IMG/VR virus record: IMGVR_UViG_3300020424_000647
Coordinates: 1-40,237 of that record
Length of the DNA: 40,237 bases
Source of the DNA: a virus
Direction: 5' to 3' (one strand)
Shown here: piece after piece, positions 1 through 40,237 of the stretch
How the letters are laid out: each line of letters opens with the position of its first letter
Numbering within the stretch: the stretch's first letter is position 1
Translations under genes and position numbers: made by a program
Notes under the pieces: generated by a model
Databases searched by the model: none
What the model saw: only the letters and a program-made list of their open reading frames with translations
What the model was told of the DNA's origin: nothing

Positions 1-135
1 AATACGTTTGTACAATTTATAAACTTGCTCTTGTAGTTCTCGTACATCATGCCTTAGAAGACGGTTTTCTTCCTTGTAAGCAATATTTTCTTTTTTGTAT
101 TCTTCTGCTTTTATCATTAAGTGATTAAAACCCAT
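1..135 (-). CDS. Partial coiled-coil protein (C-terminus outside window)
   Basis: Forty-five codons are visible from an ATG at 135 to the window edge, so the C-terminus is missing. The ATG follows AGAGGC about 7 nt upstream, a plausible ribosome binding site. The visible part is rich in Lys, Glu, Leu and Tyr with heptad-like spacing, suggesting a helical coiled coil. I do not recognise the family. It lies just downstream of the tRNA-Thr gene on the same strand and could share its transcript. Confidence 0.6.
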   Translation of the reverse strand, partial: MGFNHLMIKAEEYKKENIAYKEENRLLRHDVRELQEQVYKLYKRI

Positions 136-157
136 ATTTTGCCTCTGTTATGGTTAA

Positions 158-233
<76 letters not shown>

Positions 234-236
234 TAT

Positions 237-324
237 TGGCGGACAGTGTAGGATTCGAACCCACGGTACATTTCTGTACAACGGATTAGTAATCCGCCGC
301 TTTAAGCCGCTCAGCCAACTGTCC
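237..324 (-). tRNA. tRNA-Ser with unusual anticodon ACT
   Basis: The 88-nt class II tRNA has acceptor GGACAGT/ACTGTCC, a long variable arm (TGTAC stem), T-loop TTCGAAT, discriminator G and encoded CCA. The stem GCGGA/TCCGT closes the loop TTACTAA, so the central triplet is ACT where bacterial AGY-serine tRNAs normally carry GCT. It would read AGT codons best. It lies 3 nt from tRNA-Thr. Confidence 0.92.
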
Positions 325-330
325 ATTATA

Positions 331-702
331 TTATTCGTGTTCGCCACCTGGATCGTTTGGATCTAACGGTATTCTTTTACCATCGTGATATAGGTATCTT
401 GCTCTGGTTGGTGTGTGATAACCATTAGTTCCTTTTTCAAGTCTTAGGAAAAAACTTGGTTTCTTTTTTGCAGTTTCAAAAGTTGCTACAGTTACAACAA
501 TTGCCGCTATAAAGATAACGTGTGCAATCATTGTAAGGCCCATAATAAAAATACTGCCCATATACATTGAAAATACAATACACCACATCCATGCTAAAAC
601 TTGTAAGACCATATGTCTTGTATTGGTATCTGGGATATGTTTTAGTGGATTGATGTTTGCATCCATTACACCGTTCCAACTATCGTAAATAAATTCCCTC
701 AT
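331..702 (-). CDS. Small membrane protein, conserved-phage type
   Basis: This 123-aa protein has a soluble N-terminus (about residues 1-28), two hydrophobic helices (about 30-50 and 52-75), and a basic then acidic tail ending in a Pro/Gly/Asp-rich stretch. The ATG at 702 follows a good AGAAGGAG site. A near-perfect sigma70 promoter lies just upstream at 735-763, so this gene heads a transcript that runs into the two tRNAs. I recognise no enzyme motif. Function is unknown. Confidence 0.85.
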   Translation of the reverse strand: MREFIYDSWNGVMDANINPLKHIPDTNTRHMVLQVLAWMWCIVFSMYMGSIFIMGLTMIAHVIFIAAIVVTVATFETAKKKPSFFLRLEKGTNGYHTPTRARYLYHDGKRIPLDPNDPGGEHE

Positions 703-724
703 AGAAACTCCTTCTAAACTTTAA

Positions 725-925
725 TTAAGTATTTATTATATGTGGTTTGTTAATTTTTGTCAACCGTTCTTCGTTATCTATATGTCTTTTATATATCTGA
801 AAAACTCCACCTTCAAGTGCATTATCTGGCCATTCATCTTTTTGTAATTCATACAACGTTCTAAGTTTATCTTCCTTGATATCTATGTTATCGTTGATTG
901 CTACAATCTTATTTGTTAGAGCCAT
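725..925 (-). CDS. Hypothetical protein, 66 aa
   Basis: This is a small charged protein with no signal peptide or membrane helix. The ATG at 925 is preceded by GGAG within the end of the upstream gene, and the first 17 nt overlap that gene. Its 3' end carries the sigma70 promoter for the next gene, so the two probably differ in timing. No family was recognised. Confidence 0.75.
   Translation of the reverse strand: MALTNKIVAINDNIDIKEDKLRTLYELQKDEWPDNALEGGVFQIYKRHIDNEERLTKINKPHIINT
735..763 (-). promoter_or_regulatory. Sigma70-type promoter (TTGACA-17-TATAAT)
   Basis: The -35 TTGACA (758-763) and -10 TATAAT (735-740) are separated by exactly 17 nt, a perfect bacterial consensus. The likely start is near 728, reading into the 331-702 gene and the tRNAs. 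A late-like AATAAATACTT overlaps the -10. Confidence 0.85.
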
Positions 926-1124
926 TGTGTCTCCAGAAATCGCGTAAAGATTCTAACTTATCTTTTGCTTCACTTATTGTATAAATTTTATCTAAAATTG
1001 TGTGTTCTTTGTTCTTTTTATTTACAAGTTGTTCAATTTCAGATGCTATATTATTTGTATTGTCGTTGATAATTTTCAAGTATCGATTGCATAACAAATC
1101 ATAAAAGTTTCTTGTCATCTTCAT
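909..1124 (-). CDS. Hypothetical helical protein, 71 aa
   Basis: This small Lys/Asn/Glu-rich protein is predicted mostly helical, with no membrane segment. Its ATG overlaps the stop of the 1121-2011 gene in an ATGA junction, so the two are probably translationally coupled. A second ATG two codons in is possible. No family was recognised. Confidence 0.75.
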   Translation of the reverse strand: MKMTRNFYDLLCNRYLKIINDNTNNIASEIEQLVNKKNKEHTILDKIYTISEAKDKLESLRDFWRHNGSNK

Positions 1125-2011
1125 GATATTCTAAATATGCTACCAAACAAGTTTTTAGTAAACAAATCGTGATCAATATCTGCATAATCACGACAACCGT
1201 TTGATATGCGTCCTTCTATATACATATGCACGAAACTGGCTAAAACACAAGTATTTGCATACTGCCAGGCTGAAATACTACGCCTTGATGGCAAATGAAG
1301 ATGACTATGCTTCATAACTTTACTGTTTAGTTTTTTATCTTCGACAACCCTTGTTGTGTGAAATATAAATTCACTTTGTGAATCAAATTTCATTGCATCA
1401 ATACTTTCAGTATCACAAATCCAATTTGTACTCACTTTAATTTCATCTATCAATGATTCGTCAATTTCACTTCTGTAAAAATAATTTTTATCAATTTTTA
1501 CAATACTAGGTTGTCCAGTAACATGTTGTGTTGCATCTCTATATTCTTCAATTGATATTCCAGGTAGTGCATTGTCACCTGTATCATGCAATTTATGTAG
1601 TCCAATAAAGTGCTTAATTTCTAATAGGTTTTCAGTAACATCAACAAGGCGATTAATCCATAAATCAGTAGCCGCATTTTCAACATTGAGTCCATCTAAT
1701 ATAGTGCCAACTTCTGGCACTCTATTTTCTAGCAAAAATCTACAAAAAAGAGGCTTATCGTACTCTTGACAACTATCTACTATTCCAAGTAGTTCATACT
1801 CTGGTTCAGTACAAATAACTACATCAGCACTTCTAATAATATCTTTGATACTTGGATACTGATTAAGTTTTCTAACAAATACACTGTTTAAAAAATGATC
1901 TCCAAAGCACGTTACTTTTATAGGCTGAGAAAACTGTTCTAAATTAAGTTCTAACAAACTTTTAATAGCATATACTGGAGTTCCATTACCTAAAATATGA
2001 ACATTAATCAT
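1121..2011 (-). CDS. Hypothetical protein with Rossmann-like N-terminus
   Basis: This 296-aa protein opens with a beta strand and glycine-rich turn (HILGNGTPV, about residues 5-13). An acidic strand follows around residue 65 (SADVVICTEPE), resembling a Rossmann nucleotide-binding fold. The C-terminal half is mixed and holds no motif I can name. It overlaps the upstream 103-aa gene by 4 nt, so the genes at 725-2319 form one operon. It could be a dehydrogenase-like or amidase-like phage protein; I cannot decide. Confidence 0.8.
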   Translation of the reverse strand: MINVHILGNGTPVYAIKSLLELNLEQFSQPIKVTCFGDHFLNSVFVRKLNQYPSIKDIIRSADVVICTEPEYELLGIVDSCQEYDKPLFCRFLLENRVPEVGTILDGLNVENAATDLWINRLVDVTENLLEIKHFIGLHKLHDTGDNALPGISIEEYRDATQHVTGQPSIVKIDKNYFYRSEIDESLIDEIKVSTNWICDTESIDAMKFDSQSEFIFHTTRVVEDKKLNSKVMKHSHLHLPSRRSISAWQYANTCVLASFVHMYIEGRISNGCRDYADIDHDLFTKNLFGSIFRIS

Positions 2012-2319
2012 GCTTCAAACCTCTTCATTACGTGGTCGTAAAAACTATCTACTTCACCTCCAAACTGTCCTTTGAGATTACTAATTGCACTTCTACAAAA
2101 ATTTATATCACCTTTGTGTAAATTATCAATTAGTTTTGCATGTAGTTTAGTATATTGCTCTAAGGTTGTCATGCTTTCAAGACTGAGTTTTCCTGTATCA
2201 AGTACTGTATAAAGTGTTACCTGGTCACCTCCATCTGTCGATGGAACAGTATCTAGTTCAAGTACGGTATACTTATCTCTCAATTTGTCTGCATTTTCTG
2301 TTCCATGAACTATAAACAT
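2008..2319 (-). CDS. Conserved hypothetical phage protein, 103 aa
   Basis: This compact protein starts FIVHGTENADKLRDKYTVLEL and looks like a one-domain alpha/beta fold. It is the first gene of a minus-strand operon that ends at 725. Upstream, 2320-2430 is a divergent intergenic region shared with the plus-strand cassette. The type seems familiar from T4-like marine phages, but I cannot assign a function. Confidence 0.8.
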   Translation of the reverse strand: MFIVHGTENADKLRDKYTVLELDTVPSTDGGDQVTLYTVLDTGKLSLESMTTLEQYTKLHAKLIDNLHKGDINFCRSAISNLKGQFGGEVDSFYDHVMKRFEA

Positions 2320-2369
2320 TAGTTGCCTCGTTAATATATACTATTATTACTTATGATGAAACTGCTTGT

Positions 2370-2377
2370 CATAAATA
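2370..2377 (+). promoter_or_regulatory. Late-type box CATAAATA before plus-strand cassette
   Basis: CATAAATA differs by one base from the T4 late consensus TATAAATA and sits 53 nt before the chosen ATG at 2431. No equally good site lies between it and the gene. It is the likely promoter of the five-gene plus-strand block. Confidence 0.5.
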
Positions 2378-2430
2378 TTTTTATATACACATATTATAAC
2401 AATTTCCATCCAAAGTCAAGAGAAATATCC

Positions 2431-3282
2431 ATGAATCTGAATCATTATGAAATCGAGTACAGTAACAATCCATACGAGGTTTGGAATAGCCTAGAAACTT
2501 TGCCACCGGTTAGTCCAGATGGCCATGATAGTTTATATGAATTTTGTAAATTAACTAGTAGATATCACTTCGATAGTAACAGAGATGATAGAGAGTTAAT
2601 TGGAACAAATTTAAGTCCAGTCATTCCTATATGCAGGTTTAGAGGAGATTGGGCAGACGAAGTTAAGTCAATGTATGAAAAGTCAACACCTGCTACATTT
2701 GATTATCGCAGTAGTCCAAGACGGGAGATTACAAATAGTTTTGAAGAAAATGACTTTCGTAAATGGGGATATGATATTGACGGTGGATATGCAATAAACA
2801 ATCGTACTATTTTAGACATTGGTAAAGTTATACCCAACGACCCTATCAAAAGATTTGAACGCACTGACTTTGTAAAAAAGATACAAAGTATGTTTGCTTT
2901 ATCTACTCCATTAGCAATTAAACTTGATACACAAAAACCAGGGCAATGCTTTTACTGGCATTTGGATAATTTTGGTGGTATGCTAAGACGTCTGCGTAAA
3001 GATTATGACCAAGAATTTGAAGGTGATGTTGATCAAAGAAAGTTAATGCGTTTTATTGTATTCTTAGAAGATCAAGACTTAGGACATCAGTGGCAACAAG
3101 GAAACTTACTACTCAAATGGAAGAAAGGTGATTGTATTACCTGGCCATGGAGAGATATACCTCATGGTACTGCTAATTATGGACATACCAATAGACCAAC
3201 ACTAAACATAACTGGTATTGTTACAGATCAAACATTAGAATTTTTAAAGTATGCTTCAGAAAAAGATTATATCGACATTTAG
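2431..3282 (+). CDS. Putative Fe(II)/2-oxoglutarate-type oxygenase (paralogue A)
   Basis: This 283-aa protein has the metal-binding pattern of the double-stranded beta-helix oxygenases: H177-x-D179 in YWHLDN, H245 in PHGTAN and an Arg at 255 in RPTLNITG that could bind 2-oxoglutarate. The N-terminal third has a RYHFD motif (44-48) shared with three paralogues at 6478, 17203 and 20661. I chose the ATG at 2431 because AAGAGA lies before it; an earlier in-frame ATG at 2353 would sit upstream of the late box. It heads the plus-strand cassette. Substrate is unknown. Confidence 0.75.
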   Translation: MNLNHYEIEYSNNPYEVWNSLETLPPVSPDGHDSLYEFCKLTSRYHFDSNRDDRELIGTNLSPVIPICRFRGDWADEVKSMYEKSTPATFDYRSSPRREITNSFEENDFRKWGYDIDGGYAINNRTILDIGKVIPNDPIKRFERTDFVKKIQSMFALSTPLAIKLDTQKPGQCFYWHLDNFGGMLRRLRKDYDQEFEGDVDQRKLMRFIVFLEDQDLGHQWQQGNLLLKWKKGDCITWPWRDIPHGTANYGHTNRPTLNITGIVTDQTLEFLKYASEKDYIDI

Positions 3283-3838
3283 CAAAAAACATTTTAGACC
3301 AGGCGCACTGACTAAGTTTGCTGAAACTAGTTTAGCAATGGTTGATGAAATAAATGCAATGGATCCTAGTCTAGTACTAGACTTAGGTTGTGGTACGAAT
3401 ATATTCAAAAATAAGATTCAGCATTTAGTTGGCATTGACATACTAAACAGACATGAAGACATTGTCTGTCCTATTGAAAAACTTGATACTATCTTTCAGC
3501 CAGAATGTGCTGATATAGTATTAGCACTTGGAAGCATAAATTTTGGTGAGCATGATCTAATCGCAGAACAATTATGGCAAACTAAAAGAGTACTAAAACC
3601 AGGAGGTTTGATATACTTTCGCGTCAATCATAATACTACACATGAAATATACTATGATTGGGATCTTAACAAACTTGACATGTTTACTGAAAAAATGAAA
3701 CTTGAATATGAACAACAACCTCAAATTATTACAAAAGTCAAAGAAAACAAGATTGATGACTATCCTATTAATACACAACTAAATCGTGGACAAAATAGTA
3801 CAAGAATATTTTTAATATGGAGAAAACCAGTTGAGTAG
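3251..3838 (+). CDS. Class I SAM-dependent methyltransferase
   Basis: This 195-aa protein shows motif I as VLDLGCGTN (about 42-50), then GIDI (61-64), an acidic ADIVLALGS motif IV region near residue 86 and VLKPGG near 115. These are standard for Rossmann-fold methyltransferases. It overlaps the upstream gene by 32 nt and the next by 8, implying coupled translation. The target may be a small molecule, lipid or glycan acted on by its cassette partners; nothing in the sequence decides this. Confidence 0.85.
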   Translation: MLQKKIISTFSKKHFRPGALTKFAETSLAMVDEINAMDPSLVLDLGCGTNIFKNKIQHLVGIDILNRHEDIVCPIEKLDTIFQPECADIVLALGSINFGEHDLIAEQLWQTKRVLKPGGLIYFRVNHNTTHEIYYDWDLNKLDMFTEKMKLEYEQQPQIITKVKENKIDDYPINTQLNRGQNSTRIFLIWRKPVE

Positions 3839-4667
3839 TTTTATAAAAGCAACAAAATTACATGCAAAAATACTAAACAAACAATGGGGACCTCATGAAC
3901 CTAACACTGAAACTCAATGGCACAATGAAGATAATGAGGAGTCATTTAAAGAAGGTGGCAAAGGAACACAAATTAGGACCAATCATCTAACTCAAGACTA
4001 TGACTGGAGTAAACATCCATTTACTTACAAATGGAACAGTTTAGGACTACGTGGTCCAGAACCTGACTACAATGCTTCTAAAAAAATGCTTGTCATTGGA
4101 AGTAGTCTTACTATAGGACAAGGACTTCCGCTTGAAAACATGTTTATTGATATTGCGGCAAAAGAGCTTGGATACGATTACATAAATCTAAGCGAGTTTT
4201 ACATTCTTACTGATAGTATACAACAGGCAACAAAGATAGCAAAAGAGTATAAACCAGATTTAGTAATAGTTTCAACTACTAGACATCTTTTTAGCAGTGA
4301 ATTTGTATTAAGACATTTGCTTCACATGTTTCACCAAAAAAATGAAAGAAAAGAAATCACTCCATTACTTTGGGAAGTTTTTGTCGAAGAAGCAAAAAAG
4401 CAGGTGTTCATGTTCGAACAAGCAATTCTTGCTAATTGTAAAGAAGATACAAAAATGCTTTGGTTTGGTAATACTGAATCAAAAGAAAGGCAATGGAAAC
4501 TTGGTGAAATGATAACTGAAGAAAGTGTATATGAATTTACTTCTGGCAAACATGTTACATTTGGACCAGAGTACATTATAGATCTTGCAAGAGATAACAA
4601 ACACCCAGGAATCAATACTAACATTAAAATTGCAGAGTTATTAGTAAATACGATAAAGGAACTCTAA
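3831..4667 (+). CDS. SGNH/GDSL hydrolase-like protein
   Basis: The 278-aa protein has the NSLGLRGPE lead-in, then a strand ending in GSSLTIGQG (about 90-98), equivalent to block I GDS-L with Asp replaced by Ser. ARDNKHPG near the C-terminus supplies the expected D255 and H258 of block V. The family removes or transfers acyl or acetyl groups, often on glycans. The start is a TTG at 3831, supported by GGAG 10 nt upstream and the overlap with the methyltransferase stop. Confidence 0.7.
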   Translation: MSSFIKATKLHAKILNKQWGPHEPNTETQWHNEDNEESFKEGGKGTQIRTNHLTQDYDWSKHPFTYKWNSLGLRGPEPDYNASKKMLVIGSSLTIGQGLPLENMFIDIAAKELGYDYINLSEFYILTDSIQQATKIAKEYKPDLVIVSTTRHLFSSEFVLRHLLHMFHQKNERKEITPLLWEVFVEEAKKQVFMFEQAILANCKEDTKMLWFGNTESKERQWKLGEMITEESVYEFTSGKHVTFGPEYIIDLARDNKHPGINTNIKIAELLVNTIKEL

Positions 4668-4668
4668 T

Positions 4669-5763
4669 GTGTTTAAATGTGGATATCTTGCAGGCGGAAT
4701 AAACATTACAAATAATCCTGAACGTTCAGTAATACCATGTTGTCATGTTGATCACAATCATTTACTATATAATGGTAAAGATTTACTCAATGGTAATATA
4801 CTTACACAGATGCGTAAAGATGCATTAGATGGTAAGATACCTGAATTATGTAAGCCTTGTGTGTCAAAAGAAGAACTTGGCATTGAATCGCCTCGTACAA
4901 GAAGTATAAGAGAATTCAAAAACAAAGGCATTGTAAAGGAATTGTTTACTCCTGCTGATGTTGAAGTTTTGTATTTGAAAATTAGTAATCTATGTAATTT
5001 CAAATGTGTAATGTGTGATCCTAGTAGTAGTCATCTTATTGCTAAAGAAAGTGGCGTAGAAGATAGTTTAATTGAAATAAACAACTTTTATGAAACACAA
5101 TTATTAAATTTATTACCACAAATGGTTAATCTTAGACATGTCCAAATTACTGGCGGAGAACCACTACTACACAAGAAAAGAAATCTTGACATTCTTCGTA
5201 GATTAGATAAAAGTGTAAAAATTCAATATAGAACAAATGGTAGTGTATATGATCCTGAAGTAGTTGAATTTTTGAAAACTTTTGATACAGTGCAATTTTT
5301 AATGTCTATTGATGCACAAGAAGATGTTTTACATTACCAAAGACCAAGAAGTAACTGGAAAGAAATAAAATCAAATCTTGAAAAATACAAAGGGCAAGGA
5401 TTTGAGCTAATAAATACTATGACGGTTACTGCTTTCAACATACATCAAATACCAAAGTTTACAAATGAAACTGGACACTTTTTTGATGCAATTGAATTTA
5501 CTGCAATTAGATATCCTGAAGAATATAGAATTAACTTAATACAACAAGACAAATTAAACTCTATTGTTGATGAATTAAAATCTACAAAAGTTACAGGCAA
5601 CCTCTCTAATTACATCAAAGACATTGAAGCCAATCATATGTCATTACCTAGCAAAAAAGTAGTAAAGAAATTTTGGAAATCAGTAGGTAATATGAAGCAA
5701 TATAGAGATGTTGATCTCAATCAGGCAATACCAGAAATGTATGATTTTTATTTAAAGGACTAA
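4669..5763 (+). CDS. Radical SAM protein (twitch/SPASM-like)
   Basis: The 364-aa protein carries C109-x3-C113-x2-C116 (CNFKCVMC) for the 4Fe-4S cluster, and GGEP (162-165) for SAM binding. Extra cysteines at 4, 24, 25, 61 and 64 lie before the core, where they could hold a second cluster. The start is GTG at 4669, one base after the upstream TAA. Radical SAM proteins of this type modify peptides or small molecules. Neighbouring genes suggest a tailoring pathway, but no precursor peptide was found nearby. Confidence 0.88.
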   Translation: MFKCGYLAGGINITNNPERSVIPCCHVDHNHLLYNGKDLLNGNILTQMRKDALDGKIPELCKPCVSKEELGIESPRTRSIREFKNKGIVKELFTPADVEVLYLKISNLCNFKCVMCDPSSSHLIAKESGVEDSLIEINNFYETQLLNLLPQMVNLRHVQITGGEPLLHKKRNLDILRRLDKSVKIQYRTNGSVYDPEVVEFLKTFDTVQFLMSIDAQEDVLHYQRPRSNWKEIKSNLEKYKGQGFELINTMTVTAFNIHQIPKFTNETGHFFDAIEFTAIRYPEEYRINLIQQDKLNSIVDELKSTKVTGNLSNYIKDIEANHMSLPSKKVVKKFWKSVGNMKQYRDVDLNQAIPEMYDFYLKD

Positions 5764-5765
5764 TT

Positions 5766-6497
5766 ATGGAATACAAAGGCAAAGACTTAATACTAGCAAT
5801 GGGAGCACCAGGTAGTCGCTGGAGTGGAACTATTAGACTACTATCATTAATGCATAGAGAAATTAATCGTACTGACGAAACTGACGATTTAAAATATGAT
5901 CGGTACTACATTGATGAACACGGTAGAGAGCGAAGCATTGGTTGGCATAGAGGTGCATATTGGGGACCTTATCATACCTATGGACAAAAGTTTGATACTA
6001 TGGACATAACCAAAGACGAAGCCATTGCAGAGTTTAAGGCACCTTATGCTTGGTGGGATAACGGAATAAAAATAGTAAAGAGTCATTGGTTTAGTTATCA
6101 CATTCCGAAACTACAGGAATGGTTTCCAGAAGCAACATTACTATGCTTTTATATGGAAGACCAAGAATGTTTTGATTGGTGGCACGAAGTAGGCGGTTGG
6201 GATATTGAATATCCACACTATGATTGGTACAAAGATGATGAAGGTATGATGAGACAGATTACTGCTGAAAATGATGAACTACGCAAACACTTTGATTTGA
6301 AAATTTATAATAATTATGATCTAAGTAAACATCTTGGATTATCAGAGGATATTCGCACAGTTGATGAAATGAATGATATCGATGACAAAATTCATTCTGC
6401 ATTTGGTAGAACTTTTACAGAGGACCAAAAAATAGAAATGGTAAACATGATTAGTTCACGTACAAAAGTAGGGGTTATTAAACCTCAACTTCAATAG
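5766..6497 (+). CDS. P-loop protein, sulfotransferase-like
   Basis: The 243-aa protein starts with a strand and GAPGSRWSG (13-21), like the 5'-phosphosulfate loop of sulfotransferases. A second conserved-looking stretch (KIVKSHWFSYHIPKL, about 102-116) sits where the 3'-phosphate site would be. It is rich in Trp and Tyr. It is the last gene of the plus-strand cassette and overlaps the convergent 6478-7455 gene by 20 nt. A second sulfotransferase-like gene at 16568 is also next to an oxygenase-like paralogue. It could instead be another P-loop transferase. Confidence 0.6.
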   Translation: MEYKGKDLILAMGAPGSRWSGTIRLLSLMHREINRTDETDDLKYDRYYIDEHGRERSIGWHRGAYWGPYHTYGQKFDTMDITKDEAIAEFKAPYAWWDNGIKIVKSHWFSYHIPKLQEWFPEATLLCFYMEDQECFDWWHEVGGWDIEYPHYDWYKDDEGMMRQITAENDELRKHFDLKIYNNYDLSKHLGLSEDIRTVDEMNDIDDKIHSAFGRTFTEDQKIEMVNMISSRTKVGVIKPQLQ

Positions 6498-7455
6498 TAG
6501 GACGACCATCTAGTGCATCGTCAATAAGTCCTTGCAATTTATCACCAACAAATCCAGTTATTTGAAATGTAACTCTTGGAGTGAATCCAAAGTTTGCAGT
6601 ACCGTGTGGCATATTACACCAGTCGTAAGTTACACATTCTCCTGACTTATATCCTTGATGGTATGTATTTCCAAACTGCCATACATGTCCTATTTCCCAA
6701 TCTTGTAAATGTATTAGCAATCTGCGTAATTTTAATGGGTTAGTATCTGCTCCTGCATCTGTCCATTGCTTACGTCTATCTGGTCTTGCATATCTCATTT
6801 GTTGATCTATATGTGCTTGTGTAACTTGTCCTAGATATTGTATGTGTAAACGACTCATATGTACATCCATCTCAAGCCAATCTTGTATTCTATGTAATAC
6901 TGCATAAACATCTTTATCATTTGAATTCTTTTGCACGTCTGTTTTACGCAAGATAGGAACTTTGTGCATGGCAACAACATCTTCCTTTTGTCCACCGGTA
7001 GCACGTTTAATATCCATCATTTCAGCATCATGCAAATCTTTATCCTGCTTTGAATCGTTGCGAGCACGATAGTTTCCTATACTCATTGGAACTCCGTCAT
7101 TATCTCCATGCTTACAAACTTCTGTAAAGTCATTGGTAAAACGTACAGGAACAATAAATGTTTGTTCACTATAAGGATCTCTAAAAGGATCAAAATGCCA
7201 TGTACTACGCGACTTGTTATGTTGCCAGCGACTTGGAACTCCATCTACTTTAAATATGTTATCCATATCTTTATGGCGTTCTAGTTGTTTATCACTGTAC
7301 ATTTCATCTATATAATTACTATCTTTTTGTGTATCACCTTTTACTTCTTCTGGTACTTCGTCAGGAACTAGGTCTTTGATTTTGTCATCGGAGTAATAGT
7401 TTAAGCCTTCTGCATTCTTTTTAAGTTTATCTTCTTTAAATTTATTAATTGACAT
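6478..7455 (-). CDS. Putative Fe(II)/2-oxoglutarate-type oxygenase (paralogue B)
   Basis: The 325-aa protein has an acidic N-terminal extension (about 1-65), WHFD (86-89), then H215-x-D217, H284 in PHGTAN and R294 in PRVTFQITG, matching paralogue A. The start at 7455 is preferred over an in-frame ATG six codons earlier because AGGAAG lies 8 nt before it. It overlaps the upstream P4H-like gene by 11 nt and is probably co-transcribed with it. Confidence 0.72.
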   Translation of the reverse strand: MSINKFKEDKLKKNAEGLNYYSDDKIKDLVPDEVPEEVKGDTQKDSNYIDEMYSDKQLERHKDMDNIFKVDGVPSRWQHNKSRSTWHFDPFRDPYSEQTFIVPVRFTNDFTEVCKHGDNDGVPMSIGNYRARNDSKQDKDLHDAEMMDIKRATGGQKEDVVAMHKVPILRKTDVQKNSNDKDVYAVLHRIQDWLEMDVHMSRLHIQYLGQVTQAHIDQQMRYARPDRRKQWTDAGADTNPLKLRRLLIHLQDWEIGHVWQFGNTYHQGYKSGECVTYDWCNMPHGTANFGFTPRVTFQITGFVGDKLQGLIDDALDGRPTIEVEV

Positions 7456-8155
7456 TTTTTGGCTTCCTTTCACTATACCAACCTACTAGGCTATATCTGT
7501 TCATTCCTGCCCTACTCACCGGACTTACAAAGTGTTTGTTAAAATTTGGTTTACTAACATCTAATATTACAAGTCTGTTTCCTAGTGGGGCAATAGTAGT
7601 GTGGACTCTATCTTGTTCATCTAACAAACATAAATCTCCACCCCAGTGTTTTTTCCAAACTTTATTAAAATAAAACAAGTATGCTACTTTCCTGGTAGGA
7701 TCATAGTGCGGAGTAATCCAATGATTCTTATTGTAGTAACTAAAAGTAGGAAATGCAGTATAAAGATGCTCAAACCCTGTAACAGTTTCTATATAATCTT
7801 TTAAACGCCCACCTCTTACTATGTCTTGTGTAAACTCTTGTACAAGTTCAGATTCAAATTTTGTGTCCATACCTACTAAACTAATGCGGTGATAATATGA
7901 GAAATCATGGTCATGTGCTTTACTAGCAATTTCATTTCCTAGTTCATTTGCACGTTCTTTTTCTTGCCATGGAATAGTTTCATAATAATCATCATACCCT
8001 CCTCTTGCATCATAATTAATGTTAGGAGCAGTTGTATATAATTGTTCTATGTATTTCTGATCTAATACACTATCTATAGCAATATAGCCTTTGTTTTTAA
8101 ATGTTACTGTTGCTTCCTTGAGAGCCCCAGAAGTAAAGATTCCAATATTATACAT
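7445..8155 (-). CDS. Prolyl-4-hydroxylase-like 2OG-Fe(II) oxygenase
   Basis: The 236-aa protein belongs to a different, more classical branch: H150-x-D152 in TPHYDPTRK, GGDLCLL (172-178), H208 in NKHFVSPV, and R220 in the NRYSLVGWY strand. These are the iron facial triad and the 2-oxoglutarate anchor. The family hydroxylates proteins or small molecules. A strong AAGGAGAA site precedes the ATG at 8155. It forms a two-gene operon with paralogue B. Confidence 0.85.
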   Translation of the reverse strand: MYNIGIFTSGALKEATVTFKNKGYIAIDSVLDQKYIEQLYTTAPNINYDARGGYDDYYETIPWQEKERANELGNEIASKAHDHDFSYYHRISLVGMDTKFESELVQEFTQDIVRGGRLKDYIETVTGFEHLYTAFPTFSYYNKNHWITPHYDPTRKVAYLFYFNKVWKKHWGGDLCLLDEQDRVHTTIAPLGNRLVILDVSKPNFNKHFVSPVSRAGMNRYSLVGWYSERKPKNVN

Positions 8156-8165
8156 TTTTTCTCCT

Positions 8166-8173
8166 TATAAATA
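8166..8173 (+). promoter_or_regulatory. T4-type late box TATAAATA overlapping a start codon
   Basis: A perfect TATAAATA ends on the first base of the ATG at 8173. With the T4 geometry (box at about -13 to -6), transcription would begin near 8179. That leaves the second in-frame ATG at 8182 almost leaderless. Confidence 0.55.
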
Positions 8174-8541
8174 TGAATACAATGCTTCTACTATCCTTCT
8201 TACTTTTAGTTAAACATGCCATTGCTGATCTTGGATTGCAAGGATATATCAAAGGTACTAAGCAACTTTATTTAAGTAGAAAATTATTCATACATACTGC
8301 ACACCACGGAATTGGCACATTCTTAATTTGTGCGTTTTTTGTAGATTTAAAATTTGCATTATTACTAGGCATACTGGATATGTTTCTACACTGGCAAATT
8401 GACTTTTGTAAAACACGTTTTGTGATTGCATATAAACTTAATAATACACAAAGAGTTTTTTGGTGGGTACAGGCAGTAGATCAGATTTTACATTATAGTA
8501 CATACTTTTTGATTGTAGCACTTATTTTTTCTTGGACGTAG
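8173..8541 (+). CDS. DUF3307-like integral membrane protein
   Basis: The 122-aa protein has about four hydrophobic helices with membrane-embedded His/Asp: KHAIADLGLQGY near residue 14, HTAHHGIG near 42, DMFLHWQID near 70, and DQILHY near 105. This pattern resembles the DUF3307 family, whose role is unknown. Two ATGs are possible (8173 and 8182). The late box overlaps the first, so 8182 may be the true start. It stands alone on the plus strand between minus-strand operons. Confidence 0.7.
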   Translation: MNTMLLLSFLLLVKHAIADLGLQGYIKGTKQLYLSRKLFIHTAHHGIGTFLICAFFVDLKFALLLGILDMFLHWQIDFCKTRFVIAYKLNNTQRVFWWVQAVDQILHYSTYFLIVALIFSWT

Positions 8542-8659
8542 GCTTTGCTGGTTGTATTGCAATCTGATATGCCATAAAGTCTTTTAATGCAGGCTTTTTC
8601 TTTCCATCATTAGGTGCTGGTTGCTTATCGTGATTTAAATTAATACCTACGTCTTTCAT
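8522..8659 (-). CDS. Small Lys/Pro-rich protein, 45 aa
   Basis: An ATG at 8659 opens a 45-codon frame that fills the gap between two longer genes and overlaps the convergent DUF3307-like gene by 20 nt. The product is Lys/Pro rich with a KKK end and no membrane segment. No clear ribosome binding site is seen. A GATAAATACTT late box lies only 6 nt before the ATG, so a leaderless late message is possible. Confidence 0.5.
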   Translation of the reverse strand: MKDVGINLNHDKQPAPNDGKKKPALKDFMAYQIAIQPAKPTSKKK

Positions 8660-8664
8660 GCAAG

Positions 8665-8672
8665 TATTTATC
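8665..8672 (-). promoter_or_regulatory. Late-type box GATAAATA (extended ACTT)
   Basis: GATAAATACTT matches the T4 late pattern in 7 of 8 core positions. It overlaps the stop of the upstream gene and lies 6 nt before the small 45-aa gene. Confidence 0.4.
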
Positions 8673-9205
8673 TATTGTGCAAGAGGGTTATCCAAAGCTC
8701 TCTGTAAACGTTTGTTAAGCCTTGCTTCAAGTTCTCTAAGATCTCTTTCAACTTTAGCAGTTAAATCATCTGCACGTTGCGTATTTTGTTCTTGTAAACG
8801 ATTTGCTTTTTGATCATAATCATTTTGCAATGCATCTCTTTTGTTTTCAAAACGTTCTTCTGCATTTTGTATCATTTTACGACCATCGTCCTGTGCTTTT
8901 TGTAATTTATCTTCTAGCCTATCAACCTGCTTTTCAATCATGACTATATCATCCTTGAGACCATTTTTAATATCTCTTGTATAATCTATTGCATCATCTA
9001 GTTTGATTTGCAGTTGTTTATTTTTTGCCTCAATTTCATTAGTGTCAATATTTTGAATAATTTCTTTCATATCCATGTAGTCTTTGTAAAACTCAAATCC
9101 TCCCCAAAGACCACCACCAACAGTTGTCAATGCAGTTAGTACAAGGAATATTTTACCTCCTTTAAACTTTACGCCTGCAACTTCTATTTCAGTTTGTTGT
9201 GCCAT
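8672..9205 (-). CDS. Membrane-anchored coiled-coil protein
   Basis: The 177-aa protein has a short N-terminal domain, one transmembrane helix (about 20-42, FLVLTALTTVGGGLWGG), then a long charged coiled coil to the C-terminus. The ATG at 9205 is chosen because AGAGG lies before it; the longer frame begins inside the upstream gene. It overlaps the repeat protein gene and probably shares its transcript. Proteins of this shape are common in marine T4-like phages; function is unknown. Confidence 0.82.
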   Translation of the reverse strand: MAQQTEIEVAGVKFKGGKIFLVLTALTTVGGGLWGGFEFYKDYMDMKEIIQNIDTNEIEAKNKQLQIKLDDAIDYTRDIKNGLKDDIVMIEKQVDRLEDKLQKAQDDGRKMIQNAEERFENKRDALQNDYDQKANRLQEQNTQRADDLTAKVERDLRELEARLNKRLQRALDNPLAQ

Positions 9206-11120
9206 TTTGTAACCTCTCATATTGCATATCTACCATCTTCTCATGAAGTAGTTGTTGTGCTAGTCCGTTCCTTAGTCCTCTTTGATTTTCAGGAACTTTT
9301 TTGTTTAAGTAAATTGCTTCAGGCTGATAAAAGTCTACACCTGGTATTGCAAATTTTCCATATTGATTAAAGCCAGGAACAAAGTTTATTAAAGCGGCTA
9401 TTTGTGCTTGTAATGCCTGCTGATCTTTTAGTTCTTGTGCTTTACCCATTGTTACTGCTAGAGCAGTAAGTTTGTTTTTAATAATTTCTTTCATTTTTTT
9501 ACGTTTTGCTTTTTGCTTCTCTGCTTTAGTAATTTTTTTAACTTCACTTTTCTTGCTAGGCTTTTCAGCAATGCTTGTAACTGGTTTTGATTTGGTTTCT
9601 TCATTTTTAACGTTTTCGACTACTTTCTCTTCTGGTTTGTTTTCTTCTGTTGTAGTTGTTTCAACTACTTCTACTTCAGCAATTTCTGCTTCAAGTTCTT
9701 GCTCTAATGTAACTTCAACTGTTGCTACTTCAGTTTCTACTGGAGTAACTATCTCAACTGGTGGTGGAGCAGGTGCCGCTGGTGCTGGTAAAATTATCAC
9801 TTCAGGAATATCCTCGGGCAATGCTAGTACACTATCTACAACACTATCTCCTGTGCCTGTACCATCATCAACTGGATCTACATTTACTATAGGTTCAGTA
9901 TAGCCAGGACAAGATTCATCATACTGTGGATTTCTTAAACATTGTTGGTTCAAGTATGCAACATCATATCCTGTACATCTAATGTCAAATAATGCATTTG
10001 CATCACATTGGGCTTCAAAATAACCTGGACAATCCTTATCATATAATGGACTTGCAGTACATTGTTGGGTAAAATATGCGGCGGCATAACCATCACATTC
10101 GCTGTCGTAGAGGGGGTTCTTCGTACATTGTTGCGTGAAATATGCCGCCGCATAACCATCACAGCCACTATCATATAATGGATCTGCGGTACACTGTTGT
10201 GTGTAGTAGGCCTCGGCGTAGCCTGGACAACTGGCATTGTATAAAGGATTAGCAGTACATTGTTGATTAAAAAATGCAGTTGCATATCCTGGACATCCTA
10301 CATCATATAAAGCATTTGCCGCACAATTTTGATCATATTGGTATTGTGCATATGCTTCACTGTAGCCAGGACAACTTGGATCATATAGTGCAGTATCATT
10401 ACACGGATTGGCTCTATAAGTAAACCATGCTTTTAAATCTCTTACTATTGGTCCATAGTATCCGTCCCAATTTCCTTTGTCATATCCGTTGAATCTAAAA
10501 CGGACATCACCTAATTGGTTAGGAGTATATATTGTTCCTATTTTATCTATGTGGTTGTATAATTCTATGTTGTCTTCTACTATTTGCCAATATGTAGAAC
10601 CTTGTTTTATTTCATTTGCACTATGACTATTAGCACTTGTATAATTGTACCATTTATCCATAGTCCAAGTTTTTGTTTCTACAATATTTCCATTTGCGTC
10701 TGTCACTTCAATTACAACAACTAATTCGTCCCAATAAGTATCATCTATTATTTCACCAGTATTGGTGTTTACTCTATCACTTATATTGTTGTTGCAGAAT
10801 TTACCTGGTGTATTAAAACAGTGAATATATTTCCAACTATAATGAACTTTATCTACACTTATACCACTTTGTGTTAATGCTTGATTAATTGCATAACTTA
10901 TTGCAAAAGTATTCACACATTCGCCCCAACGTATTTGCGACGAATTGTTTATTGCCATTGCAGTAGTGCCAGAAGGGCATCCGTTGAATGGTGCACTAAT
11001 TGTACCGTTATTCATGTCCAAATTGTTAGGCGTTGTAGTAGTTTGAGCTAAACTTTTAAAGGAGAAGTAAAAGCAACAAAACACTGCCAATGCCCATAGC
11101 GGCGCCTTTGACTTTATCAT
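9189..11120 (-). CDS. Exported Cys-rich repeat protein, possible virion protein
   Basis: This 643-aa protein has a signal peptide (about 1-25, ending SLA), a beta-rich N-terminal domain to about residue 210, and eight 22-aa repeats with paired cysteines. A Pro/Val/Glu-rich linker, a Lys-rich helix and a C-terminal helical domain (about 545-643) follow. I chose the ATG at 11120 because it begins at the signal peptide; an earlier GTG at 11141 is possible. It overlaps the upstream gene by 65 nt. It could be a structural protein or a cell-surface protein. Confidence 0.8.
   Translation of the reverse strand: MIKSKAPLWALAVFCCFYFSFKSLAQTTTTPNNLDMNNGTISAPFNGCPSGTTAMAINNSSQIRWGECVNTFAISYAINQALTQSGISVDKVHYSWKYIHCFNTPGKFCNNNISDRVNTNTGEIIDDTYWDELVVVIEVTDANGNIVETKTWTMDKWYNYTSANSHSANEIKQGSTYWQIVEDNIELYNHIDKIGTIYTPNQLGDVRFRFNGYDKGNWDGYYGPIVRDLKAWFTYRANPCNDTALYDPSCPGYSEAYAQYQYDQNCAANALYDVGCPGYATAFFNQQCTANPLYNASCPGYAEAYYTQQCTADPLYDSGCDGYAAAYFTQQCTKNPLYDSECDGYAAAYFTQQCTASPLYDKDCPGYFEAQCDANALFDIRCTGYDVAYLNQQCLRNPQYDESCPGYTEPIVNVDPVDDGTGTGDSVVDSVLALPEDIPEVIILPAPAAPAPPPVEIVTPVETEVATVEVTLEQELEAEIAEVEVVETTTTEENKPEEKVVENVKNEETKSKPVTSIAEKPSKKSEVKKITKAEKQKAKRKKMKEIIKNKLTALAVTMGKAQELKDQQALQAQIAALINFVPGFNQYGKFAIPGVDFYQPEAIYLNKKVPENQRGLRNGLAQQLLHEKMVDMQYERLQNGTTN
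9896..10410 (-). repeat. Eight tandem 66-nt (22-aa) repeats inside the exported protein
   Basis: Each unit reads roughly NPLYDxxCxGYAxAYFTQQC. Two Cys per unit and several Tyr are conserved, while DNA identity is imperfect. Units 4 and 5 are nearly identical, suggesting recent duplication. Unit 6 is shortened to about 18 aa and the last is cut off after the first Cys. The period stays in frame. Confidence 0.9.
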
Positions 11121-11598
11121 TGGTAGACTTATCCTCTTCACTAATTGGCTTTAAATTAGGATTTTTATCCCATTCTTTTTGTGCTTCTTCGCCAATTTTA
11201 CCCAGGAATGGACAAGGTGTGCCTGCCATCTCCATAGCATTAAAAATACGTTCATCTTGACACATAACACTAACTGCGGCAACTTTCATACCCATATCAT
11301 ATATTGTTTTTGCTAATTTTAAGCGTTCACAATTCATATCTCTGACAGTTGCACCTCCGCTGATTCCAAGTATTTGTGTTTGTACTGCACCAGATACGCC
11401 AACAGTACATAAATCACTGTTACTGTTGTTCATACTAGGAGAAATAGCACTTGGAGGAGGACTTTTAACTGTTGTTTCAGTTTCGCCTTTAGTAGTTACT
11501 GTGGAGTTAGATGTACTGTTTGTTATGATAGGATCCGCGGCGTATGACACAGTCGCTGAAAAAATCAGAAAAATAGCAAATATGAATCGTAATGTCAA
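11056..11598 (-). CDS. Secreted protein with four cysteines, phage-conserved type
   Basis: The 180-aa protein has a signal peptide (about 1-20, ending SYA), a Ser/Thr-rich linker, a Cys-containing domain (CTVGVSGAVQ; MNCERLKL; MCQDERIFNAMEM; GTPCPF), and a Leu-only C-terminal hydrophobic helix that may anchor it. The start is TTG at 11598 with GGAG well placed upstream. A CATAAATA late box at 11632 leads it. It heads the operon with the repeat protein. Confidence 0.8.
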   Translation of the reverse strand: MTLRFIFAIFLIFSATVSYAADPIITNSTSNSTVTTKGETETTVKSPPPSAISPSMNNSNSDLCTVGVSGAVQTQILGISGGATVRDMNCERLKLAKTIYDMGMKVAAVSVMCQDERIFNAMEMAGTPCPFLGKIGEEAQKEWDKNPNLKPISEEDKSTNDKVKGAAMGIGSVLLLLLLL

Positions 11599-11631
11599 CG
11601 TAGTAATCTCCTCAGTTACTAAATACTACTA

Positions 11632-11639
11632 TATTTATG
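11632..11639 (-). promoter_or_regulatory. Late-type box CATAAATA
   Basis: It lies 34 nt before the TTG start at 11598, in the divergent gap to the plus-strand Fis-like gene. It matches the T4 late core in 7 of 8 positions. Confidence 0.5.
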
Positions 11640-11685
11640 CAACTGTAAATATTTTTACACCTAATAGTCGCAGGAGACTTGAAAT

Positions 11686-11928
11686 TTGACGGATAAGAAT
11701 AAAGCAGAGCAGGAATGGTTATGGGAACAACTAGACTTCTTCGACCAAGTTGAGCCCGTTGGATTACCTGACGAAATAGCAAGATTAGAAGAAACTCGTA
11801 TACGCGAAGCCTTAAAAGAATACAACAACAATAAAACACATGCCGCCAAAAACTTAGGTATTGGCCGCACTTTATTAATACATAAAATTAAAAAATATGA
11901 AATTGGAAAAGACTTAGTCGAAGTTTAA
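11686..11928 (+). CDS. Fis-type helix-turn-helix DNA-binding protein
   Basis: The 80-aa protein ends in a Fis/NtrC-type HTH (about 42-72): ALKEYNNNKTHAAKNLGIG then RTLLIHKIKKYEIG. The acidic, Trp-rich N-terminus is not from that family. The start is TTG at 11686 with AGGAG 10 nt before it. It is transcribed away from the virion-like operon and overlaps the convergent 11925-12146 gene by 4 nt. It may switch phage or host transcription; no binding site was identified. Confidence 0.82.
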   Translation: MTDKNKAEQEWLWEQLDFFDQVEPVGLPDEIARLEETRIREALKEYNNNKTHAAKNLGIGRTLLIHKIKKYEIGKDLVEV

Positions 11929-12146
11929 TATATTGTTCTATTCTTTTCGTTGATCATTCTAGGTTCGCATACTGCCGTATAACTCCTAGTTTTTGGAACA
12001 TCTTCACCTGCTACCCTATTAGGCACGGGTGGCTGGTCATTTAGTCTTTCAGCAAAATACTTACAATCGTTTATATTGCGAAAGTACATATCTTTGCTTA
12101 TAATTTGTTGCCCTAAATATACTGTTAATAAAAAAGCATGTATCAT
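11925..12146 (-). CDS. Small exported protein, 73 aa
   Basis: A short hydrophobic N-terminus (about 1-16) looks like a signal peptide. The rest carries two cysteines (CKYF and VCEP) that could form a disulfide. It overlaps the upstream gene by 4 nt. Its layout (signal, two Cys, under 100 aa) resembles the products at 13462 and 32756. Confidence 0.7.
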   Translation of the reverse strand: MIHAFLLTVYLGQQIISKDMYFRNINDCKYFAERLNDQPPVPNRVAGEDVPKTRSYTAVCEPRMINEKNRTIY

Positions 12147-12457
12147 CTTATGCCTGGCCTTCTAATTACTTTCTTACGTTGATTTTTTGCTTGTTCAGCC
12201 TTTCGTTTTTCTTCTTCTAAAAATGCTTCTTTCTTTAAACTATCAAGATCATTTGCTTTAAACTTAGGCTTTTCTCTTTGATTTAATTGGGCTCGAAATC
12301 TTTCTCTAACTGGCCCTGCGTCTTGCGAATTTCGTATTAGCATTGTAATTGCTCTATAGCCATCACCCATAAACATTAACCGGCCGTCTTTGTATAACCT
12401 TGCCTTGTTTGAATTGGTCAAATCCAATGTAAAATTTTCGTGATTAAATATTGCCAT
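12143..12457 (-). CDS. Hypothetical basic protein, 104 aa
   Basis: An N-terminal beta-rich part (about 1-45) is followed by a strongly charged helical tail ending in a basic KKVIRRPGIR. No membrane segment or named motif is visible. It sits in a tight minus-strand operon (11925-13316) of small exported or membrane proteins, with one-base gaps. Confidence 0.75.
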   Translation of the reverse strand: MAIFNHENFTLDLTNSNKARLYKDGRLMFMGDGYRAITMLIRNSQDAGPVRERFRAQLNQREKPKFKANDLDSLKKEAFLEEEKRKAEQAKNQRKKVIRRPGIR

Positions 12458-12458
12458 T

Positions 12459-12821
12459 TCACTTTTTAATTTGATTCAAACTCGTAATTACATCATCAAT
12501 GTTAGGTTCTTCTTGTCCTGGGTTATAGACACATTTATATTGCCTTGGACAATTATTTTCATACATCAATTCGTATGTTTTATTCCCTCCCCTGTAAATA
12601 CAGGCTTGTTGGCCGGTAGTCCTAGACTTTAATGTTTTCATTAACCGGCAAGTTGTAAACTGTTTTTCTACACGAGTTCCTTGTTGAATCTGTTGTTGTC
12701 TAGTATAAGCTCTTGGACTCCCGTAGATCTTCTTATCACCTTTTGGCTGATACATTTTTCCACTACTAAAAGTAGATGAAGGTATCAACGCCAATGCTAA
12801 AACAATGATGAGACTATACAT
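12459..12821 (-). CDS. Secreted four-cysteine protein, 120 aa
   Basis: A signal peptide (about 1-19, ending TFS) precedes a basic domain with four cysteines (TTCRLM, QQACIYRG, NNCPRQ, YKCVYN). These are spaced as in a small disulfide-bonded fold. It lies 4 nt after the 12825-13316 gene. Function unknown; it may act in the periplasm or on the particle. Confidence 0.78.
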   Translation of the reverse strand: MYSLIIVLALALIPSSTFSSGKMYQPKGDKKIYGSPRAYTRQQQIQQGTRVEKQFTTCRLMKTLKSRTTGQQACIYRGGNKTYELMYENNCPRQYKCVYNPGQEEPNIDDVITSLNQIKK

Positions 12822-12824
12822 TTA

Positions 12825-13316
12825 TTACCACTGCTTTGGATGGCCAAAGATATCAACAAATATTGCTACTCCGCCAACCATTACTCCGGCACCTAGTGTT
12901 ATAAGGAATAATATACCAATAATATTAAGTATTTCTCTTCTTCGTTCTTGTTGAGCATAAATTGCTTTCTGTCTGTCTTTTCTTATCTTTGCTTGTAAGG
13001 CAAGTATTTCGTTCCAACTATTAGGACCATGAATCATGTTTACATAAGTTCTAAGTTCTTGTTCCATTTGCTGGGCTTTCTTTTTAGCCGCAAAAATATT
13101 CATTGCTTCTTCTTCAATTGAAGATCCTGCAAATATTTTTTTGAACAAAGGTGGTTTCTTGTTTAACTTTTCTGCATGGTCGATGTCAGATACTGCACCC
13201 ATCCATCGTCCCATATCACCGTACATTGATTCAATATCACGGCCAACTTCAAAACCTTTTTTTATAGTGTTAAACGCAGTAGTCGCAATTGCTACTGCAC
13301 TTATTGGATCAATCAT
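12825..13316 (-). CDS. Membrane-anchored phage protein, 163 aa
   Basis: The N-terminus is Ala/Ile-rich and weakly hydrophobic (about 1-20). The middle is helical and charged, and residues 128-155 form a strong transmembrane helix. The ATG at 13316 follows a GAGGGGG site. A TGTAAATACTACT late box lies 38 nt upstream. It heads an operon running to 11925. I recognise no domain. Confidence 0.78.
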   Translation of the reverse strand: MIDPISAVAIATTAFNTIKKGFEVGRDIESMYGDMGRWMGAVSDIDHAEKLNKKPPLFKKIFAGSSIEEEAMNIFAAKKKAQQMEQELRTYVNMIHGPNSWNEILALQAKIRKDRQKAIYAQQERRREILNIIGILFLITLGAGVMVGGVAIFVDIFGHPKQW

Positions 13317-13353
13317 GCACTTACCCCCTCGATAAAAATACGATCTCCAGTAG

Positions 13354-13361
13354 TATTTACA
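13354..13361 (-). promoter_or_regulatory. Late-type box TGTAAATA (extended ACTACT)
   Basis: TGTAAATACTACT shares the extension seen at 20651, 33740 and 40222, which resembles the full T4 late consensus. It is placed to drive the 12825-13316 operon. Confidence 0.5.
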
Positions 13362-13417
13362 GGGTATCTTAAAATCATTAAAGTGCCATATATTGTATGT
13401 GAATCAAAACCAATAAG

Positions 13418-13439
13418 AAAGGGGCTCTAAGGCCCCTTT
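13418..13439 (-). terminator. Rho-independent terminator
   Basis: An 8-bp perfect stem (AAAGGGGC/GCCCCTTT) with a 6-nt loop follows the 13462-13728 gene. On the minus strand it is followed by CTTATT; on the plus strand by TTTATTATT, so it could work in both directions. Confidence 0.75.
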
Positions 13440-13461
13440 TATTATTATTTGACAAAATAAT

Positions 13462-13728
13462 TTAGATGGATCTTTTGTTACTATTATGTTCATCAATACT
13501 TTTAATAACTTGACGTAATCTTTGTTCTTCAATACAATAGATTTCGTCCACTTCCCTGCCACCATATTCAACATATGCTTTGTTAACTAAACTTGGCGTG
13601 TTTTGTTCTACAAACGCCAAGCACTGGGCTGGTTCTGTAAAACTTGGTTCTGAGATTATATATAAATCTGTTACAGGATATTGAGGACTAACCATCATAG
13701 TTAGCACGATGAAAAATGTTTTAATCAA
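13462..13728 (-). CDS. Small exported protein, 88 aa
   Basis: A hydrophobic N-terminus (about 1-14) suggests export. Two cysteines (QCLAF and YCIEE) sit in a mixed domain, and the tail is basic. The start is TTG at 13728, with GGAG 8 nt upstream inside the preceding small gene. It ends the operon that begins with the DUF3563-like gene, just before a terminator. Confidence 0.72.
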   Translation of the reverse strand: MIKTFFIVLTMMVSPQYPVTDLYIISEPSFTEPAQCLAFVEQNTPSLVNKAYVEYGGREVDEIYCIEEQRLRQVIKSIDEHNSNKRSI

Positions 13729-13730
13729 CG

Positions 13731-13889
13731 TTATGCTCCATGCCCATATGTATCATAATCATAGTTTGGTAACTGTGATGCCCACAATTTATATAACATT
13801 ACTTCTCTGTCATATCCACCAACGTTTTCAGGTTTATCTACTTTAGTGTTTGATACAAAATCATTTTCGTCATCTGTATAAGGCCACAT
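13731..13889 (-). CDS. Small acidic Tyr-rich protein, 52 aa
   Basis: The frame starts MWPYTDDEND and ends DYDTYGHGA. AGGAG precedes the ATG, which overlaps the pseudoazurin stop by one base (TAATG), so the two are coupled. The product is acidic with no membrane segment. I believe similar small proteins occur in marine T4-like phages but can give no function. Confidence 0.8.
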   Translation of the reverse strand: MWPYTDDENDFVSNTKVDKPENVGGYDREVMLYKLWASQLPNYDYDTYGHGA

Positions 13890-14323
13890 TATAGTTCTCC
13901 TAATAGTTTCTTAAGTTTCTTTTTGCTTTTTCCTAATGCTTTTGCTTTTGCAATGTCATCTTTGTTACTTACGTCACCACCTACAACAACTAAACCAATC
14001 ATACCCATTGCTTTGTGTGGTGTACATAGATAATAATAAATTCCAGGTATTTCAAATGTAATTTTTACCTCTTTATTATTTTTTGACTTCTTTGGAATAT
14101 CAAAACCCTTTGGTGCCGCAATAATTTGTACATTGTGGCCTTTTGATTTTGGTTTCCAAATAATTGTGTCGCCGACATCAATTTTTGCAATATCTTCGGA
14201 ATAAACCATTTTTTCACCATCGGCACGTTTATTCAACATGTCAATTGTGATGTCTTTTGCATATGCTAGATTTGCAAAAAATACAAATCCAAACACAGTT
14301 GCTATAAATCCTAATGCCTTCAT
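13889..14323 (-). CDS. Pseudoazurin-like blue copper protein
   Basis: A signal peptide (about 1-22, ending AYA) leads a cupredoxin. The four type-1 copper ligands are present: H63 in KGHNVQ, then C100, H103 and M108 in CTPHKAMGM. Fold and spacing match bacterial pseudoazurin, including an MLNKR start strand and a helical Lys-rich C-terminus. Such proteins carry single electrons in the periplasm, to nitrite reductase or cytochrome oxidase in bacteria. It overlaps the upstream gene in an ATGA junction. Confidence 0.92.
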   Translation of the reverse strand: MKALGFIATVFGFVFFANLAYAKDITIDMLNKRADGEKMVYSEDIAKIDVGDTIIWKPKSKGHNVQIIAAPKGFDIPKKSKNNKEVKITFEIPGIYYYLCTPHKAMGMIGLVVVGGDVSNKDDIAKAKALGKSKKKLKKLLGEL

Positions 14324-14526
14324 TCTGTAAGATCCTTTCCTAACATTAATGCTTTGGCTTCTTCTACCATACCCATTCTTGCTAGTTCTCTAGCGGCTCT
14401 TGCTCGTCCTGCACTTTCGCCTATTGCTACTACTGCTAAAAAGCCTACCATTAGAGCACTTCTAATTACACTACAAATTTTACATGTGTAGTCCCATGTT
14501 GTGTTTGTTAATGTTGCTACTGTCAT
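14320..14526 (-). CDS. Small single-pass membrane protein, 68 aa
   Basis: A central hydrophobic helix (about 20-40) follows WDYTCKIC and precedes a basic, Ala/Arg-rich amphipathic tail. The ATG at 14526 directly follows the upstream TAA (TAAAATG). A start four codons earlier would overlap that gene. It is coupled to the pseudoazurin gene downstream, but no functional link can be shown. Confidence 0.75.
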   Translation of the reverse strand: MTVATLTNTTWDYTCKICSVIRSALMVGFLAVVAIGESAGRARAARELARMGMVEEAKALMLGKDLTE

Positions 14527-14527
14527 T

Positions 14528-14686
14528 TTATAATCCAAACTTTCCTGATGTTAAGTGTAGTTTTTTCATTCTCATTTCTAAATCACACAAGTCTTTACTT
14601 TGTGCTAGATATTTTTCCTGTTGCGTTCTGCTGTCAAACATGTTGCCAAGCATACTCACAAGGTATTTTCCTAGGGATTTCACCAT
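14528..14686 (-). CDS. DUF3563-like small protein, 52 aa
   Basis: The frame reads MVKSLGKYL near its start and YLAQSKDLCDLEMRMKKL in the second half. That resembles the YLAQ-x-x-DL-x-DLE-x-RM core of DUF3563, a small family found in proteobacteria. The ATG at 14686 follows ACGGAG. It is the first gene after a 159-nt structured leader. Confidence 0.78.
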   Translation of the reverse strand: MVKSLGKYLVSMLGNMFDSRTQQEKYLAQSKDLCDLEMRMKKLHLTSGKFGL

Positions 14687-14722
14687 TTTTATTTCTCCGT
14701 TATGTTATATGCTTGAGGAAAG

Positions 14723-14837
14723 CAATACCCCGGTCTTTTCCGGCGTCAGTAGTCTTTGCTACCGTCATCTGCTTTTAAGGCGCGAGCCGCCCTAGTCTTT
14801 CCTAGTGCCATTCATTTTTTCTGAGCTGAAGTCGCTC
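14723..14837 (-). promoter_or_regulatory. Structured leader with three same-loop hairpins
   Basis: Between the late box at 14851 and the ATG at 14686 the RNA holds three 4-bp hairpins with the same loop pattern nAAAGA: CTAG/CTAG (14792-14805), GTAG/CTAC (14749-14762) and CCGG/CCGG (14730-14743). The stem sequences differ while the loops are kept. Two more stems flank them: GAGC/GCTC (14823-14837) and GGCG/CGCC near 14777-14790. It could bind a protein or ligand and control the pseudoazurin operon. Confidence 0.6.
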
Positions 14838-14850
14838 TTTTTTACAATTA

Positions 14851-14858
14851 TATTTATA
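14851..14858 (-). promoter_or_regulatory. T4-type late box TATAAATA
   Basis: Perfect core. It leads the 159-nt leader of the 13462-14686 operon. The 100 nt between it and the guaC stop at 14961 holds nothing else I recognise. Confidence 0.7.
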
Positions 14859-14960
14859 CTATATAAGACGAATTATATACTACTATTTTAGCATTTCAGT
14901 CTTGCTTGTTTAGCACGAATAGTATTAAATTAGAGTCTATTATATGCATTTGCAATATAA

Positions 14961-15956
14961 TTACTCTTTACCAAACACTGTGTTTATCACATTGTTTACC
15001 CTTACAAATGTTGCACATTTGGATAGGGTTTTTAGTCTATTTGCACCTACATATGTACATGCAGATCTAATGCCAGATATTATATCAATAATAGTGTTTT
15101 TAACTGGTCCACGGTATGGTACTTGTACAGTTTTGCCTTCTACTCCACGGTACTCTCTATGAGGTACATTATGTCTGGACATTGCAGATTCAGATGCCAT
15201 TCCATAAAATTCCATCTTACCATCAATAACTTTACCATCACATTCATCATGTCCTGCTAACATTCCGCCAATCATAACAAAATCAGCACCAGCGGCAAAT
15301 GCCTTTACTATATCGCCACTAGTTGTACAACCACCATCTGCAATGACGTGAGCATTCATACCATGAGCGGCATCTGCACATTCAATTACTGCACTAAGTT
15401 GCGGGTATCCAATTCCAGTCTTAGTTCTTGTTGTACACACTGAACCTGGCCCTACTCCTACTTTTACAATATCTGCACCTGCGAGAATTAACTCTTGTGT
15501 CATATCTGCGGTTACAACATTTCCAGCAACAATAGTTGCATCTGGTACTCTCATTCTTATATCTTTGATTGCATCTATAACACTAATAGTATAACCATTT
15601 GCAACGTCAATGCCAATGAAATCCCATTTTATATGATGTGTCACCAAGTCACTAACATCGTCAAGTCCACCCATCATACAAATATTTTTTCCTTTGAATG
15701 CAGTAACATTATTTTTAAGGTAGTGTCTTGCTGGACAAGTAATCATATTATACTCTAATAATACTTTATGCATTTCTGGAGTACCTACTGTATCCATATT
15801 AGATGCCATAATAGGAAGCCCTGTCCATGTTTTACCACTATGAACAAACTTGTGTGTTCTTTCCATTAGGACATCATATCGAGAAGTTAAAGTTGACCGC
15901 TTTGGCCTAATTAGTACATCTGAATAGTCTAATTTAATATCTTCACTTATAAGCAT
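14961..15956 (-). CDS. guaC: GMP reductase
   Basis: The 331-aa TIM-barrel protein of the IMPDH/GMPR family has the catalytic loop GVGPGSVCTTRTKTG with C174. It has the substrate phosphate motifs IADGGCTTSGD and MIGGMLAG, and GMASESAM, as in GuaC. There is no CBS domain insert, and the length fits GuaC. The enzyme reduces GMP to IMP with NADPH, allowing salvage of guanine nucleotides, perhaps balancing purines from host RNA. GAGAGG precedes the ATG. Confidence 0.9.
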   Translation of the reverse strand: MLISEDIKLDYSDVLIRPKRSTLTSRYDVLMERTHKFVHSGKTWTGLPIMASNMDTVGTPEMHKVLLEYNMITCPARHYLKNNVTAFKGKNICMMGGLDDVSDLVTHHIKWDFIGIDVANGYTISVIDAIKDIRMRVPDATIVAGNVVTADMTQELILAGADIVKVGVGPGSVCTTRTKTGIGYPQLSAVIECADAAHGMNAHVIADGGCTTSGDIVKAFAAGADFVMIGGMLAGHDECDGKVIDGKMEFYGMASESAMSRHNVPHREYRGVEGKTVQVPYRGPVKNTIIDIISGIRSACTYVGANRLKTLSKCATFVRVNNVINTVFGKE

Positions 15957-15966
15957 TTTTTACCTC

Positions 15967-16506
15967 TCATTTTAATACTAGTCCTAACTGCTGAACACAT
16001 TGTTGCACACACAATGCCTGTACTTTACAATCTTCAAGTGCATTGTGTGCTTTAAAATTAATCTTTTTACGGGGATCTTCTGGCATGATGCCAAACAATG
16101 TACGACTATCTTTTACTATCCAAAACGGCCACGGAACAATAAGATCCCACTGTTTGTACATATGTTCCATAATAACAACATCAAATGCAGGCCCTTGACA
16201 CCATAGTGTATCAATTCCTACACACCATTTTTTCAATGCTTTTAATACGTCAACTACTGGCGTTCTACCAGCATCACCAAAGGCATCTTCCTGTACATCT
16301 TTTGGTTGGGATGACCACCATGCAAGAGTATCGTCGTCTACTTTACGACCACGTTCAGTTTGCTCATCAACATCAAATTTATGATAAAATTCTTGAAATG
16401 GATCACTAATTTTATTAGGATTAAATTTTACTCCACCAATAGTCAGTACTGTAGCATCATAGTTAGTGCCTAACGTTTCAAGATCAATCATTGCGTGTGT
16501 AGTCAT
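15967..16506 (-). CDS. DexA-like 3'-5' exonuclease
   Basis: The 179-aa DEDD nuclease carries D8-x-E10 (MIDLETLGT), D109 (GPAFDVVIME), and H154 with D159 (HNALEDCKVQA), a full DEDDh set. The size and NALEDC motif fit the T4 DexA / Rv2179c-like exonuclease group. In T4 DexA degrades single-stranded DNA. A sigma70-type promoter at 16537-16565 drives it, so early expression is likely. It is followed 10 nt later by guaC. Confidence 0.85.
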   Translation of the reverse strand: MTTHAMIDLETLGTNYDATVLTIGGVKFNPNKISDPFQEFYHKFDVDEQTERGRKVDDDTLAWWSSQPKDVQEDAFGDAGRTPVVDVLKALKKWCVGIDTLWCQGPAFDVVIMEHMYKQWDLIVPWPFWIVKDSRTLFGIMPEDPRKKINFKAHNALEDCKVQALCVQQCVQQLGLVLK

Positions 16507-16536
16507 ACTTTTACTTTCCTATATTATAATATTCTT

Positions 16537-16565
16537 ATAATAACAGATTAAAGTCTAAAGGTCAA
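16537..16565 (-). promoter_or_regulatory. Sigma70-type promoter (TTGACC-17-TATTAT)
   Basis: The -35 lies at 16560-16565 and the -10 at 16537-16542, with 17-nt spacing. It sits in the gap before the DexA-like gene and overlaps no other gene. Confidence 0.75.
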
Positions 16566-16567
16566 GT

Positions 16568-17203
16568 CTAAACTGCACCTTTTTTACTACTTGCTAATTT
16601 AATTGTGTCATCTAAAGGGGAATGGTTTACAAAGTTTATATACTTTGTGTTAGCATCTTTTATCAAAATATCATTCAATAAACTTACGTCATGATCCATA
16701 CCAATAATACCTAGTTGATCTTCTAGTGTTTCCAAATATCTTACACCGTATAAGTTTAAAAGTTCTTGGCTGGCATATATAACTTTTTTGTCATCAAAAA
16801 AGTCCATTGTATCTAAGAACATTGGAGTGGTATGTTTTTCTCTCACACGTTGTTGCTGGTGTTTTAAAATAGTTTGATCTCTACCAAGTATGAGATATTT
16901 TACTCTGGCATATTTACTTGCATGTTTGTGGAACATTGCATAGTTGGGTATAGTTTCAACACCATCATCAAAATAAGGACAACTAATACTGGTATAAAAA
17001 TGTTTTGCTTCTGTCCAATCAAAGTTTTTAAGTAAACTAGGATCTTTCCAATACTCAGCAAAAGGCTCCATATCATGCCCTTCCCAGTATTTTTCTTTTA
17101 AGGAATCCCAGCCTTTTACATCTTGTGTTGCTCCAAATGCCTTGGCAAACAAGTGATTACCAGAACCTTGAGGCCCTGTAGCAATAATTAATGTAGGTTT
17201 CAT
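16568..17203 (-). CDS. P-loop protein, sulfotransferase-like
   Basis: The 211-aa protein opens IIATGPQGSGNHLFAKAF (about 6-23), a P-loop as in sulfotransferases and kinases. A later strand (VKYLILGRDQTILKHQQQR, about 101-119) suits the 3'-phosphate-binding segment. It shares no obvious sequence with the 5766-6497 protein beyond the fold. It is coupled to oxygenase paralogue C by a TAATG junction. Transfer of sulfate is inference; a nucleotide or sugar kinase is the alternative. Confidence 0.6.
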   Translation of the reverse strand: MKPTLIIATGPQGSGNHLFAKAFGATQDVKGWDSLKEKYWEGHDMEPFAEYWKDPSLLKNFDWTEAKHFYTSISCPYFDDGVETIPNYAMFHKHASKYARVKYLILGRDQTILKHQQQRVREKHTTPMFLDTMDFFDDKKVIYASQELLNLYGVRYLETLEDQLGIIGMDHDVSLLNDILIKDANTKYINFVNHSPLDDTIKLASSKKGAV

Positions 17204-17940
17204 TATACAGTAAGTAAAATTTTGTCTTTGTGTCCGCTGGCTAAAATTTCTCTTGTTCGGTCTGTCTTTAAACCAGTAACTTGTAGTGTTGGACGTGGAT
17301 GACTACTTGCATTACAAGTTGCATGAGGTACATTTGGCCAATCAAATATGTGTGCTTCACCTGCCTTCCAATGACTGTAAACATGTGTGCCATACATATA
17401 AAATTGTCCTGGTTGCCAATCCTCTAGCATAATTGTAATACGAGCTACTCTTTCTGGATCTTCTGGACAACGGTCCCAAAGTTTATCTATATGATAGTTA
17501 AACATTTGTCCTGTAAGTTGTACATGGGCACGTTTTTTAGCCCCTCTTGTGCCAACTTCCATGCCAAAAAAGTCCATCATTTTATAAAGTGTTGGAAAGT
17601 CTGCCCAATCATCTACAATGTTTGTTAACAAAAGATCTTTTGGTTTACCACCACCCCTGGCAATGTCGTATTCTTCTTGCACTAGCATAGGAGATTCTTT
17701 ATCAGTATCTCCAAAGTACTTTCTTGTTTGCCAATTGATGGGTTTGCTATTTTCTACTAGCCTATCTGATTCTTCTTTCCAGTCGCCTTCAAATCTGCCA
17801 ATTATATCGTACCAGTCTCCTGGCTTATCTATAATATTTTTATCAAAATGATATTCACTGTGTGCAACTGTCCAGTCCCAACTTGATTGATATGCATCTG
17901 TGTTTTCTAATTGTTTACTCCAATTTGTATCATTATACAT
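17203..17940 (-). CDS. Putative Fe(II)/2-oxoglutarate-type oxygenase (paralogue C)
   Basis: The 245-aa protein has the shared YHFD (30-33) and the motif set H150-x-D152, H206 in PHATCN and R216 in RPTLQVTG, so all putative metal and cofactor residues are kept. It overlaps the tctA stop by 8 nt and the next P-loop gene by the TAATG junction. Its location after a transporter and before a sulfotransferase-like gene hints at processing of the imported compound, but that is speculation. Confidence 0.72.
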   Translation of the reverse strand: MYNDTNWSKQLENTDAYQSSWDWTVAHSEYHFDKNIIDKPGDWYDIIGRFEGDWKEESDRLVENSKPINWQTRKYFGDTDKESPMLVQEEYDIARGGGKPKDLLLTNIVDDWADFPTLYKMMDFFGMEVGTRGAKKRAHVQLTGQMFNYHIDKLWDRCPEDPERVARITIMLEDWQPGQFYMYGTHVYSHWKAGEAHIFDWPNVPHATCNASSHPRPTLQVTGLKTDRTREILASGHKDKILLTV

Positions 17941-19441
17941 AATCTAATCCTTTATCTTTTCTAACTAAACTATTTATAAATATGCCCACTGCTACTAAAA
18001 CACAAATTACAAAGATAGGATGATTGTAAATATTAAATAGATCTAACCATCTAATATCTGCGAAAGCCGCGTATCCTTCTTTCCATTGCTTGTAACCATA
18101 CAACTGTAGTGTTCCCCAAAAGTATTGATCAATTTTAAATGCTACAACATATGCAACAAGTATTGCTGGTCTACTAATGTTGTAATATTTACAAACACAA
18201 CCAATTGCACTTAATATTGTTAATAATGCTAAGTCTTCCCAACCACCTGTGTATTGCATATTTGCATAAATGATTACTGCTAAAATAAATGCGGCATAAA
18301 TCCAAAATGGAACTTCTAATACTTTGAGAATATATTTGTAGCAGAATATACTTAATAATGCTACGCCAATTGTTCCAAATATGTATCCAAATGCTAGACT
18401 ATTTGTAAAGTTTAAATCATTTAACAAATCTGGTGTTCCAATTTCCATACCAAAGTACATACAAATTGCCATAACCATAGCGGCAAATGGTGCGGCTGGA
18501 ATGCCAAACAAACAAGCAGGAATCATACTAGATACCTTTTGTGCATTGTTTGCTCCTTCGCAACCTAATAATCCTACTGGATTTCCTTCACCAAATGGAA
18601 CTTCTTGATTCTTTTCTTTGTGTGCGGCCTTAGTTGCTCCGTATGCTAAAAAGTCTCCTACGGCTCCCCCTACGCCTGGTAGTAGTCCTGTGACAAAACC
18701 AATTGTTCCACCACGTGCCATATCTCTCCAATGCTTTTTGCAATCGCCAAGGCCTTCTCGTAAACCATCAAAGTAGTTTCCGTCCATTGGCGGTGCCGCT
18801 GATTTAAGTTTTCGTCTAAATCCATCTAATAGTTCTGGAACTCCAAATAGTCCTGATAGTAAAACTACCATACCAATTCCGTTTTGTAAGTATTCCCAAC
18901 CAAAAGTTAGTCTAGGTTTACTGGTTACAGTTTCTCCAACCATACCAACTGCTAGTCCAAAAATGATTGCAATAATACTTAAGAACACATTTTTACTGGC
19001 TACAAAGCCTACACAGGCTAATGCCATCATCATAAAACCCAAGAATTCAGGGCGTCCAAATAATACTATAATCTTTCCATAATATGGAAGTAGGAAGAAA
19101 GTTAATGCCGCAAAAATTACTCCATTAAAAGTTGAGTCAGTAATAGCAATACCCATTGCTCTTGCCGCTTGACCTTTCTTTGCCATAGGATAACCGTCAA
19201 TAACACATGCCGCAGTAGTACTTGCACCTGGAATACCTGTTAAAATACTTGTGTAACTGTCTGCACTTGCACAACTTGCCACAATTGCAGTAAGAAAAAC
19301 CAACCCTAAGTAAGGATCGGCCATAAAATAGGTTCCCATGCTAAAGACAGTTATCAGGGCGGTAGTTACACCTGCAATAGGTATAATACCAACTAGCATT
19401 CCATACATGGTGCCAATTAAAGCCCAGATAACATAGTCCAT
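17933..19441 (-). CDS. tctA: Tripartite tricarboxylate transporter large permease TctA
   Basis: The 502-aa protein has about twelve membrane helices. It has the TctA signature near residues 68-95 (ILTGIPGASTTAACVIDGYP, then MAKKGQAARA), and a second Gly/Pro-rich loop GLLPGVGGAVGDFLAYG around 255-271. The length is typical. In bacteria TctA works with the small subunit TctB and the binding protein TctC to import citrate-like acids. The binding protein is next door; no TctB-like gene is seen. It is complete, without frameshift. Confidence 0.93.
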   Translation of the reverse strand: MDYVIWALIGTMYGMLVGIIPIAGVTTALITVFSMGTYFMADPYLGLVFLTAIVASCASADSYTSILTGIPGASTTAACVIDGYPMAKKGQAARAMGIAITDSTFNGVIFAALTFFLLPYYGKIIVLFGRPEFLGFMMMALACVGFVASKNVFLSIIAIIFGLAVGMVGETVTSKPRLTFGWEYLQNGIGMVVLLSGLFGVPELLDGFRRKLKSAAPPMDGNYFDGLREGLGDCKKHWRDMARGGTIGFVTGLLPGVGGAVGDFLAYGATKAAHKEKNQEVPFGEGNPVGLLGCEGANNAQKVSSMIPACLFGIPAAPFAAMVMAICMYFGMEIGTPDLLNDLNFTNSLAFGYIFGTIGVALLSIFCYKYILKVLEVPFWIYAAFILAVIIYANMQYTGGWEDLALLTILSAIGCVCKYYNISRPAILVAYVVAFKIDQYFWGTLQLYGYKQWKEGYAAFADIRWLDLFNIYNHPIFVICVLVAVGIFINSLVRKDKGLDYV

Positions 19442-19453
19442 TAGTTTAGTCCT

Positions 19454-20506
19454 TTACTTTAAAAGTTCAGGCTTGTAAATTGATGGGAATCCATATGCTT
19501 CTTGATTCCACTTAACTGCATCTTTTAGAGCTTTCTCTGTAATCAATGATTTAAGTGCTTTCAATAATGCTGGACCATCTTGAATCCAAGGATACTCACC
19601 TGTCTTAGCATAAATTTCTGCACTAGCAACTGGATCATTAATCATTGCAGTTACCGCCGCTTTAATTTTTGCCGCATTAGGATTACCTTTGTTTACCCAA
19701 AGTGACTTTTGAATTGCATCACGCCAGTTACGGGTAAGTTTATATGCATTGTATAAGTCGCCTTTTGGCTTTTCACCCCATAACTTTTCATACACATCTT
19801 CAAATTGTGTGTTTGGAAAGTTTGGATCTGGAATTTGTACGTTATTTTCTAAATCTAAAATACCATGTGTAAACCAAAGTTCATTGCCTGGAATACCTGT
19901 GTAAAAACGCTTCCAAGCCGCTGGTGATTCACGTGCTACATCAAATTCGCCGTTTTTAAAACCAAGACGTTTTTCTCCGCCTGATACACCGTTGACCCAA
20001 ATAAAACGCTCTCTCCAACATGCTAGGTATTCATCAACTGTATTGTTGCCCTGTGGACCACATACTAACATAGCCGCCGCGGCCGCATCTGGTTCAAAAC
20101 CTGATCCACCAGCAATAGTCCATGTTCCAGTCTTTTCATCTTTACCTTCTTGTTTACCAAGAACGATATCGTTGTTCATTGAACCCATAAGCTCATAGTC
20201 AAAGTAGTTGTAATCAATCTTATCTAGTAAGTATGATACACCATTTCCACCATGTGCTACCATGATTGTTTTATCATCGAAACGTAGGCTATTATGGAAT
20301 TTGTTAAAACCTGGAATATCTCTTGCTCCAGGAATATGACGAACCACTACTGGCTCACCAATAAACTTTTCTAAGTTTTTTGCAATGATTTCGCTCCATA
20401 CACTAGTACCTTTGCCCGGTGCTTGTGGAACAATCAAGGTATAATCTGCCATGGCACTAGTAGCCATAAACATCGAGGCGATTAAGCCTAAAAATAGTTT
20501 TTTCAT
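19454..20506 (-). CDS. tctC: TctC-like periplasmic substrate-binding protein
   Basis: The 350-aa protein has a signal peptide (about 1-20, ending AMA), then YTLIVPQAPGKGTSVWSEII and EPVVVRHIPGARDIPG, as in the Bug/TctC family. These captured-solute proteins carry carboxylates such as citrate, benzoates or amino acids to TctA. The extra Cys pair (about 150-164, LVCGPQG to LACWRE) is unusual. It is 13 nt upstream of tctA. A 154-nt leader with a late box precedes it. Confidence 0.88.
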   Translation of the reverse strand: MKKLFLGLIASMFMATSAMADYTLIVPQAPGKGTSVWSEIIAKNLEKFIGEPVVVRHIPGARDIPGFNKFHNSLRFDDKTIMVAHGGNGVSYLLDKIDYNYFDYELMGSMNNDIVLGKQEGKDEKTGTWTIAGGSGFEPDAAAAAMLVCGPQGNNTVDEYLACWRERFIWVNGVSGGEKRLGFKNGEFDVARESPAAWKRFYTGIPGNELWFTHGILDLENNVQIPDPNFPNTQFEDVYEKLWGEKPKGDLYNAYKLTRNWRDAIQKSLWVNKGNPNAAKIKAAVTAMINDPVASAEIYAKTGEYPWIQDGPALLKALKSLITEKALKDAVKWNQEAYGFPSIYKPELLK

Positions 20507-20650
20507 TGTCGAAATTTCCTCTTAAGATTAGCGAGTCGTAATATCACAATTATAGAGATAACTGCTTACACAAGATGTATAATATAAAATTTTATAACTA
20601 TGATTAACTCTTTTGAATAGATGTTACGATAACCGTATGCCATCTAGTAG

Positions 20651-20658
20651 TATTTATC
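20651..20658 (-). promoter_or_regulatory. Late-type box GATAAATA (extended ACTACTA) for tctC-tctA
   Basis: The box lies about 145 nt before the tctC ATG. The leader it would give is AT-rich and includes a weak GTTA-tcg-TAAC hairpin. A TATAAT-like -10 near the gene could be a second start. Nothing else is seen in 20507-20660. Confidence 0.5.
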
Positions 20659-20660
20659 AT

Positions 20661-21392
20661 CTAAACATCAATTACAATTATTTCTGAGTTGGAATCTTCT
20701 ATTAATTGTTTTGTGTGTTTAGTGACATATCCGGTTAACTGTAGCATAGGACAAGAATACCAACCAGTGTTAACCCAACTGTAAGGTACATTAAACCAAT
20801 CCCATGTTATGCAATCGCCTTTGCTCCAGTGTGACCAAATTTCTGTGCCAACGCACATTACTTGGCCAAACTTCCAATCGTCAAGTGCGATCATAAATCT
20901 TGACATTGTTTCAGGTTGCTCATCCATTTTAACAACCTTAAATGAATTCTTTCTTTCTTTTCGTGCCGCTAAGTTATCAATATGTAAATGAAACATGTGT
21001 CCAGTTCTTTGATTTTTAAACATGACATCATAATCTCTTAAACCAAGTTGCTTTGCCATATTATCAAAAACTTCAATGTCATCAGCAACACAATGTTCAA
21101 AAATAGGAGCCTGTGGATTTGCTCCTGCCCTTAGTAAATCCATTTGCTCTGACCTGCCACTGAACACTGGTTCTTTTTTATCGTAAGGACCGTATACATG
21201 ATGATTTCTATTTGCCCAGTTTACTTCAAGGCATCTATCAAACATATCTTGCAGATCCCATTCACCAGCAAATTGACAAACTTCAATATAATCTTCTGTT
21301 TCTTGTTTTGGGTCAAAGTGAAAGTTACTACGTTTAGTAGTGAAGTTCCATCTACTATCGTTATAATTTTCAAATTTATTTAGAGGTTTCAT
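20661..21392 (-). CDS. Oxygenase-like paralogue D with lost catalytic residues
   Basis: The 243-aa protein aligns with paralogues A-C over its length: FHFD (24-27), H137-x-D139 in HLHIDN, DDWKFGQV, WSKGDCITWDW. The distal His of PHGTAN has become Tyr at 204 (NVPYSWVN) and the Arg has become Cys at 214 (CPMLQLTG). The fold is kept while iron and 2-oxoglutarate binding are probably lost or changed. The ATG at 21392 forms an ATGA overlap with the previous gene, which favours it over a start 4 codons earlier. Confidence 0.7.
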   Translation of the reverse strand: MKPLNKFENYNDSRWNFTTKRSNFHFDPKQETEDYIEVCQFAGEWDLQDMFDRCLEVNWANRNHHVYGPYDKKEPVFSGRSEQMDLLRAGANPQAPIFEHCVADDIEVFDNMAKQLGLRDYDVMFKNQRTGHMFHLHIDNLAARKERKNSFKVVKMDEQPETMSRFMIALDDWKFGQVMCVGTEIWSHWSKGDCITWDWFNVPYSWVNTGWYSCPMLQLTGYVTKHTKQLIEDSNSEIIVIDV

Positions 21393-21610
21393 ATATACAT
21401 CCAAACTAACATAGGTATTATAATAGCAAATTGTGGAAGAAAGTTAAGTATAATTGCTTTCTCATTCCAACGCCAACCTACATATATCCAACCAGCGGCG
21501 CCAATCATCTGTAGTATGCTATTCCACGGTGTTGCACCTGCAACGTGCAGTATCATTGCTAATAATATAGTTATGGCACTTCCGTACTTGATTACTGTAA
21601 TGTGATTCAC
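21389..21610 (-). CDS. Small membrane protein, 73 aa
   Basis: Two or three hydrophobic helices (about 8-25, 30-46 and 55-73) fill the protein; GWRWNEKAI is the only polar loop. It overlaps the nucleotidyltransferase gene by 4 nt and paralogue D by 4 nt. It may belong to a small marine membrane family such as DUF6552, which I cannot confirm. Confidence 0.7.
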   Translation of the reverse strand: MNHITVIKYGSAITILLAMILHVAGATPWNSILQMIGAAGWIYVGWRWNEKAIILNFLPQFAIIIPMLVWMYI

Positions 21611-21996
21611 AGTTCACCTTTTGATCTCATTTCTGCACGAATTTTTGTTGCACTAATCTCATGTATTTCTTTACCTAAGTCATGTTCAGTAAAAGTGTAT
21701 CCTACTCCTCTACCATAACTGATATCTACAATATTAGGAACTTGCATAACTATAAAATCATAATCTACCATATAACCATGCATGAAAAGTTCTGCAACAA
21801 TATTTTCTTCAATTTTTTGGAAATCAAAAGGATTATCATCATTTCCCATTCCTGCATCTACGCCTTGAACATCACGTACCATAATTGCTACTTGATTATT
21901 AATGTCCCAGGCTTTTTCAAACAAAGCAGTATGTCCACCATGCCAAGGTTGCCATCTACCTAACATTTGCACTGTAGGTTTTTTCCAATCAAACAT
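21607..21996 (-). CDS. HxGH-type nucleotidyltransferase
   Basis: The 129-aa protein has a cytidylyltransferase-fold start, GRWQPWHGGHTALFEKA, with the H19-x-x-H22 catalytic pair, and ISATKIRAEMR (about 114-124) as the second nucleotide-binding motif. It transfers AMP or CMP to an acid or phosphate. It overlaps the APS-kinase-like gene by 8 nt. With that partner it might supply adenylyl sulfate, but it is far shorter than ATP sulfurylase, so a nicotinamide- or glycerol-type substrate is also possible. Confidence 0.8.
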   Translation of the reverse strand: MFDWKKPTVQMLGRWQPWHGGHTALFEKAWDINNQVAIMVRDVQGVDAGMGNDDNPFDFQKIEENIVAELFMHGYMVDYDFIVMQVPNIVDISYGRGVGYTFTEHDLGKEIHEISATKIRAEMRSKGEL

Positions 21997-22414
21997 TTTT
22001 CTTTTCCATATAATTCTTTACAACATCACTCAGTTGTGCATGTGTATCATTGAACCATTGTGCTACATGATAGTTTACTTTAACAGGAGTTTGAAATATT
22101 CTATTTGTATCTTCATACTTTCCTGCTTTGATTGTATCCATCCATACTGTATAATCAGGTGCAAACTCTAGTCTTGCATTTTCAGTAGGTGCAATAAAAT
22201 CAGCGACTGCTATTTTACCTGCCATCACAACACCATCTGCAATGTGACGCATTCTTTGTGCTTGTCTCATTCTACCTTCTTGTGTAAAATCCCAATCATT
22301 ATATTTTGTTCTAACTTCATCGGCGTTGATATGCACACCGCCAATCAACTCTGCAAAAGGTTTTGCTAGTGTAGTTTTACCACTACCCGGTAATCCAAAT
22401 ATTAATATTTTCAT
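21989..22414 (-). CDS. APS-kinase-like P-loop kinase
   Basis: The 141-aa protein has a Walker A GLPGSGKTT (7-15), NADEVR (36-41) and a QAQRMRHIADG helix, as in adenylylsulfate kinase (CysC). It is shorter than bacterial CysC (about 200 aa) and lacks some C-terminal elements. It would phosphorylate adenylyl sulfate to PAPS, the donor used by sulfotransferases. The ATG overlaps the previous stop (ATGA). Another small kinase activity is possible. Confidence 0.75.
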   Translation of the reverse strand: MKILIFGLPGSGKTTLAKPFAELIGGVHINADEVRTKYNDWDFTQEGRMRQAQRMRHIADGVVMAGKIAVADFIAPTENARLEFAPDYTVWMDTIKAGKYEDTNRIFQTPVKVNYHVAQWFNDTHAQLSDVVKNYMEKKNV

Positions 22415-22764
22415 CTTGTTGCTATCATTGTTAGACTTAGACCGCAGACTCTTAATTTTAGTCTACCTTTTTGTTCAAAAACTACTATCTTAGCACGTTG
22501 CCCATTTGTAGTTTCGTATTCACAAATATAGTCATCAGGAATGTTTACTCCACCTTTTGAAAGTGTGGTATGAACACAATCCTGTAATTGTTGTTTGTAT
22601 TCATCATCAACCCAACTACGAGCAAGTGCCCTACCTAAAATATCAGGTAGTTGTTGCTTGATTTCCGCTCTTGTGTTAAGTTGAATATCTTCATTTACTA
22701 ATTTGAAAGCATAAACGTATTCTACAGGTAGTTTGGGTTTATACTTAACTAACGCAGTTTCCAA
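22411..22764 (-). CDS. Hypothetical protein, 117 aa
   Basis: A soluble mixed alpha/beta protein with no motif I can name. The TTG start at 22764 directly follows the stop of the NqrM-like gene, with AAGTGG a few bases before. It sits between respiratory-type and nucleotide-type genes in one operon (20661-24241). Confidence 0.7.
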   Translation of the reverse strand: METALVKYKPKLPVEYVYAFKLVNEDIQLNTRAEIKQQLPDILGRALARSWVDDEYKQQLQDCVHTTLSKGGVNIPDDYICEYETTNGQRAKIVVFEQKGRLKLRVCGLSLTMIATR

Positions 22765-23010
22765 TTAAAAATCCACTTCTCTGCCTTTACTTTCCCAAGT
22801 TCCATAACGTGTTGGTTCAGGACGGTTAAGTTTTTCTTCACCTTTTATTACTGTCTTGTCTTCTACATTTTCGTTGCCACATACAGAGCACTCGCCTGTA
22901 ACACCACCGCAACTTCCTTTCACACGTCGGCCTCTCAGGAGGCCTATAGCCATGAGGGCCGTAATGAGCAAGAATATGACCAAACATAATCCAAATACCT
23001 CTATTGTCAT
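22765..23010 (-). CDS. NqrM-like (DUF539) protein
   Basis: The 81-aa protein has one N-terminal helix (about 4-25) followed by GRRVKGSCGGVTGECSVCG, with C34, C41 and C44. That is the hallmark of NqrM, which helps insert iron into the Na+-pumping NADH:quinone reductase. The C-terminal tail is soluble and longer than the core. The ATG overlaps the upstream zf-CHCC stop in ATGA. Family fit is strong; activity in a phage is unproven. Confidence 0.82.
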   Translation of the reverse strand: MTIEVFGLCLVIFLLITALMAIGLLRGRRVKGSCGGVTGECSVCGNENVEDKTVIKGEEKLNRPEPTRYGTWESKGREVDF

Positions 23011-23180
23011 TTATCTTCTTTCATTCTAAATATTATATTGCAATACATACAAACAACCTGTCCACCCTCTGGTATTGTATAGAATACTTTAGGATGATCG
23101 TTGTGTTCACCCATGCACGATACTCTTTCAGTGTCGCTATAAACAACTACTTCTTCTAAACCTTCAGGAACTTTTGCCAA
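23007..23180 (-). CDS. zf-CHCC (NDUFS6-like) zinc-binding protein, 57 aa
   Basis: This short frame, starting TTG at 23180, reads VSCMGEHNDHPKVFYTI then VVCMYCNIIF. The pattern C22, H29-P30, C44-x-x-C47 matches the zf-CHCC zinc-finger family related to complex I subunit NDUFS6. The start overlaps the previous gene by 17 nt, and the site AGCGAG before it is weak. It is followed directly by the NqrM-like gene, so two respiratory-type genes are paired. Confidence 0.75.
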   Translation of the reverse strand: MAKVPEGLEEVVVYSDTERVSCMGEHNDHPKVFYTIPEGGQVVCMYCNIIFRMKEDK

Positions 23181-23934
23181 TATAATACTCGCTTAACTTT
23201 TCAAATTCTTTATTGTACTTACCATCAATAATATCATTTATATATTTTGTACTTGTAAAAGGCTGAATCTCTGCAGTTAAATAAATGCCTTCGTTTTTAT
23301 GTGTGTTACCTGGTAATACAATAAACTTACATTTTGCTTTAATAGCGGCATATGCTTCGTGATGTCTACCAGTTACCAGTAGATCGCAATGTCTCAATCT
23401 GTTTACAATTTCATTCCAATCTTGTTTAAAGATATTAATCTTTGGCACTGGCGGACTTAAATCGTTGTCGTTGTAAAACCATTGTCCTTGATATACTTTG
23501 TTATATTTGTATTCTACATATTCAACGTGAGGAATAATGCTACGATCTGGCTTTACTATACTATCTATGTTGTGATTATTTTTAAGTTCTTTATGTGATA
23601 AAATATCTCTTACTTCAATAACACTACATTTTTGTAATACATCATCAAATTCATTTGTCATTTCCTGCCAAACTGTATTTACAAGTTGTGTTTCACATCC
23701 TGCAAGTTGTGCATTTCGTAATGCACCTAAAAATTTTATAGGATTTTGCCTTTTGTCAGCACGAGTATGATGCATAGTACCTTCGCCATTGAGTATAACT
23801 TTTGTATACTTTGCAAAGTTTACATCTACTTGTTGATTTGTTTCAATGCTATCATCAAACTCAAATGTTTCAATAACTTTTGAACAACCATGATGATATT
23901 TACTTGTGTTATTAAGTAATAATGTTTTAGACAT
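23164..23934 (-). CDS. Polysaccharide pyruvyltransferase-like protein
   Basis: The 256-aa protein has an N-terminal Rossmann-like half with VILNGEGTMHH and a C-terminal half with LLVTGRHHEAYAAIKAKCKFI and LPGNTHKNEG. These resemble the GGGT and RLHA motifs of the CsaB/WcaK family, which add pyruvate to cell-surface glycans. The ATG at 23934 overlaps the clpS stop by 8 nt; a TTG at 23943 is an alternative. Its target could be host or phage glycan. Confidence 0.72.
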   Translation of the reverse strand: MSKTLLLNNTSKYHHGCSKVIETFEFDDSIETNQQVDVNFAKYTKVILNGEGTMHHTRADKRQNPIKFLGALRNAQLAGCETQLVNTVWQEMTNEFDDVLQKCSVIEVRDILSHKELKNNHNIDSIVKPDRSIIPHVEYVEYKYNKVYQGQWFYNDNDLSPPVPKINIFKQDWNEIVNRLRHCDLLVTGRHHEAYAAIKAKCKFIVLPGNTHKNEGIYLTAEIQPFTSTKYINDIIDGKYNKEFEKLSEYYIGKSS

Positions 23935-24241
23935 CTTCCTCAATACGAACTTCTAAAGGATAACCGTCACGTCTAGCGGCTAATGTGACCTCAACTCCTT
24001 TTTGCTCAGCAAGTTCGTAAGGATAAACGGCAACAACTGCACTTCCTTCTTCGTGTATCTTAACCATCATTTCAGTAGCCTGCTCTTCTGTCATGCCAAA
24101 GTATGTAGTTAAAATCATAATTACAAATTCCATTGTAGTTGTTTCGTCGTTTAGAAGTATTACTTTCCAAAGATTAGGCTCTTTTACTTCAACCTCTTCA
24201 GATGTTTTTACTTTAACTTTTACTTCTGTGTCTGCACTCAT
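23927..24241 (-). CDS. clpS: ClpS adaptor protein
   Basis: The 104-aa protein follows the ClpS pattern: LWKVILLNDETTTMEFVIMIL with the N31-D32-E33 binding triad, then FGMTEEQATEMMVKIHEEG and H63. An extra charged N-terminus (about 1-22) precedes the core. In bacteria ClpS docks on ClpA, delivers N-degron substrates and blocks SsrA-tagged ones. It overlaps the next gene by 8 nt and starts the 20661-24241 operon after a 4-nt gap. Confidence 0.93.
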   Translation of the reverse strand: MSADTEVKVKVKTSEEVEVKEPNLWKVILLNDETTTMEFVIMILTTYFGMTEEQATEMMVKIHEEGSAVVAVYPYELAEQKGVEVTLAARRDGYPLEVRIEEDV

Positions 24242-24245
24242 TATC

Positions 24246-24713
24246 TTACTCTTTGGTTATATGTTTTGCTACAGGTAAATTGCGGATTACGAGTTCGTAT
24301 TCTAGCTCAGTACCTTTGCTAATTTTGTTATGTTTTTTAAACTCGCCTTCTTGTGGTATTCCTTGTTTTGTTCGTTGTTTTGTTTTTTCAAGTTTTTTTC
24401 TATCTTCTGATGTATTGTTTATAGTATACAGTCTAGATCCTAGTTTGTCAACTATAAAAAGGTCAATTGTGTCTTTTTTCACTATATGATGAACATACAT
24501 CCATTTTCCAATAGGCATACTTTTGTATGGACGTCCTAGTGTTCTTTCAAGGTCAATCATTAAAAATGCAAGTGCCGCCAAAGCAACTGGAACCATTATT
24601 GTTGCAATTTTCCAGTTTACTCTTAGATATACAAGTGTTAATAATACAACTAACAGTATTGGCCATCCAACTATATGATTGAACCATTGTTCAAAAAAAC
24701 TTAAATTAAACAT
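24246..24713 (-). CDS. Membrane protein of the ExbB/ExbD-like module
   Basis: The 155-aa protein has two N-terminal transmembrane helices (about 15-32 and 36-52) and a basic soluble domain. No named motif is visible. Its ATG is adjacent to the ExbD-like stop (both at 24713), so the three genes 24246-25799 behave as one unit. Confidence 0.72.
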   Translation of the reverse strand: MFNLSFFEQWFNHIVGWPILLVVLLTLVYLRVNWKIATIMVPVALAALAFLMIDLERTLGRPYKSMPIGKWMYVHHIVKKDTIDLFIVDKLGSRLYTINNTSEDRKKLEKTKQRTKQGIPQEGEFKKHNKISKGTELEYELVIRNLPVAKHITKE

Positions 24714-25348
24714 TAAGGACCCCTGTTTCCACTATGACTACTATAATGGTTTTGTAATTCTCGTATTACAATTCCACCTTCATAATCATCGACATCGTAT
24801 ACTATAAGACTATCAGATACTTCAAACTGCACAACGCCAACTTCTTGTCCTTGTTTTACAAGTTCTACATCTTTTTCAATTAAAGCACGATATGGATCAA
24901 GAGATCTGACTTTAATTTTAACCGTCCATGGACCTGGTTCACTTCTTTGGTTGTACATATGCACTGATACACGATAAGTTCCAGGTTGTAATGTTTGAAT
25001 ATGTATTACTTCATTGTTGTGTGGATTTGTTACTCTTTTTCCATTAATCCAGACTGTATCCGTACTTGAACCTAAATCATCTTTTTCCAAATGTGAACCA
25101 GCGATTTGTTTGTTTTGAAAACTTAATATACCATCTGCAGGATCTTGCATCCACAGATCTATATCAGCAGTACTACCTTTTGACCACTGGGCTTCAATAA
25201 TTACTTTGTCTGGTGGGGTAATAAGACCCTGTTTTGCAATAGGGTTGATTAGTACATAAGCAATAAAAAATAGGAATACAAAACCTACCAATAGGTTGAA
25301 TAGTAAATCTATAAATCCAAATGTACTTTTATACTTCGTCGTTTCCAT
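24713..25348 (-). CDS. ExbD/TolR-like protein with YfaP-like periplasmic domain
   Basis: The 211-aa protein has one N-terminal membrane helix with an acidic residue at its start (FGFIDLLFNLLVGFVFLFF, D14), the place of the proton-carrying Asp in ExbD and MotB. The periplasmic part (about 48-150) reads IDLWMQDP, VWINGKRV, LQPGTYRVSVHMYN, like the DUF2135/YfaP fold, not a peptidoglycan-binding OmpA domain. It overlaps the ExbB-like gene by 20 nt. Confidence 0.75.
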   Translation of the reverse strand: METTKYKSTFGFIDLLFNLLVGFVFLFFIAYVLINPIAKQGLITPPDKVIIEAQWSKGSTADIDLWMQDPADGILSFQNKQIAGSHLEKDDLGSSTDTVWINGKRVTNPHNNEVIHIQTLQPGTYRVSVHMYNQRSEPGPWTVKIKVRSLDPYRALIEKDVELVKQGQEVGVVQFEVSDSLIVYDVDDYEGGIVIRELQNHYSSHSGNRGP

Positions 25349-25799
25349 TCTTTGCCTCAGTTATAACCAACTGTGTTTTTAAGTGTAAACTTGAAATAAG
25401 GCCAACTAAGGTAGTACTAAGAGCCGTACTCATGCCAGTAGCCATAGATGACAATGCAAGTGTAAGACTTTCAGTATTCGAAACGTCAATGTTACTAAAT
25501 GCTGAATATAACATAATTAAAAAACCGCATACTGTACCAATCAATCCTAGCGATACCATAGCCTCTGTAGCAAACCATAGCAAGTCTCGATTAATTAATT
25601 TTGGTTTGTATGCATGTAAAATTACACTTAATGAACTAATACCCCATAATGCTAAAATAAAAAAACTTAGTTTTGTTTTATCCGCATTCCATAAAGCAGT
25701 CCACATATCGAACATGTGGAGGACAAAAATTCCAAATAGAGTAACACTGGTAAGTACTACCCATTTCCATGTAATAAATTTATTCATGTAAAGCACCAT
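25329..25799 (-). CDS. MotA/TolQ/ExbB-like proton channel protein
   Basis: The 156-aa protein has about four membrane helices. GLIGTVCGFLIMLYSAF (about 85-101) and LSSMATGMSTALSTTLVGLISS (about 116-137, written with spacing) match the TolQ/ExbB channel pair of helices. It is shorter than ExbB, with little cytoplasmic loop. With the ExbD-like partner it could form a proton-driven complex. The start may be either of two ATGs (25799 or 25787). A late box and an 11-bp hairpin lie just upstream. Confidence 0.78.
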   Translation of the reverse strand: MVLYMNKFITWKWVVLTSVTLFGIFVLHMFDMWTALWNADKTKLSFFILALWGISSLSVILHAYKPKLINRDLLWFATEAMVSLGLIGTVCGFLIMLYSAFSNIDVSNTESLTLALSSMATGMSTALSTTLVGLISSLHLKTQLVITEAKNGNDEV

Positions 25800-25801
25800 A
25801 A

Positions 25802-25830
25802 AGTAGGCAGGGGTCTGTACCCTGCCTACT
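25802..25830 (-). other. Perfect 11-bp hairpin at the 5' end of the ExbB-like message
   Basis: AGTAGGCAGGG pairs without mismatch with CCCTGCCTACT around a 7-nt loop. It starts at the last base of the late box and ends just before the first ATG. No T-run follows on the minus strand. It may stabilise the late mRNA, hide the start or stop read-through from hsp20. Confidence 0.75.
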
Positions 25831-25837
25831 ATTTATA
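25830..25837 (-). promoter_or_regulatory. T4-type late box TATAAATA
   Basis: Perfect core 30 nt before the ExbB-like ATG at 25799. It is directly followed by the 11-bp hairpin. Confidence 0.7.
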
Positions 25838-25843
25838 TCGGTA

Positions 25844-26290
25844 TTATTTGATTTCAATAGTCTTTGGTTTCATTGCCTCTGGGACTATCTTTTGTAGGTG
25901 TATGCTTAAGATGCCATTATTTAAAGATGCATCTTTAACTTCAACATATTCTGCTAGGTTAAAAGTTCTTTCAAAGTTACGTCTACTAAGTCCTCTGTGC
26001 AAGTACTCATAACCGTCTGCTTCTTCCTCCGTACCGTCTGCTTTTTTAATTTGCTTTCCGCTTACAGTCAAAGTTCCATTTTCCATTGTAATATCAATGT
26101 CTGGCTTTAAAAATCCAGCGGCCGCAATTTCAATAAAGTAATGTTCGTCATCTTTACGAATTATATTATACGGTGGATAGTTTTGGTTGGATCCCATTTC
26201 CATGTTACTAATAATTGAATCAAACAAACTGTTGAATCCAATTGAGTTACGATAAAATGGGTTTAGGTCTAGTGAGGTAATTCTTGTCAT
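25844..26290 (-). CDS. Small heat-shock protein (Hsp20/IbpA family)
   Basis: The 148-aa protein has an N-terminal arm (about 1-35), an alpha-crystallin domain (about 36-130) with YNIIRKDDEHYFIEIAAAGF and the closing GILSIHL motif, then an IVPEAMKPKTIEIK tail. Such chaperones hold unfolded proteins; phage versions are common in marine T4-like viruses. AAGGAG precedes the ATG and is buried in a ROSE-like hairpin. Both a sigma70-type promoter and a late-like box precede it. Confidence 0.92.
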   Translation of the reverse strand: MTRITSLDLNPFYRNSIGFNSLFDSIISNMEMGSNQNYPPYNIIRKDDEHYFIEIAAAGFLKPDIDITMENGTLTVSGKQIKKADGTEEEADGYEYLHRGLSRRNFERTFNLAEYVEVKDASLNNGILSIHLQKIVPEAMKPKTIEIK

Positions 26291-26296
26291 TTTGTT

Positions 26297-26379
26297 TCTC
26301 CTTATAAAAGCAAGATTTAAATTTGGAACCCTAATTAGGCGTTCCGGTTATAACAGTCAAAACCATTTCTAACTGTTAT
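26297..26379 (-). promoter_or_regulatory. ROSE-like RNA thermometer candidate of hsp20
   Basis: The 5' leader forms three hairpins: ATAACAGT/ACTGTTAT (26350-26379), GGAAC/GTTCC with an inner CCTA/TAGG (26325-26345), and a last one in which CTTgCTT pairs with the AAGGAG site (26297-26315). The TTGCT facing the ribosome site, with one bulged G, is the ROSE hallmark seen in alphaproteobacterial hsp20 leaders. Heat would open the ribosome site. Confidence 0.65.
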
Positions 26380-26383
26380 GTTT

Positions 26384-26413
26384 ATTATATAATATTATTT
26401 ATCCGTTTGTCAA
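26384..26413 (-). promoter_or_regulatory. Sigma70-type promoter of hsp20 (TTGACA-18-TATAAT)
   Basis: TTGACA at 26408-26413 and TATAAT at 26384-26389 are consensus boxes with an 18-nt spacer. A GATAAATA late-like sequence lies inside the spacer, so early and late starts may overlap. The start near 26377 gives the leader with the hairpins. Confidence 0.75.
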
Positions 26414-26433
26414 CCATAATATTAAAAAAAGTC

Positions 26434-26464
26434 AAAAAAACCGCCCTAATAGAATATTAGAGCG
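26434..26464 (-). terminator. Rho-independent terminator after bS21 gene
   Basis: A 10-bp stem (CGCTCTAATA/TATTAGGGCG, with one G-T pair), a 3-nt loop and a run of seven T follow on the minus strand. It separates the bS21 transcript from hsp20. Confidence 0.9.
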
Positions 26465-26510
26465 AACGTGTTGGCGCCTTATCCCAACTTGCGAATTCTT
26501 TTTACAATGT

Positions 26511-26518
26511 TATTTATC
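26511..26518 (-). promoter_or_regulatory. Late-type box GATAAATA at the end of the bS21 gene
   Basis: The box overlaps the bS21 stop codon and would start a transcript of only about 70 nt before the terminator. That transcript contains a GTTGG/CCAAC hairpin near 26468-26487 and no gene. Confidence 0.4.
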
Positions 26519-26762
26519 ATTGACTTTCAATTTGTGCTTTTTTCTTTTCCCAACGTTTACGCCCTGCTTTTTTGGCTAATCTACGTTTTTCACTTGGTTT
26601 TACAAATCGTTGCTTTTCTCTATAGAGTTGTATAACTCCTTCATTTGCAACTTTCTTTTTAAATCGACGTAAAGCACGAGCAAAATCTTCGCCTTCACGT
26701 ACTGTAACATATAACCCTTCTTTGGGCTTATCGAAATTTCTTCTTGGATTAAATCTTGACAT
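26517..26762 (-). CDS. rpsU: Ribosomal protein bS21
   Basis: The 81-aa protein has VTVREGEDFARALRRFKKKV and QRFVKPSEKRRLAKKAGRKRW, the typical S21 two-helix layout with a very basic C-terminus. The N-terminal 15 residues (basic, FNPRRNF) are longer than usual. Ribosomal bS21 sits near the anti-Shine-Dalgarno end of 16S rRNA, so a phage copy may bias host ribosomes to phage mRNA. It is followed by a strong terminator. Confidence 0.88.
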   Translation of the reverse strand: MSRFNPRRNFDKPKEGLYVTVREGEDFARALRRFKKKVANEGVIQLYREKQRFVKPSEKRRLAKKAGRKRWEKKKAQIESQ

Positions 26763-27160
26763 TAAACCTCCATGTTGTCAATGTGTTGTATAAAACTTGT
26801 AAGAAGTTCTATGGTATATTTAGTGTTAATAGATTGTGCCTGTTCTATATTGTGGAATACGTTTTTCCTACCTAGTATCCATCCTAGTATCATTTTATCT
26901 AGTTTAGAACAATTACTAACAAACACAAAATTGCTTTGATTAACTGAACTAGCAATCCAGTTAAAATCAGTTACATCATGTGTAATACATGTAATACTAA
27001 CTCTTTTATTAAACTTTTCTACTACATCTAACAAAGGTTCAAGTTGAGGAGTATCAAGTACCAATGTAATTTTATAGTCTGAATTATGATTATAATCAGG
27101 ATATGTTACAACTGTGATGTCCGATTTTGGTGCATTCACCATATCCCTCGTTGCTCTCAT
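26762..27160 (-). CDS. Hypothetical protein, 132 aa
   Basis: A soluble alpha/beta protein; DITVVTYPDYN, KITLVLDT and NFVFVSNCSKLDKMILGWIL look like parallel strands, but no motif marks a family. The ATG overlaps the upstream gene by 4 nt, and its end meets the bS21 ATG at 26762, so it lies in the operon of the coiled-coil membrane protein. Confidence 0.72.
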   Translation of the reverse strand: MRATRDMVNAPKSDITVVTYPDYNHNSDYKITLVLDTPQLEPLLDVVEKFNKRVSITCITHDVTDFNWIASSVNQSNFVFVSNCSKLDKMILGWILGRKNVFHNIEQAQSINTKYTIELLTSFIQHIDNMEV

Positions 27161-29115
27161 TTTTTCAAAAAGTCAGTCATTTCTTGTTTTTCTTGCTCAG
27201 ACAAGTCTTCTAGTTCAGTTTCACCTTTTGCTACTGCTTCTACTAAGTGCCTTATATAGTCTTCTGTTAAGTAACTATCTGTGCCATCTTTATCAACTGT
27301 TATCCATTTTTTGTCATTCCATTTGTACAATACATGTGGAAATACATCTGTTTTTGTAAACAACTGTCCATTTACTGGATTAGTAGGAAAGACACTTCCA
27401 AATGCCGCTGGCGGAATTGTATCATCATCTTCATCGGCTACAGGCATAAGTGCTTCTTCTGGTATAATACTCTCTAGTTGTGTATCAGGTTTTTGAACTG
27501 TTTTGTTAAGTTCTTCTTTTGGAATCAACTTATATTTTTCATTAAGCCTTTCCATAGCCGCATCACGAGCTTTGACTTGTTTTTCTAGCTCTTTTGCTTC
27601 TGCTTCTTTTTGCCTACGAAGTTCTTCTGCGGCTTTAATTTTTGTTTCATCTTCAACAATTTTTTCTACTTCAACTTCTACTTCTTTGATTTCTGGCTCT
27701 CTATTTAAAAGTTCATCAATCTTAGCTCTAAGTTCTTCAATTGTTTCTTCTTGTTCTGTAATTTTTAAGTTTAATTTATTTTCTTTGTCTGCCATTAATG
27801 CTTCAAGTTCTGCGATTGCTTTTTCTTTGTCTGCATTTACTTGATCAATAGTTTTTTCAAGTTCTTCAATATGACTTGCTTTTGCCTTGTCGTCTGCTAC
27901 TAGTCTATCCAGCTCGGCTTCAAGTTTTTTCAGAAACTCATTATATTCTTCAATTTTCATTTCCAACTCCTCAATTCTGTTTTGCCTATTTTCTGGGCTA
28001 TTTCTTATTTTGATTTTCTCTTCTCGCATCCATCTAATTTGCATACTTGCCGCTAGTACAAGCATAATAGCAAGTGGATCAAAGACTACTACAATTATAA
28101 TTATCACCCATCTTACTGCTTCTTCTAATAGATTGCGATCAGCATCTTCACCATATATAAATTCTGCAATATATTTGATAGGCCCAACTTCTGCTTCAAG
28201 TTGTCTATAACTACTTTCAATTTTATTCTTTTCAGCCCTATATCCATCAATTGTTTTTTGTTCTTTTAATACTAGAGCCTCTAATTCATTTACTCTACCT
28301 TCAATGTCATCAGTTTTTGTATTTGCTTGGTTTCTTAAATCATTAATTCTAGTCGTAATTGCATTAACTTGTGGTGCATATTTTTTATCTATTGCATCAA
28401 GTTGATCTCTAAGTATACGTTGTATATTTCTAATTTCACGTTGAGCAGATGAGGCAACACTTAATTCATTTTTATTTGCTTGATCAATTTCTTTGGCTTT
28501 AGAACTGCTACTAAAACTATTTCTATACTTTTGTTCAATAGCATCTAGTGTTTCACTTTTACGATTCTTAGCCTGCTCTATACGATCGTTTTGTAACTTA
28601 ATATTTTTATCTGCTTGTTCTCTAGCCTTATCTTTTTCTTTGTCTATACGAACATACAAGTTATCAAGTTGTTTTTGTTCTTTGTCTACTAAATTATCAA
28701 CTCTGGTATCAACACCGGTACTAATACGATCAATTTCACTAGTCCATCTGTTAACTTTTGCCTGTGATCTTTCTATGTTGCCTTTGATTGTTGAAATTTG
28801 TGCAACTTGTTCTTCAGATTGTGCAGTTTGTTCAATATGACTTTTACTTAAAAAACCAAAAATACCCATGCTTGTAATAAACATGAGTATTACAACTGCA
28901 CTAGTTAGATATATTTTTGTTAGTGCAGGTGCTTTTTTCCAAAACGTATGTAACCATACTGTAGCAGTAATTTTGCCAATTTCTAACACTACACCCATAA
29001 GGATAATAGGCAACACGGCCGCGGCAAATATTGCGGCCAAACCCACAATACTGTAATATGCGGCGATAGCACTAATACTTAGTGCTACCAATAGAGTTAA
29101 AATTGCAAAAATCAT
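27157..29115 (-). CDS. Large membrane coiled-coil protein
   Basis: The 652-aa protein has three or four N-terminal membrane helices (about 1-100), a long coiled coil (about 105-320), one or two helices near 325-360 (WVIIIIVVVFDPLAIMLVLAA), a second coiled coil (about 375-530), and a C-terminal acidic domain. Its shape suggests an envelope scaffold or membrane-remodelling role. Similar proteins occur in T4-like marine phages. It is 24 nt downstream of the SleB-like gene and overlaps the next gene. Confidence 0.8.
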   Translation of the reverse strand: MIFAILTLLVALSISAIAAYYSIVGLAAIFAAAVLPIILMGVVLEIGKITATVWLHTFWKKAPALTKIYLTSAVVILMFITSMGIFGFLSKSHIEQTAQSEEQVAQISTIKGNIERSQAKVNRWTSEIDRISTGVDTRVDNLVDKEQKQLDNLYVRIDKEKDKAREQADKNIKLQNDRIEQAKNRKSETLDAIEQKYRNSFSSSSKAKEIDQANKNELSVASSAQREIRNIQRILRDQLDAIDKKYAPQVNAITTRINDLRNQANTKTDDIEGRVNELEALVLKEQKTIDGYRAEKNKIESSYRQLEAEVGPIKYIAEFIYGEDADRNLLEEAVRWVIIIIVVVFDPLAIMLVLAASMQIRWMREEKIKIRNSPENRQNRIEELEMKIEEYNEFLKKLEAELDRLVADDKAKASHIEELEKTIDQVNADKEKAIAELEALMADKENKLNLKITEQEETIEELRAKIDELLNREPEIKEVEVEVEKIVEDETKIKAAEELRRQKEAEAKELEKQVKARDAAMERLNEKYKLIPKEELNKTVQKPDTQLESIIPEEALMPVADEDDDTIPPAAFGSVFPTNPVNGQLFTKTDVFPHVLYKWNDKKWITVDKDGTDSYLTEDYIRHLVEAVAKGETELEDLSEQEKQEMTDFLKK

Positions 29116-29139
29116 TGTGTATTATTTAACCATATTTTA

Positions 29140-29691
29140 TCAGTCCCAACGATAGAATATGTGTCTATCAATTTGACCAATTAGATGTAGTTTCTTTCTC
29201 CAGTCTGGACTTACATAATCTGCATGGTAGTGTGTTGCACCTTCCATTAAGCCAGACCATTGTCCTAGTTTAACAACAAATACTGCAATTTCTTGTGCTT
29301 GTCGCCAACCTATACTGTTAACTGGTATGTCTTTCTTTCCATCACAGTACCAACTAAACTGGCACTTGTTTCTAATTGGATAGAATATTGCATCATTTGG
29401 ATCAGGAGTGACTTGTGTTTTCCAACTTTCACGTACTGGTCCTTGATAAACTACTTCACAAATATTATTTGGATAGCGAGTGTCTTTTACTCTGTTCATG
29501 GTTACAAGTGCAACTGCTACTTTTCCCATGTAACTTTCAGTTCCTGCTTCAAAGAAAATGTTCTGAGCCATACAATATAATTCAGGATCTTTATCCTTGT
29601 TAATAATGTTTGGAATAGTATATGCATCAGCCACTGCTGATTTTACTAATACACTCAGAGCTATGAATGCAGTGATTAAAATAGTTCGCAT
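29140..29691 (-). CDS. SleB-type cell-wall hydrolase
   Basis: The 183-aa protein has a signal peptide (about 1-21, ending AVA) followed by CMAQNIFFEAGTES with the conserved Glu, GKVAVALVTMNRV and CQFSWYCDG, all typical of the SleB/CwlJ hydrolase family (Hydrolase_2). It cuts peptidoglycan glycan strands and is a likely endolysin or virion lysin. I chose the ATG at 29691 because AAGGAG precedes it; the upstream 21 codons are not signal-like. A sigma70-type promoter at 29726-29754 is nearby. Confidence 0.88.
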   Translation of the reverse strand: MRTILITAFIALSVLVKSAVADAYTIPNIINKDKDPELYCMAQNIFFEAGTESYMGKVAVALVTMNRVKDTRYPNNICEVVYQGPVRESWKTQVTPDPNDAIFYPIRNKCQFSWYCDGKKDIPVNSIGWRQAQEIAVFVVKLGQWSGLMEGATHYHADYVSPDWRKKLHLIGQIDRHIFYRWD

Positions 29692-29725
29692 AGTATTCTC
29701 CTTTGTTAATTCAAAATACTTACTA

Positions 29726-29754
29726 AGTATATACAATTTTACTGGGATTGTCAA
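29726..29754 (-). promoter_or_regulatory. Sigma70-type promoter (TTGACA-17-TATACT)
   Basis: TTGACA (29749-29754) and TATACT (29726-29731) with 17-nt spacing lie 35 nt before the SleB-like ATG. They fit the early promoter class seen elsewhere in the window. Confidence 0.8.
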
Positions 29755-29773
29755 CCTAAAAGTACGGCTTCAA

Positions 29774-29795
29774 TGCAATTGTATTTCCAATTGCA
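29774..29795 (-). other. 8-bp perfect hairpin in a 3' region
   Basis: TGCAATTG/CAATTGCA closes a 6-nt loop, downstream of the SNase stop. A TTGG-tg-CCAA palindrome lies next to it. No clear T-run follows, so it may protect mRNA ends rather than terminate. Confidence 0.45.
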
Positions 29796-29845
29796 CTTTG
29801 GTGCCAATTTTATAATGTACATTAAATTGATGATAGGCCTTATTG

Positions 29846-30277
29846 TTACTTTCCGAGAGTAACTTTGCCTTCACTGATTAGACGTTGACGATTTCGCATG
29901 TGTTGCTCCTGTACATCTTCTTTTGCTTGTCCCCAATACTCAACGGCATGGCCTTCTAATACTAGAGTTTTTGCTACTGTACTATCTTCGTAGACAAAGT
30001 CTCCTAGTATACGACCAAATTTACCTTTCATATCTTCACCATCTTTATTAACTTGAGTTCTTAAAACAGTGTCTTTTCCAAGCATTTCTTTAAGCCGGTC
30101 TTTAGCCGCATTTCCAAAGACTTTTTCTTCTTTGTCTCTTGTACGGCTTTCCGGGGTGTCTATGCCCATAATTCTTACTCTTTCGTCTTTGAGCCATATG
30201 CCAAAGCCTAAGTCAATATCAACGTCAACTGTGTCTCCGTCAATAACTTTAACTATTTGTGCTTTATACTCATACAT
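29846..30277 (-). CDS. Thermonuclease-like nuclease (SNase family)
   Basis: The 143-aa protein follows the staphylococcal nuclease fold: VIDGDTVDVDIDLGFG, then RVRIMGIDTPESR with R35, D40 and E43, and FGRILGDF with the second Arg near 88. Active residues are kept. It has no signal peptide, so it probably acts inside the cell on DNA or RNA. It is followed by a 150-nt stretch with hairpins and no gene. Confidence 0.88.
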   Translation of the reverse strand: MYEYKAQIVKVIDGDTVDVDIDLGFGIWLKDERVRIMGIDTPESRTRDKEEKVFGNAAKDRLKEMLGKDTVLRTQVNKDGEDMKGKFGRILGDFVYEDSTVAKTLVLEGHAVEYWGQAKEDVQEQHMRNRQRLISEGKVTLGK

Positions 30278-30295
30278 AACGTGATCCTCTTATTG

Positions 30296-30553
30296 TTATT
30301 TTGAAACAGATTTGAAGTAATCTCTACCTTTCACTTTAATAAAACGTTTGTTGGTTTCATTTGTATTTGGATTTGGTATAGTCACTACTACATTGCGACC
30401 TCTCTTGTATGCCATTAGTTGGTTATATTCACGTAATCCACTGGCCATATACTCTCGTCTAGATTCTTTACTAATTCTTTTAGTCATAGAATTTGGACTT
30501 TGGTTTACTATTCCTTTTGAGGTTTGCGTCGCTCTGCTTCTTTTCTTTCCCAT
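30296..30553 (-). CDS. Hypothetical basic protein, 85 aa
   Basis: A very basic N-terminus (MGKKRSRATQTSKG) precedes a small strand-rich end (NVVVTIPNPNTNETNKRFIKV). No membrane segment. The basic start suggests nucleic acid or ribosome binding, which is inference. It lies 4 nt from the SGNH-like gene and 18 nt before the SNase gene. Confidence 0.75.
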   Translation of the reverse strand: MGKKRSRATQTSKGIVNQSPNSMTKRISKESRREYMASGLREYNQLMAYKRGRNVVVTIPNPNTNETNKRFIKVKGRDYFKSVSK

Positions 30554-30557
30554 TTGA

Positions 30558-31313
30558 TTATCCTATTGCTACCCGAAGTTTCTGTAATTGGGGCTTTATT
30601 ATATTATCAGCCCAATCTTTATGGGCCTCTTCTGGCGGGTGATATGCTATCCATTCATAACCTTTATCGTTTGTCATTTGCCATAGTCCACCATATCCTT
30701 TCCAAAAAACCCAATTATCCCAATTTACTTGTTGCCATAATTTATTGACAAATTTAAGTTCATCTTTGTGTTTACACTTTTGAAAGAAAGTTTCAACATT
30801 GGATTGTTCTTCTATTGATAGTGTTCTCCTTGCTTTTAAATTATTGTGATCTGGTCCAATGCCATAAGCACTATCCATATCCCAATCGTTATAATTAATA
30901 TCACCCATATGACAGTTGACTAATGGTATACTTCTTGCTTTACACATATGTTGTATCAGTAAAATGTATTCTAGTGTTTTTGCAAATTGATTAAAATCAC
31001 TGTAAAAATACTTTAAGTAATTTTGCTTTGTACCTGTAAAACTTGCTCCTTCTGCCTTGTATCCGTTGATTAACGGATCGTAAAAGTCATATCTTTCTAC
31101 TGTACTCCACATAACAACCACTGCTTCAAGTGGCTCATCTGGTCTATCTACATTTTCAAGTATTGTCCTTGCAATACGCCTGTTACCTGCTCCTCCTACG
31201 GCTACATTATGTGATCTAGGTATGAAGTCTGGCCAATGCTTATAATCTACATCTACACCTGCTTCATCTTTATGTGATCCAATCGTAAAACTGCATCCAC
31301 TACATAATATCAT
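30558..31313 (-). CDS. SGNH hydrolase-like protein
   Basis: The 251-aa protein starts MILCSGCSFTIGS, block I of the SGNH fold with Asp replaced by Cys, then NVAVGGAGNRR (block II Gly) and a C-terminal HPPEEAHKDWAD with the catalytic His. The family hydrolyses or transfers acyl groups, and phage members may modify glycans. It is about 30 aa shorter than the 3831-4667 protein and shares only the fold. A late-type box lies 23 nt before the ATG. Confidence 0.75.
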   Translation of the reverse strand: MILCSGCSFTIGSHKDEAGVDVDYKHWPDFIPRSHNVAVGGAGNRRIARTILENVDRPDEPLEAVVVMWSTVERYDFYDPLINGYKAEGASFTGTKQNYLKYFYSDFNQFAKTLEYILLIQHMCKARSIPLVNCHMGDINYNDWDMDSAYGIGPDHNNLKARRTLSIEEQSNVETFFQKCKHKDELKFVNKLWQQVNWDNWVFWKGYGGLWQMTNDKGYEWIAYHPPEEAHKDWADNIIKPQLQKLRVAIG

Positions 31314-31335
31314 TAGTTTACCTTATCATATCATG

Positions 31336-31343
31336 TATTTATC
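31336..31343 (-). promoter_or_regulatory. Late-type box GATAAATA
   Basis: GATAAATACATG lies 23 nt before the SGNH-like ATG at 31313, with one mismatch to the late core. Confidence 0.5.
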
Positions 31344-31364
31344 GTTTTTTTGGTGTTTTTCCAT

Positions 31365-31397
31365 AAAAAAAGCCCCTGACTTTACGCCAAGGGCTTT
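31365..31397 (-). terminator. Rho-independent terminator
   Basis: The stem AAGCCC/GGGCTT is extended by imperfect pairs and followed by seven T. It lies between the SGNH-like gene and the 31499 late box and ends a short transcript. Confidence 0.85.
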
Positions 31398-31493
31398 GTG
31401 GTATTGTAATTAATTGTTTTTAAATGTGCTTGTGTATATATCTAATGCTCGTCATTGGTAAAACCAATGTACAATTAACTCCTTATTTTGTAT
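31371..31493 (-). ncRNA. Candidate late-expressed small RNA or micropeptide unit
   Basis: A TATAAATA late box (31499-31506) and a terminator (31365-31397) frame a transcript of about 120 nt. It has AAGGAG, a TTG-led 10-codon frame, and a TTGGT/ACCAA hairpin. Either a small RNA or a tiny peptide is possible; it is not an extension of the 31510 gene, which starts upstream of the box. Confidence 0.4.
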
Positions 31494-31498
31494 TATGT

Positions 31499-31506
31499 TA
31501 TTTATA
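31499..31506 (-). promoter_or_regulatory. T4-type late box TATAAATA
   Basis: Perfect core placed just after the 31510 gene on the minus strand, starting the short transcript to 31365. Confidence 0.6.
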
Positions 31507-31509
31507 GTT

Positions 31510-31698
31510 TTATTTTTCTAGTCTATAAATTATGTATGGTTCACCATGCTCAGGTTTGATAGTAATAGCAGGTGTACCACTTGGTGCATTTTTTCCTACA
31601 TACTTCCATGTGTAGCCTTGTTTAAGTTGTTCACTGCTTGTGTCAATAAACACTTTGTTATCTATTGCGACTAGAGCCGCGATTGCAAATAATAACAT
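31510..31698 (-). CDS. Small exported or membrane-anchored protein, 62 aa
   Basis: A hydrophobic N-terminus (about 1-12, LLFAIAALVAI) precedes a small domain with several Gly, Pro and aromatic residues. AGAGGAG precedes the ATG at 31698. No cysteine pair is present, unlike other small exported products in this window. Confidence 0.7.
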   Translation of the reverse strand: MLLFAIAALVAIDNKVFIDTSSEQLKQGYTWKYVGKNAPSGTPAITIKPEHGEPYIIYRLEK

Positions 31699-31727
31699 TT
31701 GAAACTCCTCTTTGTTATTTTTGTTGA

Positions 31728-31934
31728 TTAGGTTCCTGTATGAGCTGAGCCCAAAATTAACTCGTAAACACGATAGTTTTCTTCAAAGCCTTCTTCATGC
31801 AAATATGCCTCATTATTATTCCATAATCTTTTATGGTATTGATTATATGATTTTTCTATTTGACTAGGACTAACTTGAGTCAAGTCACCTTTGACCATAT
31901 AATAAACTCGACACTTTTCTTTGAAATTTTCCAA
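31728..31934 (-). CDS. Hypothetical protein, 68 aa
   Basis: A soluble, Tyr/Asn/Glu-rich small protein. The start is TTG at 31934, with AAGGAAG close upstream; an out-of-frame ATG overlaps it. It follows the tRNA-Arg gene by about 30 nt on the same strand. No family recognised. Confidence 0.65.
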   Translation of the reverse strand: MENFKEKCRVYYMVKGDLTQVSPSQIEKSYNQYHKRLWNNNEAYLHEEGFEENYRVYELILGSAHTGT

Positions 31935-31965
31935 TCATCTTCCTTTGTCAATATATTTATTATTT

Positions 31966-32042
31966 TGGTGGACTAGAGAGGATTCGAACCCCTGACCCTC
32001 GGTTTCGTAGACCGATGCTCTATCCTGCTGAGCTACTAGTCC
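31966..32042 (-). tRNA. tRNA-Arg (anticodon ACG)
   Basis: A complete 77-nt cloverleaf has acceptor GGACTAG, T-loop TTCGAAT and encoded CCA. The loop CTACGAA gives ACG, the one bacterial anticodon normally modified to inosine at position 34. Confidence 0.96.
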
Positions 32043-32048
32043 ATAATT

Positions 32049-32122
32049 TGGCAGGCGAGCAAGGAATCGAACCCTGGTCCTCAGGTTTGGAATCTGATAT
32101 GTTACCACTACACTACTCACCC
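32049..32122 (-). tRNA. tRNA-Trp (anticodon CCA)
   Basis: The 74-nt cloverleaf has acceptor GGGTGAG, T-loop TTCGATT, discriminator G and encoded CCA. The loop TTCCAAA gives CCA. The anticodon stem has an A-C mismatch at its end and the acceptor stem two G-T pairs. It lies 6 nt from tRNA-Arg. Confidence 0.93.
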
Positions 32123-32124
32123 TT

Positions 32125-32453
32125 ATAATTTTTTGTACTGGTTGTTGACTGCTTCACTGACGTATTCATCTTTACAAAGTTTAGCATCTCCACCTCCAAC
32201 AACTTTCGGGCAGTACACTCCGGGCTACTTGCTCCTCGGATCCATTTTCGTAGTAGTTACCTACTTCATCATCGGTGGATCATTTCCGACTAGTTAGTGA
32301 CAATCTAACACGGTAAATTTACTTGGCGTCTAGATCTCGGCATGCAACTGTTTTAATCTAGTACCTTAGCCTACCCTTATCTACTCTAACATGTACTGTG
32401 TACTTTGTAGGGTTACTAGTAAACCAGGCCTCTGTAGGTACCAAGCCTTATTT
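32125..32453 (-). ncRNA. Structured RNA candidate between gene and tRNA-Trp
   Basis: About 325 nt hold no long frame, and the G+C (about 42 per cent, up to 48 locally) exceeds the neighbours. Stems include GTTGTTG/CAACAAC (32197-32203 with 32141-32147), GATCC/GGATC (32277-32281 with 32239-32243) enclosing AGTAG-GTAA-CTACT with a GNRA loop (32252-32265), GCaAGTA/TACTGC (32210-32232), and GTTAG/CTAAC (32293-32309). A 31-codon GTG-led frame ends 3 nt before tRNA-Trp but uses the same stems. No known class recognised. Confidence 0.6.
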
Positions 32454-32454
32454 G

Positions 32455-32691
32455 TTAAGCAACAAAATCAGTTTTTGGCTTTGCATTGTAGTTTACAACT
32501 TGGAAAGCCACAACTGAATTTTTGTTAGCAAGATTTTCAAACTTTTTGTTTAGTAGGTTATTTTCTGCAAATTTATGTGCATCTTCTACTGTTGCAAATG
32601 GCATTGGAATATTACTGTTTGGATTACAGTATACCTCTCGCATAGCATAGTTTTTTCTGTGCAAACTTACTAAACATTTAATCATGTACAT
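32455..32691 (-). CDS. Hypothetical protein, 78 aa
   Basis: A small mixed protein with two cysteines (IKCLVS, VYCNPN) and an FATVEDAHKFAENN helix. AGGAG is well placed before the ATG at 32691. It starts the transcript that includes the structured RNA and tRNAs. A sigma70-type promoter at 32722-32751 drives it. No family recognised. Confidence 0.75.
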   Translation of the reverse strand: MYMIKCLVSLHRKNYAMREVYCNPNSNIPMPFATVEDAHKFAENNLLNKKFENLANKNSVVAFQVVNYNAKPKTDFVA

Positions 32692-32721
32692 TCAATTCTC
32701 CTGTTTTTTTAACTTACTGTT

Positions 32722-32751
32722 ATATAATAACAAATTAACAGGATTTGTCAA
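32722..32751 (-). promoter_or_regulatory. Sigma70-type promoter (TTGACA with TATTAT/TTATAT)
   Basis: TTGACA lies at 32746-32751. TATTAT at 32724-32729 gives 16-nt spacing, TTATAT at 32722-32727 gives 18. It leads the 32455 gene, the structured RNA and the tRNA pair. Confidence 0.7.
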
Positions 32752-32755
32752 CCTT

Positions 32756-33028
32756 TTATTTACTACCATTGCCAGAAAATTTTAATGGCTTTGGTTGATA
32801 TGGTGTATTACAAGTCACACTTTTTAGTTTGACTGTATACCCATCTTTAAACATTTTCTGAAAAGACCTAAGTCCTTTACCTTCAATTAATCCTTTGTAT
32901 TGTTCTAAAAACTGTTCACATTTTGCTTGTGTTGCAAAATTCTTACTATAAACGTTAATAATCTCATCTTGTGCTCCACCTTCAGGTGTTACAATAACCA
33001 GATTAAACAGCAACATAAACGTCTTCAT
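32756..33028 (-). CDS. Small exported protein with two cysteines, 90 aa
   Basis: A signal-like hydrophobic start (about 3-13) is followed by a domain with AKCEQFLEQYKG and VTCNTP. ATG at 33028 is preferred over a GTG at 33040 because GAGAAAG lies at a usable distance. It resembles the products at 11925 and 13462 in size and layout. It is driven by its own sigma70-type promoter. Confidence 0.72.
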   Translation of the reverse strand: MKTFMLLFNLVIVTPEGGAQDEIINVYSKNFATQAKCEQFLEQYKGLIEGKGLRSFQKMFKDGYTVKLKSVTCNTPYQPKPLKFSGNGSK

Positions 33029-33068
33029 TTTCTTTCTCACTTCCGTTTCTATAAAAACAACTTTACTT

Positions 33069-33096
33069 AATATAACACGGAAATACGTTATGTCAA
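33069..33096 (-). promoter_or_regulatory. Sigma70-type promoter (TTGACA-16-TATATT)
   Basis: TTGACA at 33091-33096 and TATATT at 33069-33074. It lies between the tmRNA terminator and the 32756 gene. Confidence 0.78.
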
Positions 33097-33110
33097 CCTT
33101 TTTTAGTCAT

Positions 33111-33131
33111 AAAAAAACAACTTTTCTGTTG
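33111..33131 (-). terminator. Terminator of the tmRNA coding piece
   Basis: A CAAC/GTTG stem with loop AGAAAA is followed by seven T on the minus strand, directly after the tmRNA coding piece. The stem is short, so processing by RNase is an alternative. Confidence 0.6.
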
Positions 33132-33132
33132 C

Positions 33133-33289
33133 TAGGTAAGTTGCCAACCCCGAGCGATTATGCCGCTAAGGCAAAATCCTCATTTGCAAAATTATCGTTT
33201 GCATTTATAGTTTTGTTCGCGATAACCGTGCTTACATCCGGACAACTCCACACTTCTACTAATCTGTCTGTCGATCCTATTTCAACCCC
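33133..33289 (-). ncRNA. ssrA: tmRNA coding piece (tag ANDNFANEDFALAA)
   Basis: The 5' end GGGGTTG (33283-33289) is followed by a tRNA-like GGATCGAC, a P2 strand (AGTGTgGAGTTG), and a pseudoknot region. The tag frame GCA...TAA at 33158-33202 encodes ANDNFANEDFALAA, ending in the LAA recognised by ClpXP and ClpAP. A short stem follows. Its acceptor stem and P2 partner lie upstream at 33673-33733, so the RNA is the coding half of a permuted two-piece tmRNA. The 3' end is approximate. Confidence 0.92.
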
Positions 33290-33307
33290 ATTATAAAAAC
33301 ACGAATA

Positions 33308-33652
33308 TTAACTTGTGGTACCAATTAATGTCCATTTTTCGCCAAATGCCAGTATACAATAACTGTTATAATCTCTATGCCATTCTACTATAGTAAATTG
33401 ATTAGTAGTAGGATTTATATATAGACGCATTGGTAGTATTGCTGGAATTTCGCTAAGTCCATCTTTGGTTCTTACTGCGGCTAACATATCACCTGCACCT
33501 AGCATTATTTTTCCTTGATCAACCATTAATTTTTCAAATACTTCTTTTTGTTCACAAATAACAGGTTTGTCATTCCATTCGCCTGCGTGTGCAAGAAGTG
33601 TAATAACGAATATTACTAAAACTATGCCTAATCCAATCAATACTTGTTTCAT
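33308..33652 (-). CDS. Membrane-anchored or exported protein encoded inside the tmRNA intervening segment
   Basis: The 114-aa protein has one strong N-terminal hydrophobic helix (about 3-22, ending AHA), then a mixed domain with two cysteines (VICEQK, SYCILA). AAGG precedes the ATG at 33652. The gene fills 345 of the 383 nt between the tmRNA acceptor and coding pieces, with 20 and 18 nt at its ends. Thus one primary transcript may hold a message and both tmRNA halves. No family recognised. Confidence 0.8.
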   Translation of the reverse strand: MKQVLIGLGIVLVIFVITLLAHAGEWNDKPVICEQKEVFEKLMVDQGKIMLGAGDMLAAVRTKDGLSEIPAILPMRLYINPTTNQFTIVEWHRDYNSYCILAFGEKWTLIGTTS

Positions 33653-33672
33653 ATCAGCCTTTCGTGTGTTTA

Positions 33673-33733
33673 TGGTGGAGTTGCCGGGTACCGCCCCCGG
33701 GTCCAGTCCAGTGTTTGAATTGCTTCAACATTG
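33673..33733 (-). ncRNA. ssrA: tmRNA acceptor piece
   Basis: The 3' end CAACTCC-A-CCA pairs with GGGGTTG of the coding piece over 7 bp, including the G3-T70 pair that marks alanine tRNAs. A T-stem CCGGG/CCCGG holds a loop GGCGGTA, unlike the usual TTCAA. CAATTCaaACACT pairs with the P2 strand of the coding piece (two helices of 6 and 5 bp). CCA is encoded. The 5' end is estimated from the promoter at 33740-33770. Confidence 0.9.
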
Positions 33734-33739
33734 TAGTAG

Positions 33740-33770
33740 TATTTATAACATATATTAGCATATTAGTCAA
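33740..33770 (-). promoter_or_regulatory. Combined sigma70-type and late promoter of the tmRNA
   Basis: TTGACT (33765-33770), 17 nt, TATAAA (33742-33747) overlaps a perfect TATAAATACTACT late box (33740-33747 core). Transcription would begin near 33735, just at the acceptor piece, in both phases of infection. Confidence 0.75.
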
Positions 33771-33781
33771 TAAATAAAAAC

Positions 33782-34126
33782 ATGATACAGAAGATAAAAG
33801 ACAAGTGGAAACAATGGAAAGACAAGTGGACTATTGATCATACTATTGATGTAATAGTTGATATTACCCTATTACTCATAGACGTAATTATGTCACCTGT
33901 GTTAATAGTTGTCAGACTTGTAAGGTATGTAATTGGAGATTGGATTGCAGATAAACTTAAATGGATTATTAAGTGTATAGTACACTGGTACCAAAGACGT
34001 CATCCAATACTAAAAAGATTAATACTAATAATCTTCTTTATAGCATTACCATTTGTTCTTATTATTTTATGGAGTTTTTCAGAAGTTTGGAAGATGTATT
34101 GGGAATACACCTGGGGCGACAAGTAG
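33782..34126 (+). CDS. Membrane protein, 114 aa
   Basis: A basic, Trp-rich N-terminus (about 1-20) precedes three hydrophobic helices (about 22-48, 55-68 and 78-98). The ATG at 33782 lacks a clear ribosome site. It is divergent from the tmRNA and abuts the convergent LSm-like gene with no gap. No family recognised; a holin-like role is possible by shape only. Confidence 0.65.
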   Translation: MIQKIKDKWKQWKDKWTIDHTIDVIVDITLLLIDVIMSPVLIVVRLVRYVIGDWIADKLKWIIKCIVHWYQRRHPILKRLILIIFFIALPFVLIILWSFSEVWKMYWEYTWGDK

Positions 34127-34441
34127 TTAAACTACAAGACTTGGTTTGTCTGGGGTGAATACAGTGCTTGTAGCATTCAAATATGCTGATTTGATTTTTA
34201 CTTCTGGATTAGCAGTCATTGTTACACCCTGCTTGTAAATATACACTGGATTAGTTTCCCAATCTGCACTTATCATCATAGGCGCCATTGCTGGGCCTTT
34301 TTCCTGTAAAATGACTGTAAGTGGTTTGTGTACTTTATAACTATCTAATGATTCTTCAATTAATTTTGCAATTATTTCTTCGCCAGTATTAAGTCTAAAA
34401 ACAATTACATCATCAACTTTAAAGTTTGAAGTTACTAACAT
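34127..34441 (-). CDS. LSm-like small protein
   Basis: The 104-aa protein starts FKVDDVIVFRLNTGEEIIAKLIEE, like the first strands of an Sm fold, with a later YLNATS. Phages of this type often carry such a gene near nrdAB. It may bind RNA or other ligands; the key Sm2 residues are not clear. It overlaps the glutaredoxin gene by 23 nt. Confidence 0.7.
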   Translation of the reverse strand: MLVTSNFKVDDVIVFRLNTGEEIIAKLIEESLDSYKVHKPLTVILQEKGPAMAPMMISADWETNPVYIYKQGVTMTANPEVKIKSAYLNATSTVFTPDKPSLVV

Positions 34442-34691
34442 CGATATTTCCTAATTTTTCATTGAGTTGTTTTTGGCCTAAAGCTCTTAGACCATCATAG
34501 CCACCTGCTACTAAAAGTTTGTTGTCCTTGTATATTTGAGGCACTGTTCTATGTCCGTTTTCTTTCAAAAACTCTAGTGCATCTTCGTTGTGATTTACGT
34601 TCTTTTCTTCAAATGGAATATCCCATTCATTCAACAAGTTTTTTGCCGCTGTGCAATATCCACAAAGATCGCCTGTATAAATTGTAATCAC
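34419..34691 (-). CDS. Glutaredoxin
   Basis: The 90-aa protein has the CGYC active site (10-13), a cis-Pro TVPQ (about 54-57) and a GGYDGL glutathione-binding loop. In T4-like phages glutaredoxin reduces ribonucleotide reductase. It overlaps nrdB by 4 nt and lies downstream of it, so it is part of the same operon. Confidence 0.93.
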   Translation of the reverse strand: MITIYTGDLCGYCTAAKNLLNEWDIPFEEKNVNHNEDALEFLKENGHRTVPQIYKDNKLLVAGGYDGLRALGQKQLNEKLGNIDVSNFKL

Positions 34692-35815
34692 AGGCTAAAT
34701 CCTTTAAATGTTTCATCACTGACATCTTGCTTTGTTCCGCCAATAACATAACTACTAATTTCTGTTTCTTGTGGTGCAACTTGTACATCAGATCCACTGA
34801 TCCATTTTTGTGTCCATGGTAAAGGATTACTACTTCCTTTGTACGGACTAGTTAAGCCAACGGCTGTCATACGTCTGTGAGCAGTCCATTCAACATACTC
34901 TTTAAGTAGTTGTGCATTTAATCCAATCATACTACCATCTTTAAACAAGTAATCTGCCCATGCACATTCTTGTTTGACTGCATCTACAAACATTTTTTCA
35001 CATTCTTCTCTTGTTTCTTTTGCAATTTTGACAAAATCAGGATCATCTTTTGGCAATAATTTAAGTAATGTTTGTGTACTTGCTAGATGTACGTTTTCGT
35101 CACGACAAATAAACTTGATAATTTTAGCATTGCCTTCCATCTTTTTAAGTTCAGCGAATGCCCAACTACATGCAAACGAAACATAAAATCTAATACCTTC
35201 TAAGATATTAACACTCATAATTGCTAACCAAAGTGCTTTTTTAACTGCATACTCATCTACTGCAACCTTTTTACCATTTACTGTGTGTTTTCCTTCACCA
35301 AGTAATTGTAGTTGTAAACTTTTTTCATTAAGATCATCATAATAAAAACTAATGTCATCTGCACACTCAACAATCTCTGGAATGTCCATTAATTCATCAA
35401 ACACTTTACTTGGGTTTGAATATACATTACGAATAATGTGTGTATATGAACGACTATGGATTGTTTCACTAAATGTCCAAGTTTGTACCCAACACTCTAG
35501 TTCAGGAATACTGATTAGTGGACCAAATGCTTCAGTTGGTGCTCTACCTTGTACACTATCTAACAAGATCTGTCTCTTAAGGTTGCTTGTAAAAATATGC
35601 TGTTCGTGTTTAGTTAATTCTTTGAAGTCTTTTGCATCTTTAAGAATATCAACTTCTTCTGGTCTCCAAAAGAAACCTAATTGTTTATCAGTTAGTTTAT
35701 CAAACTGCTTATATTTTAATGTATCAAACCTTTGAATTTGAACACCTCCATTAGGGTCCAAAAATGCTTTACTTTCTATATGATTCTTTTTTGTTTTACT
35801 GTCGAATACTGACAT
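34688..35815 (-). CDS. nrdB: Ribonucleoside-diphosphate reductase beta subunit
   Basis: The 375-aa protein keeps the class Ia iron ligands and radical Tyr: D86, E117 and H120 with Y124 in ETIHSRSY, then the second-half E in LEGIRFY and RDENVH. Spacing matches E. coli NrdB shifted by two. It makes the radical used by NrdA for dNTP synthesis. It is downstream of nrdA with a 13-nt gap. Confidence 0.95.
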   Translation of the reverse strand: MSVFDSKTKKNHIESKAFLDPNGGVQIQRFDTLKYKQFDKLTDKQLGFFWRPEEVDILKDAKDFKELTKHEQHIFTSNLKRQILLDSVQGRAPTEAFGPLISIPELECWVQTWTFSETIHSRSYTHIIRNVYSNPSKVFDELMDIPEIVECADDISFYYDDLNEKSLQLQLLGEGKHTVNGKKVAVDEYAVKKALWLAIMSVNILEGIRFYVSFACSWAFAELKKMEGNAKIIKFICRDENVHLASTQTLLKLLPKDDPDFVKIAKETREECEKMFVDAVKQECAWADYLFKDGSMIGLNAQLLKEYVEWTAHRRMTAVGLTSPYKGSSNPLPWTQKWISGSDVQVAPQETEISSYVIGGTKQDVSDETFKGFSL

Positions 35816-35828
35816 CTTCTATCTCCAA

Positions 35829-38120
35829 TTAAATTTTACAACTATCACAGTCATCTTCGTCTGTGATATCTTCTTCTAAAGGTTGATCCATTTTTCCGAC
35901 GTCAATCTCTCCTTGACCGTCATTTGTATTAAAATAATATAACTGCTTTCCACCATATTTATAGAACATCAATAAGTGTTGAAGCATCTCACTCATTGGA
36001 ATTTTCTCATCTTCATAAAATGATGGATTATAACTTGTATTTACACTAATTCCTTGATCTATGTACTTTTGCATCACTGCCATAATCTGTAAATATCCTA
36101 CTGGCGATGCTTGATCCCATAATAAATCATACTTGTTTTTTAAACGACGATATTCCGGAACAACCTGTTTAAGAACACCGTGTTTACTTTGTTTTACACT
36201 TACAAATGCACGTGGCGGTTCTATACCGTTTGTGCTATTAGATATCTGTGCTGAAGTTTCTGCAGGCATTAAAGCCATCAACGTACTGTTACGAATACCT
36301 GTTTTCTTCAGTTGCTCACGCAATGACTCCCATGGCATTCTCTCGGTGTGTGGTACCAGCTCATTAACTTCTTGCTTGTAGGTCTGGTTTGGGGTAATAC
36401 CATCACCGTACTTTGTTTCGTCAGTTCCAGGACAAGCACCCTGCTCTTTTGCTAGATCCGCTGAGGCTTTAATAAGGTAGTAACTCCATGCTTCAGTATA
36501 CTCATCAATCATTTCTAAGTTTGGATTGGTATATGTCATATCATTTTTAGCCATCCAATATGCTAAATTAATAATACCAACACCAAGAGGCCTACGTTTC
36601 ATTGTAGAATTTTCAGCGGCTTTTACTGGATAATTTTGATAAGTTAATAATGCGTCTAATCCACGTACTGCAAGATCACAAGGTTTTTCAAAGTCTTCTG
36701 GCTTTTTAATATTGCCCCAATTGATTGCACTTAATGTACACAATGCAATTTCTGCTTCAGGATCATTAAAATCATCAAGTGGCTTTGTAGGTAAGTTAAT
36801 TTCACAACACAGGTTACTTTGTTTAATTGGTGCAACTTCTTCCTTGAACGCACTATGACTGTTTGCATTATCAACATTCATCAAATAAATGCGACCTGTA
36901 TTTTTACGTTCTTCCATAAATGCACTAAACAAGTCAATTGCACGAATAGTTTTTTTACGCAATCTTGTATTACGTTCAGCAGTTTCATATAATCTTTTAA
37001 ATTCTTCTTGATCGTTAAAGAAAGACTCATATAGTCCAGGTACATCACTTGGGCTAAACAAGGTAATATTGCCATTTGCAATAAGACGTTCGTACATCAA
37101 CTTGTTAAATTGTACACCATAATCCATATGACGTACTCTATTATCTTCTGTACCTTTGTTGTTTTTAAGTACAATTAAATCTTCAACTTCATAGTGCCAT
37201 ATTGGGTAGTACAATGTTGCCGCACCGTTTCGTACTCCTCCTTGACTACAACTTCTTGTTGCCGCTTGGAACATTTTGTAAAAGGGTATAACGCCAGTGT
37301 GATAGGCGTCTCCACTTCTAATTGGTGATCCCAATGCCCTAATACTTCCTGCTCCAATTCCGATGCCTGCTTTCTGGGATACATACTTAACGATACTGCT
37401 AGTAGTAGCATTAATACTGTCCAAACTGTCTGCAGTTTCAATGAGTACACAGGACGAAAACTGCCTTTGCGGCGTTCGTACGCCAGCCATAACAGGAGTA
37501 GGCAAACTAACATCAAAGGTAGATATTGCATCATAATAATCCTTTACATATTGCATACGAGTTTCTTGTGGATATTCAGCAAATAATGTTGCCGCAATCA
37601 TCATGTATGCTACTTGTGGTGTTTCATATATTTCACCAGTCACTCTATTTTGTACTAGATATTTTCCACGCCATTGTTCCATAGCCGCATATGTTTGTAC
37701 TTCATCGCGGGTATGATTAATAAAACCATCTAGTTGATTGATTTCATCTTCTGTGTACTTTTCAAGTATTTCAGGATCATATGCTTTACGTTCCACGTTA
37801 CCTTTAATAATTTCTAATAAAGGTTTAGGTTCAAACTGCCCATAAACTATTTTTCTTAAATGATAGTTAATTAATCTTCCTGCTACAAACTGATAGTTTG
37901 GAGTTTCTTCGCTTATAAGATCAGCGGCACTTTTAATTAATGTTTCTTGTATTTCTGTGGAGGTTATACCTGTAAAAAATGACAAGTGTGATTTGATTTC
38001 AACTTCACTTGCACTAACACCTGTAATGTTTTCAGTTGCGAAGAACACTACATCATGCATTTTTTCTAAATCAAGTAGTTCAGTTGTACCATCACGCTTT
38101 GTTACTTGAATGTTTGTCAT
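35829..38120 (-). CDS. nrdA: Ribonucleoside-diphosphate reductase alpha subunit
   Basis: The 763-aa protein has an ATP-cone-like N-terminus (about 1-95), SSCVLIE, QKAGIGIGAGSIRALGSPI, NLCCEINLPTKPLDD (the N-x-C-x-E active site), ALCTLSAINWG and a C-terminal CDSCKI redox tail. The tail has C-x-x-C in place of the longer E. coli spacing. Length fits NrdA. It sits upstream of nrdB and glutaredoxin, forming the complete operon. Confidence 0.96.
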   Translation of the reverse strand: MTNIQVTKRDGTTELLDLEKMHDVVFFATENITGVSASEVEIKSHLSFFTGITSTEIQETLIKSAADLISEETPNYQFVAGRLINYHLRKIVYGQFEPKPLLEIIKGNVERKAYDPEILEKYTEDEINQLDGFINHTRDEVQTYAAMEQWRGKYLVQNRVTGEIYETPQVAYMMIAATLFAEYPQETRMQYVKDYYDAISTFDVSLPTPVMAGVRTPQRQFSSCVLIETADSLDSINATTSSIVKYVSQKAGIGIGAGSIRALGSPIRSGDAYHTGVIPFYKMFQAATRSCSQGGVRNGAATLYYPIWHYEVEDLIVLKNNKGTEDNRVRHMDYGVQFNKLMYERLIANGNITLFSPSDVPGLYESFFNDQEEFKRLYETAERNTRLRKKTIRAIDLFSAFMEERKNTGRIYLMNVDNANSHSAFKEEVAPIKQSNLCCEINLPTKPLDDFNDPEAEIALCTLSAINWGNIKKPEDFEKPCDLAVRGLDALLTYQNYPVKAAENSTMKRRPLGVGIINLAYWMAKNDMTYTNPNLEMIDEYTEAWSYYLIKASADLAKEQGACPGTDETKYGDGITPNQTYKQEVNELVPHTERMPWESLREQLKKTGIRNSTLMALMPAETSAQISNSTNGIEPPRAFVSVKQSKHGVLKQVVPEYRRLKNKYDLLWDQASPVGYLQIMAVMQKYIDQGISVNTSYNPSFYEDEKIPMSEMLQHLLMFYKYGGKQLYYFNTNDGQGEIDVGKMDQPLEEDITDEDDCDSCKI

Positions 38121-38140
38121 ATATCGATAGTCCTAGTTTA

Positions 38141-38593
38141 TTATAGATAACGATCTGCTCCCAAATCGTCGACTGTGAATGTTTTATATACTTTAAGCTC
38201 TTTAAAAATTGTACTGGTATTTACTGGCTTTTGCGGATCAATATTAATAGCATATTTCTCTGCAACTTGCACAGCGGACTTATATCCATTAGTATCTTTA
38301 TATATTACTACCTCTAGGTCCCGTTTGTCAAATCTTTCTGTCAAAAAAAGTGTATAAAATGCACCTAGTGATATTCCTATATCACAGTACATATTTTCTG
38401 TTATTAACATCCACGGATCTGGCCAATGATCAGTGTGATCTGGCTCAAGGTAGTGATTTACTATTGGTGCTTTTGCCCAAAATTTTGCTACTTCATGTAG
38501 CATTTCATCTCTGTTAAGATATTGAATGTTTTGTCTAAACTTGCGCCAGGCTGAAATTCTATCTTCAGGACGCAATTCAAAAATGTTTTGCAT
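38141..38593 (-). CDS. Conserved hypothetical phage protein, 150 aa
   Basis: A soluble protein with an N-terminal helical part (about 1-45), a Trp/Pro/Asp-rich loop (HWPDPWMLI) and a C-terminal alpha/beta part. No motif recognised. A TATAAATA box ends 7 nt before its ATG; AGGT lies between. It sits just upstream of nrdA on the same strand. Confidence 0.75.
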   Translation of the reverse strand: MQNIFELRPEDRISAWRKFRQNIQYLNRDEMLHEVAKFWAKAPIVNHYLEPDHTDHWPDPWMLITENMYCDIGISLGAFYTLFLTERFDKRDLEVVIYKDTNGYKSAVQVAEKYAINIDPQKPVNTSTIFKELKVYKTFTVDDLGADRYL

Positions 38594-38599
38594 GTTACC

Positions 38600-38607
38600 T
38601 ATTTATA
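38600..38607 (-). promoter_or_regulatory. T4-type late box TATAAATA close to an ATG
   Basis: Perfect core 7 nt before the 38593 ATG, giving a start within a base or two of the codon if T4 geometry holds. Confidence 0.5.
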
Positions 38608-38612
38608 ATTGA

Positions 38613-40193
38613 TTAGGTTGCGAATTCTCTAATTCTGTAGTTAAGTGTTGCACCACTTCCAGTGCTTGTTGATGTATATGTAATTGTTCCAGAAAGGGTA
38701 TCTATGAAGAAAGCCACACCACAATCAACATTTTCACTATAATCTTGATCTAAAGTATAACCTGCAGTATTACTACCAGCAACTTTTAGAGATCCTGTAC
38801 GAACTGCTGTGCCTCTTTTTAGAGTAAAATCAATTATTGCGTTCTCAGGAACTGACTCATCAAAATCAATACCAGTTGAACTTGCTGGTGTATTATTGTC
38901 AGCCAATGTAAGTTCTTGTCCTGGTGATTCTCTGTGTGTACCGTATGCAATATGATCACTTGCTATTAGTCCATAGACTTTCTTTTTGTTGTTTTGAATA
39001 CGTGGATGAACTGCGTCATCGGCAGTTGTACGATCAAACGTATCTCCTAAACTGTAGTTATTTTCGCCATCATAGTCAATCACTGGAAAAGATGGATTAC
39101 CTACACCTAATAATTGATTTCCAACATCCTTATATGTGTTAAAAGCACTTACAAAATCTTTGACAGTAAATGTTCTTACTCCAATATTATGGATCTTGTC
39201 AAATAAACTATGTGTTACTTTAACACCTTGTGGACCATTTCCTGATATAATGTTTTCACCACAAATAATGGCTTGGAATAAAAATGTAAAATTACACTCA
39301 TCAAATACAACATTACTAATTTCTGTGTCACAATCAAATCCAACGTTAGTACGACTAAAGTTACAACGGTTAAAAGTAATCATAAAACTTCTTGTACCAG
39401 TATCTTCTTTGGCAAATACTGCTCTGTGACGACTTCCAATGTTAGTTGGAGCAGTACTATCATTTGGATGATTTCCTACAAAACTACAATCATCAAAATG
39501 TATGGATTGTCCTTGTTCTACAAAGAATACATCAAAATTAGTATTGTTTTTAAATCTAATACCAGTAATGAATATACTTCTAGGATAGTCAGCACCACCT
39601 AGTCCCATACTTACACCAACTTGTTGTCTGCTATCTGCTAGTCTTGCAACATAGTCTGGTGTTGCTCCTTCATATCTAAAGGTAGTTGCTCCTATTCCAG
39701 AACCAACTAGTCTTGCTTCGTGTGGGATTTTTAGAGTACTTTTAATTGCATATATACCAGGTGGAAAGTAAATTGTTTTTTTACTTTTTGCATTTGTTGC
39801 TTCACGACAGTAAACTTGATAAAGCATCCAATTGATAGCACCTGAATCATCTGTAGTACCATCACCAACGACTCCAAAATCTCTTGCATTAACAAAGTCA
39901 TCAAGTTTATTTTGTAATGTACGTTGGATATCACCAACAGTTTCACTTGTTTGTGCAGTATATCCTACATCAGTGCCTTTGTAAACATAACTTGAAATTG
40001 AACCAAGTATATCTGTATACTGTGTTAGTACTTCTGTGTTACCAATTACTGGTGCACCTTCTTCTTGTGGACCGTTTCCAATAAACAATCTTCGTTCATC
40101 TACTGCCCAGCCAAATTCAGCCGCCGATAGTTGTGGTAAGTCTTGTACTAAACCTCGTCTGTGTTGTACTCTTGAAATTTGAATTACTGCCAT
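38613..40193 (-). CDS. Tailspike-like protein with Mtd-like N-terminus and beta-helix
   Basis: The 526-aa protein starts QISRVQHRRGLVQDLPQL then AAEFGWAVDERRLFIGNG (about 4-40), like the virion-attachment end of major tropism determinant proteins. VNARDFGVVGDGTTDDSGAI (about 105-124) and YFPPGIYAIKSTLKIP open a pectate-lyase-type beta-helix (about 105-400), and a beta-rich end follows. I chose the ATG at 40193 because AGGAG precedes it; an earlier ATG would start inside the late box. It probably binds or cuts surface glycans. Confidence 0.85.
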   Translation of the reverse strand: MAVIQISRVQHRRGLVQDLPQLSAAEFGWAVDERRLFIGNGPQEEGAPVIGNTEVLTQYTDILGSISSYVYKGTDVGYTAQTSETVGDIQRTLQNKLDDFVNARDFGVVGDGTTDDSGAINWMLYQVYCREATNAKSKKTIYFPPGIYAIKSTLKIPHEARLVGSGIGATTFRYEGATPDYVARLADSRQQVGVSMGLGGADYPRSIFITGIRFKNNTNFDVFFVEQGQSIHFDDCSFVGNHPNDSTAPTNIGSRHRAVFAKEDTGTRSFMITFNRCNFSRTNVGFDCDTEISNVVFDECNFTFLFQAIICGENIISGNGPQGVKVTHSLFDKIHNIGVRTFTVKDFVSAFNTYKDVGNQLLGVGNPSFPVIDYDGENNYSLGDTFDRTTADDAVHPRIQNNKKKVYGLIASDHIAYGTHRESPGQELTLADNNTPASSTGIDFDESVPENAIIDFTLKRGTAVRTGSLKVAGSNTAGYTLDQDYSENVDCGVAFFIDTLSGTITYTSTSTGSGATLNYRIREFAT

Positions 40194-40221
40194 TGTGATT
40201 GTACTCCTAGTAGTATTGTAG

Positions 40222-40229
40222 TATTTATA
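40222..40229 (-). promoter_or_regulatory. T4-type late box TATAAATA (extended ACTAC)
   Basis: Perfect core 29 nt before the tailspike-like ATG. Late class fits a virion gene. Confidence 0.7.
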
Positions 40230-40237
40230 CAATTATA

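Follow-up and report, generated by a model that had tools for sequence, protein, structure and literature searches.

A phage-encoded two-piece tmRNA with a small protein gene in its intervening segment

When the transcript of a circularly permuted tmRNA gene is cut into two pieces by tRNA-processing enzymes, as is established (PMC11915505), the segment between the pieces is discarded. The locus described here raises the question of whether this intervening segment (IVS) can house a protein gene and whether one precursor can serve as both mRNA and tmRNA. The locus lies in the window, the whole 40,237-nt stretch of viral DNA that was analyzed (positions 1 to 40,237 of IMG/VR record IMGVR_UViG_3300020424_000647). 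An initial annotation had described positions 33133-33733 as a permuted tmRNA with a whole gene between its halves and had suggested a link between tmRNA maturation and expression of a membrane protein. Two-piece tmRNAs are known from the marine phages Melnitz EXVC044M and Mosig EXVC030M and are like that of the window in being phage-encoded, permuted and of the SAR11 type and in occurring in T4-like marine phages (PMC9004378). Phages account for 79 of the 97,179 sequences in the tmRNA database (PMC11915505).

A covariance search (cmscan) for alphaproteobacterial tmRNA matched both halves, in permuted order, under each of two Rfam models (RF01849 and RF04321), identifying the minus strand at 33747-33111 as a circularly permuted tmRNA of the alphaproteobacterial type (Table 1). 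The alpha_tmRNA match (33774-33114) scored 84.5 bits (E = 6e-23), covering positions 1 to 355 of the 355-position model against a gathering score of 50, and the tmRNA_permuted match (33734-33158) scored 84.1 bits, also above its gathering score. The acceptor piece is located upstream of the coding piece, as had been annotated, and the proposed piece ends at 33673 and 33289 were correct; the unit bounds of 33133-33733 were too narrow, omitting the promoter box and part of the 3' hairpin. A resume codon is present, the tag frame ends in -AA, the CCA is encoded, and the two pieces are joined by a seven-pair acceptor stem that includes G3.U70, the alanine identity pair. These features, together with the piece order and a discarded IVS, are shared with the alphaproteobacterial two-piece tmRNA of the Caulobacter type. 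The IVS itself differs: among 33 cellular examples it measures 22 to 67 nt and lacks an ORF with a Shine-Dalgarno site, whereas that of the window measures 383 nt and contains a 114-aa gene, so that the short noncoding IVS typical of this tmRNA type is absent here. No group I intron was detected by the Rfam search in the window tmRNA region, and the T loop is intact.

Table 1. Features of the tmRNA locus in the window
Feature	Position	Strand	Basis
Promoter region: TTGACT 33770-33765, 17-nt spacer, TATAAATA 33747-33740 (T4-type late promoter box)	33740..33770	-	sequence
Acceptor piece: P2 strand, T arm, acceptor-stem 3' strand	33673..33734	-	cmscan, RF01849 and RF04321
Acceptor-stem 3' strand CAACTCC	33683-33677	-	followed by A, then CCA 33675-33673
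IVS stem, 5' arm CATAAACACACGAA	33661..33674	-	duplex z = -4.2; covariation in 27 ORF-bearing IVSs
IVS, 383 nt, not in mature two-piece tmRNA	33290..33672	-	
Shine-Dalgarno motif AAAGG of nested ORF, 5 nt before ATG	33658..33662	-	
Nested gene, 114 aa, predicted small exported protein, W..KPV.C family	33308..33652	-	codon usage, homologs, AlphaFold2
IVS stem, 3' arm TTCGTGTTTTTAT	33293..33305	-	
Coding piece: G1 at 33289, acceptor-stem 5' strand GGGGTTG, tag, 3' hairpin	33111..33289	-	cmscan, sequence
Tag reading frame ANDNFANEDFALAA plus stop	33158..33202	-	
3' hairpin with T run, terminator-like	about 33143-33111	-	

The 114-codon frame with its own ribosome site that had been noted in the IVS was confirmed; its ATG is located 20 nt after the CCA. 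Dinucleotide shuffles of the window spacer produced ORFs with a mean length of 15 aa, none of 300 reaching 114 (P = 0.003), and in-frame codon usage favored coding by 0.52 bits per codon, the remaining genes of the window averaging 0.44, and was negative in the five alternative frames. Free-standing homologs were detected in marine phage contigs L139 (E = 4e-22), L065, L018 and L188, in the last of which the homolog is placed directly behind the tmRNA, these relatives having come from loci that were collected with tmRNA patterns. All five proteins, that of the window and its four homologs, begin with a signal-peptide-like segment and have in common the pattern W..KPV.C ... E ... C....G. The product had been annotated as a membrane protein; with its signal peptide (AHA|GEW) it looks exported rather than integral to the membrane. 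In an AlphaFold2 model (mean pLDDT, 80.9), a helix precedes a small alpha/beta domain; the model gave no significant match in the PDB, the only resemblances being weak ones to unnamed phage proteins (best E, 1.5e-3). A search of solved structures with the ORF produced a single, nonsignificant match, no named family was found in Pfam or PHROGs, and no relative was detected when viral contigs were strictly scanned for the ORF. Since the structural matches were weak and unnamed, no function was given to the protein, which is best read as a small phage product that is exported or periplasmic.

Named phage records, searched at the DNA and protein levels with both the complete locus and the ORF, yielded no match, and this ORF was seen in this place once, in the 40-kb metagenomic virus contig that forms the window. 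The closest relatives (L122, L024, L053, L069 and L105) have the same neighborhood with an empty IVS of about 29 to 30 nt; four of them (L024, L053, L069 and L105) are 74 to 79% identical to the window in DNA across long stretches. The gene order of the window is absent from these five, and with their IVS empty the nested gene is dispensable. Comparison with these relatives also revealed two compensatory changes in the acceptor stem across the ORF (GGGGUUG/CAACUCC in the window and GGGGGCG/CGCCUCC in the relatives). Among 141 viral tmRNAs, the acceptor stem occurs in 12 versions, all with seven of seven positions paired and every one with G3.U70. Three contigs (L020, L065 and L108) had appeared to be without a coding piece, a reading that was rejected as ordinary coding pieces are present.

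In other marine phages, this slot is occupied by different, unrelated genes. Patterns for the T arm and the acceptor end yielded 120, 92 and 24 virus-contig stretches in three partly overlapping scans, and these, together with named phage records, provided 148 distinct viral permuted tmRNAs, a set that was collected by exact patterns rather than at random and whose members are related. IVS lengths in this set form two classes, divided at 110 nt. An ATG frame of 30 to 114 codons, starting 12 to 23 nt after the CCA, was present in 36 of the 41 IVSs of at least 110 nt, 35 having a Shine-Dalgarno motif under a permissive definition; an early ATG frame with such a motif was found in none of the 107 shorter viral IVSs. 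Of all the IVSs found, that of the window is the longest. Three contigs (L124, L125 and L186) in which another ORF (MCPACYINGLLFLIF...) begins after the CCA were excluded from the count, the contig ending within the ORF. None of the 33 cellular IVSs falls into the ORF class. In one further bacterial order, 24 of 32 genomes were matched and all had short IVSs apart from one phage contig binned in a genome, so that the annotated view of the cellular spacer as short stands there as well. Contig PALK01000009.1 (L236) of a 'Rickettsiales' MAG matches virus contig IMGVR_UViG_2823577039_000001 in length and in its IVS ORF and is a phage contig that was binned with a bacterial genome. Some Rhodobacter and roseobacter phages have IVSs of 93 to 111 nt that are GC rich, structured and free of ORFs. 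In cultured phages, a 142-nt IVS with an unannotated 54-codon frame was present in Melnitz, while the 44-nt IVS of Mosig has no such frame. What had been described as a phage-encoded two-piece tmRNA with a real gene in a normally short spacer was, thus, upheld.

The IVS ORFs comprise about 18 families without detectable mutual similarity. Ratios of dN/dS were mostly 0.05 to 0.35 in families A, B, C and F and in pairs of family D with L014: 0.08 to 0.33 in family A (MEVIWHILLTVC...), 0.06 to 0.13 in family C, 0.35 in family F and 0.10 to 0.18 for family D against L014, the closest pairs within family D having too few changes for a reading. Family B exhibited no nonsynonymous and eight synonymous changes. 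Judged by these ratios, several of the families are under purifying selection. Related phages also have members of families A, B, F, I, W and others as ordinary genes, often less than 2 kb from the tmRNA. L171 and L196 carry family I in the IVS, and the window carries it as a free gene (31758-31928); family A fills the IVS of several contigs and, in Melnitz, whose IVS frame is a different one, lies immediately upstream of the tmRNA; and HMO-2011 has a free homolog of family D, with no tmRNA in the stretch of HMO-2011 examined. The occurrence of IVS families as free genes near the tmRNA points to repeated capture of neighboring small genes, and these observations speak for the IVS being a tolerated insertion slot that has repeatedly been filled by different small phage genes. 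As the slot gene differs among marine phages, the suggested tie between tmRNA maturation and one specific membrane protein is improbable.

The ends of the IVS pair as a stem of 10 to 14 bp that extends the acceptor stem, with two mismatches in the window. In 27 ORF-bearing IVSs, the combined helix has 17 pairs, 97.4% of them standard, and a covariation score of 0.368, compared with 0.103 when shuffled and at most 0.07 once the partner was slid. The minimum-energy fold of the 617-nt window precursor contains the T arm and has the acceptor stem and IVS stem as one helix with the ORF as a loop; its total energy is unexceptional relative to shuffles (z = -0.79). The ribosome site of the window was predicted to be unpaired with a value of 0.18 in the full precursor and 0.77 in the nascent RNA, and a low accessibility in the full precursor and a higher one in the nascent RNA were predicted for nearly all ORF-bearing members. 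All 16 distinct IVSs starting with TAAGGA have the Shine-Dalgarno motif inside the 5' arm and an ORF, the TAAGGA pattern having been picked after the ORFs were known, with the ORF pattern already present in the survey preceding that scan. The stop codons are often located just 5' of the 3' arm, or are a UGA 1 nt before G1 or a UAG at position +13 of the mature coding piece.

The only recognizable promoter box of the locus is located upstream of the acceptor piece. Of 144 viral permuted tmRNAs, 110 have the TATAAATA box upstream at a nearly constant distance (median, 75 nt before the CCA end); the box was absent from all 33 cellular tmRNAs and arose in about 1.4% of shuffles. Owing to its last base, the TTGACT-17-TATAAA box is missing from the hits of a sigma-70 scan. 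The late box was also observed at the usual place in Melnitz (L256, 2700-2730); the authors describing that phage infer an early promoter for its tmRNA (PMC9004378). With only 20 nt between the CCA and the ATG there is no space for a second promoter, and a single box upstream of the acceptor piece makes one transcript the only economical route of expression. The proposal that one transcript serves as both mRNA and tmRNA is, on this arrangement, probably correct.

We consider it likely that the locus works as one unit, in which a late promoter, a translated precursor, closure of the helix and cutting by the host follow one another and the IVS acts as a slot for captured genes. Transcription from the late-type promoter would produce a precursor comprising the acceptor piece, the nested ORF, the coding piece and the terminator-like hairpin. 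While the precursor is nascent, the ribosome site of the ORF would be open and the small exported protein would be translated. Once the coding piece is completed, the halves would pair, the acceptor and IVS stems forming one helix that leaves the ORF as a loop with its ribosome site buried. Host tRNA-processing enzymes, with RNase P acting at G1 and 3' processing at the encoded CCA, would then excise the ORF segment, and the resulting two-piece tmRNA could be charged with alanine. The two halves, the coding signature of the ORF, the conservation of the helix, the recurrence of some 18 families and the position of the promoter are present in the sequences themselves; from them we infer the cotranscription, the processing, the order of translation and processing and any coupling between the two, and likewise that the tmRNA and the nested protein are functional in the window.

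Three other accounts were weighed. The ORF may have broken the tmRNA on insertion, leaving remnants while the gene alone is used; the length of the window IVS and the failure of ARAGORN to detect the window tmRNA would fit, but each half exceeds the gathering cutoff by a wide margin, the tag and G3.U70 are intact, and the acceptor stem carries compensatory changes across an ORF whose flanking helix covaries in many ORF-bearing members, making this account very improbable. ARAGORN also missed eight of 10 other ORF-bearing cases tested while finding both short-IVS relatives tested. That the ORF arose by chance or is untranslated, with the long IVS serving as a structural spacer only, would have a parallel in the ORF-less structured IVSs of Rhodobacter and roseobacter phages; codon usage, the shuffles, the free-gene homologs and the purifying selection in other IVS families oppose it, and we regard it as less probable still. 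An assembly chimera joining a gene from elsewhere into the tmRNA is suggested by the existence of a single metagenomic contig with exactly this arrangement and is the least probable of the three, given that the IVS arms are complementary across the ORF, that codon usage matches the contig and that the same architecture is present in many independent contigs, some of 83 to 168 kb, and in cultured Melnitz.

A different proposal is that the tmRNA cannot mature while the nested ORF is being translated, and vice versa. A ribosome on the ORF would keep the IVS and acceptor stems apart and delay RNase P, slower initiation would favor the tmRNA, and, where the ORF stops inside the coding piece, cleavage would leave a stopless message that is a substrate of the tmRNA just freed. 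The Shine-Dalgarno site being in or against the 5' arm, as in all 16 of the TAAGGA IVSs, is consistent with such coupling, as are predicted unpaired values of 0.00 to 0.2 in the full precursor against 0.4 to 0.77 in the nascent RNA for many members and the stops that borrow tmRNA sequence (the UGA before G1 and the UAG in the coding piece). However, compactness alone could explain the overlap, many IVS ORFs, including that of the window, stop before G1, and the unrelated ORF families imply no common regulatory product. Coupling is, on balance, unlikely, and it is just as doubtful that the precursors of phage tmRNAs act as bifunctional, translation-sensing RNAs whose tmRNA output would report free translation capacity late in infection.

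One published parallel is a tmRNA with a group I intron carrying a LAGLIDADG endonuclease gene, which also places a protein gene in a segment removed on maturation (PMC11915505). In that case, a homing gene lies within a self-splicing intron that interrupts the T loop (PMC11915505), whereas in the window the removed stretch is the normal processing segment, without an intron, and the slot genes are unrelated small phage genes. The tmRNA database survey, the largest of its kind, lists one IVS with a tRNA-Ala gene and one with a repetitive element, and an IVS with a protein gene is not among the cases reported in the parts of it consulted (PMC11915505); likewise, no mention of an IVS gene in Melnitz or Mosig was found in the parts consulted of the paper describing them (PMC9004378). 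No published description of a protein gene in a tmRNA IVS was found in the open-licence literature, and a report elsewhere is possible. One reason why the arrangement could have escaped notice is that ARAGORN misses the tmRNA.

Several further observations concern phage tmRNAs and the window phage. Unusually long tags, such as ANDNALSNVTFVDFSAPVTAVNEDFALAA and ANDNFAPEAFTSLDMSMDRELIAA, were present in L026, L044, L051, L140, L095 and L117. In roseobacter phages MD18, DSS3_MAL1, V10 and DSS3P8 (L260, L261, L264 and L267), a GOLLD RNA is located just 5' of the permuted tmRNA. In Rhodobacter phage RcRudolph, the annotated hypothetical protein UUV44828.1 (L259, 1127-1462) overlies the tmRNA found there and probably stems from an erroneous gene call. 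The window itself encodes, on the minus strand, an Hsp20 protein (25844-26290) and a protease adaptor that we read as ClpS-like (23927-24241; PHROG annotation, 'ATP-dependent protease'). ClpS steers ClpA away from tagged proteins, and the phage may adjust the degradation of tagged products. Also on the minus strand are a plastocyanin-like exported copper protein (13889-14323; PHROG 515) and, judged by eye only, apparent genes for a TctA-like tricarboxylate transporter permease and a TctC-like binding protein (17933-19441 and 19454-20506), an unusual phage cargo. A similar C-terminal pattern, PHGTAN...P.L..TG, is shared by apparent scattered paralogs at 2353-3282 (plus strand) and at 6478-7473, 17203-17940 and 20661-21404 (minus strand).

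Annotation programs tend to overlook either the tmRNA or the nested gene, and the nested slot would yield dozens of unannotated small phage proteins. The locus would point to late expression of phage tmRNA. Competition between translation and tmRNA maturation is directly testable, and cultured Melnitz could be used now. The finding shows that protein genes can repeatedly be housed in the part of a processed noncoding RNA that is thrown away, so that a tmRNA precursor may double as an mRNA.
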